The translations under genes and the position numbers were made by a program. The notes beneath the pieces are model-generated. The model was given only the letters and a program-made list of their open reading frames with translations, was not told where the DNA came from and searched no databases. Shown here in pieces: positions 1-64,000 of a DNA stretch of 64,000 bases. How positions within the stretch are numbered: the stretch's first letter is position 1; each line of letters opens with the position of its first letter. The stretch is taken from the NCBI GenBank assembly GCA_037951105.1, contig JBAMJV010002966.1, forward strand, positions 61,001 through 125,000, in the 5' to 3' direction. This stretch comes from Echinarachnius parma (taxonomy: Eukaryota; Echinodermata; Echinoidea; Clypeasteroida; Echinarachniidae).

Positions 1-1690
1 GCGGAATGCTTCCTGCCAAGCTCTTTGCCTTTATCTGGCAGGGGATGTTGGAGGCTCAAGTAATTTTGAGACTCCTAGTCCTGTCAGGCCTATTGGGTAT
101 TTCCTGCTGGGTGTTTATTGTGTGTGTCTTATGACGAGGTATATGCCATTTTGGGTGTTTTAGAGGAGATGCTAGGCCGTATGCTGATTTGGCGTGTTTA
201 TGGGGTTTGTTATTGTGACCCCAACTATGATTGCTAGGGCTCTTTTGTGGTTATATACATGTACCTGTTGTCCACTCCTTGGATTGTACTAGGTATGATG
301 CAAGGCTGTTTCATGTATGTTGTCTTCATCTGTTTCTCCAGGCCTTGCCCCTTGATGTGTATCCTAGTGTACGTCTGTCTTAAGTTAGTTTTGTGCTTGT
401 CCGGCAGTCTGCCTTTCCCCTGCAGGGATAACTGCTCTTTCGGGTTTGTTAATGTGCAGGGGTAGATGGGCAGGGTGTGCCTTAAGTTTCCTCTTGGTTT
501 TCAGAGGTGGTTTGGATATGAGGTTTCGTGTTCCGTCGCCGAACTCGTTGCTTCTTTTCTTTCGTTGGCCCTCTTGGCAGTCCCAATTGTGTTGGGTCTT
601 CTGTCATTGTCTATTCCGCAAGGCTTCTTGAGCCTTATCCCGTCTCTATATGTCCGTATGGTCATTTTGGGGCAGGTTGCTGGCAGGGCTCTGTCCTGGG
701 GGGCAATGTCCCTGGCTGTCAGTTTTGCTATGCTCGTCCTAGGGATAGCTTTTGGCGGGGCCTATGCATCGGTGTGTGCGACCCTGTGGAAGGTTTTTTT
801 TATCCCCTCTGGTTGTGTTGTGGGGTTAGTTTTTGCCTGGGTTCCGAGTTCATGAGGGCGTTCCTTCCTCGTTAACCTGGGACTTCCTTCAGGTGTACGG
901 CACTTTATGTGTTGCTGTTCCCAGCAGTGGCCATCCTTGTGGTCTTTGGTCAGTTGTTACCTGTTGCATGGCTTAGTCGATGTCCCATTCTGGGAGGCAG
1001 TTCTGGGGCTGTGAGGCTTTGTCCATAGTCGTTCAGGCTTTGATGTAGAGCTCTTGCTTATGCAGAGCTAGACTGTCCGATATTTTTTGTTGGGTTGTGA
1101 AGGCTATTGGTGCAGCAGGCGGTGCGGCAGTCGTTGATGTTCTGGTTCCTGACCGGGATGCCAGAGGGATTTTGTTGTCATAGGCTCATTTCGTCGGCTA
1201 CCATCGAGGGCTTTCAGGCAGGTGCCTCCTGGTTCGCTTCCAGCTCCTTGTTCGTTGCTTCCGCCGTGCGGTTGTGGCTCCCAGACCTTCCTTTGCTGGG
1301 GCCGCCTTGGGCGTGTCTTCTAGCTGGGATCACTTTCCCCCCACCTGGTGAGTGGTGCTGGTCAGCATTTATGCATTTGTGATAAAGGGGTAGGTATTTA
1401 TCCTGAAATGGATTAGATGACTCCATGGATGTCATTATCCATGAGGGATTAATACCTACCCCTTTAGCTCCCTCCCTCCTCCCCTCTCAGTGGTCAGGCG
1501 CTGGGAAGAGGAAGTTACTAGTGACCTTAGGTCAGGTGAGCTATGGTGGTGTATAGGGTTCAGTAATTTTATATTTTTTGTTTCTTTTCCAGCGGTTTTT
1601 CTAGCCAGGCTAGGGATGAATGCATTTGTGATGAAGGGGTAGGTATTAATCCCTCATGGATGATGACATCCATGGAGTCATCTAGTTCAT
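1..1690 (+). mobile_element. DIRS-like retroelement relic (3' end)
   Basis: The stretch is G/T-rich on the plus strand, unlike the AT-rich DNA after 1690. It holds no intact gene. Around 1200-1300 one frame reads GASWFASSSLFV, which resembles the C-terminal tyrosine-recombinase motif (A-G/S-W-x-S-S-x-x-F) of DIRS-type elements. It is followed by a split arrangement of direct and inverted repeats at 1371-1684, the kind of terminus DIRS elements have instead of LTRs. No RT or RNase H motif is legible and many stops are present, so this would be a decayed copy. An unrelated G/T-rich repeat remains possible. Confidence 0.35.
1371..1684. repeat. Split direct and inverted repeats at the end of the DIRS-like relic
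   Basis: A 28-30 bp direct repeat (atgcatttgtgat, then aaggggtaggtatt) occurs at 1371-1400 and 1620-1649. The segment 1634-1684 is also present as its reverse complement at 1414-1464, with about one mismatch in 51 bases. The short copy at 1381-1400 and the inverted copy at 1445-1465 face each other and form a foldback. Such combined direct and inverted repeats are the hallmark of DIRS-type termini. Confidence 0.7.
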
Positions 1691-1720
1691 TGTAACCTTC
1701 CATTTGTCAGAGAATGTATG

Positions 1721-2252
1721 TAAACTGGGTTCCAAAATAAACTTATCACTTCTTCAGCGCAACACACATTAAAATCCAAAGCATAAACATAATACATAAT
1801 TGAGCATAGATAAGCTATGATATTCCTCAGCAAGCACATCTAAACAAAATTATGTTTGATTTAGTCAACAAAGAATAAAATCGCAAGAGGTAATTTTTCA
1901 AAAATCACAGAAACTGCTCACCTTCCGGGCACGGAGCTCGGTACGGACAATAGCCAGTCTGGTGGTTACATAACCCGCCTCTGATGTTGAATGAATAGCT
2001 ATTGAAAGTTCTGAATAGACCGCCTTTCGTGGAGGTTCGCAGCGAGCAGTTTCTGTGATTTTTGTAAAATGACCTGTAGCGATTCCATCGCATTTTTCTC
2101 TTTTTTGTCAAAAGCAACCTTTCAATTGTTCAGATATGCTTCATAAGGAGAATGATAGCTTATCTGTGTCTAACAATGATTCAATTTGATGATATGGATT
2201 TTAGTGAGCGTCGCTCTGAAGAAGTGATAAGTTTCTTTTGGAGCCCAGTTTA
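1721..2252. mobile_element. Foldback/MITE, 532 bp
   Basis: The ends are inverted repeats: taaactgggttcc at 1721 matches the complement of the sequence ending at 2252, continuing through the gataagtt / aacttatc region for about 60 bp. A second internal pair, aaaatcacagaaactgctca near 1901-1920 and gagcagtttctgtgatttt at 2045-2063, shows that the arms pair along most of the length. No coding capacity is seen. The superfamily is unknown. Confidence 0.7.
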
Positions 2253-2721
2253 TTTTAACTTTTCTTACTACAACAGTTATCTTCATAATAAACACCATCA
2301 AAGAAATGACAAAGACTTAACTGCAGAAATGATTCTGGGCAATGTCAAAGGTTATTATTACAGAGTATGAGACAAATTAAATACCAAAAAAAAAATGAAA
2401 AATTTCATAGCAAGTGTGACAGACGGGACAAGAATTTGGTTGATCTTTGTCACCCTTAAATTTCCCCAAAATACAGTGGATAAGGAACTGCTGCATATCT
2501 TTTCCTATTAAGGTTCACTGTCAAATGGCTTCATGGGATATAACTTTATTTGCAAACAGTCAAATTGCTGAAAAATTATCAGTGTTAAAGTTAAGCATGA
2601 ATTTCAGCAATTTTATAATCCTTTCAAAGTCACAATTTTTAGCATCAAATACGAAATATCTGAAAATTCACGTTTTGTCCCATAAACTGTCAGTTATGAC
2701 CGTTTGATAACTAATACTGGA
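2253..2721. other. Unassigned AT-rich stretch
   Basis: No gene, known repeat end or structured motif was recognised here apart from an A9 run near 2385. Confidence 0.4.
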
Positions 2722-2729
2722 CCCAAGAG

Positions 2730-3827
2730 CAAGGGCGTCGATTTCTTCTCGCGATTTGGGGGAGATGATTCGTCATTTTGACCATCTTCGGCGAGCGAGC
2801 GAAGCGACTAACTAAACTAAACTAAACTGAAACTAACCCAACAGCATGGACAAGATTGTATGACCGGAGTGGGGGGGGGGGGGGGGGGGGGGGGGGTGTA
2901 TAGGCCTAGGGGGCACAAACTTTCAGCTTGAGCTGTTTAGAAATTTGAAGATTATTGCAAACACACTGATGGAACCCTGAATGGAATAAACAGAGGGCGC
3001 CCAGGGGGCGGAGCCCCCGAAAGCTTTTGGTTTCTTATATACAGAACTGAAGATGTTGTCCAAATTAAAAAAGGAAACATAGTTAGAATGAGTAAATAGT
3101 TATATATAGAGTGAGCTAAATTTGTGTGAGCATAGCGAGAGTTCCTGAATAAATTTGTTATTCGTGTACAGGGGACCGGGTCAAATGAATATAATGGGGG
3201 CCAGGGGGCGCAGCCCCTGGGAGCTTTCGGGTTTTGCATTGCAAAACGTAATTTAAGATGTTGTCCAGATTAAAACAAATATAGTTAGATATTATATGTT
3301 AGTCTATAATAGTTAGCTTGATTTTATTGCGCATAGCGAGAGTTCCTGAATAAGATTATTAATGTACATGTAATGGGGACAGGGTCAAATGACTATAATG
3401 GGGGTCCAGGGGGAAGCTTTTGATTTTTGCTATACAGAACTCAAGATGTTCTAAAGATTCTTATAGAGATTTGTATACAGGAAGCTAAATTTGAGTCAGC
3501 ATAGCGAGAGTTCCTGTACGTATACAGGGGACCGGGTCAAATCACTATAACGGTGGTCCAGGGGGCATAGCCCCCGGAAGATTTTGGATTTTAACACTCT
3601 CAAGATGTGGTTTAAATTGTATTAACCTTCATATATTTCATGATTGGTGGCAATGTCCCTTTATTTTAATGTTTCAATATATATTTGAATCCAAAATATT
3701 AGGGGGAATAATAATACAGGCCACCCCCACCTCAAATTTGTTTTTTTAATTTATTATTATTTTTTTTTTTTGGGGGGGGGGGATATATCCCCCATGCCTC
3801 CCCCCTCCCCCATGATCGACGCCCATA
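2730..3827. mobile_element. hAT-like non-autonomous element with internal tandem repeats, 1.1 kb
   Basis: The 8-bp direct repeat cccaagag flanks it at 2722-2729 and 3828-3835. The 13-bp termini are caagggcgtcgat and the complement of atcgacgcccata, so both ends carry gggcgtcgat. An 8-bp target duplication with C/T-A starts is typical of hAT elements. The interior has a long G run (about 2869-2895) and, from about 2990 to 3600, four diverged tandem units of 150-205 bp. Each unit holds a G/C palindrome (such as ccagggggcggagccccc), then acagaact.aagatgtt, and then gcatagcgagagttcctg. No transposase is present. Confidence 0.75.
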
Positions 3828-3835
3828 CCCAAGAG

Positions 3836-4500
3836 GCTAAAAGCCTAAAATGATTTTGAAATGTGGCCCATTGTAGACATTTTCATGGAATTACCACAAG
3901 TTATTACAATCATAGTATGTCAGTACTGGAGTATGTATAGTGTATTACTGCCAGATGACTGAATAGGCCTACTGATAAAGAGTTAAGTACTATAAAGGCA
4001 TGCTACTACACATTTTAACAAAATGATTAAAAAATATTGTTGTGTATATTATGTAATGGTCGTCTGCGTTCTGCAAAATTTACATTTTGCTTGATGTTTT
4101 TTTTCTTTGTTGAACGATCAACAAACTCTCTATGGTCCGTATACCCAAACAGTATGACACGAGAAACTGAAGACATGATTGTTGAATGACTGGCCGAGTA
4201 TACCGTACTGTACTTACACACGTACACACCGCGGTACACACATGCATTTTACTGTACCGCTTAGTCTATTCAGCTCAGGCTTTCGTAAATTAATTCACGT
4301 TCTGGCCGTAATACTTGACCGTGTCTTACGCCGTGTTCCAAAATATAAAACGACTAATCTCAACGTCTAGTTAGGCATATAATAATTGTTGAGGCGATGT
4401 TATGATCATTTTCCAGAATGCCACTCAAGTGAGCAAGGTACGCTAGAACAACGGGTTTGTTTTTGCTTGCGCTTGGTAATTTTATGAACTATAAATAAAC
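3836..4500. other. Unassigned AT-rich stretch
   Basis: No gene or repeat end was recognised. Short unsupported reading frames occur on both strands only. Confidence 0.4.
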
Positions 4501-4660
4501 GTGGAAAAACGGATAAAATGCCGGTCTCGTTGCCGGTCTCGGCCCGATTTTCGCCTGAGTCACGAGTCACCATTGGTTGAGTCCGAGTCCGAGTCCCGAG
4601 AAAAAACGGACTCGAGACCGGTCTCGAGTCCGAGTCCGGACTCGAGTCCTACAGCACTGG
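4501..4660. repeat. gactcgagtcc-type palindromic low-complexity DNA
   Basis: Repeated gagtccgagtcc, ggtctcg and ggactcgagac words form overlapping short palindromes. An open frame runs through it (to 4830) but its composition is that of the repeat, so I do not call a gene. A related ggtctcg-rich sequence lies inside the hAT-like element at 29290-29844. Confidence 0.5.
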
Positions 4661-5226
4661 ATTTCGGTGTAGGCGAACAGTCCAGGGACGTGCACCAGCC
4701 AGGTTTTGAAGAACGAACCTTCACAGACTATTACAATACTGCATGGTTTGAAAATTACACCAACTCCAACGAATCCTATTCAAACAAAATAGTATGCCAA
4801 TATGATTTCGATATTTACACAAGTAACTAATTCATGCAAAGGATGTGATTGAATGTTTTTTTAGCATGCATGAACACATTTAGGCTTGAAATATCTTTTT
4901 CGTGAAGTTATAGACATAAAACTAATAAAAACAACAACCAACGGTTAATTTTGCATTTACGTGTATTCACCCAGTGAGGAAGTTCGTACACGGATTACAC
5001 GAAGTACTACAACGTTATGCGTGACCCCTACGTGACCCGCGCTAGCTACGTGACCCGCACACACATAATAATAGCATGACCGAATATTAAACAAAATAAC
5101 CAAACCTCGCTTAAACTGACTACATGTAATTACATATTCTTCATTTTTGAGATTTTTTCCGTGACATACCTTTACAAATGTCGGCTTCACAACACCTTTA
5201 TAAGAATAAGTACATTGTTGTTGTAA

Positions 5227-5748
5227 TATAGGTTTTCTCATTCATTTTAACGCTTTTGTCATTCAATTTCATTAATTTGTCATTCAATTCGTCCCGAGGA
5301 ACCACCAGAGCGGAAATCCCAACTTTAATTTCGTGTTTCGTCGATCAATTTCCTCAAAGATCACACAATTTAGTCATTAGTCACACATTTTCGTCAATTG
5401 CAAATCAAATTCGTCGGTCACAGTTGCTGAACACATACAAGCGAAAGCAATTTCGTCAATTGGCAACCAATTTCGTCAAAACTCTATTCAAATTCGTCGC
5501 ATGATATAGCCTTATATACCTGTTTGTGTCATGACTATGTAGATGGTATAGGTGTTAGATTGGTATGTATGTGTGTGCATGTATGTATGTGAGTGTGTGT
5601 GTGTGTGTGTGTGTGTACATAGTATTTAATATTGTTTAATATTATTTCTACCGTATATTTGCGCTCTGGTGGTTCCTCGGGACGAATTTGAATGACAAAT
5701 TAATGAAATTGAATGACGATAGTGTTAAAATGAATGGGAAAACCTATA
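5227..5748. mobile_element. TATAGG-family MITE copy 1, 522 bp
   Basis: The terminal inverted repeats are about 95 bp (5227-5322 and 5664-5748): tataggttttctcattcatt at the left faces its complement at the right. The arms contain recurring tttcgtc / gacgaaa words about every 15-30 bp. A (GT)n run lies at 5591-5616. There is no coding region. Copies 2-4 of the same family lie at 5788, 19600 and 21307. Confidence 0.8.
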
Positions 5749-5787
5749 TTATGCTAAAGCAGTTAAACTCTTTTATTGACCGATAAA

Positions 5788-6121
5788 TATAGGTTTTCCC
5801 ATCCATTTTCAAACAATCGTCATTCAATTTCGATAATTGTTAACTTCAATTTTCTCCCGAGAAATCCTGAACGTGCAATTGTTATATACAATTTAGTCAT
5901 TCATCGTTAAAATTGGTCAATGACCAATCAACTTTAAAATGTGGTCATTCGATTTCGTCATTGTGCAATGAAATTCGTCTCACATGGCGATTAAGTGGGC
6001 AATGTTATTTTCGAATTCATCAATGTTCAATCGATTTCAAGAATTTCCCATTCAAATTCGTCCCTTAGTATAGATGCATTGTGAAAATGCAACATTTTAC
6101 CGTGCAATTCAAACTTGAAAC

Positions 6122-6181
<60 letters not shown>

Positions 6182-6625
6182 AAGCGCTGGTAGTTATCAT
6201 GGCTGAAAATGTTGATAACTTATATGAAAGACATTAATTACAACCAACCCATGACAATACATGTATATCTCGCAACAATCAGCCATAGTGTGATGATTAA
6301 CAATATATTTTATACCAAAACTCAATAGCAATCACAGCTTGCTAATGTGAGACGAATTTAAACAACAAAGAACGAAATCGATCGCACAATGACGAAATTG
6401 ATCATCACTTTCTGCCACACAGTCTGCGATTGGACGAAATCGAATTACTTTTGACTAAAATGTATATGACAAACACGAACTTGATTGGGAACAAACGAAA
6501 TTGGGTGCTGAAAGACGAAATTGAACATGACAAACTGAAAGCACACACATTTCCGAGACGAAATTGAAGTTAACAATTATCGAAATTGAATGACGATTGT
6601 TTGAAAATGGATGGGAAAACCTATA
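5788..6625. mobile_element. TATAGG-family MITE copy 2, 838 bp
   Basis: The TIR is about 85-90 bp (tataggttttcccatccatt at 5788 and its complement ending at 6625). The left arm carries aatttcgtc-type words and the right arm the complementary gacgaaatt words, at least ten in total. The centre contains a pure GATT tetranucleotide run at 6122-6181. It lies only 40 bp from copy 1. No gene is present. Confidence 0.85.
6122..6181. repeat. (GATT)n microsatellite
   Basis: Fifteen uninterrupted GATT units. Confidence 0.95.
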
Positions 6626-6694
6626 GTTCGATGGAGGGACGCATTCGTTTTTTATCCGTAGAATCCAAATTACAGGGCTGTTCGATCTGCCTTT

Positions 6695-6774
6695 TGTTCG
6701 CGTGTGTTACCCATCCCCATCCGTCAACAGGAAACTGTTCAGACGTTTTGTAATAGAGGGACAGTCCCTTTAAA
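6695..6774 (-). mobile_element. MITE end, TTTAAAGGGACTGTCCC family
   Basis: On the minus strand the terminal sequence tttaaagggactgtccc is followed by cgtctgaacagtttcc and ttgacggatgggg. The same sequence recurs on the plus strand at about 39397-39475. Only one end is visible here. Confidence 0.5.
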
Positions 6775-6825
6775 TAACAATCAACACAGTATGTTGACAT
6801 AGACATGTTGGTGTTATTGAGATAG

Positions 6826-7616
6826 CAATGGTTTCCTTCTTTTCCCGGAATCGTTTCAACAGTGCACTGACTAAAAGATTACAGAAGTTTGGGTTTGGTG
6901 TGCGAAAGATGAGGCACATGTGGATGATGTGGGTGGCAGTTTGCTCAGGTTAGCGACACGTGCATGACGGGGAAGGTCTATTAAGCTCACAGCGCTGCAT
7001 GTTGGCGTTAAAGACAAATAATAGTACTGGGAAACGCCCACACACAACAAATGGAAAATATGGTTTCATCACCTACCACGTGAAAGAATATATCATAATT
7101 TAGATGTTCATGTACATAGTTTGACAAAAACCGCTTTGAAATTGAGTAATTGAGCATGTATAGTTAAACAAATAAAACAAACATTGTTAAATTCCGATTA
7201 ACCGCATGCGAATTCGCGTATATGCTACGTGCAAAAGACCATGCAGTATACAGGCTTGTCAATATCTCCAGCTCAGCGCTAGCGGGGCGGACAGGTGCGA
7301 ACGGACAGTGTATTTATAGCCAAATTTCAGCGGTGGCCATTGGATTTCTTCCGAGATTTCTGCATTTAACGATACCAAGGTTCGGATTTTCCCACACAAG
7401 TCTGTTTTTATAATAAGTATTCAACAAAATTGATCAATTCGTTGGGCCAATATTGATGTTTTCGGTAACTTTCCCAATACTGTTATTTGCTTTACCTTCT
7501 GTAAGGAGCCTGATTAGGATGGCCCTCGCAGCTTTGTGTTGGGGGTCAGTGTGAAATGGGGAGAGGGGGGGGGGGGGGGTGCTCCTTCCATGCGCTGAAG
7601 GTGTTTTATATCCCAT
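6826..7616. other. Unassigned stretch
   Basis: No gene was recognised. A G15 run lies near 7566-7580. Short open frames here have no recognisable protein features. Confidence 0.4.
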
Positions 7617-7809
7617 TTTGCAGGGTTGTTGTACGGCGGATGACGGGTCTGCGGGAACGCAGGCGTTGGACATCGATTTGAGCGTTCTGCGTGGTGTGGT
7701 GTCGTGAATGGGATGTTTGGGGTCTTGTAGGGCCTTGTTCGCTAGTTGCTAGTTGTATGGTGTTCCCAGCGGACGGCCGGAGGTGCAATGCCGGTGAGCA
7801 CAGGCAGGT
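7617..7809 (-). pseudogene. LINE reverse-transcriptase C-terminal relic
   Basis: Read on the minus strand, the sequence encodes GIAPPAVRW, then an in-frame stop, then after a frame change AQIDVQRLRSRRPVI. This matches the common C-terminal signature of several non-LTR retrotransposon polyproteins (GIAPPxIRR ... DPRHPL ... RLKSRRSF). The fragment is about 60 codons long and broken by a stop and a frameshift, so it is a dead 5'-truncated copy. The assignment rests on the motif pattern only; the clade is not certain. Confidence 0.5.
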
Positions 7810-8065
7810 GATCAGTTGGCGTAGGGAAATGTTATACATATTATAAGAAGAAAAAATGCCAGGCATGACATAACAACTATAGAGATGAAAGTGGTGTTGA
7901 ACATGTTGAACAAATCTCAATCATAATGATACTGATGACAAAATAGGATGCCTCAGACTTGCTTAAAGCCAAATAACAGAATTGCGAAAATTACCGAAAG
8001 TATCTTTCTTGGCCAAAGTAAATTGTACAGTATTGTTGAAATAGTATTGCCATAGTGTATATACA

Positions 8066-8212
8066 GCATTATATCCTACATGAATGAAATCCTGTTCAGT
8101 GATTGGTCTACATAGCGTCATGTGACCAAACATAGTAATGCCCATGGAGAAAAATGTGCTATGCGTGACGTCATTCATGGAATAGTAAATGCTATTCCAT
8201 GAATGACGTCAT
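8066..8212. repeat. 147-bp hairpin module, copy 1
   Basis: This module is identical to 14568-14714 except for four bases, all inside the terminal hairpin. The hairpin has 20-bp perfect arms (8166-8185 and 8192-8211) around the loop taaatg. The flanking sequence differs completely from that of the second copy, so the module moves or duplicates as a unit. Confidence 0.85.
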
Positions 8213-9785
8213 AGACGCCGGGTGATCATATTGAGCCCATAGAGATGCGTGTTATAAAAACTTCCCCGCGAGCAGAGGTCTTGTTTTAGCTTGCGAAAGA
8301 TGCTCGACGAGATTTCTCAAAGAGTTATTTAAAAAGAAATACAGCATATTTTCACCCGTGAATATCAATAAGTTCCAAAGAATATTCTAGAGATGCATTT
8401 CATGTATAACGTAGCGGTATTCGAATTTAAAAATTACGACAATGGTCACATTGTGCATCGTTGTCCTTCTGTGGTCGTGACACTAATTTGTCATTAGAAA
8501 ATTGGCCGCGGTGTGCACTACATGTACACTAGCTGTATGTGTAATGTACGAATAACTAGTTTCTCCATACAATTACACGTGTGTAGTAATCAAGGATATT
8601 TAAATATATTAAGCGTATTTGTACAATAAGCGTATTGTACAGCTATACGCTTATATAATAAGGATCGTTTACCTTATCGCGCGCTATTCACTTTTCTACA
8701 GGATAAGCGTGTCCATGGGGAAATAAGCGTATTGCGCAGAGACAATTTATGTAAATTAGACAAACGTTCAACATTAACATAGAAACAACAACAACAAAGA
8801 AAACGCGCACACCTCTGACCCATGGACCTAGATATACGTAGATTCATAATACCACAACTGATGATGCAGCCGGTTTGAAAGCAAATTTCAGATTTTTAAA
8901 TTTGTGCTACACAAAATGAAATTTTAATTTAACAGACGGAAGTATAATTTATATTCAACAATATTGTATGTTAAATTTTGATACTAGTGCATTAGTTGCG
9001 CCAGTACAAGTTGGCCATTTTGAAAATTTATTTCGTATCTATTTCTTCCTACAATTCTGTGGTGTGGTCTGCTGAACGTCATATCTCCGGGCACCCGGGT
9101 TGTGTATAATAATCGATACTGCTGGCGATTTTGGGGTTGGTTTGTTTATTCAGTACAGTCAATGCATTGGCGCGCGCGGGAAAATTGTCTGCAAGTGTAA
9201 AACATGTAGGCCTAATAATTGGTAGCATTACCGGTATGCTATAACTTTTGCCATTATCATTACAGGCTCATGTTTAAGTGTTTGTATTACTAAAGTAGTT
9301 TGTTTATTTTGTGTGAATACAGTCAGCTATTTTGATAATTCACTTATCACTTTATGATACAGTAATTCATCGTTTCGCTGCTTGTTTCCCATACCAAGCG
9401 GCATGATCATTTCCTTCCATTTTACAGGTCTCTCAATTTACTCATGGCGTATTTAAATAGTCAGCCAAGTTCAATTATTTGAAGTGATGTTGCAAAAAGT
9501 GTTATTCCTCCTTCCAAATTCATAAATTTCCGATATGATTTGGTAACTATATAGCGTTACTGACAATTATTTACGTGCAAACTTATACTTGTGGGCATAG
9601 ACGTGCGATTTTGTTTTAATTGTTTGTTTTCATGCTATTGTACATGTGTTTGTTGCAGTGGTGTGTTGATCATACATTTAATCTGAATATCATTCTTTTA
9701 AACTTGGGCGATAGCTGTTGTTCGCCAAGGTCCTGATATAACATCTTAAAATACAAATACAATGCAATACTGTACAGTATTACGT
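8213..9785. other. Gene-free AT-rich stretch
   Basis: No coding region was recognised. Between 8605 and 8760 the word aataagcgtattg recurs (about 8611, 8627, 8731, with an inverted match near 8645). The remainder shows nothing assignable. Confidence 0.45.
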
Positions 9786-9789
9786 TCGA

Positions 9790-9841
9790 AGGCACACACA
9801 TACACGCACACACGCACACGTACACACACACGCACACAAAC
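9790..9841. repeat. (AC)n-rich microsatellite
   Basis: Interrupted CA/CG dinucleotide tract. Confidence 0.8.
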
Positions 9842-9939
9842 GCCTATATCGCTTTCTTTGTACATTAAAATGATGATGCAGTTTTGGTCAAACAGAACTG
9901 TATAGTGTTTTAAACTTACGGTATATCATTAAACAAAAC

Positions 9940-11400
9940 TTATACTTTATTTATCAATGATACTTGCATTGTAGAAAAGCTCATACAAACAGCTAAGTGA
10001 AAAGCCTGTTATCATTCAAAAGCAGCCTTTCAACCCTTTTCATGAACAATAGTGCTTGTGTATTCTGTAATTTAAAACAATCATTCAATTATGAGATCAT
10101 CAACAACTATTGAATAACCTCTTGGTTATTCGTGCGGGTGTTATATAATTTGTATTGGTCAAATAATCAAATGAATGGGGGCCCACATGTTTATTCCAAT
10201 CAGATTGACAGCTGGTTCTCAACAAATTTTGATCCAATAATTTTGTTTTATCTCTAAAATCACGTGCTCTTCCAAGAATTACACTTAGTTTTTCATATTC
10301 TCACAAATTCATTATTTCTTGAAGCGCCAAATCCAAAACTTACTATAAACACAAACGACATTCGGATTTTGAGTCTATTATTATAAACACACAATTATAT
10401 CATATCTGGCACCACTTTTGGTATTCAAATCGCCAAACCCTTGTCTCGAATAGGATATGGCAAATTGACAATTATTTGTGCTTAAAGGGTGAGTTTTGGT
10501 AAAGAGAGTACAGTTTTAGTCGATTTTAGTAAGCAAAACATGCACCATTACATTACAATCCAATAGTTATTACTCCACCATGCTAAAAAGTAATAAAATA
10601 TTTTTTCAAATTACATGTACTAAGTAAAAAGCCTGTTTTCATTCCAAAAGAGCAATTCAAACTCAAAAGGGCGCTTTCTAAACACTCATCGGTTTCAACC
10701 ATTCAAAACAAAATATCGTGCATGTGATGTTTTGTTGAAATAGTGATTAGATAGACTAATAGTAATAGAGATAATCACCGACCATCTCAAAACCTATTTT
10801 GTAAATTTTTGAAAAGAGAAAGCATTTTTTAAATATTTTTTTTTACGGCTAGTTGGTTCAAAATTGTTGAATAATTTTGGGGCCCCACATTTATTACAAA
10901 TGTTTATGGATATTTCAGCCATTTCTCAACTATCCCTTTAATCCTATTGATATTGTTATTATAGGATGAATGGGTGAATGAGTAAATAAATGGGTATACG
11001 GCATTGGAGTAATGCTCCAATAATAAATGCTGCCACATTCTGTTTGAGACCCACTTGTTAACAAAGGGTAGGTACTAGCTCAGCCATGAAGCAAACGATT
11101 GTTTCAAAACTCATTTCAGAGAGAAGGTAATTAGCTAATCCACTGATACAAACAGGTCTTAAATAAATGAGAATTAGGAGGCTCGAAAACTTTCCAAACT
11201 TTTTGTGAGGAGCTAATTTTAAAAAAAAATTAGTAAATTTCCAGAAAATATACCTGTAAGTATTTATTTTGTTGTTCTTAAATAATCATATACATTTAAT
11301 GGGATCCCACGTTTATCCTGATCAGATATATTTATTGAAATTTCAGCTGTTTCTGACCCGATTTTGATTTAATGAGGAGTATTTTGTTAGAACTTAAGAA
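9940..11400. mobile_element. Degenerate MITE copies, TTTTGGTAAAGAGAGTACAG family
   Basis: The clearest copy spans about 10484-10950. It shares gagttttggtaaagagagta, aagtaaaaagcctgtt, aaacactcat.ggtttcaacc and catgtgatgttttgttgaaa with elements at 21771-22312 (reverse complement), 25540-25835 and 62317-62874. Weaker pieces (ggggcccacatgtttatt and similar) lie at 9940-10260 and 11120-11390. None is coding. Confidence 0.65.
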
Positions 11401-11819
11401 GAACCATTTGTCACAAATCCCTTTCAAGATCAAGTCATCTTAAATATTGCACTTACACACTTCTCAACAACATGATTGACAAAAACCACAACTAATACAC
11501 CGAAGAAGGGTTCCCCTCTGCTTTTTAAGGACTTGGGACCTTCAAATCCGAAGAATAAAATATTTGCAAATGTATACTTAATGATCAATGACTATTTCGG
11601 GGTATGATCTAAAAGTACACATTTATAATTTACATACTTATTCTTCGGATTTGGCAGCATTAGAACCATTTTCAAAACGAACGGCTAGAAGGTTACAATG
11701 ACACAAACAACTGAAAAATTGATGGCATCTAATTGTTTAATGTCTTTCATTCGTCAACAGACTTAGACTAAGAATCTGAGTTAACCTGGCGCCGTGCAAA
11801 GCACACCCACTGATTTACA

Positions 11820-13330
11820 GATAAGAATGAGTAGGCCTAACTCTAACTCTAAATTAGTCTAACTCTAAGAGTAAAACTAAAAGACTCTGCCTCTGGACTC
11901 TATAAACCTCTAGTCTGACTAGAAGTAAATATTTACTAAAGTAAACATTTAGTCTTATTTATATCTGTATTCTCTAAATTTTTTTAAGTACTATAATGAC
12001 TATTTTATTAGTCTTACTCTAGTCTTATGTTCATACTAGTCTAAGATAACTCAGATTGTATATTAGTTGGTCAAGAAATCTAGACTAGTCTTAGACTTAG
12101 AGTAAGAGTAAGACTATGAATGATATAGACTAAATGAGTAGTGTAGAGATTTAATTGAATAATTGTTAATGTTAATTTATACTTATTGAGTAAGTGTAAC
12201 TGTAATTACGGTAAGTTACTAAAATACTACGTCAATTCAAGCCCGAGGACAGGTCACTAACTAGTAATTATATAGCAAGTAAGTAGGTCTAGACTAGAGT
12301 AGAGTAAGACATCAAATGAAATCTGAAGTAAGTCTAACTTACTAGTAATAGTTACTAGTCTAGTCTAGACTAGATATAGTTAGTAAAGACTAGCCACTAC
12401 TATTTTAGAATGATTACTAGTCTAGATCTTTAGATATAAGAATGATACTTGATACTTGATAGTGTCTTACTTAGTATTTTATAACTTTTGTATATTATGT
12501 AACAGTCTATAGTTTAACAAATGAAATAGAACAGAAGATTTGACAACAAGTTGTGGAGCAGTCGAGACTCGAGTAAGACAAAGTCGAGGATGAGGTCGAG
12601 CCGATGGCGAAGGCTGAAGTCTGAATCAATTCGACTTAATTCACAAATGGGTACACCAGCAAAACATTAATAAGGCAAAACTTCAGAGTTCAAAGTAACA
12701 TTAATCGCAACTATGTCTATATAATTAAAAAACTCCAACCAGTCCAATTAAAAGAACTTGCACATTAAACAGAGTCATGAGGAATTTATTGATTCAACCC
12801 CAAAATAGCTAGAAATCGAAGCCGGGGCCATTAATACAGTACCAACAGCAACACTGCAACATGCAACAGCAACACACAAACTGAGACTGAGGCGTTTGCA
12901 AATTATTTTTTCGTCCGTACAATTACAACTAACTAGCTATACTACAAGTACAACCACTCGTCCACTGCACTGTCAATGGAATACGCTACTTTAAATAAAT
13001 CTACAGTAAACCATTTGTCGGGGCGGCTCAGCCTCAGTCAGGGCAGGCCTCACTTCATACAATTAATTTACATAATTATGTCATACTCATAGATAGACTG
13101 TCTGTAGACGACTTTAGTTTTAGTTTAGTTTAGTCTAATTAAAATGGCTAGAGTCTACTCTAGAGACTAGAGTAGACTAGTCCTAGAGGCTAGAGTAGAC
13201 TAGACTATTCTAGACTAGACTAGACTCAGACAGAGTCAGAGACAGATTCAGTAAGACAGTAGAGACAGTCATTCGAAAATGCGCTTACTAAGTCTAAGAG
13301 TAAGAGTAAGACTAAGAATATTATTAATAT
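11820..13330. repeat. TAGTC/GACTA-rich low-complexity domain
   Basis: About 1.5 kb is dominated by non-periodic combinations of agt, cta, tag, gactag and tctaga, densest at 11835-12440 and 13100-13320. It is not a tandem array of fixed period. No coding region is visible. Confidence 0.6.
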
Positions 13331-13724
13331 TACTGTATTTAATTATATTAAAGATAAATTAAAATGAAATCATTGAGTATTATTGACAAGTCATGACATT
13401 GTTATTGTTAACATTTTGATTTAAGTTAACAAGTCATATTCATAATTATTATTAGTCGATAGTATTAGTAACTTAGGACCCGGCTTCTGTCCTTAGGCTA
13501 AGCCTAGCCTAAACTAGGGCTATGCCTGGGCTAACTACTCTCTCAGACCCACCTCCAGCAGTATTTTGGAGGATTAAACGATTCAATATTTAATTTTGTA
13601 TTGTCTGAGACCGTCCAATCCCAGTTGGTACCTACACAAAATACCGCATATGGGACTACGGTTACTTAAGCCTCGTATCATTACTTCTAACAATCCTCCA
13701 GATAACAACAAATAAATCACTTAC

Positions 13725-13760
13725 CCTTGGCCTTCACTCGCTGATAATAGTCAAGATGAT
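13725..13760 (-). other. Possible 36-nt exon on the minus strand
   Basis: On the minus strand a pyrimidine-leaning acceptor, ttcattatgcag, precedes a 36-nt segment that ends at a strong donor, gtaagtga. One reading phase is open throughout and gives HLDYYQRVKAK. Nothing links it to a known gene, and short chance exons are common. It is listed because both splice signals are good. Confidence 0.22.
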
Positions 13761-14284
13761 CTGCATAATGAAATTCCAACGGTTATTAAGTGATAGACAT
13801 AATTTTCAGATAATGGAGTCATATTAAAATGTATTTTTGCGATTTACTTTCCCTTTTTTCGCAGCAACCAGACCAGTCAGCTGTGATCGTTTCCATGGAG
13901 ATGAAGCCGATTCCCAACCTTATTAGGTTAATATCGCGATTTTTTGTATCGTTCTCAAAGTTTTCGATTCTAGTCCTCTGACGTCACTTCGATCGATAAT
14001 ATTGGAATTTATGGTGGGAATATTGTATATTTTACCCATTTATGTTTTATTTTCTGACTCAAATGTTAATAAATATTAAAAATTGTATTATTATAAAGTG
14101 AAAGCAATAAAGACTGTATTTTATTTCCGTAAATCAAGTCTAGCGATCTTACTGTGCTCTCCAAATTGGGGCCGTATTGACACCAGCGCACAAATCGGGT
14201 TTTGGCAGCTGGTGCGGCGATCGCGCAATCGATGAGCTGTTTCTCTCTTTGATAGTATATCACAGTATCGAATCTCTCTGGTAG

Positions 14285-14570
14285 TAATGTAAAGCAGGTT
14301 AATTATTCACTTTGATGCGCGCGTTTTGCATTTGGGTGCGCATTAGTTGTTAAGGCACGGAACCATGAATGGAAAGATAGCGCACAACGCGCTCTGCGCT
14401 AGGACTTTTGCGCAAAGGGGGTCAGTGTCACAAACAGAACATAGTCAGTGCAGTGATGGTTCCATGATCAATGCTTTGTTTTTCTTTATATTTTTCATTA
14501 ATTTAATTGAAATCATTTATTTTTGCGATGATTATGGTATGCGAAGGATATAAAACAAATATATCATGCA
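14285..14570 (+). repeat. Left long direct repeat flanking the Crypton-like gene
   Basis: About 285 bp is roughly 90% alike to 16584-16867, starting near gttaattattcac and ending with aaaacaaatatatcatgca. It contains several gcgca-type words and an inner gggggtcagtgtcacaaac block. It is followed at once by the 147-bp hairpin module at 14568. Confidence 0.85.
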
Positions 14571-14714
14571 TTATATCCTACATGAATGAAATCCTGTTCA
14601 GTGATTGGTCTACATAGCGTCATGTGACCAAACATAGTAATGCCCATGGAGAAAAATGTGCTATGCGTGACGTCAATGATGGAATAGTAAATGCTATTCC
14701 ATCATTGACGTCAT
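14568..14714. repeat. 147-bp hairpin module, copy 2
   Basis: Matches 8066-8212 at 143 of 147 positions. The 20-bp arms at 14668-14687 and 14694-14713 pair perfectly around the loop taaatg. All four differences from copy 1 are in the arms and compensate one another. Confidence 0.85.
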
Positions 14715-14740
14715 ATATAACGATTAATCAATGATTTTCA

Positions 14741-14802
14741 TCGATATCAACACGATATACACAATATCAAATCGATATCAACACGATATACACAATATCA
14801 AC
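14741..14802 (+). repeat. 31-bp tandem repeat upstream of the Crypton-like gene
   Basis: Two identical head-to-tail units (14741-14771, 14772-14802) containing tcgatatcaacacgatatac, followed by a partial third. They lie about 110 bp upstream of the likely start codon, in the probable promoter/5' leader. Confidence 0.85.
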
Positions 14803-14910
14803 GCGATATATCGGATCGGTATCGCTCCATAGACTTGTGTACTAAACGGATCGTCTGCGCTGCAAAATTAAACTTCGCGCCGCTGCAATATTTCTAAACA
14901 AACCACCAAA

Positions 14911-16244
14911 ATGGCCGCCGCCGCCGCCGCCGCTGTTCGGTTTAACCTCATCGATGACGAGGATTTAGAGGCTTTCATTGGCTCTACCGATAGCGAAAAC
15001 ACCAAAAAACAGATAAAATACGGACTTTCAATCTTCAAAGAATTCTGCTTGCTCACTAATGTGAATTTTGAGGAAATAACATTGCTGATTTAGACAAGCT
15101 TCTTTCACGTTTTTACGCCGGGGCCCGCACTAAGAAAGGGGACGGATATTCGGCTAAATCGATGCATTGTATCAAGTTTGCTCTCCAACGACACTTTTTG
15201 TCAATCAAAGGTGTGGACATCAAAGGTAAGGACTTTCCTTTGTCTAATCGTGTGTTCAAGGCTACGATTGTGAAACTGAAATCAAGTGGAAAGGGTTACG
15301 TAAAGCATCATCCATCCATCAGCGATGCTGACATGACAGTCATTCAAGACAGTTTTGATATTTCAAAACCAAGAGATCTGCAACGAAAGGTGTTTATGGA
15401 TTGCATGATCTTCTTTGCTAACCGCGGTATGGAGAACTTACGAAACATGAAACCAGGAGATTTCATCCTACATGAGCAAGGGGAAAAAGAATTTGTCACT
15501 TTGAGGGACATGAGCACCAAAAATCATCGAGATGATAATGAAAAAAGTCAGGGCGGTCAGATGCATTCTGTCGCTGGAAGTTCACGATGCCCTGTGAAGA
15601 ACTTGAAGAAGTATCTTCGGAAGTTGAATCCGCTGTGTGAGTACATGTGGCAGAAGCCCAAATGTAAAGTCAGTGATGCCGATGATGTGTGGTTCGACAA
15701 TTCTCCTCTTGGAAAGAATACACTAGAATCTATGACAAAGAAGATATGTGAAGATGCTGGCTGCAGTCTGAAGTACACCAACCATAGTCTCAGAGCTACA
15801 AGCATCTCCATTTTGGACCATGCCGGCTATGCCTCGCGTCACATCATGACTGTCTCAGGACACAGATCAGAGACATCGATCAAAAATTACTCTCGCACTA
15901 GTGAGCAGCAGAAAGTAGATATGTCAAAAACCTTGTCTGCAAAACTGCATGCTTCTACTGTCGAAAATGCCAAGATCGACCAGCCGTCCACCTCAAGCTC
16001 GGCAGATGGTGCTGTTGGCAATGACAATGTTGGTAACACTAACAGTAACAGAGAAGATATGATGACAGACAGTCAGGTCGAACGTGTATTAGAAGCTCAG
16101 AGACAGAGTCAGATCACTAGTCCTAGACCTAGATCTAGTCCCACTACAAGCAATAATATTACTCACATGAACCTTGTTTCTGAGAGTCGCCAACGGATTT
16201 TCCACTTTCATAGTGGATGCATTGTACACATGTACAACAAATAG
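14911..16244 (+). CDS. Crypton-like tyrosine recombinase (one frameshift)
   Basis: The gene probably encodes the tyrosine recombinase of a Crypton-type DNA transposon, which would cut and rejoin DNA through a phosphotyrosine link. The start at 14911 sits in a good Kozak context (caccaaaatggcc) and opens with an alanine run. The first 60 codons end at a stop at 15091. The continuing sequence is in another frame from about 15084, so one small indel near 15076-15090 separates two pieces of one protein of about 440 residues. In the part from 15162 (residue 1) the catalytic set is readable: Arg in ANRGMENLR (88-94), Lys in TKNH (120), HSLR (208-211), GHRS (234) and Tyr in IKNY (243). The tail after residue 265 is Ser/Asn/Gln-rich and low complexity. 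The fold matches the DUF3504/Crypton-derived family also found in KCTD1, QRICH1 and ZMYM proteins. Flanking long direct repeats argue for a mobile element rather than a host gene. Confidence 0.82.
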
Positions 16245-16583
16245 TAACAATAACATTGACTTCATCATGTACATACGTTTTAAATACTTTTTAGTGTTCC
16301 ATTGTTTGGTTTGACATTGTTTATTTGAAACTCATTGATTGAGACTTTGACTGTTCCGTTGACTTTCCAATTCGATTGACCGTGACGTCCGTTTAAAACT
16401 ATTTATCGTGTTCTAGCTGTGGACTCTACATTTTGGATATATCAAGTGACATTTATGGTAAGTAAACACATTTTGTATATATTAAAAAGATCGATAGAAG
16501 ATATTAAAAAACAAATAGTCTTATAATTATACCGTATCATGCATTCATTCCAATATTACACGATAGTAAACATATGTAAACGT

Positions 16584-16867
16584 ATTACGTAAAGTGTGTT
16601 AATTATTCACGTTTGATGCGCGCGTTTTGAATTTGGGTGCGCATTAGTTGTTAATGCGCGTAACCATGAATGGAAAGATAGCGCAATACGCCCTTGCGCT
16701 ATAACTATTGCGCAAAGGGGGTCAGTGTCACAAACAGAACATAGTGCAGTGGTGGTTTCATGATCAATGTTTTGTCTTTCTTTATATTTGTCTTTAATTT
16801 AATTGAAATCATTTATTTTTGCGATGATTATGATTATGCGAAGGATATAAAACAAATATATCATGCA
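16584..16867 (+). repeat. Right long direct repeat flanking the Crypton-like gene
   Basis: Same orientation as 14285-14570, with scattered substitutions and short indels. It begins 340 bp after the recombinase stop codon and its last 19 bp form the base of the hairpin that follows. Confidence 0.85.
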
Positions 16868-17021
16868 CTATTTCGAGCCACTAGTGAAATTATGGATTCC
16901 TCGGTGACAGGAAAAGCACTATGTTCTTCGGGTCTACGACCCTCAGAACATAGTGCTTTTCCTGTCACCTCGGAATCCATAATTTCAACTAGAGGCTCTC
17001 AGTGCATGGTATATTTGTTTA
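16849..17021. repeat. Long hairpin, unit 1
   Basis: The arms pair from aaacaaatatatcatgcac (inside the direct repeat) to its complement ending near 17021, through gaaattatggattcc and gaaaagcactatgttct, with a tiny loop near 16936. Two internal 2-nt bulges carry TC on both strands. The 154-bp core (16868-17021) is repeated immediately downstream. Confidence 0.9.
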
Positions 17022-17175
17022 CTATTTCGAGCCACTAGTGAAATTATGGATTCCTCGGTGACAGAAAAAGCACTATGTTCTTCGGGTCTACGACCCTCAG
17101 AACATAGTGCTTTTCCTGTCACCTCGGAATCCATAATTTCAACTAGAGGCTCTCAGTGCATGGTATATTTGTTTA
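17022..17175. repeat. Long hairpin, unit 2 (tandem copy)
   Basis: Head-to-tail copy of 16868-17021 with one visible substitution (acagg to acaga). The pair must be a recent duplication. Short open frames inside the units are palindrome artefacts. Confidence 0.9.
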
Positions 17176-17517
17176 CTACCCCAGCCAGGTGTCGGAGCGC
17201 TCACTCAAGCAATTCCGCCTCCCAAGGTACCTTTAGGGTCAGTATCTAGGTTGCACCTGTAGTCAGACATGGGCATATGACTTGTGTTATCTTATGACCT
17301 GTTATCTTATTGGTTGTAGAAACATTATTAATTATTATTCATTTTTTGTCATAAATACATAGAGGGCAGTCAGGTTTGTGTATGTTGCCGATTAATCGGG
17401 TACACATATTTTGACTACTGATAAACCTACTGTATATGTTTCCGAAAGTTATCTATTTCGCATATGTATATATGAAGTAATTCGTCAACATGTAAACATA
17501 CCGGAAGTAATCTCTAA

Positions 17518-17640
17518 GTATGCACACAATGTGTACTGGTTTGCACTGTATCCCATGAACGGGGTAATAATATCATTGTAAAGCGCTTAGAGATGATTAT
17601 AAATCATATTAGGCGCTATTTAAATCGAGTCTTGTTGTTG
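17518..17640 (+). mobile_element. SINE 3' half, same family as 31853-32200
   Basis: gcacacaatgtgtactggtt, then gtaaagcgcttagagatgat, then ggcgctatttaaatcg match, in the same order, the minus strand of 31853-32000. The tRNA-related head is not visible here, so the copy is 5'-truncated. Confidence 0.6.
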
Positions 17641-18254
17641 TTTGTTTTGTATAGTCTTTTTGTACAGTGTATTATTAACCTAGTTGTATTGATTTGTATT
17701 AATTTCAACTCCATGAACATTTACCTGGATGAATAATAATCTTCACTATCGTATTAATTGATGTATTGTCTTGTTTTATTTATATTCCAAATAAATGTAA
17801 ATGCTATTAAGAAATGAATACGACTTTAAAGATCACGTTCTGGGTTTATTCTGGGTTTATCTTATCATGTTAATTTTTTTGTTTTCTCATTTGAATTTCC
17901 AATCCTGTGTACCACTACTTGTCATGTATAACTTAACTATCTATAATTACGTACATATAAACAAAATCCAAGCGGAGATAAAATAATATACCTCAGATTG
18001 TTTTTGTAGTTTTACTATGATCTCTTAAATACTTCCTAGATGTGTGCATGTATGGTTAGTGTGTGTGTGTGTGATTAATATGCAATTTAAAGCAATTTGT
18101 CAAGAAAATGAATACAACAAATCAATATTCATGATAGTTTTTATATTTGTTTTATCACAATATTAAGCAACATGTATATACGGGTATGTTATGTATTATA
18201 GTTGCCGACAGACACTACGTGCCAACGTTAATCACCTGCGCCGTAACATCTGAC
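17641..18254. other. Unassigned AT-rich stretch
   Basis: Nothing recognised except a short (GT)n near 18059-18072. Confidence 0.4.
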
Positions 18255-18795
18255 CTTAAGCCCATCGCACACAGAGCCGACTCGATCCCGTCACCTATAT
18301 CGCTCAACAAACAAAATCGAGAAAGGAGGCCTCGCTCCCGCCAACATCACATCTTAAACTACGATACAATCTTAAGTAGCAAGAAATGCTACCGTTTTTC
18401 CTTGTACCCCGGACCATTCCACTCTGGAATTCACTGCCATCAAACATTAAAACGGCGGATGCTTCTACATTTAAGGATCTGCTTGAAAAGGCAGACATCT
18501 AGGTAGCCTTGATTGCATCAAGGCCTATACGTTTATAGCCACCATCTGGATGCGATTTGTGCAGTATTAACAAGACAAGACAAGACAAGACAAGATCCGA
18601 TCCGACTGGTGTTCAGTCAGGCTAGAGTCGGTTCTGCTCAGTCGGAGCCGATTTAACACGTTAAATCGGCCTCGAATGATCTCCGACTAGCTCTTGACCA
18701 GCAAAACAGGAGTCCTGAGGCAACGCATACTGAGCTGATCCAACTGAAAACCAGTCGGATGTGGTCGAGTCGGCTCTGTGTGCGGAGGGCTTAAG
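18255..18795. mobile_element. TIR element interrupted by a LINE tail
   Basis: cttaagccc, then cgcacacagagccgactcg at the left faces its complement ending in gggcttaag at 18795, giving a TIR of about 32 bp. The left arm is broken at about 18286 by the LINE fragment and resumes near 18597 (gatccgactgg). The outer cttaag could hide a TTAA or TTA/TAA target duplication, so the superfamily is open. No transposase is present. Confidence 0.7.
18286..18596 (+). mobile_element. 5'-truncated non-LTR retrotransposon tail (CR1/L2/Jockey-like)
   Basis: One frame reads RQHHILNYDTILSSKKCYRF up to about 18397, and the next frame continues as FLVPRTIPLWNSLPSNIKTA to the stop at 18500-18502. FPRTIxxWNSLP is the usual C-terminal signature of CR1/L2/Jockey-type pol proteins. 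A single-base indel in the T5 run near 18395-18399 explains the frame change. About 70 bp of 3' UTR and an acaag repeat tail (18572-18594) follow, as expected for such 3' ends. A gatcc repeat at the junctions may be the target duplication. Confidence 0.8.
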
Positions 18796-19599
18796 ACCGC
18801 TAATTAAGCATCGCATATACCGAGAGGCAACAGGCCGTCAATCTTACTCCCACAACACTGGTTACATATTGTAGGAATTATTTGAATAACAAGACTAATA
18901 ATGCAAGTGGTATGATTTCACATTCACTGAATATCAGGCTTGGATATCTTCGTGTCAAATAATGTTAGTAGAAAGCAAAGAATGAAAACTATGCAATTTG
19001 TTTAATTTTTTACATAAGTTTACCATAACAAAAAGTTGTTCAAAATGATAACTTACTCATTGCATATCAAGGTTCATTCACGAAAAATATCACTATTTTC
19101 CTGATATTTTCAATGGTTATCAGCAGATTAAATTACAATTATGAACCTTAAAATTGGTAAAAAGCAAATAATGATAAAAACGCAACTTTTGTAATTTTTA
19201 CCATGAGTGTGACATCACATAACACAAAATTGTCATCTTTACAAATAATAACATCAGAGACGGAGATATGAATTATCACCCCATAAGTTATTTTTAAACA
19301 AATACAACAGCAACAATAATAACAACGTTCATACTAGCACAAGCAACAAACATAAACAGCAACAGCACATCGGTCGTTCCGCGTTCAGATTGTACTATAT
19401 ACTTTCTCGGGGCGACTCAAGATCAGACAGATTCTGCGTAAATGTGGAAGTGCGAATTTCGGTTGTATACCTATACAGGGGAAGGTCAAATTATAAACGT
19501 TGAACGCAATTTCAAAAAGCAATATGATTTTTATTTACATTTGTGTACAAACAATCCGACCTCGTTGATCCGGCTACTATCCGAAAATCAGGAAATGTA
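18796..19599. other. Unassigned AT-rich stretch
   Basis: No gene or repeat end recognised. Confidence 0.4.
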
Positions 19600-19882
19600 C
19601 TATAGGGGTTTTCAATCCATCCATCCTAACTGTTTTCATTCAATTTTTTTACTGTTTAATGTATCATCAGTTATAATTCAAATTCGTCGGTGACAGTTGC
19701 TGACTTGGTGGACATATCTGAGACCGACGAATTTGAATTTGACGATGTTTAACAGAAGGACTAAATTCAGTGAACTTTGGGTGAAATTGATTGTCCAAAG
19801 ACGGAATTGAAGTAGACTTGTGTATCACTGAACGACAAAAGTTTGAGTATAGACGGGAAAACCTTATATTAACGGGACGCAG
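19600..19882. mobile_element. TATAGG-family MITE copy 3, about 280 bp, degraded
   Basis: The left end tataggggttttcaatccat and the right end gacgggaaaaccttata resemble the termini of 5227-5748 and 5788-6625. The interior contains aattcgtcggtgacagttgc, also present in copy 1 near 5411, and gacgaatttgaatttgacga. Confidence 0.6.
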
Positions 19883-21306
19883 TCTCGCATTCAGCAAACT
19901 TCCATGTTTTCTTTTCAATTTAGACTGGAAATCGCCCGGAGATGTTGCGAACATGAATCGGTTAGCTGAATGGGTCCCTGGCCACTCATTTTGTTTTGTT
20001 TAGCAATTGACTTGAACATACACTTACACATACATGCAGGTTTAGTGTACTGGAGAAGTGGGACTAATTTTATGGTTATGATTTATTTTGCCTTTATTAT
20101 ACTAGCCTTGTAAATCACCAAAAAAATGCTTAAGTCACATTGAGGGAAGTAACGCTGCCGGGCACAAAGTGTCCGAATAAACGATGTTCGTACTGTACAT
20201 ACATTGTATTTAATAGATGTATAGATTAAACTTTGATATATATCTATTTGTATGCATATATACAAATGGTGGAATACAACATACAAGTGTGTGCATAATA
20301 TGCATGGTAGCATTTTCTGACTTCACTGTGTCGGCAGGCATACAAAATTACAAATTATTTATCACTACAATACAATCAATTCAAACCACCATTGAATCCA
20401 ATAATGTAGCGATATGCTATGTATCATAGTCGTGCATGGTACTTGGCTAATAAATCATACGAATTTATATGGAAATACTCCTGAATATAACGCCATGCAT
20501 CAGTATTTTTACATTTTCGTATTAATTTTGTTTATAATTTGTTGTAGTGAACAATAGCCTATAAAGCGATATATAATTAGTCAAACTCTAATATAGGCAC
20601 ACAAATCCCACCCATAAACAACATCTTCATAGGCCAATAAATCGTTCAAGTATATTTCGCAATATGTTTGTTGGATAGTTACCAAGCAAATTATGTAAAC
20701 ATTAAACATTGTCTTCGCACAGACCTGTATTTTCTTTCTCAAGGTAATTATGTCAGGCACTGCACGTAATATCTGATCAGGAGTTTCATTATTATTATTA
20801 TTATTATGATTATCATTATAATTTATGGATGTTTGATAGGTACACTACGATCAGGTGACTCTACATGGCCATAACGACAGTGATTTACGAGGACATGTGA
20901 CGGTGAAAACAATCGTGTATTTCCTTTCACACGGTACTTGCGCAGACACTTTTCTTTCTTACGAATTTGCAATTTTTTTAACGACAAAGTTTCAATCCGT
21001 CATTTATACACTAGACTGCAGCAATAAACGCTCACAGATCTATGCATGTTCGTGAACCCAAAGAAAACAAGTACGTGAATGCGGAATATTCACTTTCTTT
21101 GTAAAACCTACTGGATCTGCCGTGGATTCTACAACGATAGGTAGGATGGTGTCTTTAGTACTATATTTTTATCATAAAAATATATGAACATTATTAACGT
21201 ATTCCACTGAAATAACGGGCGTAGATCGTGGGGGAGGGGGCTGTATAAACATCCCCCTCAAAGTTAAATCTTTATAATATGCATAATAACAACAATGATG
21301 ATAATA
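19883..21306. other. Unassigned AT-rich stretch
   Basis: No supported gene. An ATT-rich run lies at 20788-20822. Short open frames on both strands lack protein-like features. Confidence 0.4.
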
Positions 21307-21742
21307 CAGGTTTTCTCAGCCAATTTCATAAGCTTCTCATTCGTTTTGATAAGGCTAGCGTGTCATTCAATTTCGCGAAATTGAGCTGATTGCTTGTAAT
21401 TGTGGTTCAAAATTGCATTTTGTTCATACGATTTAGCTCTTCGGTCAAGTGATTTACCATTTTTAGCATTCAATTTAAAAGACATGCTTTTTGCATTCAG
21501 TTTCGCCAACGGATTTTACGGAAGGCAGATTACGTAAGCACTAATTTACTCGCTTTAAATTGAATGACAATTTTACGAAATAGAAACACGTTTTACATCG
21601 AATGCAAAAAAAAATGTTTTTGAATGATCGTTATATGAATTTTAACTGCAAAATACAGCTGTGATGACAAAATCGGCGAATTTTAATGCACATGAAATTA
21701 ATTCGTCTGGCCAACTTACGAAATTTAACGAAAAATCCTATA
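21307..21742. mobile_element. TATAGG-family MITE copy 4, degraded
   Basis: caggttttctcagccaattt at the left and gaaaaatcctataa at the right are weak versions of the family ends. The interior has gtcattcaatttcgcgaaat and several tttcg words. This is the most diverged of the four copies. Confidence 0.45.
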
Positions 21743-21770
21743 ATAACAATTACCATAAAAGTGATATTTT

Positions 21771-22312
21771 AAAGGGGTAGTTTAGTTTTGGTAGAGAGGG
21801 CGCTGCACATCACAATTGTTTTGTGAGTTAATGCAAAACTGAGTGTCGAATTTGAGAGAACATGCAATTTTAATGGCAGAATAAACTTTATTTGGTCAAA
21901 ATCGACACAGAAACGGATGAAATATCGATAAATATATATGATCTTATAATTATTTGGGGCCCAAATAATTAGATGATTTTTTCAAAAAATTAAAAAAATG
22001 CTTGCACTTTTTCAAAAAATTTCAAAAGCGTTTTTTAACTAGTTGTTGATGATCTCTCTATTTAATCATTATTTCAATAAAACATCACATGCATAATTTT
22101 GTATGAAAAATATTTGAAAACAATGCCTTTTTAGCAAGCGCCCTCTTGTGTTTTAATGGCTCTTTTTGAACGATAACGGGCTTTTTACTTAGTCGTTTGA
22201 AATTTTGTATACCTTTCGAGTTTGGTGGAGTTATAACTATTAGTTTATAATGTTACTGTCCAGGTTTGGTTACTTAAGTTCAGCCTTACCAAAACTGCAC
22301 TACCCCTTTAAA
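21771..22312. mobile_element. MITE, TTTAAAGGGGTAGTTTAGTTTTGGTA family
   Basis: TIRs tttaaaggggtagtttagtt and the complement of accaaaactgcactacccc end at 22312. The element reads in reverse relative to 10484-10950 and 62317-62874, with which it shares several 15-20 bp blocks. No coding region. Confidence 0.8.
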
Positions 22313-23139
22313 CACCAATTTCAAATTTCTCCACGTGGGATGTGATGATGTCCCTATATCATTGCAAAAAAACAATCTCTGAGGCGATATTCCATTCCAT
22401 ACTTACGTACATTTTTACGCAGCTCACTTAGTTTTCGGCTTACGTAAATAACTAAGCCAAAATTGGGATTTAAGGGTTCTAGTAACATTGTCCAAATCTA
22501 TAAACTTCATTAGAAATCTTGTGGTTATCTCACACCTTGCATACTGTATTCGTTTCACCAATAAGAGTGTCCCAGAAAAAACGAAACCGGGTTTCATGGC
22601 AGAAATGTTCTGTCATAATGTATAATTTCCTTGATGATATTATTTATATATTTCTGAAAAGCTCTGTTTCTCTTCTTTCATTTAATGTACAACTTATGGC
22701 ACATAATTCTAGCATGACTGAATTAGAACAATGAAAAGTGGTGTTACCAATATTATATTTGCATGCATACATTGTAAATTTGGTTGAGTTTTAAGGGTAG
22801 TAAACGTACTTATTTTCAAAAAGGACAAACACCGCATATTTGTATCTTTTACATGACACCTCATGCACAACAAATAAATGATTTATGCCAGAGATCGAGT
22901 GCATGAAATCATGCCTGAATTATGCCAAAATGAGTGAAAGTTGAGTAAGAAGTTGCTCAGCTTTCCTGACTTAGCAGCCCACAATGGACTTGATGCATGA
23001 GTGAATTTACACAAACATTGGGAAAGAAGAAGAACATTAGGGGTGGTTGGGGTTTAAAAATGCTGAAATTGAAGCAAACCATCATTAGCTTGCCTGACCC
23101 TGCAGCTGACCACAGAGCAAAGGGTGGTAATCGTAACGG

Positions 23140-24560
23140 AATGGGCTCGATGTGGTTGTTGATGCCCTCCATGAAGCATTTCCAGATCGAAACGTTCCTG
23201 TAAAGTCTACGTTATGGAGAAACATAAACAAATATCAGCAGGAATGGACGAGCCTCAATGTCGACAAGTGTCGACCAGGTCGAGGACGAACTGCCAGGTT
23301 GGAAGAGAATGTGGCGGATGTAAGGCGTGTCATCCAGGAGAATCCCCAAGTATCCGTCAGGTGGAATGGATTAGGGATGTCGAGGTCATCATTCCATCGC
23401 ATTGTTCGACAAGAGTTGAGGTTGTACCCTTACAGGATGCGGTGTCGACATCAGCTGATGCCCGGAGACATGCCACGCCGACTGCAATATTCCAGGTGGC
23501 TACGTCATGGCCCGCGATTCGTTGAAAATATTATGATTGGCGATGAGTCTTCATGTTTCAATAATGGCCGTGCCAACATTCACAATGTACGCCAGTATGC
23601 CCTCTTTCATCATCCACCTGCATTCATTTTTCAAAGGAATGCATGCCGAGAGAAGGTTTCTGTTTGGTGTGGTCTCTGTACAACGGCACAGTGATTGGTA
23701 CAGTGATCTTCGACGGCAACTTGGATAGAGAGGCCTAACTTCGACTGATCAACGAAGAGATAGTACGTCAACTTGAGAGATAGTTCTACCGTGATGCAGA
23801 AGGAACATTTCCTCGCTTATGGTGGATTCAAGATGGCACCTCCGCCCGCGCAATTTTGTTTGTACACGCTAGCGTAGCCATTTTCCACAAAAAAACTCGT
23901 GAAAGCGCGTTGGTAAGCCAAGACTAGCGACTGCTATATGCGAAACAAGTTATATGCATCAAACTATGTGACTCTGCGACATCGATCTAGCTAAGACAAG
24001 TCCAAGGGCAAGGGTGACCATTAAATATTGGCCGATCTCGATGCGGACTACGACCACAACGATGAGACTAGGAATATTCATCTAGGCATATACATTAGAC
24101 TTACAGTCATCATGGTGTGTGAAACCACGATTTTATTGATAATATGGCTAGGCTTGCGTGTAAAACAACACACGCGAGCTAGTCGGCTAGGCTAGCGTGT
24201 AAATAAAATCGCGCACCCCACCCACCGTAGACTGATCGTAAGGGAGAGATTACAACAGCTCTTCTAAGGCAGGGTGGTTCCCTGGAATCATCCCATCGAA
24301 TGGCCTTCACGAAGTCCCGACCGTACCCCCTGCGACTACTTCCTTTGGGGTTTCCTCACGGGAAAAGTGTTCGCCACTACTCCTCGTGATATTGGGGATC
24401 TCAGAGCGCGAATCATCGATGCGGTGGAATGTCTGCAACAGGAAAGAGGAGTGATCCGCCGTACTGTCGGTGAGAGCCATGAGTTCGAGGGCACAGACAT
24501 GTGTCGAATGAAACGGTGCTCATGTTTAATGACCTTGAACTCTAATGGACAATCCTGCTA
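23140..24560 (+). pseudogene. mariner-like transposase, broken
   Basis: Order of features: a helix-turn-helix remnant (VVDALHEAFPDRNVP), a GRTARLEENVADVRRVIQ linker, MSRSSFHRIVRQELRLYPYR (second HTH-like part), then catalytic-core motifs IGDES, IQDG and SRSPDRTPCDYFLWG. The last is the third acidic motif of mariner-type DDE enzymes. Damage: frameshift at about 23680, stops at about 23736 and 23781, an insertion of about 360 bp between codons of the QDGxxA-H motif (23857-24220), another stop near 24268, and a frameshift near 24475. It cannot make a functional enzyme. The family assignment is secure from the motif order; the subfamily is not. Confidence 0.85.
23857..24220. mobile_element. Small TIR element inside the transposase gene
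   Basis: gcgcaattttgtttgtacac followed by gctagcgtagcc faces, in inverse, ggctaggctagcgtgtaaat followed by aaaatcgcgc. Removing it rejoins the transposase codons for ...DGTSA and HRRL. The flanks gcacctccgccc and gcaccccaccc may be a diverged target duplication. Exact ends are uncertain by a few bases. Confidence 0.65.
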
Positions 24561-24672
24561 AGTTGATTTCCATGTAATGCAGTAATAAAGATCTTGATAA
24601 AAAATCACTACGCTGTCAAAGCTTTCTATTTTTTCAGAGTTGTAACGAATGCTTGATCTGTGAATGATTTCT

Positions 24673-24703
<31 letters not shown>

Positions 24704-25490
24704 ATGTTTGAATCATTGTTGTGTTATGTTTGAAGGAAGTTTATGTAACTGTCTTTTGCTTGTAACTGAATTTGAAGCATGAATCATGCATGTATAATGG
24801 GATGTAGCAAGAGATGGACAGCTGCATGGCTCATCACTCAACTGATCATTCAGGCAGAAATCGTTTTTATTGTACTCGTTCTCTGGTATAAATCATTTAT
24901 TCTGTAAGCATGAGGTGTCATTTAAAAGATCAAAATATGAATTTGTATGCGGTGTTTGTCCTTTTTAAAAATAAGTACGTTTACTACCCTTAAAACTCAC
25001 CCAAACTTGCAATTTCTGCGTGCAAATGGAATTTTGGTAACACCACTTTCCATTAGTTTAATTCAGTCATGCGTGAATTATGAAGTATATCAAATGAAAG
25101 AAGACAAACATAACTTTTCAGACATATATATTTATCAACAAGGAAATAATTCATTATAACAGAAAGTTTCTGCCATGAAACCCGGTTTCGTTTTTTCTGG
25201 GACACTCTGTATAAGCATGGAACAGATTTTGTCTTTTTCGAAATGACTTTTTGTTAGAAAGATATTCACGATTGAAGTGTCCAGATTTTTAACTTTCTAC
25301 TGGATAGGCATAATTGTGTACAAAGTTTGTGCAAATAAGTTAGCAAATCAAACATTTTCGCTCATTACTCTGCCATTTAACGTAACATTTTCACAAAATA
25401 ATGATATGACATATCATATCACAAAACTACACATTAAACCAACCATTCCTTTTGCACATTTAATATCAGTATTGAATTGAATACCAGCTC

Positions 25491-26034
25491 TGGGGGTGTT
25501 TCACAAAGATCCTATACGTTGAACGTAACTCTAAGTTGGACTTAAAGGGATAGTAGAGTTTTGGTAAAGAGAGTACAGTTTTGGTCAAACTGAAATTTAG
25601 TAACCAAAACCTGCACCATTACGTTTCAAACTAAATAGTTATAACTCCAAAATGCTCGAAAGAATTGGGTTGACTAAGTAAAAAGCCTGTACTCATTCAA
25701 AAAGAGCCGTTAAAACTCATAAGGTGCTTTCTAAACACTCATCAGTTTCAACCATTTTAAATAAAAAATATTGCGCATGTGATGTTTTGTTGAAATAGTG
25801 ATTAGATAGAGAGATAATGAACAACTATTTGTTGGTAAAAGTCCTTTTTCAAAGGCATGAAATTTTGATTCACATCATTAATATTGTATATTATCAAGGA
25901 GAGTTCATGTTCTTAATGCATCATTTCTGAATATATTTTATTCCATAGCTACAAATGGTTTTCCATAATAGTTTTCTAACTTAGAGTAAAGTTCAAATTA
26001 GGATCTTTGTGAAACACCCCCCCCCCCCCCCCCA
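25491..26034. mobile_element. MITE with GGGTGTTTCACAAAGATCCTA termini, carrying a second MITE
   Basis: gggggtgtttcacaaagatc at 25492 faces its complement gatctttgtgaaacaccccc at 26003-26022. The arms also share aactctaagttgga / taacttagag. Inside, 25540-25835 is a truncated copy of the TTAAAGGGATAGTAGAGTTTTGGTA family. The right end abuts B-box gene 1, stopping about 100 bp before its start codon. Confidence 0.75.
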
Positions 26035-26134
26035 GACCCTTACAACATATACGGAGATCAAGCATAGATAATCGTTTTTCCATGTCGTTTTTTTGTTGAC
26101 ATATACAGGAATGCTTTGAATCTTTATCGTTTTA

Positions 26135-27223
26135 ATGGCGACTGGCTTCAGCGGGAATGGATACAAGTGCGAAGGGCCTGGGTGTCAGGCGAACAGCGGG
26201 GTGACATACATTGTCAAGGAGAAGAAGAGTCTATGTAAGGAATGTGCTAAAAAGGTCAGGAAAGGAAGAAAGGATGATATTGGTCTCTTCTGTGAACAGG
26301 CCGATGAGACGCATAACAAGATCGTTGAACTGTTCTGCCAAAACCACGAGGTAGCTGTCTGCCAGATATGCGCCACCAAGGATCATCAGAAGCCGTGTCA
26401 GCTGGAACATGTACCCGTTGTAATTAAAAACAAAAGAGACCAACTGTTGAACCTGATGCCCCCATTGAATGAAAAGCAACGATCTTGGGAAACGTACAGC
26501 GATATGATTAGTGAGTGTAGGCAAGAATGTGAAACACATTTTAAGTCAGTTGAAAATGTAGTAAATAAAACCCTTGATGATGAGATAGTGCGAATCAAAG
26601 ACAAGGAGCTTCCAAATGGTGCTAAACGGATCAATGACGAAGCAGATGAAGAATTACGGAAGATAACTAAGAAAATCAACACGAAGAGAGAAGCGCGTCT
26701 GAAGCAATGTCACGAGGATGCAGAAATACATCGCCAGAAAATTGAGAGCAGACGACGCGAGTTGCTTGATGACGTCACAACTAGAGCTGACAAGACTCAA
26801 AAGAAGATTGTTGACATACAGCGCAGTGCGAGGGATGTGATGCAAGCCATCAACGAAGCTGCTGCAAGAATCGAAACCCTACTTGAGGATGATAGGGAAC
26901 TTATCGAAGGTGCACAGGAGCTAGTAACATCACTCTCCGACACTCTTGCGAAGACGGCCGATGAGGGCGTGGTCAAACACGTCACTCGCGCAGTGAAACG
27001 GGTGCATTTCACTGAGGGTGGGAACCGGTTTGGGAAAATCACGGGCAATCGAGGGAACTTCAAGGGGTACGTAAAAAAGTCCCAAAGCGTTGCTGTTTGT
27101 AAACAAATGCTTCGTAATATAAGCGATGTAGAAGATTCGTTGAAGTCTCCAATCCTATCAAAGACTGATATCGATGACTCAGAGTCTGAACCCGAGGACA
27201 CAGAGTATGAATCCTATTACTGA
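26135..27223 (+). CDS. TRIM-like B-box/coiled-coil protein 1
   Basis: A 362-residue intronless protein. Two zinc-binding B-box segments come first: C12, C17, C34, C37, then C53, H60, C68, H71, C76, C79, H84, H92. A long charged coiled coil follows (about 100-275), and then a short acidic Ser/Glu/Asp tail (about 335-362). There is no RING finger and no NHL, PRY-SPRY or other C-terminal domain, so it has no evident ubiquitin-ligase catalytic module. B-box proteins of this shape act as scaffolds or regulators through coiled-coil oligomerisation; the specific role is unknown. The second B-box is odd: the usual C-x2-H is stretched to C-x6-H by four extra residues compared with its paralogue at 46870. 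Upstream, tgttgacatatacag looks like a 3' splice acceptor 25-30 bp before the start, suggesting a spliced 5' UTR. An aataaa signal lies at 27255. Confidence 0.85.
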   Translation: MATGFSGNGYKCEGPGCQANSGVTYIVKEKKSLCKECAKKVRKGRKDDIGLFCEQADETHNKIVELFCQNHEVAVCQICATKDHQKPCQLEHVPVVIKNKRDQLLNLMPPLNEKQRSWETYSDMISECRQECETHFKSVENVVNKTLDDEIVRIKDKELPNGAKRINDEADEELRKITKKINTKREARLKQCHEDAEIHRQKIESRRRELLDDVTTRADKTQKKIVDIQRSARDVMQAINEAAARIETLLEDDRELIEGAQELVTSLSDTLAKTADEGVVKHVTRAVKRVHFTEGGNRFGKITGNRGNFKGYVKKSQSVAVCKQMLRNISDVEDSLKSPILSKTDIDDSESEPEDTEYESYY

Positions 27224-27776
27224 TAGTATGAATTCGAATATAGTTTTCGTATTTAATAAATGATGACTATGCATGTTCAGTACTTTCATATAGATATATA
27301 AAATTATTAACGATTAACGTTCGAATCATGTAGGTAATATATACAACATATGTATAATTATATATAACGTGACATATCAAATGTTGCTAATTCAAAACGA
27401 AATACAGATTAAAACAATGTTTTTGATATACACATTTACATTATATAAACATTTACTGTAATATGTCTAAATATTACTCTTCACTAATGAAAGATAATAA
27501 TCGATCATGACTGTGCATGTATCGTGATTAGATGTTTAAAATGTTGCTTCTTAATAAATACCGATGCATTTCGTGAATATGATTAATACAGTTGGCTGGT
27601 TAGTAGATACAATATGATTGTCATAAAGCAGAACAGTTATGCTTTGAGAAAATCAGGTTTTATCTTAAAAAAAAGAAGTACAGCCCCATATTGCATGACT
27701 TTAATGTAAATAACTAATACATGTACATGTACATTGAAGTGAGACTTCACAATTTCATACTTCAATCATATACCAC
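27224..27776. other. 3' flank of B-box gene 1
   Basis: AT-rich. It contains aataaa at 27255-27260, a plausible polyadenylation signal. Nothing else was recognised. Confidence 0.5.
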
Positions 27777-27839
27777 GTGGGCGTCGATTTGTCATTGATA
27801 CCTATTCATCAGGGGGGTGGTCTATAGAACGTTGTTTGA

Positions 27840-28090
27840 TTTTCGAAGTGACGATTTTGTTTATCCTCCTTATCACTATTATCATCGATCATCATCATCT
27901 ATTATATCATCACCATCGTCAAGATCTAACAAAAGTGATGTTGATATAATGATGATGATGGTGGTGATAATAATGATGATGATGGTGATGATGAGGATTA
28001 TGACGATGAGAATGAGGATGACGACAATGATAATCATGATGATAACGATGACCATGATGACAACGACAATGATGGTGATGATGATGTAGA
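27840..28090. repeat. GAT/ATC-rich low-complexity DNA
   Basis: Imperfect gatgatgat and atcatcatc runs. The Met-rich and His-rich open frames on the two strands are products of the repeat, not genes. Confidence 0.85.
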
Positions 28091-28227
28091 CAAATTAGCA
28101 AAAATACAAAGGAAAAAGAGAGGGAGGGAGGAAATCACATTATTACATCACAAACAAAATACACACAAGCACAGTAAATGTTTACAGTTGAAGTATACCA
28201 AAGTTGAAGAGCAGTATAATTACCATA

Positions 28228-28434
28228 CAGTGAAACCTCGTTATAATAAGCATATTGGGTTCATGGAATATACCATGTTATAATTTAATAGATATATTGT
28301 TGTATCAGGGCTTAAAAACAACACAATACACTGGACCTGTGATATTACCAAGTACTTTCTTATACCTCCTTGATATTACCTTGCTTTATCAGGTACCTCG
28401 ATATGACAGAGCTCGTTATAAAGTAGTTCCACTG
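28228..28434. mobile_element. pogo/Tigger-like MITE, 207 bp
   Basis: cagtgaaacctcgttataat at the left faces the complement of tcgttataaagtagttccactg at the right. TA flanks both sides (28226-28227, 28435-28436). CAGTGRAACCTCG starts with TA duplications are typical of the pogo/Tigger group. No gene. Confidence 0.85.
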
Positions 28435-28440
28435 TAGCAA

Positions 28441-29050
28441 AGATACACAAATATTTCAATTTATAAGGATAAAACTACACATTTAAAAGTTTATGTGTAA
28501 ATCTGATGTATGGATACATTATATTCAAAGGTACAATTATGAAGGCACTGTAACTCTATGAAGTTGGCAATTGTATACTTTGTAAAAAGAAAATAATAAA
28601 GATATATACCATCATTTATAGTTTGTATATACATTTGATTAAGGTTGTTCTGTTCATTATCAGGTTTGTACTGTAAATAGTTGCGATATTCCTTGTAGGT
28701 ATAATCCATTTCGTATTTCAACTGTGTGCATTCGCGAATATAATTAATAAAGTAAGCTACTTGGCTGGTTAGTACATACAATATTCAGCTGTTATGCTAT
28801 GTTAAAATCAAGTTGTATCTACCCCACAATAAATTGCATGCCTTCTACTTTTTAGATAACTAAACTACATACTTGTATATTGTATACATTATCATTTCTG
28901 AACGTGTTGATGAATAGCATGTTGATGACACGATGCATTCTCTTTGTTTCTATGTAAATTGTATATAACATAAGAAAGTACTTGTATATATACTACAATT
29001 AAATGATTCATACAACCCCTTCATCTTTGTGCATACAATATATACGTTGA
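28441..29050. other. Unassigned AT-rich stretch
   Basis: Nothing recognised. Confidence 0.4.
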
Positions 29051-29063
29051 GTAAAATTACTCC

Positions 29064-29118
29064 TACTACTACTACTACTACTACAACTACTACTACTACT
29101 ACTACTACTTCTACTTTT
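29064..29118. repeat. (ACT)n microsatellite
   Basis: Trinucleotide run with one caa interruption and a pyrimidine-rich end. Confidence 0.9.
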
Positions 29119-29209
29119 TCTTCTCTCATTACATAAACTCAAGCAACATATGTGCTGACAAACCATCTTGTGAGAATTGTGCATCATTCTATTTTTCTTC
29201 TTTTCTTTG

Positions 29210-30124
29210 TTAAAGGGATCTAGTAAAAATTGTTTAAATCTTCAAAACTTACTTGGAAATCTGGCGATACTCAAATACCGTGTTGAATTCATAGGCGTAC
29301 CCAGGGGGGGGGGGTTTGGGGGGTTCAAACCCCCCCCCCCCCTTTGACCAAAAATACCTGTTTTGGGGGGGTTTGAACCCCCCCCTTTTCAAATTTTAGC
29401 CGGTCTCGAGACTACTTTTAAGCGGTCTTGACCGTCTAAAACCTGGCCTCGACCGACTAAAACCTGGTCTCGACCGACTAAATCCTGGTCTCGGTCCCAA
29501 AATTTTTCAAAGATCTCCGGTCACGGACCCAAATTTGTTTAAAGTACTTTGTCTCGGCGTCGAAAATTTTCAACGGACACCCCCCCCCCCCCCCCCCCCC
29601 CACTGAGAGAGGTTTTCAACTTTGAAGGTACTTGGTCTCGGTCTCGAAATTGTTTAAAGTACTTGGTCTCGGCTTCGAAATTTTTTTCAACGGACCACCC
29701 CCCCCCCCCCCCCCCCCACTGAGAGAGGTTTTCAACTTTGAAGGTACTTGGTCTCGGTCTCGAAAATGTTGAAGGTACTTGGTCTCGGCTTGGAATTTTT
29801 TACAAAATAACCCCCCCCTTAAAAAAATCCTGGGTACGCCACTGGTTGAATTCGTATTACCAATAGAAGAATGGAACCGATTTCGGTTTTTCGAATTCCT
29901 CTTTCATTAAAGAGATATTTACGATATAACTATTGAGATTGTTACGGATAGATAAAAACTATGTACAGAGTCGGTACAATGAGTTAGCGAATATCACTTT
30001 GCATTTTCGCTCATTACTCGGCCATATAACATCCATTTAACGTGAAATGTTCAGACATTACCTAGTAGACATATCAGATCACAAAAGATATGCACATGCC
30101 AGCAAAGTTACTAGATCCCTTTGA
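29210..30124. mobile_element. MITE, TTAAAGGGATCTAGTAAC family, split by a hAT-like element
   Basis: ttaaagggatctagtaa at the left faces ttactagatccctttgaa at 30107-30124. The interior (ttcggtttttcgaattcctc, cgctcattactcgg, ccatataacatcc) aligns with 63443-63820. It is interrupted by 29290-29844. Confidence 0.8.
29290..29844. mobile_element. hAT-like MITE, 555 bp
   Basis: The 8-bp direct repeat gttgaatt flanks it exactly (29282-29289 and 29845-29852). The termini are cataggcgtacccagg and the complement of cctgggtacgccactg. CAGTGGCGTA-type ends with 8-bp duplications are characteristic of hAT. The interior has long G and C runs and two or three repeats of a ggtctcg...gaaattgtttaaagtacttgg unit. 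A partial inverted relative lies at 33018-33339. Confidence 0.9.
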
Positions 30125-32745
30125 ACAATTGGACTTTGAACCCGGAACTTGGATGGACAAAATCATTTGCATTGGCAAGTCTTCTTTGTTGTCTCCTTTA
30201 GTATAAGCACATGCAGGAAAGTGATTGTAGACAGTTTCATTGACATGACAAAGCAAGAAGATATATGAGTTATGTTTGTACTTCAAAACGACCAAATGTG
30301 ATTAATTGTGTCACATTTAACAGTTAATTGTTGAATCAGTGTCGGTTTTAAATCCAAATAGAAGTATTAGGAAAAGTTTACATTTACATTGGCAAAACTA
30401 ATTGATCAATATTGTTGAAATAGTTTTAAAAAGCGCTTGTGTAGTAAAATCCGAACCTTAGTATCGTTAAATGCAGAAATATTGGTTGGAACTTCAATAC
30501 ACCCCGCTGAAATTGGGCCAGAATTCACCGCCCGTTCTCCGCCCCTCTACGCCGGGCTGGGTATTGGTCGACAGGCTCACATGCGTGCATATATACGTGC
30601 GCTTGCATTGCTTTTGCATGTAGCGTATATCCGGAAGAATTACACCTCTGGTAAAAGACTCTTACACTTTATCACTCAAATAGTCAGTTTCAAAGCAGTT
30701 CTTGTCAACATCTTTACGTTTACACTGTACAGATAACATGTGATATAATTATTCTTTCACTTGATGAATATGCTTTCAAAGAATATTCTTTAATTGTGTG
30801 TGTGGGGCGTTTCCTAATACTGTTATTTGGCTTTAAACATTATCCAGGCATCCTAGTTTTGATATTACAGTATTAAGATAGTTTCGAGTCTGAAGAAGCA
30901 GATTCCTGTTCAGCGAAGCGAGATGATTTCAAGATTGAACACGTCCAAGCCGTGGTTTGAATTGTTGAATCGTTTGGGGGAGCTAGGAGGGGGTGTGGGG
31001 GTTGGGGGCGGGGGAGGGTACACGAATTATTGGAGGCACATTTCTATATTTGTGACTGGATATAGCAAAACCCAAGGCCTGCAATTGTTGGTAATCCTTG
31101 TTTTGAAGAAATGGGCATTTTAAGTTTACATAATGTAGGTAAAAGACTTATGTTATCTTTGGCCAATATTGTCCAATTATTTGGAATTAAGGAGGCATCA
31201 AATGAAAGCTTGTGATTAGGCGTTTCTTATAACTAGAAAATCTAAACAAAATTGTTTACAAGTGCAGGGTTTTGCTATAATGAGTTCTCCCTTATGTTAT
31301 GTTTGTCACTATTTTGACAAATAATTTGGGGCGCATGCCCCCCGTAGCTACGTCACTTACCAACAAGCGAGAAGGATTCACTTAGCATTTTGAAGTTTAA
31401 GGGGGGGGGGGGGGGCACGTGACCACCAATAGTTTAACAAAACAAAACAAAACAAAACATAAGTTTAAATTCGTTGCATAACTAATAAACACATGCAGAC
31501 TGCATAATGCTCCCCAATAATCCTCGTGCCCCCTAAGATCATTCATATGTCTATTTCTTAGAACGTTATATTTAAATGTGACAATGAGAACTAATCATTT
31601 ATATCATCTCTTGTTACTAAGTTGAATTATTCTCTATAAGAAGCCATTTGTTATGTCTTTAAATTGCTTATATGCATGATGAGCGAGTAAGCTAAAAACA
31701 CCCGGTGTTTGATTAACCCTCTGAGTTCCCAATTATATTTTAAGAATCTACTTGACCAAGTTCTTTTAACCTAATGTCAAGGAATTTAGCCTGATGAGTC
31801 CCTTCCCTGGCAGGAGAGATTATTCATTTAACCCGGTTAATACTAATCATAATAGGTTCGATTTATATAGCGACTTATATGATACATTAATCATCTCTGA
31901 GCGCTTTACAATATTATTAGTCCGGTCATAGGATTTTACATCATTTCTTCTCTGGTCATAAGATACATTGCAAACCAACACACATTGTGTGCATCATCTA
32001 CACTCCCTGGGGAGCATTCCTCCCATGCGGCTCAAGGGCATTGAGAAGATCATTCACATAAAGTTTTTCATCACCTGGGTAGAGAGCAGCACTTGTCGAT
32101 AAATTGTCTTGCTGAATTGACAAACGCGGTTGGCAGAGTTCGAACGCGTGATATCAAGATTGGAAAGCGCGCTCTACCAATCTTGCCACACCACATCCGG
32201 TTAGAGAGTGTCGCAATTATAGTTTTGTTTCGGCTCCTCCTACTTTGTGCCGTATATCCCCCCTATGAGCAATATCATTGGTAGTTCACAGATGGATACA
32301 AGCAGTATAAATACATTTTGATACAATAATTGACGAGAGCTTCATAATCTTTCATTGCAATAGATACACTACAAACAATCATATAACAAACTGATCAGAT
32401 GACGTTTGCTGGTTACACACGTTTCTTTGGATTAATATATTTCTAAAAACTTGAGGTAAGTAATTTGTAATTCTGTGTTTCTGTGCTTACACATTTACCC
32501 TCTTTTTTAGTTGGGCATTCTCTGAAGAAAAAAAACATTGAAAATGTGTGCTGTTTTACAAATTTTCAATCAATAGAAAACTTCTACGTGTGCGAAAGTC
32601 TTTTTTCTGCTGCCCGATATGAGTTCACGATGATATACTGTATGCAGAGTCTTTCCCACCCCTCTGCTGTATGCTGTAGTGTACACTATAATAGAGTTTG
32701 GACTAATTTGATCGTTCTGCATTTTTGTTGTTGTTAATGGGATCT
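30009..32745. repeat. Segmental duplication, copy A
   Basis: Collinear with 36039-39400 at high identity, first with a constant offset of 6030 bp (30009-30520) and then in blocks. It starts at gctcattactcggcc. Differences include insertions in copy B (36857-37556 and 37574-37950) and replacement of most of 31450-32090. It includes a SINE at 31853-32200 and G runs at 31400-31415. No host gene is visible in either copy. Confidence 0.8.
31853..32200 (-). mobile_element. tRNA-derived SINE
   Basis: On the minus strand the head tggcaagattggtagagcgc resembles a tRNA A box, and cgcgttcgaactc 35 nt later resembles a B box, so it is a pol III promoter-like tRNA head. The body contains gagagcagcacttg-type sequence in inverse. 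The 3' end is gtaaagcgctcagagatgat, then cgctatataaatcg. Copies are at 38784-38890 (head), 39838-40090 and 17518-17640 (3' half). Confidence 0.7.
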
Positions 32746-33015
32746 AGTAACTTTGTTAAAATGTGCAAAAACTGATGAATGGTTGATAGAATGTGTATTG
32801 TTATGATCTAATAATTGTCCACTGAGTGATGTGTGAATATTCCACGGGAAATGAATGTCATATGACCTAATAATGAGCGAAGCGAAAATGCAAAGTGGTT
32901 CTCTTCAATCAAACATATCTACATTAAATATAGAAAACCGAAACCTGCTTTGTATTCCCACTGGTACTACGATGGAAATGGGGTATTTGAGAACCGCTAG
33001 AGTTCTAGTTGTAGA
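32746..33015 (-). mobile_element. Partial MITE, TTAAAGGGATCTAGTAAC family, reverse orientation
   Basis: gggatctagtaactttgtta at 32740 followed by atgtgcaaaaactgatgaatgg matches the complement of 63750-63818. The part 32858-33010 recurs inverted at 38620-38765. The far end is lost where the hAT-like piece begins. Confidence 0.6.
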
Positions 33016-33017
33016 CA

Positions 33018-33339
33018 TTTTTCGAAGCCGAGACCAATTAATACCTTCAAAATGTTCGAGACCGAGACCAGGGCCAGTCAAAAAATTTCGAGGCCGAGAC
33101 CGAGAATGTTCAACATTTTCGAGGCCGAGACCAGGATTCTTCGCACCTTTCGAGAACGAGACCATCGGTAATGATGCTCGAGGCCGCTAAAATGTGGTCT
33201 CGAGACAAGCTACAAGTTGAAAAGGGGGTGGGGGGATGTTCAAACCCCCCCAAACAGTCATTTCTTGGTCAAAGGGGGGGGGGGGGTTGAACCCCCCACC
33301 CCCCCCCCCCCCCCCCCCCCCTGGGTACGCCTATGTGTA
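33018..33339 (-). mobile_element. Partial hAT-like MITE, relative of 29290-29844
   Basis: Ends in ccctgggtacgcctatg, the complement of the left terminus at 29290. It carries cgaggccgagaccgagaa repeats complementary to the ggtctcggtctcg units, plus long C and G runs. The other end is truncated. Confidence 0.7.
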
Positions 33340-33342
33340 CAA

Positions 33343-33384
33343 GTGTACCTAGACGATATTCTTGTTACGGGTAGATCACAAGAT
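33343..33384 (+). pseudogene. Ty3/gypsy reverse-transcriptase scrap
   Basis: Fourteen codons read VYLDDILVTGRSQD, the catalytic YxDD box region typical of Ty3/gypsy RT. No further RT motifs flank it, so it is only a tiny relic or filler fragment. Confidence 0.4.
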
Positions 33385-33529
33385 GTATACAATTACATTT
33401 TAACTACATCATTTCTTTGTGATTCCATGATTAAATTATTGTGTAAGAATATTGCTAGAATTATAAATGCTATGTATGCTATGTATGCTATGTATTGAAT
33501 ATATATTAATAATGTTAGCTGCCAGCTCC

Positions 33530-33625
33530 AATGTTTCTAACAAATATGCAGCATAATTTACAACTTTTTTATCATTTGAAGAAGATCCTGCTAGGATCGA
33601 AAATGTAACTTCAAACTTCAACCAA
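33530..33625 (+). mobile_element. Possible Penelope-like element terminus
   Basis: ttgaagaagatcctgctagg followed by atcgaaaatgtaac resembles the terminal sequence of Penelope-like elements, which encodes a minimal hammerhead-type fold: CTGANGA, a short stem, then GAAA. Here the stem gatcc/ggatc and GAAA are present, but the first core C is T and an extra A precedes the stem, so a ribozyme would be degraded. No RT or GIY-YIG sequence adjoins. Confidence 0.35.
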
Positions 33626-34540
33626 TAATGTAACTTTTACACTCATATGATAACCTAAATATAATAACATTGCACCATCGATACAAAATAATATAAGTTC
33701 CATATAAATAAGTCCCATATGTCCAATAAAATCTGACGACCCAAATGGAGTTTTCTCATTGTTCATGGTATAATTTCTCAGATAAATATGTCCAATAATA
33801 TCTGTCTCCCTAAACTGTCATGATACAATTTCCAGATAAATATGTCCCAATTATGTCCAATAAAACCTGGCTCTATTATTGAATATATATCATTATAAAA
33901 TAGTTCCATGTAATGGATATAATGATACATACATGTAGATAGTACAACATCAGATCTAGGTAGTATACGCGCTATATAAATGGTACACAAAGTCATCTTA
34001 AATAAAACCATATATTGATTCAGGTACTATGAACAGATATACACTGCTATCCGCAAAAGTGATAAAGTCTGAAGAAAAAATCCATAGAATAATAATACAA
34101 TTCTTGCATTACATTGTGGACTCTAAAGGTTACCACCACCCAAAACTAATATTCTTATTAATGAAAGGTAACATCTTTAGTAGTCCATTCCATTAACAAG
34201 TTCAGAAAAAACTATATATAATTGGAAAACGCATCACCATTCTAAAGCATGCGTTCATGGGTCTGCATGTACGAAGACTACCTTTGTACAGAGCAAACAA
34301 ATCGTCCGGGATTCTATTGTCTCCAAACATACGCGTAAATAGAATTGGCGGACTCGCAAATGTTTGGCGCACACGGAACCATGAAATAATAATGGTTCCG
34401 TAAGTGGTGGTAATTAATTGCATTGTTTATGAATTACACATCCTTTTTCAAAATGTTGAGTATCTATTTGATATCACAAAACGGTAGCAAAACATGTATT
34501 GATGTGTTGTTCTTTGCCTTGTGGTCCCTTTTAAGACGTT
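33626..34540. other. Non-coding stretch with weak local repeats
   Basis: Between 33690 and 33880 the phrase gataaatatgtcc, followed closely by caataaaatctg-like sequence, recurs three times. No gene recognised. Confidence 0.4.
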
Positions 34541-34570
34541 GTTCAATATTTTAAAAAATGTATTGAATTA

Positions 34571-36037
34571 ATGGTTTATCTTTTACAATGCTGCATAGGT
34601 TTTTATGATGGCATCACATACAAATCTTCTCAAGTTGAATACCAGATACATCATGATCTTGATATAATGTCAGATCATATAGAAACTACTTTTGTTGAGA
34701 TTGATAACCCTGGTCAAAAGAATTATTTTGTAGGAGTTGTGTATAGGCCTCCAAATGGTAACTTTCATGATTTCGTAAATGAGATTCAGTCACTCTTAGA
34801 CAATCCACTTTTAGTTGGAAAGTCACTATGTCTCATGGGAGACTTTAATTTGAATGTATTACTTTGTAATAATGATAATCGAATTGATGTTTTTCTAAAT
34901 AATATGTTAATGTCTTTCTCTTTATTGCACCTAATCACTAAGCCAACAAGAATAACAGAAGTCTCCAGTACTTTAATTGATAATATTTTTTGTAATGTAC
35001 AACCATATCCACCCTCTGGAATTATAGTATCTGACATGTCTGATTATTTTCCTGTATACTGTATGTTGTCTTTGGGGAAAGTGGATCGTGAACCTAGAGG
35101 CAGCACGTCTGTCCGTAAAGGTACTCCTGAAAATATTGCTAAATTGAGAGAGGCATTAATTGCAATTGATTGGAAGTATGTTCTTTCAGACCAAAATGTT
35201 GAAAGTGCTTTTGATAATTTCTTGAATAAATGTATGCTGCTGTATGATGAGAATGTTCCACTGGTTGAATATAAAAAGAAAAGTATAATAAAGTTCCTCG
35301 TATGCCATGGATAACTAAATCAATATTAAGGTCAATTACTAAGAAAAATAAGTTGTATTATCAATATAAAAGGAGAAGCTCTGATTCTTTGTGGAGAAAA
35401 TATTCTAATTATAGGAATACTCTTACTTCTGTATTGCGTGTTGCTAAGAAAAATTATTATTCTGTTCAATTTCGAATGACATTTAATAATATTAAGAATA
35501 CATAGAAAGTTATTAGAAGTTTTTCAAAACCATCAGTAAAAACTACGAATGTTAAATGTATAAATGTGAATGGTTGTTCTGTAGAAGATAGACAAATTAT
35601 TGTGGACAATTTTAATGAATATTTTTGTAGTGTTGGGTTGAAACTACAGGACTCTATTCCTAGATGTCAGAAAAACTTTATTGAGTTTATGCAAGAACCC
35701 AATATAGATAGCCTATTGTTAATGCCCACAAATGAAGCAGAATTGTTTAAATTTGTGGGCTCGCTTAAATGTAATAAGAGCCCTGGCTTTGATGGTATAA
35801 AAAATGAATTAATTAAGGATATTATACATGGAATTGTGATACCACTTGTTCATATTTTTAATTTATCTTTCTTATCTGGTATTGTACCAAAGCAAATGAA
35901 AATTGCTAAGGTAGTGCCAGTATTTAAAAAGGGTGATCCTCAAATATTAAGTAATTATAGACCCATTTCATTGCTGACATCATTTTCCAAGATTTTAGAA
36001 AAGCTTATATATGATAGAACAGTAATATTTTTAAATA
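34571..36037 (+). pseudogene. LINE endonuclease-reverse transcriptase, broken and 3'-truncated
   Basis: An apurinic-endonuclease-like domain (34571-35100) shows YRPP, GDFN and LIDNIF. The motif normally reading SDH-x-P-V is SDYFPV, so the catalytic His is Tyr. Then come the linker, MPWITKSIL, and the start of the reverse transcriptase (KCNKSPGFDGI, VVPVFKKGD, NYRPISLLTSFSKILEK). Damage: frameshift near 35290, and a stop at 35503-35505 where a Trp codon is expected (NTxKVI). The reading stops abruptly at 36038 where segmental copy B begins, so RT boxes including YxDD are missing. The N-terminal part of the endonuclease is also absent. The motifs place it in the CR1/L2/Jockey group. A probable 3' end of the same kind of element is at 43093-43257. 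Confidence 0.85.
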
Positions 36038-36856
36038 TGCTCATTACTCGGCCATATAACATCCATTTAACGTGAAATGTTCAGACATTACCTAGTAGAC
36101 ATATCAGATCACAAAATATATGCACATGCCAGCAAAGTTACTAGATCCCTTTGAACAATTGGACTTTGAACCCGGAACTTGGATGGACAAAATCATTTGC
36201 ATTGGCAAGTCTTCTTTGTTGTCTCCTTTAGTATAAGCACATGCAGGAAAGTGATTGTAGACAGTTTCATTGACATGACAAAGCAAGAAGATATATGAGT
36301 TATGTTTGTACTTCAAAACGACCAAATGTGATTAATTGTGTCACATTTAACAGTTAAATGTTGAATCAGTGTCAGTTTTAAATCCAAATAGAAATATTAG
36401 GAAAAGTTTACATTTACATTGGCAAAACTAATTGATCAATATTGTTGAAATAGTTTTAAAAAGCGCTTGTGTAGTAAAATCCGAACCTGAGTATCGTTAA
36501 TTGCAGAAATATCGGTTGAAACTGCAATGCACGCCGCTGAAATTGGGCCAGAATTCACCGCCCGTTCTCCGCCCCTATACGCCGGGCTGGGTATACTGGC
36601 CGACAAGCATGCATACGTGCGCTTGCATTGCTTTTGCATATAGCGTATATGCGGTATAATTACACCTCTGGTAAAAGACTCTTACACCTTATCACTCAAA
36701 TAGTCAGTTTCAAGCAGTTCTTGTCAAAATCTTTACGTTTACAGATAACATGTGATATAATTATTCTTTCACTTGATGGATATGCTTTCAAAGAATATTC
36801 TTTAATTGTGTGTGTGGGGCGTTTCCTAATTCTGTTATTTGGCTTTAAACATTAAC

Positions 36857-37556
36857 CAGTGAGAGAAAAGGTCCCATTAAGGAGATCTCCTATACGGGGT
36901 ATACTCAGCGTACGGACGCAGGATTCATAGCTCAACGCACTGAAAGTTGGCATACACTATGGTATACACACGCAAGGGAGGATTTCCTTGTAAATTGTGA
37001 TTGTTATCATTACTGTTGGTCGCTATTTAGTGTTTCTTACAACAATACTTCTTACAACTGAGAGCGAGGGTAAAAACGCTCATTTAAATAAAACAATCAT
37101 TTTATTCCAAATATATATTTTAATATACCTGTTCATGTACTTGCTAAGTCATTCTTCAATACAATATTGTATATACAAGCACGGTCGTTATAAATAACTT
37201 GAAATGTGTTGTTCATGTTACATGATCACGCAAAGATATGTACACACATATGTTTTTTGTAAATATTAATTTCAATCCCCCTTCCCAATCGTAATGATTT
37301 TAAAAACGATGATCATGATATTAGTTTGATATAAACTGATCAGTAAGTATGATAATGCCTCTGTGTGAAATACATGATCGGCTTCGCTACGATACACATA
37401 CTGAATTACGCGTAAAACGACTCAAACACATCTAGTCGGAGCGATTAGTTTGCTCGCTCAAGTGGCTGAAATATGACACCTGCGCCTCGCCAGCGTACGT
37501 GATCTCCGTTTGGGGGGAAAGCTAGTATCTCCGTAATGGGACCCTTTCCCTCACTG
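36857..37556. mobile_element. TIR element, 700 bp, TTAA(C) target
   Basis: cagtgagagaaaaggtccca faces tgggaccctttccctcactg. Direct repeats ttaac lie at 36852-36856 and 37557-37561, compatible with a TTAA duplication (piggyBac or Kolobok-like targeting). Copy A preserves the approximately empty site. No transposase is seen. Confidence 0.8.
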
Positions 37557-37573
37557 TTAACCAGGCATCCTAG

Positions 37574-37950
37574 ACCCCGTTTACAGTACTCGCCCCCCCC
37601 CCCCCCCCCCCAATTGTGTGCGTTTACAGTGGCGGGCTCGGCCCGGACGCCCTTTCAATATCTTGTCGTAGTGGCGCTCTGCATGTAAACAAACCATTAT
37701 TTTGGGGGCGCGCCGGGGTCACAGTACAAAGGCGCGTTATTTGCAATTAATTGTTTTCCCAATTTGGTACCGCATTTGGCCCTGCGTGCGTTTACAGTGA
37801 GAAAAGCCGCGGCCGAGACAACCTCCAGAGCGGGGCCAAATGCGCGGCCACTTTTGGCCCCGCATTTGGCCTTTTGAGCGTTTACAGTGAAAAAAAAAGC
37901 GAGGCCGAGCCGCGGCTCGGCCCCGCTTTTCTTTTCACTGTAAACGGGGT
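37574..37950. mobile_element. TIR element, 377 bp, ACCCCGTTTACAGT ends
   Basis: accccgtttacagt faces actgtaaacggggt. The flanks cctag / ccttg suggest a 5-bp target duplication with one change. The interior is GC-rich with three further gcgtttacagtg words (near 37619, 37787, 37878), probably subterminal transposase sites. A C run lies at 37595-37611. The site is empty in copy A. Confidence 0.75.
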
Positions 37951-38783
37951 CCTTGTTTTGATATTACAGTAAGATAGTTTCGAGTCTGAAGAAGCAGATT
38001 CCTGTTCAGCGAAGCGAGATGATTTCAAGATTGAACACGTCCAAGCCGTGGTTTCAATTGTCGAATCGTTTGGGGGAGCTAGGAAGAGAGGGGGATGGGG
38101 GTGGGGTTGGGGGCGGGGGAGGCGATACGAATTATTGGAGGCACACCATAATACATTTCTATATTTATGACTGGATATAGCAACACCCAAAGCCTGCACT
38201 TGTTGGTAATCCATGTTTTGAAGAAATGGGCATTTGAAGTTCAGATAAGGTATGTAAAAGACTCTTGTTAGTAAAATTGAAACGATCATATCTTTGCCAA
38301 ATATTGTCCAATGATTTAGAAGGAGGCATGATATCAAAGCGTGTGCTTACGCATTTCTCCTGGCTCGAAAATCAAAATTTTGATTTTTGACGACAAGTGC
38401 AGGATTTTTGTATCAGTGTTCTCCCTTATGTAATGTTTGTCACTGTTATGTCAAATAATTTAGGGCGCATTCCCTCCGTAGCTACGTCACTTACCAACAA
38501 GCCATAATGATTCACTTAGCATTTTGAAGTTTATGGGGGGGGGGGCGGGGGGGGGGGGGGCACGTGGCCACAAATAATTTAACAAACAAAACCCCCAACC
38601 TCCCTGGGTACGTCTATGCCTAGAACTCTAGCAGGACTAAAATACCCAATTGTAATCGTATTACCAGTGGGGATGTTGTTTCGGTTGTTCATATTTAGAT
38701 ATGTTTGATTGAAGTGAACCACTTTGCATTTCCGCTTTGCTCATTAGTCGGTCATATGACTGACATGGTGGAATATAACTTGT

Positions 38784-38890
38784 GGATAAATTGTATTGCG
38801 GAAGGACGAACGTGGTGCATGGGCAGAGTTCGAACTCGTGATATCAAGATCGGAAAGCGCGCTCTACCAATCTTCCCACACCACATCCGG
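38784..38890 (-). mobile_element. SINE head, copy in segment B
   Basis: On the minus strand gaagattggtagagcgcgct (A-box-like) and cacgagttcgaactc (B-box-like) match 32128-32200. The body of the SINE is missing here. Confidence 0.65.
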
Positions 38891-39396
38891 TTAAAGAGTG
38901 TCGCAATTATAATTGTGTTGCGGCTCCTCTCACTTTGTGCCGTATATCCCCCTATGAGCGTCACGTAACTCGCAATATCATTGGTAGTTGTACACAATCA
39001 GTAGAAATATATTTTGATACAATAATTGACGAGAGCTTCGTAATCATTCACCGCAGTAGATACACTACAAACAATGACAAACTGATCAGATGACGTTTGC
39101 TGGTTACACACGTTTCTTTGGATTAATCTATGTATATAAAGTTGTGGTAAGTTATTTGTGATTCTGTGTTGCTGTGCTTACACGGGCATTTACCCACTGC
39201 AGTAGGATTTTTCACCCTTTTTTAAAGTTGGGCATTCTAAACAAAAAAACATTGAAAATGTGTGCTGTTTTATAAATAATTTGCAATCATTGACAACTTC
39301 TACGTGCGGAAAAAGACTCCTTTCTCCTGCCCGATATGAGTTCATGTTGAAATATTCCGTACACTATACTAGAGGTATGCATTTTTGTTGTTGTTA

Positions 39397-39600
39397 AAGG
39401 GACTGTCCCCCTTTTCCAAATCGTCTGAACAGTTTCCAGTTGACGGATGGGGACGAACAAATTTTTTGCTAGCTTTTGCAAAATGGCGAACCGTAGTCAT
39501 GGGCGTTGCTGCATATTTTTCCAGGGAGGGGGGGGGGGGGGGCGGGCTGGCTTCTTTTGCCCAGATATCGGGTGGGGCGTGAAGTGAGGGAGCGGAGCGA
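39397..39600. mobile_element. MITE end plus G-run repeat
   Basis: ttaaagggactgtccc at 39397 continues into sequence shared with 6695-6774. From 39515 a G-run region ending in gagcggagcgactaac resembles the interior of the hAT-like element at 2750-2810. Confidence 0.45.
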
Positions 39601-39837
39601 CTAACTACCATTACTACCATATAAATATTTTGGCGAAACAAAATTGTGAAACGACTATTGGTTATGAAATTATGAGCTGTTGTTTAGGGGGTTTAGTTTT
39701 TTTGGTTCGGTTTAGATAAACTTTCATACACATAATAATTCTGTTTTGTTTGAACGTGAGGTAGCCTTTGCTGTGTTTTTCATTGTTCTCCCAGAGATTC
39801 TTACATTAAATAGTATTACCTCAGTCATTGATTACAG

Positions 39838-40090
39838 ATCCACACTCAAGCCAGCACTTAATGTCTCCCCTCTCTCCACTCCCTGGGGGCACTGTAACAA
39901 GTGCTACTTTAGAAGCGCACACAGTCATGCCTTGCACATAATCACTTTATGTGCTTATCTCGTACACCTTGGTGAAGAGCAGCAATATTAAATAAGTGCC
40001 TTGCTGAAGGCCATTACCAGATGCCGGGTAAACTTTAACCCGCGACCCTCACATTGACTCTAAACACAATGCTTCCACAATTTAAATAAC
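39838..40090 (-). mobile_element. SINE, diverged copy
   Basis: cactccctgggggcactgta, then gaagagcagcaat, then gtgccttgctgaaggc parallel the minus-strand SINE at 31853-32200. On the minus strand gagggtcgcgggttaaagtt is the B-box-like part. Confidence 0.5.
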
Positions 40091-40849
40091 TGATATACAT
40101 TTTTAAAATGTGACCAATATTACTGGACATAGAATAACTGATGTACGTTTTAAAAAGGTACCGGAATTATATCCAGATATCAAGGATCCTGAATAATATA
40201 GTACACCAAAATGGCAGTTTATACATGCATAACGACAATATGCTGTTGCAAATATCTACACTGTTGGGCATATAGTTGGAATATTTTCTGTTTATTCTTT
40301 TTCCTGCTTTTTGCGCCAAATTAATCATTTTAGACTAAAAATAATCATTACATTATGTTTCCCAACTACCAATGTACAATTATTGTAGCAGCATGAATTT
40401 GCATTAATTAATTTATTCTTTTGTTTTGACCTTTGAAAGGCAGGACCTTTGATGATTGGCCCCTTTCCCTGTCCAAAGCGTATGTCCAACAAGTCGTTGT
40501 TATGGGTCATTTCCCAGAATTGGCTGTACAAATTTCAACCAAAATTGGCACAGAGGCTCTTCAGACCATACCCCGTCCAATGCCATTGGCTACCCACCGA
40601 ACGATGCTTGTGCTCCACCCGGAAGGGGTGTCAACAAGCAATGTCCACTATTTCGTTGGACCATCGCAGGTTTAGGTCTGTAAAGTCCTCAGATTTCATC
40701 GAGAGAAGGGTCAAGTAAAGCCAAGATTATCTCTAGGACGTCTACGATTGACCACCAGGATAGATTATCGCAAATTGCTTAACCTGTGCCGTAGAAACCG
40801 GAAATGCCAAAAAGGAGCCTTCGCCGACTATGAAGAAAACACTATGGCC
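40091..40849. other. Unassigned stretch
   Basis: Three overlapping plus-strand frames are open across 40433-40718, which shows low stop density rather than a supported gene. No motif recognised. Confidence 0.35.
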
Positions 40850-41345
40850 CAAGTCCAAATCAAAGTCCAAATAAGTTTCCTTATCGTGGGAGGGGGATAC
40901 CCCCTCACAAACCCTCCCCCCTCTGGCTCTGCCCCAACCCTTGGTCGATTCGTTCCCTCGGGACTCATTCATGGATGTACGTTGTTAGATCATACATAAT
41001 GTTGCATATGGTTATGGAACTGCGTATGATACACATACGATATGTGTGTGTATTTGGGTGCATATTTATTAGTATGTCAATTATTTGTTTTTTCGTGAAA
41101 AATATATTTAAAATTTCTGGTCTATCAAATCATAAGACGCTTACGCAGATACACCCTAACCTAACCCTAACCCTAGCCCAAATTTCCTATCTAGGTATGC
41201 ACCAGATTGCACAATTTCAAGTCCAAAAATGCAATAGCTCCCTACCGTGGGAGGGGGGACACCCCCCTCCCACACCCTCCCCTGCTCAGTCGCTTCGCTC
41301 CTTCGCATTGTCTCACTCTCACCTCTGGCTCAACGTTGGCAACCC
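40850..41345. repeat. Two diverged copies of a G/C-run palindromic repeat
   Basis: 40850-40965 and 41215-41345 both have aagtccaaa, then gtgggagggggnacacccccctc, then accctcccc and a cgcttcgctcc-like end. Between them lies a short telomere-like stretch, ccctaacctaaccctaaccc, near 41155-41178. This kind of sequence also occurs inside hAT-like MITEs. Confidence 0.5.
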
Positions 41346-41509
41346 TGCATTATGTATGTTTGATTATATAGCTTGAACTTCGAATCATATATTTCTGTCT
41401 AGGGTATGCATCAAATCGTACAATTTAAAGCCCAACATATATATTTTTTCAGAAAAAAATTATAGGTAAATATGCCCAAGATATCGATCCTCTTGCAAAT
41501 ACCGGATGT

Positions 41510-42030
41510 GCTCTAGTGGGTAAATATCGCATTACTCGAGGGCTATTCGGTCTTGATACGGTTTGGTATCGGTGTAGTTGCGTGCATCATTCGGGTAGAA
41601 CATTTTCATTCTTTTTTGGGGGGGTTTCATTTTGGCCGAAATCCAAATGGCATCAGAACCGAATCCAGCCCGAATGTTCACCCCGACACCAGATGGATTC
41701 CACTCCGAATCCTCCCCGCATTCCCCGAACCGTCCCCGACACTTCCCCGCAAGCATCGCAATAATTTGTCCGAGTGGGTTCTTTCGAGCACGCTCGAAAG
41801 AACCCACTCCGACAAGATACCGACAATTCCGATACCACTTCGACACCAAACCACTAGCACCCCGAACGTCCCCGCAGCGTCCACGAATTATTCGGTCTCG
41901 TGTCGGTTTGGATTCGGTTTGGCGGTGTGACTGCCCTATGAGCACACGTCTTGAGCAGCGTCGGGGCTTGCCCTGCCCCATTGACCCCCATCACTCACCG
42001 CAGACGCTTCGGTGTTACGCAAGAGTAAAC
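41510..42030. repeat. GC-rich repeat with a perfect 38-nt hairpin
   Basis: 18-bp perfect arms at 41772-41789 and 41792-41809 (gagtgggttctttcgagc) are separated by two bases. The surrounding c/g-rich sequence has ccgacacc, ccgaatcc and ttcggt words on both sides (41545-41580 versus 41889-41925). Open frames cover both strands because stops are rare; I call no gene. Confidence 0.5.
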
Positions 42031-42112
42031 TGTTTTAACTACCAATGAATTGTCCGTTAAAACTTATTAATGAATATTTTTACTTTGAATCGTAATATTC
42101 ACGGTTATTGTA

Positions 42113-43082
42113 TACTCCGCAAAAAAAGAAACTGGACACTTGTATGAGACCAAATATTTCGTATTCATTAACGATAAAATATATGATATTGTATATCAAA
42201 TTAAAGATAAAATTACCCTCTTCAATATTCGCATGAAATCCAGATGGAATCATTCATGCATGACTTGTCACGGTCAATTAACCACACCAAGGTCCGTTTT
42301 CAAAAATAGCAAAAATGGAACATCCACTCAACCATATAAATGTTGATAAGCATAATCTAAAACGCTATATTCATGAGATGGCATAATTTTTCATTACAAA
42401 TGTGACCTTTTCTATCTTCATCTCAATAAAGAGTATAAATGAAGACAAATTGTGAACGTTATAGGTGTTATTTTTATCCAAAAGTAACAAAATGGGGAAT
42501 TCCATGGCAAAGCTTTATTAGTCAAAACCACAGTTTGTGCCCTTATTTCAGCATGAAAATGGTATAAAGTCTTCTCAAGAATTATACCATAGTCCAAAGA
42601 TCTTCAAAACCTGAAGTCACCCTTGGTCAAACATTTGGGCAGTCTTTAACATTTTTTTTAAAATTGCAGGGGACACATGAAATAGACAAGCTTCATGCCT
42701 GTAATACAGACCAGTATGATAATGCTCTCATAACCTGGCCCTGTTTTATTGACAAATTTATATTTCCAGAGTTTGTTCATAACAATAAAGTTGAATAATG
42801 TCATAATTTACTTGCCCCGCTCATCTTGTTTTAAGTGAAACGCTTACTATCATTTCAGTCGAATGGTGTGGTCCTCCATTGTTTTGCTATTTTTGAAAAC
42901 AGACCTTGCTAGTGTTAATTGACTATGGCATTTCATGATTACACGATAACACCTTTAAGTTATACCCTGCATGTAGAGGACTAAATTCCCTTTAATTTGA
43001 TATATGATAATGTACACCTTATCGTACATTAATATGACATATTTCAACTTATACAAGTGTCCAGTTTCTTTTTTGCGGAGTA
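42113..43082. mobile_element. mariner-like MITE with long TIRs, 970 bp
   Basis: tactccgcaaaaaaagaaac followed by tggacacttgta faces its complement; TA is duplicated on each side (42111-42112, 43083-43084). Inverted similarity extends about 230 bp inward, including cgttttcaaaaatagcaaaa. The interior codes for nothing recognisable. It sits directly upstream of a LINE C-terminal fragment. Confidence 0.85.
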
Positions 43083-43092
43083 TACATGAAAT

Positions 43093-43257
43093 TACAACAA
43101 ATTCCACCGCTGGACGTACACTAATGATTTATCTACATATTCTTTACGAAACACAGGACCAGAAGTATGGAATAATATTGATTTCAATAATTGTAATATT
43201 GCTTATAATAATGTTTTTAAAAGGCAATATACAAAATATTTAATTAATCAATATTAA
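43093..43257 (+). pseudogene. LINE reverse-transcriptase C-terminal fragment
   Basis: Fifty-four codons end at the stop 43255-43257 and include LRNTGPEVWNNI and FKRQYTKYLINQY. This is the usual tail of CR1/L2/Jockey-type pol (GPxxWNxLP ... FKxxLKxYL). AT-rich codons match the LINE at 34571-36037, so it may be the same element's 3' end separated by later insertions, but the middle is missing. The sequence to about 43780 is probably its 3' UTR. Confidence 0.65.
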
Positions 43258-43460
43258 TTATGTTTTGTTAATATTTCACCTCTTAAAGAACATCAATTGT
43301 TGTGTCTTTGCTTTAATATGTTAGTAATTGTTTAGGTATTATGGTATGATTAAATTTTAAAGACGATTTGGTTTGCCATACTTTTAAAGTTATTACTCAT
43401 GATAAAAAATAAATATATAAACGTTATAATATAACGTGTATAAGTAATAACTTATAAATA

Positions 43461-43536
43461 AATTTCGGAAAAGGGGTGCACAATCAAAAGCCATATATTA
43501 TATGGCTTTTAATTGTGCACCCCCTTTTCCGAAATT
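43461..43536. repeat. 76-bp loopless hairpin
   Basis: aatttcggaaaagg, then gtgcacaat, then aaaagccatata faces its complement with no loop (centre near 43498). One G indel and one mismatch only. Confidence 0.85.
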
Positions 43537-43789
43537 ATTAATTGATAATTTTGTTATTAACATATTTCTTGAATGGTTCATATTGTAAAGCTTACTTTCA
43601 TTCTCTTATTCTATGTGTGTGTTATTTGTTTTATGCCGTTAATGTAAATAGTTGTAATGCTTTTGTAATTTTTTTGAATCATTTTTTGTTATTGTATATG
43701 AATCTTTGAAATCATGTATTTTTAATTTGAATTTGAATCGGAATAAATTCTCAAATGAATATTTATGTGAAAAATAAGCAAATAAAATT

Positions 43790-43857
43790 GGGCTTTCCCG
43801 GGAATCGATCACGAGACTTCTGGAATGCTAGACTGGCGGTCTACGAACTGAGATGGA
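43790..43857 (-). pseudogene. tRNA-like sequence (SINE head or tRNA pseudogene)
   Basis: On the minus strand ctcagttcgtagaccg corresponds to a D arm and gtgatcgattcccggg to a T arm. The anticodon-arm region reads ctagcat, so the source may be tRNA-Ala-like. The 5' acceptor half does not pair properly, so I do not call a functional tRNA. Confidence 0.4.
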
Positions 43858-43907
43858 AATTAATGGAATTCCGTCCCAAAAAACATTTCCAATGCATATA
43901 TGGATAT

Positions 43908-44046
43908 ATGGCCTTGACCTCGGCAAAATTGCAACACGGGATTTTTTTTCGGAATTCTGTTCAGGAAACCAAAAAAACAAAAAAAGTCCCAAGGAATCGA
44001 AGTTGCGGAAAGTGGTTTCATTTGCATAATATGCAAATTAGGTATT
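43908..44046 (+). mobile_element. Partial copy of the foldback-element arm
   Basis: ccttgacctcggcaaaattg, then cggaattctgttcaggaaac, then gcggaaagtggttt match the outer part of the arm at 44752-44862. Confidence 0.7.
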
Positions 44047-44726
44047 GTTTAAAGGTAAAAATATTAAATTAATTGTTAAAAAATATTTATATACTATATT
44101 GACGCCAGAAAAGTATGGCAACCCAATATTAGTATTATAAGGTACACGATGAACGCATACCCGTACTTGTAATGACTACATAATTTGCATAATATGCAAA
44201 TTAGGTTCCCCAAAAAATAAAATATTCCATATTGTTGAACAAAATAGACCTAGACCTAGACCTAGAGCTATAATTTGATTGGATCAATATGAAGTTATGT
44301 ATTGCTTAAAATCTAGATGCACTATCATAGCCAGAATAGTGTGCACATCTAGTATCAAATGCCAATATACCATAACACACGGTGACACGTATATCACTTC
44401 AACATAATTTGCATATAATTTGCATAATATGTAAATTAATGTCCACACAAATAGTAAAATATTGCACATTTTTATCAAAAAACGGACTTGTTGTGTGAAT
44501 ACAAAGATAACACCTATATTTTTCAGGTCAGTAGTACCAAGTATTTTTGTTAGACATCCTATCAAAATACTAGGCCTGTAATTAAAATGCTTTGCATAAT
44601 AGTCAAATGAGCTATTGAAACGGTTGCTGATAATTTTAGTTTTTATGTAACTTTGCATTTACAAATGAATGAAAACTATAGGCTACAGAATGGTAATCAA
44701 TTTGTACCAAGTTCAACGAACACATC
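44047..44726. other. AT-rich stretch with octamer palindromes
   Basis: atttgcataatatgcaaatt occurs near 44183 and a variant near 44420. It is probably more decayed foldback-family sequence. No gene. Confidence 0.4.
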
Positions 44727-46264
44727 TATAGTCCAGTCAATATATATAGGGTCTTGATCTCGGCAATATTGCAACATGGGAATTTTCTTCGGAATTCTGT
44801 TCAGGAAACTTCCCTGAACAACATAATAAAAGTCCTAAGAAATCGAAGCTACGGAAAGTGGTTTAATTTCCATTATAAATATAAGCTAATTTGCATATTT
44901 CTGAAATTCGGTGAGGGGTCATTTTCTATCTAGGAATAGTACAATATTGATAAAAACGATTATACTAGGGTAATTTAGGGCAAGGCATCCATTAACGGTG
45001 CACATTTGCATGTGTCGTATAGGCAACGCCCTAAAAGCTAAGATGGCTGCCCCTAATTTGCATATTTATGAATATTATTGGTTTTAAGTGGTTACAGCAT
45101 CTAATGAGCAATCATTCCGGATTATTATTTTTCATTCATGTTCTAAATATGTAGTGAAGCTATTTCAGATTAGTTGCCACCTTGGAAACCTCTATCAATG
45201 CATATAATTTGCATAATTGGGTTATTTACCTAATTTGCATATTCCCCCAAATTGTGTATATTGGGAGCCCGGAAAGTAAAAATTACAAGTTATACCACTT
45301 TTCCAAGGTTTTGGGGGGCAACAAGTACATTATTTATACTTATTTTCCATATAGCACCATGGCAACCTTCTTAAATCCAAGATGGCTGCTCCCCACATTT
45401 CACATGTAATGATACACAGCTTCATTCGTTTGGTTATATTATTAACAATATTATAATTTTAGGACTCTCAATTATTCGAATTAGCAATCGGAATACTTAA
45501 ATTGCAATGTGCTAACAGTGAATAAATTATGCTCTAAAAAAATGCCGTTAAAGTGGCAAATAGCATTATCTCCTTTAAAATGCCAAAGACGGCCATCTTG
45601 GATTTATGTGGGTTGCCAAGGTGATACGTCGAATTAAGTATCATAAATGGATTTCCTGCCCCCAAAAACCTTGGAAAAGTGGTATTTCACGTCATTTTTA
45701 TTTTCCGGGTTCCCAATATACTCAATTTGGGGGAATATGCAAATTAGGTAAATAATACAATTATGCTAATTATATGCATTGCAAGAGGTTGCCAAGGCGG
45801 CAACCAAGCTGAAGTATATTATTTGATATACATTTAGAACATGATTAAAGAAAAAAAAACACTATAATTATTGCTTATTAGAGGCTGTAGCCAATGAAAA
45901 CCAATAATATTCATAAATATGCAAATTAGGTAGCAGCCATCTTGGATTTCAGGGTTTTCTCCATATGGCACTCGCAAACGAGCACCGGGAACAGATTCCT
46001 TGCCCCAAAATACCTTAGAATATTTGTTTTAATTACTAGCGTACTATTCCTAGATAGAAAATGACCCCTGACCCTATTTCATAATTATGCAAATTTGCTA
46101 ATTATCTTTATAATGCAAATTAAACCACTTTCCGCAGCTTCGATTTCTTAGGACTTTTTTTTGGTTGTTAAGGGGAGTTTCCTGAACAGAATTCTGAAAA
46201 AAAATCCCGTGTTGCAATTTTGCCGAGGTTACCCCCTAATATTTGCTAGATTGACTGGACTATA
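44727..46264. mobile_element. Foldback element with about 700-bp arms, 1.54 kb
   Basis: tatagtccagtcaat at the left faces attgactggactata at the right. Matching inverted blocks follow in order inward: cggaattctgttcaggaaac, gaaatcgaagctacgg, tttctatctaggaatagta, taatttgcatatttatgaat, gttgccaccttgg, cccccaaattgtgtatattgg, ccacttttccaaggtttt and atccaagatggc. The centre is near 45450-45510. No protein is encoded. Arms carry many ATTTGCAT/ATGCAAAT octamers and four aagatggc words. TA may be the target duplication. Confidence 0.85.
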
Positions 46265-46755
46265 AAGGGAGTGCCCCTTTTCAAGCCAAAAAATATAAGC
46301 TGCCATATCAACCTCAAATATTATAGATCATGATTTTAAAAATTTATTCTGAAAAGAATAGGACTTGACAATGTATTTTGTTGGAGTTATGAATGTTACG
46401 ATTGTTTGTATTACCTGCAGATTAATACAATGTTGGACGACGGTTTAATAACCGAACCTCACAATAATATGTCTAGCTCCCTCTACGTTCGATGTTGGAA
46501 AGTGTATGTGATATGAATGTGATGCGACAGTTTTAGCGCGGAGAATCATAGTAAAAAAACACCCATAATAGATAGCGCCACCAACGAGAGGGATCTGCAC
46601 AACGAGAGAGATCTGCACATCAGCAGTGATCGCTATGAATGATTGCACCTACGGCTATGAATTGTCATACGCAGCATAATACAAGTATTATACAGATCTG
46701 TACCAAATTTGAAGCATTTTGGCATTTTTAAGTAAAGAGGGGCACTCCCTTTAAA
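46263..46755. mobile_element. MITE, TTTAAAGGGAGTGCCCC family, about 490 bp
   Basis: aaagggagtgccccttttca at the left faces gaggggcactccctttaaa at the right. It abuts the foldback element on one side and ends about 115 bp upstream of B-box gene 2. No gene. Confidence 0.8.
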
Positions 46756-46869
46756 CACAATTTGCATCACTTTGGAGATCGATAGTTATATGGCAATCGT
46801 GTTTTTATTCCGCTTTATGTTTACGTATACAGGAACAGGACAGGAACGCTTCGAATCTCTCTCATTATA

Positions 46870-47901
46870 ATGGCGACCGGATTCAGCGTGGACGAAAACA
46901 AGTGCGAAGGACTGGGGTGTCAGGCTTCCAGTGGGGTGACATATATTTTGAAGGAGAAAATGAATTATTGTAAAGAGTGCGCCCCCAAGACTGGTTGCTG
47001 CAGGAAAGTAAGGAAAGATGAACTTGGCCTACTATGTGAGATACACGACAAGCCTGTTAAACTGTACTGCCAAGAGCACGAGTTAGCTGTCTGTCGGTTA
47101 TGCGCCATCAAGGATCATCAGAAGCCGTGTCAGCTGGAAAATGTCCCCGTCGTACTTGAACAGAAAAGAGACCAACTGTTGAAGCTGAGACCCACATTAA
47201 ATGACAAACAACATTCTTGGAAAACTTACGAAAGTAGAGTAAGTGAGTGTATGAAAAAATGTGAAGCACATATTAAGTCAGTTGAAAAGGCAGTTAATGA
47301 TACCAAAGATGGTCAATTAGCACGTTGGAGGAAGGAGGAGCAAGATGCTGCCAAACTGATCGATGACGAGGCAGATGAAGAAATAAGGAAGATAACGGAG
47401 GAAATCAACGAGAAGAGAGAAGCGCGGCTGAAGCGATATCACGAATATGCAGAGAAACATCAGCAGAAAATTGAGAACAAACGACACGAGTTACTTGATG
47501 ACGTCACATCTAGAGTTGATACTGCTGAAGAGAAGATGTTGGGCTTACAGCGCAATGCGAGAGATGTGGTGAAAGCCATAGACAAAGCGGCGGGGAGAAT
47601 GGATATCCTACTTGAGGATGATAAAGAGCTTCTCAAAGGCGCACATGAGCTGATCACATCACTCAATTACACTCTCGGGAAGACGGCCGATGAGGATGTT
47701 GTCGAAAATATCACACGCACAATACAATGTGTACGGTTGATTCAGGGTACGGAAAATGAGATGTACGAAGAGAGTATCGTGGGCTACGCTGAGGAATATA
47801 ATCCGTTCGAGAGATATGTGACACATTATACCCGCGAGAGTACAGAATTTTCCTGCATATTATCACAATTTGTACAGAAGAAGTTCTTTCAGAAGAATTA
47901 G
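46870..47901 (+). CDS. TRIM-like B-box/coiled-coil protein 2
   Basis: A 343-residue intronless paralogue of the gene at 26135, sharing the N-terminal MATGFS and most of residues 10-290. B-box 1 uses C12, C17, C34, C37; B-box 2 uses C56, H59, C67, H70, C75, C78, H83. The last expected His (LEHV in the paralogue) is Asn91, so the final zinc ligand may be missing. The coiled coil spans about 95-285. The C-terminus (about 290-343) shows no similarity to the paralogue's. There is no RING or C-terminal recognition domain. Function is likely scaffolding; the partner is unknown. Upstream, tttatgtttacgtatacag matches the acceptor-like sequence of gene 1, with homology on both sides of the AG. That indicates DNA duplication rather than retrocopying, despite an A17 tract at 48079-48095. 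Confidence 0.85.
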   Translation: MATGFSVDENKCEGLGCQASSGVTYILKEKMNYCKECAPKTGCCRKVRKDELGLLCEIHDKPVKLYCQEHELAVCRLCAIKDHQKPCQLENVPVVLEQKRDQLLKLRPTLNDKQHSWKTYESRVSECMKKCEAHIKSVEKAVNDTKDGQLARWRKEEQDAAKLIDDEADEEIRKITEEINEKREARLKRYHEYAEKHQQKIENKRHELLDDVTSRVDTAEEKMLGLQRNARDVVKAIDKAAGRMDILLEDDKELLKGAHELITSLNYTLGKTADEDVVENITRTIQCVRLIQGTENEMYEESIVGYAEEYNPFERYVTHYTRESTEFSCILSQFVQKKFFQKN

Positions 47902-48205
47902 TTTTGATATAAATATTCCATCCATATTTAGTAACAATTGTACATGGTTAGTACTTTCAGATAGATGAATTTAATTCTTGTATGATTGACTTTCAAACCA
48001 TGTTACTAATATTTAAGATATCTATATAATTTGATGTACATTTTTGATTATTCACAATTCAGCATAATACTAACATTAAAAAAAAAAAAAAAAAACAATT
48101 ACAATAACAAGTTTAAATGGTACTTCTGACTAAAACTGTTAAGTAATCGATCATGAAAATTAATGGCTAATCATAATCGAAACCGATTTCCTCATACTGG
48201 CGCAG
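47902..48205. other. 3' flank of B-box gene 2
   Basis: AT-rich with a poly(A) tract at 48079-48095. No clear aataaa close to the stop codon. Confidence 0.4.
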
Positions 48206-51200
48206 TATAGGGCAATTCCACGCCAAAGTGGACATTTGACCAAAAATGTTACAAGCATTTTTATGATACAAATTTGGTATCAAATCAAAGCTTAAAGGTA
48301 TGGTGACAAGAAAACTGCCTCAAAATTGGGTTTTACTGTATCTAAGGTAGATTTTCATGAAGATTACTAATACAAACATATTTTCCTCGTGGGAAAACCC
48401 GGTAAAATAAAAAAATCAACTTGTAAATTCTCTTTCGGAACCCCCGTAAAAAAACTGAGTCCCGGGCGAACAAAAAATGACGTCATCTTTGTGACGTCAC
48501 CGGCAGGCAATCGCAGTTTAGCTCGGTCATAGACGTACACGCTGAGTACAATACTCACGTTGACACAGAGATATTATTTCCATTTGTTTCAATATTTGCA
48601 AACATTTGTTCAGGTTTATATCATGGGACGATATACACTCAGATGTGTAGCTGCATCCTGCTACAATTCATTTCTTAGCAATTCTTAAGCATTTTCAGTA
48701 AAACCTCAATTTACAAGCAAAAACGAGTTTGTTTTACAAGCAAGTGATAGGCTCTGCATGTAAACAATGCACATTCCTCCGCGTTGCGGTCTGCAAGTGA
48801 TGTCATGAATCGGGTGACACGTGCGCACATTTCCGCTCTGCTATAAATGACTTTTTTTAGGAGCATGGAACGCCGATGCGTAATAAAGCAAAAAAGTTGC
48901 ATGAAATTTACCTTTTTTTTCCAACTTAAGGATTTCTTTGAAAAAAAGAGTGTGGTATATCAATAAAGGCACATATTTAAAGCTATAAACCTGAATCAAA
49001 GCCGGGATTGCACCCCTCCTTTAAATTCTATATTTTTGGAATTCAATGAGAAAATTTTAGTTTTACATAATTTTAGTTGTTTTTTTATAATAACTTTATA
49101 ACCATAATTGAACCCCACAAATTTGACATTTTGGTGAAAAAGTGTTTTGATCCTGTGTTTGTTTAATATTTCCCCAGTTAAGCCTAAAAACCATTATTCT
49201 GACTCCTGAGATATGACCATTTCGTAAAATAGTAAATTTGTATGATTTATTTGATTTGTTATGCTTCAATGACTTCTTATTTTCAGCCTATGAAAATGTC
49301 CTTCCGTTACCGAAAAATTTATATTTTTAATTTTGTGGCTCACATAATTGTTAGAGAGCAGACCGATCTTCAGTGCAAAGCAAGTTCAAGTAGGCCTTCC
49401 CATTGCTAACAATTTTATTACTCATTGTTTCTTCGTTAATTAATAAATAACAAAAGAAAATGTCCTTCCGTTACCATACACATGGTAACAGATGGACAAG
49501 GTACCTCATATTACATATTATGACAACATTTATGTTAAAAAATTGGTCTCTCATATATGAAAACCCAAAATAATGAGACAATACCTGCAATGGCCAGCTA
49601 TCAGTGGCGTAGCGTGGTCAGACTAGTAATTTTCTGTGTTTCAACCAATCAGATTTGTGCATTTAGAACATTTGATCTGGCTCACATTTGATTTTATCAC
49701 TTTCTGCAACAGGGCCCTTGTACCATGATGCCATTTGTCTGGATTTCTATTGTATGGGGATTAGTAGGTCTATTTAACTGTGGTGAGCCAGGGTGTGAAT
49801 AGGCTCTGATCATGACTTTGAATAGGTCTTTTTGTATACAATACACCCCTATAGAATTCTTGGACATGGGTGTAGGTCTAAAATAATTAAATTTTACATG
49901 AAATTTGCAAACTAAAAACAAGGGTGTAGAAACAGCAAGAAATAATATATCTCCAATTCTTTCATATGTTGTAGAAATTATATCAAGCCAAGATTTAAGC
50001 AAAACAAATTCTCAAAATTGTTTGATCCACGAGGTAAAACGGAAGGTCAAAATCTAAGGTCAAAGGTTATCGTATCCAAACTCGTTCATGCATGAACACA
50101 AATGGCATAAATGGATTGCACATAACATCCCCAGTCCAATGACACCTTTACAAAATAAATTGACCCAACGGTTAATGGACAATGGCCATTTGAAAAATGG
50201 TGCCCACGCCCATTTCTTACAAAACTCCCCCATAAGAATCGACCATAGCGCCAAAACCATTGGGCGGATTGGGCTAAAACTTAAATATTTGCGCTTTTAA
50301 AGGTTGAAATATCATACATACCAAATATTAGCAAATTTGAAGGGGGCTGCGATGAAAATTTTCTATTTTTTTAAAGGTGATTTGACATGGAATGACCCTT
50401 ACTGTGTCATATCATACATTATAGTCCATTATGTCCTTCCGTTACCGAACATTGGTCCGCTTTGTGTGAAATAACTCAAATATCTGCGGACAAATTTTAA
50501 TCAAAGAACAAGTAAATTCTTCTTAACCCTTCAGAGAATGAAATGTGTACCCTTAAAATATTTTGTATTATTTAATATCACAGAGTTTTAGTTAAAACTG
50601 ATTTGATAACAAAATCGTGTCCATTTTGGGGTCCTTCCGTTACCGACCTCATTTGTATGCATATTCAATAATGTGCGGAGATAAAAAAAAAATTAAATAA
50701 TAATGGGACCTTAAAACTGTATGTTTTGGAAGTATTGTTATCAAAATAGACTGTTCTAACAACACAAGTATTTAAAAATGTCTTTCTTAAAGTTGACAAT
50801 TTGTGTCTGAGTGTCCTTCCGTTACCATGGATTTACCACGAATAAGAGCCATTGGAGCATGAAATATAGTAAGAAAAAAATAGAAATGTAAATGCTTGTG
50901 ATGTCCATATGCTATCTATGATACAAACTCATTTTAGACCACAAAAGAGATGTTTCCTTCTCATAAATGGTCTTTAAATTTCAAAATTAATTTTATTGTA
51001 CAATTCCAATAGACTTTTCAGAGGTCCTTCCGTTACCGTCCTTCCGTTACCGAACACTGGAGTAATTAATTTCTCATAATTAATATACCAATGTAGATAT
51101 TTTTCTTAAAAGGTGGTGTTATACTCTGTGAACATAAGGAAATTGACTAGTAGCCAACTTAACATGATAAACCTCGTAACTTCACAGAGATTGGGTCATA

Positions 51201-51443
51201 ACTAAAAAACTTGAAAATCCATGTCCATTTTGGCGTCCTTCCGTTACCGGCCTCATTAGTGTCCATATCTAATTTACATAATGCGGTCAAAATTTTAGAA
51301 ATAGTGGAAATCAAAGGTGTCCCAACAAGGATCAAAGACATGCCATTTAGAATAAAAAATCAAAAGCAGGATCCTGGAATTATTTGATTGAAGTTCCAAA
51401 ATTGTGTCTGAATGTCCTTCCGTTACCGTGGAATTGCCCTATA
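48206..51443. mobile_element. 3.24-kb TIR element studded with a 14-mer
   Basis: tatagggcaattccacg at the left faces cgtggaattgccctata at the right (17 bp perfect). The 14-mer gtccttccgttacc occurs nine times in the same orientation: 49298, 49462, 50433, 50631, 50813, 51024, 51038, 51235, 51414. No long open reading frame or transposase motif is present. A hAT-like end, cagtggcgtagcgtgg, occurs at 49610 and may mark a secondary insertion. The superfamily is unknown. Confidence 0.75.
50433..51427 (+). repeat. Two-copy higher-order repeat of 14-mer blocks
   Basis: Block 1 has 14-mers at 50433, 50631 and 50813, followed by gaacattgg, gacctcatt and atgga. Block 2 has them at 51038, 51235 and 51414, followed by gaacactgg, ggcctcatt and gtgga. 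Spacings are 198/182 and 197/179 bp and the block offset is about 604 bp, so the region arose by tandem duplication of a three-site unit. Confidence 0.8.
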
Positions 51444-51647
51444 GTGGTTCAATTTCAATTTATCTATTTCCACATTGTGAAAATACATACAAACAGTAGC
51501 ACAACACCCCCGAAAGTCCCCTCCCCCTCCTCCCGTGTATCTGTGTTTGCTTAGGCGGATATTTGTTCAATTTAGGTACCTGTTAGTTGCGCTTAGAAAA
51601 ATCAGTATTACGTGACACATAAATATTATTTATCATGTATTATAATT

Positions 51648-51838
51648 AGGTGGGCTGTACATCATACAGACCACCTCATAATTTCGTTAGAATTGCCTTT
51701 ATTTATTAGGTGGGCTGTACATCATACAGACCACCTCATAATTTCGTTAGAATTGCCTTTATTTATTTATTTATTTATTAGGTGGGCTGTACATCATACA
51801 GACCACCTCATAATTTCGTTAGAATTGCCTTTATTATT
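51648..51838 (+). repeat. Three tandem 60-72 bp hairpin modules (array leader)
   Basis: Copies start at 51648, 51708 and 51780. Each begins with an 11/12-bp hairpin (aggtgggctgta facing tacagaccacct) and ends with cataatttcgttagaattgcc. The third copy is spaced further by an attt expansion. Confidence 0.9.
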
Positions 51839-53029
51839 CTTTATTTTTCTTATTTCCAATCACTTTTTTGTTACCACGATAACTTGAAAATGGCTCAATC
51901 AAGTGCCTTGAAATTTGGCACACATATATATAGGCATATGGACAAAGCAAAATAAGGTTTTGAACCCTGACCTTGACTGATGACGTCATCTAGGCGCCAT
52001 TTTGTAAAATTTTCTGAATATCTTCTCATGATCATATCTTCATAACGAAAAGTTGTTTCTCATTCATATTTATCATGATCAAGGTCAATATCCGTCCGGT
52101 CAATTTCAGGTCAAAAAACGCGCGCGCATGCGTACGTGCGCGCGTCAGCGCGCGCGCAAAATTTTAAAATGTTCAAAATCGTCGCAAATTCATTTTGGAT
52201 ACGTTTTAGGCCATTTTAAGCATTTTACGAAAAAACGCGCACACGCGCATGCGCGCGCGTTTTCGCGCGTACTGGCATTTTGCAACATAGAATCGCCGAA
52301 TTTTCTCTGTTATCATATTTAGCCCATCTTTCCAAGCATTTTGATACCTTGTTCACCTTTTTCTGACTAGTAAAAACGCAATGAGCTTCCGTTCAAGAAA
52401 CATGTCCGTGCGCGCGAGCTCTTGTAATACATAGCATATATGGGCAAAAACATGCCTATACAAAATTCATTGTAACTCTTCAGAATGGATGGGAACTCCC
52501 AAGTTTTTTTCATATTTGGATAGATTATGAGTCGGAGATATGATTTCATGTCTCATTTGACCCTCAATTAACTCATGGCGTCATCATAATGGCCTCCGAA
52601 CTCAAAATTTCAATTTGCATATTATGACGTCAGCATATTTTTGGAAAATTTATTGTATCTCTGTAAATATTGATCGATTTTCTTCCAAATTTTGATATGT
52701 TCTAGCTCAGACAATTCTCTACAAATGTGATGATCACGATTTTTCATTTTGACAAAGGCATCATGGCGTATTTTTGCGATTTAAGGAGGCATGTCATTTT
52801 TTCACATTTTGCGTGTATTCTCTATGGGACATGACTTTTTTTCAAAACTGGATTCTACATTCCCGTCTTTCGCGACCAATATCTTCTTCGTTTTAGCTTC
52901 GTTTACGCTGAACTTCGAGTATGTTGTAGCTGAGACAATAAGCTATCTCAAATGAGCCCTTGATTATGTCTTTAATTTTAGTTCGACCAGCCCACCTATA
53001 CTTGTTCTAAACAAGTATTACAATTCTAG
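51839..53029 (+). mobile_element. Helentron-like array unit 1
   Basis: A body of about 1.19 kb ends in cagcccacct (inverse of the leader's aggtgggctg), a 7-bp hairpin acttgttctaaacaagt and then ctag at 53026-53029. A subterminal inverted repeat followed by a 3' hairpin is the layout of Helentron-associated non-autonomous elements; CTAG would fit the classical Helitron CTRR end. The 89-codon open frame inside lies in a GC/CG tract and shows no protein signature. Confidence 0.55.
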
Positions 53030-53035
53030 TTTATT

Positions 53036-53141
53036 AGGTGGGCTGTACATCATACAGACCACCTCATAATTTCGTTAGAATTGCCTTTATTAGGTGGGCT
53101 GTACATCATACAGACCACCTCATAATTTCGTTAGAATTGCC
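53036..53141 (+). repeat. Two tandem hairpin modules before unit 2
   Basis: Copies at 53036 and 53092 (56 bp apart) are near-identical to the leader modules at 51648. Confidence 0.9.
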
Positions 53142-54338
53142 TTTATTCTTTATTTTTCTTATTTCCAATCACTTTTTTGTTACCAAGATAACTTGAAAAT
53201 GGCTCAATCAAGTGCCTTGAAATTTGGCACACATATATATAGGCATATGGACAAAGCAAAATAAGGTTTTGAACCCTGACCTTGACTGATGACGTCATCT
53301 AGGCGCCATTTTGTAAAATTTTCTGAATATCTTCTCATGATCATATCTTCATAACGAAAAGTTGTTTCTCATTCATATTTATCATGATCAAGGTCAATAT
53401 CCGTCCGGTCAATTTCAGGTCAAAAAACGCGCGCGCATGCGTACGTGCGCGCGTCAGCGCGCGCGCAAAATTTTAAAATGTTCAAAATCGTCGCAAATTC
53501 ATTTTGGATACGTTTTAGGCCATTTTAAGCATTTTACGAAAAAACGCGCACACGCGCATGCGCGCGCGTTTTCGCGCGTACTGGCATTTTGCAACATAGA
53601 ATCGCCGAATTTTCTCTGTTATCATATTTAGCCCATCTTTCCAAGCATTTTGATACCTTGTTCACCTTTTTCTGACTAGTAAAAACGCAATGAGCTTCCG
53701 TTCAAGAAACATGTCCGTGCGCGCGAGCTCTTGTAATACATAGCATATATGGGCAAAAACATGCCTATACAAAATTCATTGTAACTCTTCAGAATGGATG
53801 GGAACTCCCAAGTTTTTTTTCATATTTGGATAGATTATGAGTCGGAGATATGATTTCATGTCTCATTTGATCCTCAATTAACTCATGGCGTCATCATAAT
53901 GGCCTCCGAACTCAAAATTTCAATTTGCATATTATGACGTCAGCATATTTTTTGAAATTTTTTGTATCTCTGTAAATATTGATCGATTTTCTTCCAAATT
54001 TTGATATGTTCTAGCTGAGACAATTCTCTACAAATGTAATAACCACGATTTTTCATTTTTACAAAGGCATCATGGCGTATTTTTGCGATTTAAGGAGGCA
54101 TGTCATTTTTTAACATTTTGCGTGTATTCTCTATGGGACATGACTTTTTTTCAAAACTGGATTCTACATTCCCGTCTTTCGCGACCAATATCTTCTTCGT
54201 TTTAGCTTCGTTTACGCTGAACTTCGAGTATGTTGTAGCTGAGACAATAAGCTATCTCAAATGAGCCCTTGATTATGTCTTTAATTTTAGTTCGACCAGC
54301 CCACCTATACTTGTTCTAAACAAGTATTACAATTCTAG
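53142..54338 (+). mobile_element. Helentron-like array unit 2
   Basis: Near-identical to unit 1, with ctag at 54335-54338. Small differences include catatttttt at 53944 and acaaatgtaat at 54029. Confidence 0.55.
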
Positions 54339-55541
54339 TTATTATTATTCTTTATTTTTCTTATTTCCAATCACTTTTTTGTTACCACGATAACTTGAAA
54401 ATGGCTCAATCAAGTGCCTTGAAATTTGGCACACATATATATAGGCATATGGACAAAGCAAAATAAGGTTTTGAACCCTGACCTTGACTGATGACGTCAT
54501 CTAGGCGCCATTTTGTAAAATTTTCTGAATATCTTCTCATGATCATATCTTCATAACGAAAAGTTGTTTCTCATTCATATTTATCATGATCAAGGTCAAT
54601 ATCCGTCCGGTCAATTTCAGGTCAAAAAACGCGCGCGCATGCGTACGTGCGCGCGTCAGCGCGCGCGCAAAATTTTAAAATGTTCAAAATCGTCGCAAAT
54701 TCATTTTGGATACGTTTTAGGCCATTTTAAGCATTTTACGAAAAAACGCGCACACGCGCATGCGCGCGCGTTTTCGCGCGTACTGGCATTTTGCAACATA
54801 GAATCGCCGAATTTTCTCTGTTATCATATTTAGCCCATCTTTCCAAGCATTTTGATACCTTGTTCACCTTTTTCTGACTAGTAAAAACGCAATGAGCTTC
54901 CGTTCAAGAAACATGTCCGTGCGCGCGAGCTCTTGTAATACATAGCATATATGGGCAAAAACATGCCTATACAAAATTCATTGTAACTCTTCAGAATGGA
55001 TGGGAACTCACAAGTTTTTTTTCACATTTGGATAGATTATGAGTCGGAGATATGATTTCATGTCTCATTTGATCCTCAATTAACTCATGGCGTCATCATA
55101 ATGGCCTCCGAACTCAAAATTTCAATTTGCATATTATGACGTCAGCATATTTTTGGAAAATTTATTGTATCTCTGTAAATATTGATCGATTTTCTTCCAA
55201 ATTTTGATATGTTCTATCTGAGACAATTCTCTACAAATGTAATAACCACGATTTTTCATTTTGACAAAGGCATCATGGCGTATTTTTGCGATTTAAGGAG
55301 GCATGTCATTTTTTAACATTTTGCGTGTATTCTCTATGGGACATGACTTTTTTTCAAAACTGGATTCTACATTCCCGTCTTTCGCGACCAATATCTTCTT
55401 CGTTTTAGCTTCGTTTACGCTGAACTTCGAGTATGTTGTAGCTGAGACAATAAGCTATCTCAAATGAGCCCTTGATTATGTCTTTAATTTTAGTTCGACC
55501 AGCCCACCTATACTTGTTCTAAACAAGTATTACAATTCTAG
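54339..55541 (+). mobile_element. Helentron-like array unit 3 (no leader module)
   Basis: A 1203-bp unit joined directly to unit 2 by attattattc, without the 60-bp hairpin module. It ends in ctag at 55538-55541. Confidence 0.55.
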
Positions 55542-56745
55542 TTATTATTATTCTTTATTTTTCTTATTTCCAATCACTTTTTTGTTACCACGATAACTTG
55601 AAAATGGCTCAATCAAGTGCCTTGAAATTTGGCACACATATATATAGGCATATGGACAAAGCAAAATAAGGTTTTGAACCCTGACCTTGACTGATGACGT
55701 CATCTAGGCGCCATTTTGTAAAATTTTCTGAATATCTTCTCATGATCATATCTTCATAACGAAAAGTTGTTTCTCATTCATATTTATCATGATCAAGGTC
55801 AATATCCGTCCGGTCAATTTCAGGTCAAAAAACGCGCGCGCATGCGTACGTGCGCGCGTCAGCGCGCGCGCAAAATTTTAAAATGTTCAAAATCGTCGCA
55901 AATTCATTTTGGATACGTTTTAGGCCATTTTAAGCATTTTACGAAAAAACGCGCACACGCGCATGCGCGCGCGTTTTCGCGCGTACTGGCATTTTGCAAC
56001 ATAGAATCGCCGAATTTTCTCTGTTATCATATTTAGCCCATCTTTCCAAGCATTTTGATACCTTGTTCACCTTTTTCTGACTAGTAAAAACGCAATGAGC
56101 TTCCGTTCAAGAAACATGTCCGTGCGCGCGAGCTCTTGTAATACATAGCATATATGGGCAAAAACATGCCTATACAAAATTCATTGTAACTCTTCAGAAT
56201 GGATGGGAACTCCCAAGTCTTTTTTTCATATTTGGATAGATTATGAGTCGGAGATATGATTTCATGTCTCATTTGATCCTCAATTAACTCATGGCGTCAT
56301 CATAATGGCCTCCGAACTCAAAATTTCAATTTGCATATTATGACGTCAGCATATTTTTGGAAAATTTATTGTATCTCTGTAAATATTGATCGATTTTCTT
56401 CCAAATTTTGATATGTTCTAGCTGAGACAATTCTCTACAAATATAATAACCACGATTTTTCATTTTGACAAAGGCATCATGGCGTATTTTTGCGATTTAA
56501 GGAGGCATGTCATTTTTTAACATTTTGCGTGTATTCTCTATGGGACATGACTTTTTTTCAAAACTGGATTCTACATTCCCGTCTTTCGCGACCAATATCT
56601 TCTTCGTTTTAGCTTCGTTTACGCTGAACTTCGAGTATGTTGTAGCTGAGACAATAAGCTATCTCAAATGAGCCCTTGATTATGTCTTTAATTTTAGTTC
56701 GACCAGCCCACCTATACTTGTTCTAAACAAGTATTACAATTCTAG
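55542..56745 (+). mobile_element. Helentron-like array unit 4 (no leader module)
   Basis: A 1204-bp unit, again joined by attattattc, ending in ctag at 56742-56745 and running into the ATT microsatellite. Confidence 0.55.
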
Positions 56746-56765
56746 TTATTATTATTATTATCATG

Positions 56766-56799
<34 letters not shown>

Positions 56800-56938
56800 G
56801 AAATAGTATTATTATTATTATTATTATCGTTATTATTATTATTATTATTATCGTTATTATTATCATTATTATTATCATTATAATTAATATTATTATTATT
56901 ATCATTATTATTATTATCATTATCATTACTATAATTTG

Positions 56939-56971
<33 letters not shown>

Positions 56972-57105
56972 TATTAGTATTATTATTATCATTATTATTA
57001 TTATAATTATTATTATTATTATTATCATTATTATTATTATCATTATTATTACTATAATTTGTATTATTGTTATTATTATTATCATTATTAGTATTCTATT
57101 TGTGA
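56746..57105. repeat. (ATT)n microsatellite, 360 bp
   Basis: Imperfect ATT/TTA run with tca and gtt interruptions. It directly follows the last array unit and resembles an expansion of the attattatt linkers between units. Poly-Ile open frames on both strands are artefacts. Confidence 0.95.
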
Positions 57106-57312
57106 GAAAAAAACACCTCGTATTCGGAAAAAATAAGTTAAAGGGATACAGTAGGATGGCACAGCGTGTTATAATGAGGCTAAACGAAGTTTTCTATTCA
57201 AGTCTACCGATAGAGGGCGCATGAGTTTCCAACTCGCTCGGTAGATGCGATCAACAAAGCGATTTGACAGCATCGTTTGTCGCCCTCTCTATTTGGCTAC
57301 ATGTTTACTCAA

Positions 57313-58191
57313 TATGGCGATATGTCTCGGTAAGTCAATCTTGACATTATTAGCTTTCGTTTGATACCAATTTTGCCATATTTTGTTTAATTTTTGACAT
57401 GTTTTTTGTCATCAATAAAAAGTGATTTTTTTTCGTCCTTACGATAGAGGTTTTGGACATAGTCTTCTTCTTTGCTAGTTCCTGACTGGATGAAACAATG
57501 TTTCAGCTAGATTTTGCAAGATATGAGTCGTTGATTATCTGGTTGACCGTATAATGTGAAAAATGGTGGGATACATGTGTGATTTCGGTGAATAAAAGGC
57601 AACTGAAATCGGCTAAAATCTCACTAACTAGCGATGTTTTACCGGAAGTTGTGAGGAACTTGACTCGAAACCGCGGGAAATAACCATGGTTACCGTGGTA
57701 AAGCCGGGAATTCTTCCGTAGCCCGAGAGGTCGCCAGCGACGGTTGTTTTCTTGCTCAGTCCCATATGCTCAAATTCGTGTGGGAGTGGAAGCGGAATGC
57801 ATTGTAATTTGTATTTGTAGTTCTATTTGCAATTACTAATCATCAACGACTGTTCAGCATTTAGATGAGGGTAAGTTGTAGATCTGAACCTAATTTGTAT
57901 TCCTCGATTCTTGTTGGAACAGATAAAATCGTGAGTTTATTTTCATTTTTAATATTTATTTATTCTATTTTTAGTTAGTAGAATAGTATTTTAGTAATAG
58001 TATAGTAACCTTTTTTTCCTTTCTTATCTAAACAGGGATTCCTTGGATTGGAACCTGGCCTGATGGCCATCTGTCATCTGTTTCAACTTTCATCTTCCGA
58101 AGAGTTTATCTTTGCCTTTGGGGATTCTACTGTACGTGATTTGGAGGACAGACAATGTTATTCAGAATTTGAACCAGAACTTGTCTTCTGA
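57313..58191 (+). other. Possible spliced transcript pieces, unrecognised
   Basis: atggcgatatgtctcg is followed at once by gtaagtc (57329). A second donor, gatgagggtaagtt, lies at 57868, and a strong polypyrimidine acceptor ending ctaaacag lies at 58035. From the acceptor one frame stays open for 51 codons to the stop at 58189-58191 (reads SSSEEFIFAFGDSTVRDLED). The frames do not join simply across the proposed intron, and no protein family is recognised. It may be non-coding or a TE transcript. Confidence 0.25.
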
Positions 58192-58769
58192 AGTCAATGT
58201 GAATTTTTTCCTGGCGCTACGGTACACACCTTTTTTTTATGAATGTTAAATGATGGACAGAGAATGAGAGATGGTGGACAATACTTATAATAACTAGTAA
58301 CTGACTGTGTCTGTATTGCACATTAATAGGAACAAATAATTTGGAATTTGGGAAAGAGACCAGCTTCATTTTCGCGAACTCTTCAATATGCAGTTTTTCT
58401 TCGGACTAGTATTATTATTCGCTGGATGGGATTCATTCAACAGCCAAAGGAAATTGTTTTCTTGCATACAATTTGGAACTCTTCCTGATAAAACGTACTT
58501 CACATAATATTTTATCTGCACCGGCGGTAACAAGAAAAGTGCCAAAGAAACTGTACCAAAAAAACTGTTTACAACGGAAAAAAATAAACTTATTGGTAAA
58601 GGATAGAAAGAATGACTTGCATACATATATCAGAAAGGGAATACGCAGCGCATCAAGGCCAAGGGCAAAGAAGTCTGCAGAGGTACATGTATGTACACAT
58701 GTACATCGCTTTGGTTTGACATTCCCTAAGTTGCTAGCTGATCCTAAGGAACAAATCGCCATGTGCCTG

Positions 58770-59480
58770 ACCTGCACCCATCAAGCACCTGATGCTGCCA
58801 ACCTCCTGCATCATCCACCACGACATCCAACTCTTGCCAGCGATCGTCCCAGCGCAACTCCAACTTGCAAATAACCATCCACCTGATGCACCTAACCATT
58901 GCCCATCACAGGTTTATGGCAATCACTAGTTGCCCAAGCAGGTACATTTTGTTTCTAATTCTCATGATTATGTTGTAATAGTCTTGGGGTCACAGAAATC
59001 TTGATTGATGTCCACAGTGAAAAAAAATAATGATCCAATATTTTCTTGCAGCCATGCCTCTTCTCAAATTTGTTTTCAGTACATGAAACATGATTTTATT
59101 GCATTTTAATTTGAAATATCTTTGATATTTATCATTTATCTATTCTAATTAGAAGGTATGCATAAACATTGTTATACAAATATGTGGTTAAACTGCAAAA
59201 GAAGACAATCTTGACAATATTTTTTAAATTTATTTTTCATACTATCAGGTCCCAAGAGTGAAGTTTGTACACCTTGACCATCATTCAACATGGCCACCTG
59301 ATACAGCCAACCTGCACCCTCCAAAGTCACCTGATGCTGCCAACCTGCATCATCCACAACATCGAACTCGTGCCAGTAATCGTCCACTGCTAGAGTACCC
59401 ACGTTTACCAATATCCATCCACCACAGGCACCCTATGCACCCAACCATTGCACACCACAACCACACCACACCAGGGCAAT
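58770..59480 (+). repeat. Duplicated Pro/His-rich module
   Basis: 58786-58915 and 59325-59470 share cacctgatgctgccaacct, catcatccac and tgccag.natcgtcc. In both, the same frame is open and gives PDAANLLHHPPRH and PDAANLHHPQHR. This may be a diverged exon duplication or a simple A/C-rich repeat. No domain recognised. Confidence 0.4.
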
Positions 59481-59601
59481 ATCTGACACTTTACAGGTGC
59501 ACGTTTAATATTATCAAGAACGGATACCCAGGAATTACAGAAACAGACTGATTGTAGATTAATACAAAAAACTTTCATCGGTTACAGAGATTCAGATGAA
59601 A

Positions 59602-59682
59602 AATTTACAGCTTCAACTAACCTTAAATTAGGGAACGAAAGCTCGTCAGTCACTAATTTAAGGTTAGTTGAAGTTGTAAATT
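59602..59682. repeat. Hairpin with 29-bp arms
   Basis: aatttacagcttcaactaac, then cttaaatta at 59602-59630 faces its complement at 59654-59682, with one mismatch (G.U in RNA) and a 23-nt loop. Confidence 0.85.
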
Positions 59683-59699
59683 GTTCATACTTGTAGATT

Positions 59700-60570
59700 G
59701 AAATTCCATAAAGAATTGAGAGACTCAATTACACCTGAGAAAGATGCATCAACAAGATATGCCAATCTGTTTCTTAGCCACCTATTTATTGTGCACCAAA
59801 GAGGCTGAGGTTGAAACAAATTGAACTTAAATGAATTTAATAATATTTTCTTTGCAGTGTATTTCTATACCAAAATCCATTTTCTGTGCAGGAAACATCT
59901 TTTATTTCTAAGTTTTAAATAAATGCATTTTTAACACATTGTTCTGTTTGTAGTTCTGCACAATCTGTAGTTTAGGTAAGTGACAAAAATATTCATCGTT
60001 GAATATTCCACTGGAAGGGGATACAAAGCTACAACAAATCAATATTTTATTCACACCCAATGATCAGAATTATGTTTGTCAGGCTCGTCACCAATACTGT
60101 TTAAGTAAAGTCTCATGTAAACCCACATTATGAGTAACAGCATTAAAAACAAATGGAAAATTTAGAAAACGTATCAAATATAACTTGTTTTCTTTCAAAG
60201 ACCCAGTTCCAATCATTTCACTTCTTGATAAATTTGTATAAATGCAATGGTGGATTTTTACTGATGCATGTATACAACTATTCCTTTAAAACGCGTGGGG
60301 AATTACATATTCAGACACAAGAACATTTTTATAGATGTCATAGGAAAAAACCTAGTTCATGGCCAAACTTCTTGACGAGCTAGGAGATGTTTTCCTCACA
60401 CGTAAATCTATATGAAAAAGGTGTGTTCTTTTTTTGTTGAAGTTCTGACTAGTAGAACAATGGCACAACTCTGTAGCTCAATTTAGAGTTCAATCTATGA
60501 AAATGAAGATGATCATTCACAACCTTTGATTTCTTTTTGTGAATACTGGTAATAGGATTTATTGTTATTT
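59700..60570. other. Unassigned AT-rich stretch
   Basis: No gene or repeat end recognised. Confidence 0.4.
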
Positions 60571-60579
60571 TGAAGTGAT

Positions 60580-61010
60580 CACTATGACTGATGAGTGATG
60601 AATCATTGATGGTGGGGAGGACGATGGATGATGACATGATGATTGTGACGATGACGTCGATGATGATGTCGATGATCGTGAGGATAATGACGTGATTATC
60701 GTTACGATGACGCGGTGGTGATGATGATAATGATGATGACATGATGATTGTGACGATGATGTTGGTAATCATGACGATGGCGTCGATCGTGACGATGATG
60801 CTGTCGATGATGACGTGATTATCGTTACGATGACGGTGGTGATGATGATGATGATGTTGATGGTGATAATGATGGTGATGTTGATGATGCACGATGATGA
60901 TGCATGCTGATACTTGATAATGATGAAGATGTTGACAATGTTGATCGTGATGATGACGATGCCAGTAACGATGTTGATGATAATGATAATGATGTTGTTG
61001 ATGATGGTTA
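60580..61010. repeat. GAT-rich low-complexity DNA
   Basis: Imperfect gatgatgat, gatgacgat and gttgatgat runs; the His-rich minus-strand frame is an artefact. Confidence 0.9.
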
Positions 61011-62310
61011 TGACAATTAACTGTATGGCAAAAATAAAATTAGAGATTATAGTTCCAAGTAACCAATTTCACTGACATACAACAGAGTCATTTGAACCCC
61101 GGTTCAAAAATATATGATATAAATTATATAAAACAAATAATGAGCTTTAACAATTGAAATTTACACCAAATGATTATGAATATCTACCCCTCTGATCCTG
61201 AAGAAAAAAAAATGGAAAGAACAATCTTCTGGAATGGTTTTGTAAGAAAGTTCACTATTACAAAACTAAGTCTTATGTATTTCTTTGAAACAAGATGTTA
61301 CATAATAGGGTGGCAAATTACATTACATAGCCACAACATATAGTTCATAATTTAGCACATGTCTTACTCTTTCAAATGATACCTCACTTACAACCATATA
61401 GCACCTTCTAATGATTTTGTACATTTTTTTAGGTAACTGAAATATAAATTCCACTCTGTAACTGAATTAACATATGCTCAGCAGTATGTAGTAGGCCTAC
61501 TATACCTAGAAATTATGAGTATAAGTATAATACATATTATTAATTGCTCACATGCGTGAGAAGCCTTTGTAATGCATTGAACGTTACTATTGCAATCCCA
61601 GTGAAGACATTATTTGTATTTTCACTTTTTTCTTGTTCAAGTCATGTTCGATGATAACAACATACACAATAATACGTATGTGGGGCAATATAAAGCCGTT
61701 TATTCCGGGGGTTACGCACCCGAAAGTAAAATCAGGTGCGTGTTCGTTCATGGCCAACTGCATGCAGAGCACGCTGTACGTGATAATCGCGCAGTACATA
61801 GAGAATCGACGCAGAGCAAGAGATCGATGGCGTGGTATCCCCCGGTTCGAAATGATCGCAAATCGACCATGTCAATTATTTGCCGAAGTCTCGTATGCAT
61901 CGCCTAGTATTTTGCTAGTTCCTGACCGGATGAAAAAACAACCTTTACAGAAAGTATGATATTCTGCTAGAGCAATATCTATAAACAGTAGTAAGTAATT
62001 AATATTTTGGATACACGGAGAATGAAAAGTGTTTTTTAACGAAAGAAATTACTTTTCAAACTTATTTTTTTCACAAGTTTTTATTCCTATTTTTACACAT
62101 TTTAAAACATCAATTTTTACGAGTTGAATACCATATTACAATCTTTATAGTTTAAGCTTACAATTTGTGGCAAATTCATGGTCGGAAAATTAATTCTGAG
62201 CACACAGGGAGAAGGGGAACTGGGCCATGTCGTAGCTCATTATAGGCATTATATGCAATATTTTATGCATACGACTTGCATTGATGCAAGCGATTCACAA
62301 CGCGTTGCAT
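61011..62310. other. Unassigned AT-rich stretch
   Basis: Overlapping open frames at 61614-61959 have no recognisable motif. gctagttcctgaccggatgaa at 61915 resembles 57475-57495 (gctagttcctgactggatgaa), a short shared word of unknown origin. Confidence 0.35.
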
Positions 62311-62316
62311 GTATAC

Positions 62317-62874
62317 TGGATAGTTGAGTTCTGGTAAGGAGAGTACAGTTTTAGTGAAACTGAATTTTAGTAACCAAAACCTGCATCATTACATTACAAA
62401 CTAATAGTTATAACTAGAAAGGAACACAAAATTACAAATGACGTAGTAAAGATCATGTTATCATTCAAAAAGAGCCGTTAAAACGTAAGAGGGCGCACTC
62501 TAAACACTCATCGGTTTCAACCATTTTGAATAAAATATTGTGCATGTGATGCTTTGTTGAAATAGTGATTAGATAGAGAAATAACCAACAACTATTTAAA
62601 TACCTATTTTGTAACTTTTTTGAAAAGAGGAAGCATTTTTTAGAATTTTTAACGGCTGGTTCAAAATTCTCTAATAAACCCGGGGCCCCGGGTTTATTAC
62701 AAATTGTTATATTTATGGATATTTCAGCCGTTTCTGAACCGATTTTGATCAAACAAAGATGATTTTATTGTTTAAATAATATGCTCTTTCAAATTTTACA
62801 GTTTTTCATTACCTCACAAACCAATTAAGTAGTCTAGCGCCCTCTCTACCAAAACTCAACTTTCCCTTTAAAGA
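62317..62874. mobile_element. MITE, AAAGGG.TAGTTGAGTTTTGGTA family
   Basis: The left end ggatagttgagttctggtaa faces taccaaaactcaactttccc at 62847-62866. The interior matches 10484-10950 in the same orientation. Confidence 0.8.
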
Positions 62875-63016
62875 AGGTATGGTAATCTGTTATATTGTAT
62901 AATGAATCATTGTAATCACATCGTTTACTCATATAATGGCCAGCGGCATGTCTAAAAGAGGTTATCTGAGATATATGCCCCACAGTCGACATTTCAATAA
63001 TTACAGAGATTGAACA

Positions 63017-63071
63017 CCCCCCCCCCATGCTAATACATGTACTTGTACCCCCCCCCCCCCCCCCCCCCCCA
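63017..63071. repeat. C-run low-complexity DNA
   Basis: Two poly(C) tracts separated by atgctaatacatgtacttgtac. Confidence 0.9.
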
Positions 63072-63442
63072 GTAAGTCGACTCTCGCTCTATTACTGTTA
63101 ATGGTGGTTTGCACAGTTGAAAATGAGGTACATGTTTTCTAGATGACATTAATTTTTTCCAAGAAAATTAAGATTTAATTCATTTGGGGGTTTCCTTTCT
63201 CAAATGAATCGTTATTTTAGATTTTACTTGGCTAACACGGATTTGTTGACTCCTATTTTTCATTGTATTATATATGTTCTGTTTTTTAAGAATGTACACT
63301 TTGTTAAATAACTATTGTAAATACCTAAACATTTGCAAATTAGATTGTTAATATTGTAAATAATATTGACTTGATTGCTAATTGAAATTAACGATGAATG
63401 CATTTCATTTTAATTCAGTTTAGTCTTACCACATCAGTGACG

Positions 63443-63820
63443 TTAAAGGGACTTAGTAACATTGTCCAAATCCTCAAAATAAAATTTGAATTCTAGCGGT
63501 TCCCTCATACCTTGTTGTATTCGTATTAACAATAAAATCACAGGTTTCGGTTTTTCAAATTTCCCTTTCGTTACAAAGATATGTACGATCGAAGTATTCA
63601 GATAAGAAAAACTCCCCCGGAGTTTTTCTTACCGTGTACAAAGTGAGTGCAGTGAGTTAGTGACTATCGCATTTTCGTTCATTACTTGGCCATGCAATGT
63701 CCATTTGACTTGAAATTTTCACACAATACCCTGAGGACATATGAGATAACAACAGCATACATTGCATCAACCATTCATCACTTTTTGCACATGTCAACAA
63801 AGTTACTAGATCCCTTTAAT
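63443..63820. mobile_element. MITE, TTAAAGGGATCTAGTAAC family, intact copy
   Basis: gttaaagggacttagtaaca at the left faces agttactagatccctttaa at 63800-63818. This is the uninterrupted reference for the split copies at 22471-25480 and 29210-30124. It carries its own 13-bp perfect hairpin at 63603-63631. Confidence 0.85.
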
Positions 63821-64000
63821 ATAATGCTAGTGAATATTACGATGTATCGTTCAGAGCGAAGCACGGAGTAACAGCTAAACATGCGTTACATGATCGAACA
63901 TGTCTCGGCCATTTTGGTTCTTGTCAAACTATATTATAGTGAACGAATGGTGGCCAGCTGAATACTGCTGTATACACATTGTACAAATGCATAATTCACA

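Follow-up and report, generated by a model that had tools for sequence, protein, structure and literature searches.

Anatomy of a nested animal Crypton whose 3' palindrome may fold a single-stranded circle into its own recombination site

Animal Cryptons are transposons with a single gene, encoding an R-H-R-Y tyrosine recombinase, and they have neither reverse transcriptase nor terminal inverted or long direct repeats. We know of no experimental test of the way in which they move. The main text of the 2011 Crypton paper describes animal elements as devoid of terminal repeats and does not contain the word hairpin; it also presents Crypton boundaries as hard to define so far, and non-autonomous relatives as outnumbering autonomous elements (PMC3212892). 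The element analyzed here shares the one-gene architecture, and its non-autonomous relatives are likewise in the majority. It differs from animal Cryptons in having a conserved 3' foldback (H2) with a self-matching foot, and an ATA-N8-TAT target with a fixed crossover. No Crypton with a terminal hairpin or folded site was found in the literature searched (titles and abstract openings of open-licence papers).

The attP site of phage CTXphi folds two half-sites into one site. What is integrated by tyrosine recombination is a folded single strand (PMC4792948, PMC9345347), and this has been called the only reaction with some similarity to that of the integron attC site (PMC4792948). For attC, the published descriptions are of a folded bottom strand with extrahelical bases and of single-strand exchange that is completed by replication (PMC2727003, PMC4792948). 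H2 can be compared with attC as an imperfect palindrome with a predicted bottom-strand fold and extrahelical bases, in the sense of working in a like manner only. In contrast to attC, H2 ends a eukaryotic transposon and would need joined ends, and its extrahelical bases would be the crossover bases themselves; neither an attI platform nor a cassette array was seen, and the targets are dispersed in the genome. CTXphi borrows the host's XerCD (PMC4792948), whereas the Crypton element encodes its own recombinase and has dispersed targets. The strand-biased integrative elements (SEs) of Vibrio resemble it in having tyrosine recombinases with one-strand behaviour, but their circles are described as including 6 bp of the former flank, and SE-6945 is reported to have att sites without detected inverted-repeat structure (PMC9345347); the Crypton element appears to carry no flank bases.

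The window (the whole 64,000-nucleotide stretch that was analyzed, on contig C2965 of the 1.2-Gb host assembly) contains an autonomous animal Crypton that has inserted into a resident non-autonomous member of its own family, at the R|H2 junction. A non-autonomous copy aligns to the window in three pieces (8069-8590, 14281-14570 and 17021-17174), which implies that the resident element has been split twice, by an insertion of ~5.7 kb and by the autonomous element at the R|H2 junction. The anatomy of the latter, which we regard as nearly certain, and of its surroundings is as follows.

8069..8590, + strand: resident non-autonomous element, 5' part comprising H1 and body, aligned to the copies at L006 and L008
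8591..14280, no strand assigned: insertion of ~5.7 kb that splits the resident element, with an 8-bp duplication, GTAGTAAT, at its flanks
14281..14570, + strand: R1, belonging to the resident non-autonomous element, whose 3' part it forms as far as the insertion point
14561..14570, + strand: left half of the target ATA-TCATGCA^C-TAT, whose right half is 17022-17025 (uninterrupted form in L008)
14571..17021, + strand: autonomous Crypton-type element of 2,451 bp, TTATATCC...TTTGTTTA; left boundary common to 21 distinct closely related recombinase copies, right boundary common to those with a readable right end and to non-autonomous copies
14571..14715, + strand: H1, the 5' terminal module with a short perfect hairpin
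about 14684-14697, + strand: H1 apex ATA-GTAAATGC-TAT, itself a target site
14911..16244, + strand: tyrosine recombinase gene, its frame broken near 15080; 447 aa in intact copies (Pfam DUF3504 and Phage_integrase; intact natural copies)
16589..16866, + strand: R2, subterminal 3' region of the autonomous element, located 3' of the gene in 18 of 21 distinct copies
16842..16864, - strand: internal foot AGGATATA-AAACAAA-TATATCAT, which nearly repeats, inverted, the joined ends of the element without their crossover dinucleotide
16850..17021, - strand: H2, the 3' terminal foldback; bottom strand with GA/GA internal loops and a C-GTA-G apex
17022..17175, + strand: the resident element's H2, displaced by the insertion and source of the 'tandemly doubled' hairpin; continues R1 in intact non-autonomous copies

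The landmarks on which the sequence-only reading of this DNA was built are present: direct repeats (R1 at 14289-14570 and R2 at 16589-16867, 90.5% alike over 284 aligned positions), hairpins (the H1 stem at 14668-14687/14694-14713; the H2 palindrome at 16850-17020, with a second copy up to 17174) and a 31-bp tandem repeat at 14740-14809. The recombinase gene that it named is indeed that of a DUF3504/Phage_integrase tyrosine recombinase, with a reading frame that is broken near 15080 in the window copy. The doubled hairpin consists of the autonomous element's H2 followed by that of the resident. The outermost left arm of H2 lies inside R2, and repeat and hairpin are therefore not distinct modules on the right side. 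(A further occurrence of the H1 module, at 8069-8213, has no R adjoining it and starts where the similarity of R1 and R2 stops.)

In the host assembly, 1,567 first-look candidates were obtained for R1, of which 40 are scored matches (96-100% alike), and the recombinase protein gave 108 matches, with about 20 near-identical copies and many more distant ones. The pieces of the window were mapped onto 38 loci, yielding rows for 35 and none for L036-L038; distinct elements were counted by hand from the mapping table, with L001/L009, L024/L028 and L031/L034 merged. All 21 closely related recombinase elements start with H1 (20 at protein identities of at least 97%; the decayed L029 at 95%), and 18 of them have the order H1 - gene - R2 - H2 within the locus, the exceptions being L019, L029 and L011, which is interrupted and has an H2 farther along its contig. 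Non-autonomous copies consist of H1, about 370 bp, an R1-type repeat and H2, about 910-955 bp altogether, at six of the seven loci L002-L008 (L003 has no H1). Exact 29-base left ends number 988 in the assembly.

R1 stands directly upstream of a recombinase element once among the 21, in the window copy. It had been suggested that the long direct repeats are ends of the element, that is, functional LTR-like ends of a new Crypton type. Their 90% identity and position around the gene in the window speak for this, but the upstream repeat is missing in 20 of 21 distinct closely related elements, and R1 is part of another, abundant non-autonomous element; recombinase copies elsewhere have no R1 directly upstream, and the suggestion is refuted to the point of being practically untenable. 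The other option raised at the time, two hairpin MITEs flanking a Crypton, survives in part: R1 does belong to a MITE-like relative, of the same family, and R2-H2 is the Crypton's own 3' end. Exchangeability of the hairpin modules finds no support, since complete copies have H1 as their 5' end and H2 as their 3' end, while the expectation of a Crypton with structured ends is borne out. A recombination site at the end of R was also considered as the element boundary, and dropped when the flanks of other copies revealed the true ends.

The window recombinase matches Pfam DUF3504 at 1.7e-10 and Phage_integrase at 4.3e-7, and the intact copies L010 and L018 specify 447 aa. Both domains score above cut-off in family A (L018), family B (L036), family D (L033) and L035; in family C (L032), DUF3504 alone does. 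Residues R175, K207, H295, R298, H321 and Y330 are invariant across five families, and we take R175, H295, R298, H321 and Y330 to be the catalytic R-H-R-Y residues. The protein is, like that of CryptonA, a DUF3504-type tyrosine recombinase with R-H-R-Y; its gene is the sole frame of more than 100 aa in the 2.45-kb element, and no reverse transcriptase domain was found in the protein (Pfam at E 0.01). Terminal inverted repeats and long direct repeats are lacking, in that R1 lies outside the element and neither end is a long inverted copy of the other; what the termini share is TAT only (TTAT on the left, NTAT on the right). Fungal and oomycete Cryptons have short direct repeats at their ends, mostly of 4-6 bp. 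DIRS and Ngaro elements are marked by reverse transcriptase and split direct repeats; here there is no further long frame in the element, and the repeats are not its ends. As judged from Pfam domains, residues and architecture, the window element is a Crypton-type tyrosine-recombinase transposon.

Left ends of the element start TTATATCCTACATG and right ends finish GGTATATTTGTTTA. The ends listed were 51 left and 93 right-type, with 50 and 47 kept: one left end is truncated by its locus, and the right-type rows that were dropped represent either flipped copies or the inner foot of the hairpin (a few end rows are copies of one insertion; L051, L060). Positions -10 to -8 of the left flank read ATA in 39 of 50 (CTA in 5, TTA in 3, TAT in 2, ACA in 1). 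In the right flank, A follows TTTGTTT in 47 of 47 and TAT comes two bases on in 44 of 47, the base between A and TAT being C in 17, A in 15, T in 11 and G in 4 (n = 47). From these left and right counts the usual target is ATA-N8-TAT, and the insertion site of the window Crypton is consistent with this rule. In four cases a known target is readable on both sides, and these place the crossover at N7^N8, with each target base retained once. These targets are the R|H2 foot for the window copy, the H1 apex in two orientations for L007 and L047, and, for L027, the stem of another hairpin (hairpin E), whose pairing is restored on joining the flanks. L006 has the left side of an H1-apex insertion with a different right flank, and so is rearranged or of other origin.

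Exact head-to-tail junctions, TTTGTTTA-TTATATCC, occur six times in the host assembly (control, 0), and would fit circle integration. When right ends were searched without anchoring on the final bases, none of 50 had target bases in place of the element's own spacer (45 read TATTTGTTTA, two are close variants that also end in A, and three are in flipped copies); of 49 left ends, two have TTTGTTTA, both within tandem arrays. In a double-stranded reaction between unlike spacers, either spacer is expected at either junction after repair. At loxP, Cre cuts each strand one base inside the 8-bp spacer, and by this geometry N7^N8 corresponds to the bottom-strand cut. Together, the one-sided junctions and the N7^N8 crossover fit an exchange of the bottom strand alone.

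The internal foot of H2 is similar to the joined ends in inverted form. (All of the families compared come from one genome.) Read outward, the left foot of family A H2 is TGCATGATATATTTGTTT-TATATCCTTCG, and the joined ends are TGCATGGTATATTTGTTT-AT-TATATCCTACA: apart from a few differences, inverting the circle junction and taking out its two crossover bases gives the foot. In family B (L036-L038; recombinase at 47% identity to that of family A), the foot is GGTGATTATTTGCTT-TATATTCCACATC and the ends are GGTAATTATTTGCTT-AT-TATATTCCACATA, which are other letters in the same relation; the flanks of its three copies read A-N-TAT on the right and ATA, ATA and CTA at corresponding places on the left. 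In families C and D, which are single copies with putative ends, the right ends read TTTGTATA, not TTTGTTTA, and the feet resemble their own ends. Contiguous matches of the foot to its own left end are 8, 12, 10 and 12 for A, B, C and D (best foreign 7, 5, 11 and 10), and matches of the inner foot to its own right end are 19, 15, 18 and 16 (best foreign 14, 9, 15 and 16). Thus, the C foot fits the D left end slightly better than its own (11 vs 10), and the D inner foot scores 16 against its own right end and 16 against that of A. By these scores the relation of foot to ends is clear in families A and B, while families C and D do not stand cleanly apart from their relatives.

The stems of families A-D have no mutual similarity at the settings used. 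Folding of the bottom strand with DNA parameters (one copy for each family) nevertheless gives all of them loops with GA at nt 21-23, 49-50 and 77-81. Every symmetric 2x2 loop in these folds (9 of 9) is GA/GA, and the three other loops at the same sites have GA on each side. (The folds also contain further 1x1, bulge and unequal loops.) The apices of A-D are CGTAG, CGAAG, CATCG and CGAAG, the C apex not being GNA. With wider fold boundaries, GA/GA accounts for two of three bottom-strand 2x2 loops of the window's own H2. As controls from the window, 300 random 190-mers folded as one strand had GA/GA in 1 of 77 2x2 loops, and both strands of nine further palindromic stretches had it in none of six. 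C-GNA-G triloops, and tandem GA where the context is Py-GA-Pu, form unusually stable structures in DNA. A parallel to H2 is provided by Streptomyces telomere hairpins, for which GNA caps and sheared pairing are described (PMC7205883).

A palindrome scan that made no use of this signature recovered A, its variant L024, B, D, an unrelated palindrome at 43497, hairpin E and simple repeats, and missed C. Hairpin E, beside the insertion in L027/L052, has two GA/GA loops, a CGTAG apex and a similar foot in a fold read by eye, its own left end being outside the view; L035, L029 and L030 showed no such palindrome. When the natural tandem junction L042 is folded, the foot pairs across the junction, where only the crossover dinucleotide A^T is bulged. 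Fold energies of top and bottom strands are -73.0/-72.9 for A, -67.4/-72.8 for B, -63.0/-64.1 for C, -76.5/-78.9 for D and -78.1/-78.0 for the L042 junction. In nearest-neighbour DNA terms the bottom strand is accordingly ahead by 5.4 for B, by 2.4 for D and by 1.1 for C, with no advantage in A, sheared GA possibly not being captured by the parameters. In L024, both TC loops of the left arm have turned into perfect pairs, the palindrome arms having been corrected, whereas both loops are kept in 44 of the 45 family-A copies that fit a fixed core pattern (a sample chosen by similarity, with non-fitting copies uncounted). Retention of loops in the face of correction would imply selection, and is taken as supportive only.

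From the observed ends, target, crossover, foot and conserved loops, we infer a single-stranded circle, folding in the cell and replication, in the following way. The element would move as a circle formed from its joined ends (...TTTGTTTA^TTATATCC...), and the 3' palindrome can be thought of as a folding device, in which the bottom strand would zip to a stem of roughly 75 bp with GA/GA steps and a GNA cap. Pairing of the internal foot across the joined ends would restore a double-stranded site for the recombinase, from which the scissile A^T bulges; the enzyme would then swap that single strand with a double-stranded ATA-N8-TAT target, and host replication would complete the insertion, as for integron cassettes and phage CTXphi. 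A nested Crypton with recombination of a folded single-strand circle is the best explanation overall, to which we assign a probability of about 0.52. The folded-strand mechanism, considered by itself, would have roughly an even chance of being correct. In the most far-reaching form of the proposal, an animal transposon would enter its target as a single-stranded circle, the bottom strand of which makes up its own recombination site when folded by way of sheared GA steps and GNA caps; eukaryotes would then have invented the integron/CTXphi principle independently, in an element with its own recombinase. This form is tentative and falls somewhat short of even odds.

The main rival is an ordinary Crypton, whose double-stranded circle excises and integrates and whose palindrome is an accessory binding array, or an inverted decoy site that steers direction. 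This is the published view of Crypton movement as far as the 2011 paper sets it out (PMC3212892). Palindromic targets and arm-spacer-arm sites are normal for double-stranded tyrosine recombination, and the inverted foot could be a mere second binding site. The rival nonetheless leaves unexplained why GA/GA loops occupy fixed places in unrelated stems, why apices are GNA, why the foot lacks exactly the crossover dinucleotide and, short of a biased resolution of the double-stranded reaction, which could generate them, why junctions are one-sided; we consider it doubtful, though a serious contender.

Much less probable is a role of the palindrome as RNA, at a transcript end or as a stability hairpin. 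Its position 3' of the gene on the coding strand suits such a role, and long stems can protect 3' ends, but the coding-strand loops are TC/TC, the motif being structurally sensible on the other strand; moreover, the foot tracks DNA ends, including a left end 2.3 kb away, and the hairpin is also found in non-autonomous copies. Slimmer again is the chance that the likeness of arm and foot is a functionless product of template switching within the palindrome alone. L024 displays just such correction; yet template switching would erase the GA/GA mismatches that the 44 of 45 pattern-fitting family-A copies and four families retain, and a foot cannot follow a distant left end in this way unless the ends are joined.

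The family is abundant and includes near-identical copies and intact genes, and with its ends, target, crossover and conserved fold defined, the question can now be tested directly. If the folded-strand model is true, single-strand tyrosine recombination extends beyond bacteria and phages. Moreover, the vertebrate genes listed as derived from Crypton recombinases, KCTD1, KIAA1958, ZMYM2-4 and QRICH1 (PMC3212892), might then descend from a DNA-hairpin-reading enzyme.

Several other ideas were put aside. Flipping of the hairpin by the recombinase was considered for L051 and L060, in which H2 is inverted, but the right end is lost and the two have one left flank in common. The foot as a conserved target site was rejected, being present in family A and absent in B; the ATA-N8-TAT of the H1 apex is found in families A and B and, by eye, not in C or D. 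Viral contigs yielded no DNA match and no confirmed relative, and nothing was found with Rfam at gathering scores or with ARAGORN. Nested insertions are common, yet no strong claim of self-targeting beyond the motif is made in view of target-matrix expectations, which by our own arithmetic (target-matrix weighting, 1,000 residents and 1,000 insertions) are roughly 3 in the foot, 10 in the apex (both orientations) and 6 in tandem. The left side of the same foot nesting occurs at 15 exact sites in the host assembly including that of the window (control, 0), two of them on one contig; insertions in H1-like apices number 12, ten of these with exactly the family's apex letters, and tandem insertions number six.

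The hairpin of a fifth family (hairpin E, at L027:3229-3320 and in L052, two loci of the host assembly) carries the signature of GA/GA internal loops on the bottom strand that the hairpins of the other families show, together with the CGTAG apex seen in family A. An element of family A, the family represented in the window and usually targeted to ATA-N8-TAT, has inserted into hairpin E at ATA-GTCAAATC-TAT. A C-terminal motif of the type FHFxGCxVxIxN is similar across the recombinases of five families (those of L018, L032, L033, L035 and L036), and outside this motif their tails are unlike one another.

Further observations concern the terminal hairpins (H1, the 5' module, and H2, the 3' foldback). 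In the H2 copy at L024:3278-3431 the left arm is now the complement of the right arm and both mismatch loops are gone; this correction of the left arm looks like the product of palindrome template switching. In L051 and L060 (contigs C6543 and C4534) H2 is inverted in place, with a breakpoint within TATATTTGTTT; these copies lack the right end and have the same left flank on the two contigs. The left flank of a non-autonomous copy, L006:865-1940, matches the left side of an insertion into an H1 apex, and its right flank differs from the other half of that apex.

The non-autonomous relative resident in the window is itself interrupted:

8591-14280, insertion of ~5.7 kb in the resident element, flanked by an 8-bp target duplication, GTAGTAAT

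No reading frame of at least 130 aa lies inside this insertion.

Other repeats occur in the window. The palindrome at 43461-43536 has the apex TATTA, is devoid of 2x2 loops, and is probably an unrelated MITE. Segments 26105-26992 and 46840-47721 are 76% alike; the proteins they encode, 362 and 343 aa long, respectively, resemble each other and have cysteine-rich N-terminal parts. Four copies of a ~1.2-kb unit, 97-99% alike, form a tandem satellite at 51702-56759, which a long TTA run adjoins.
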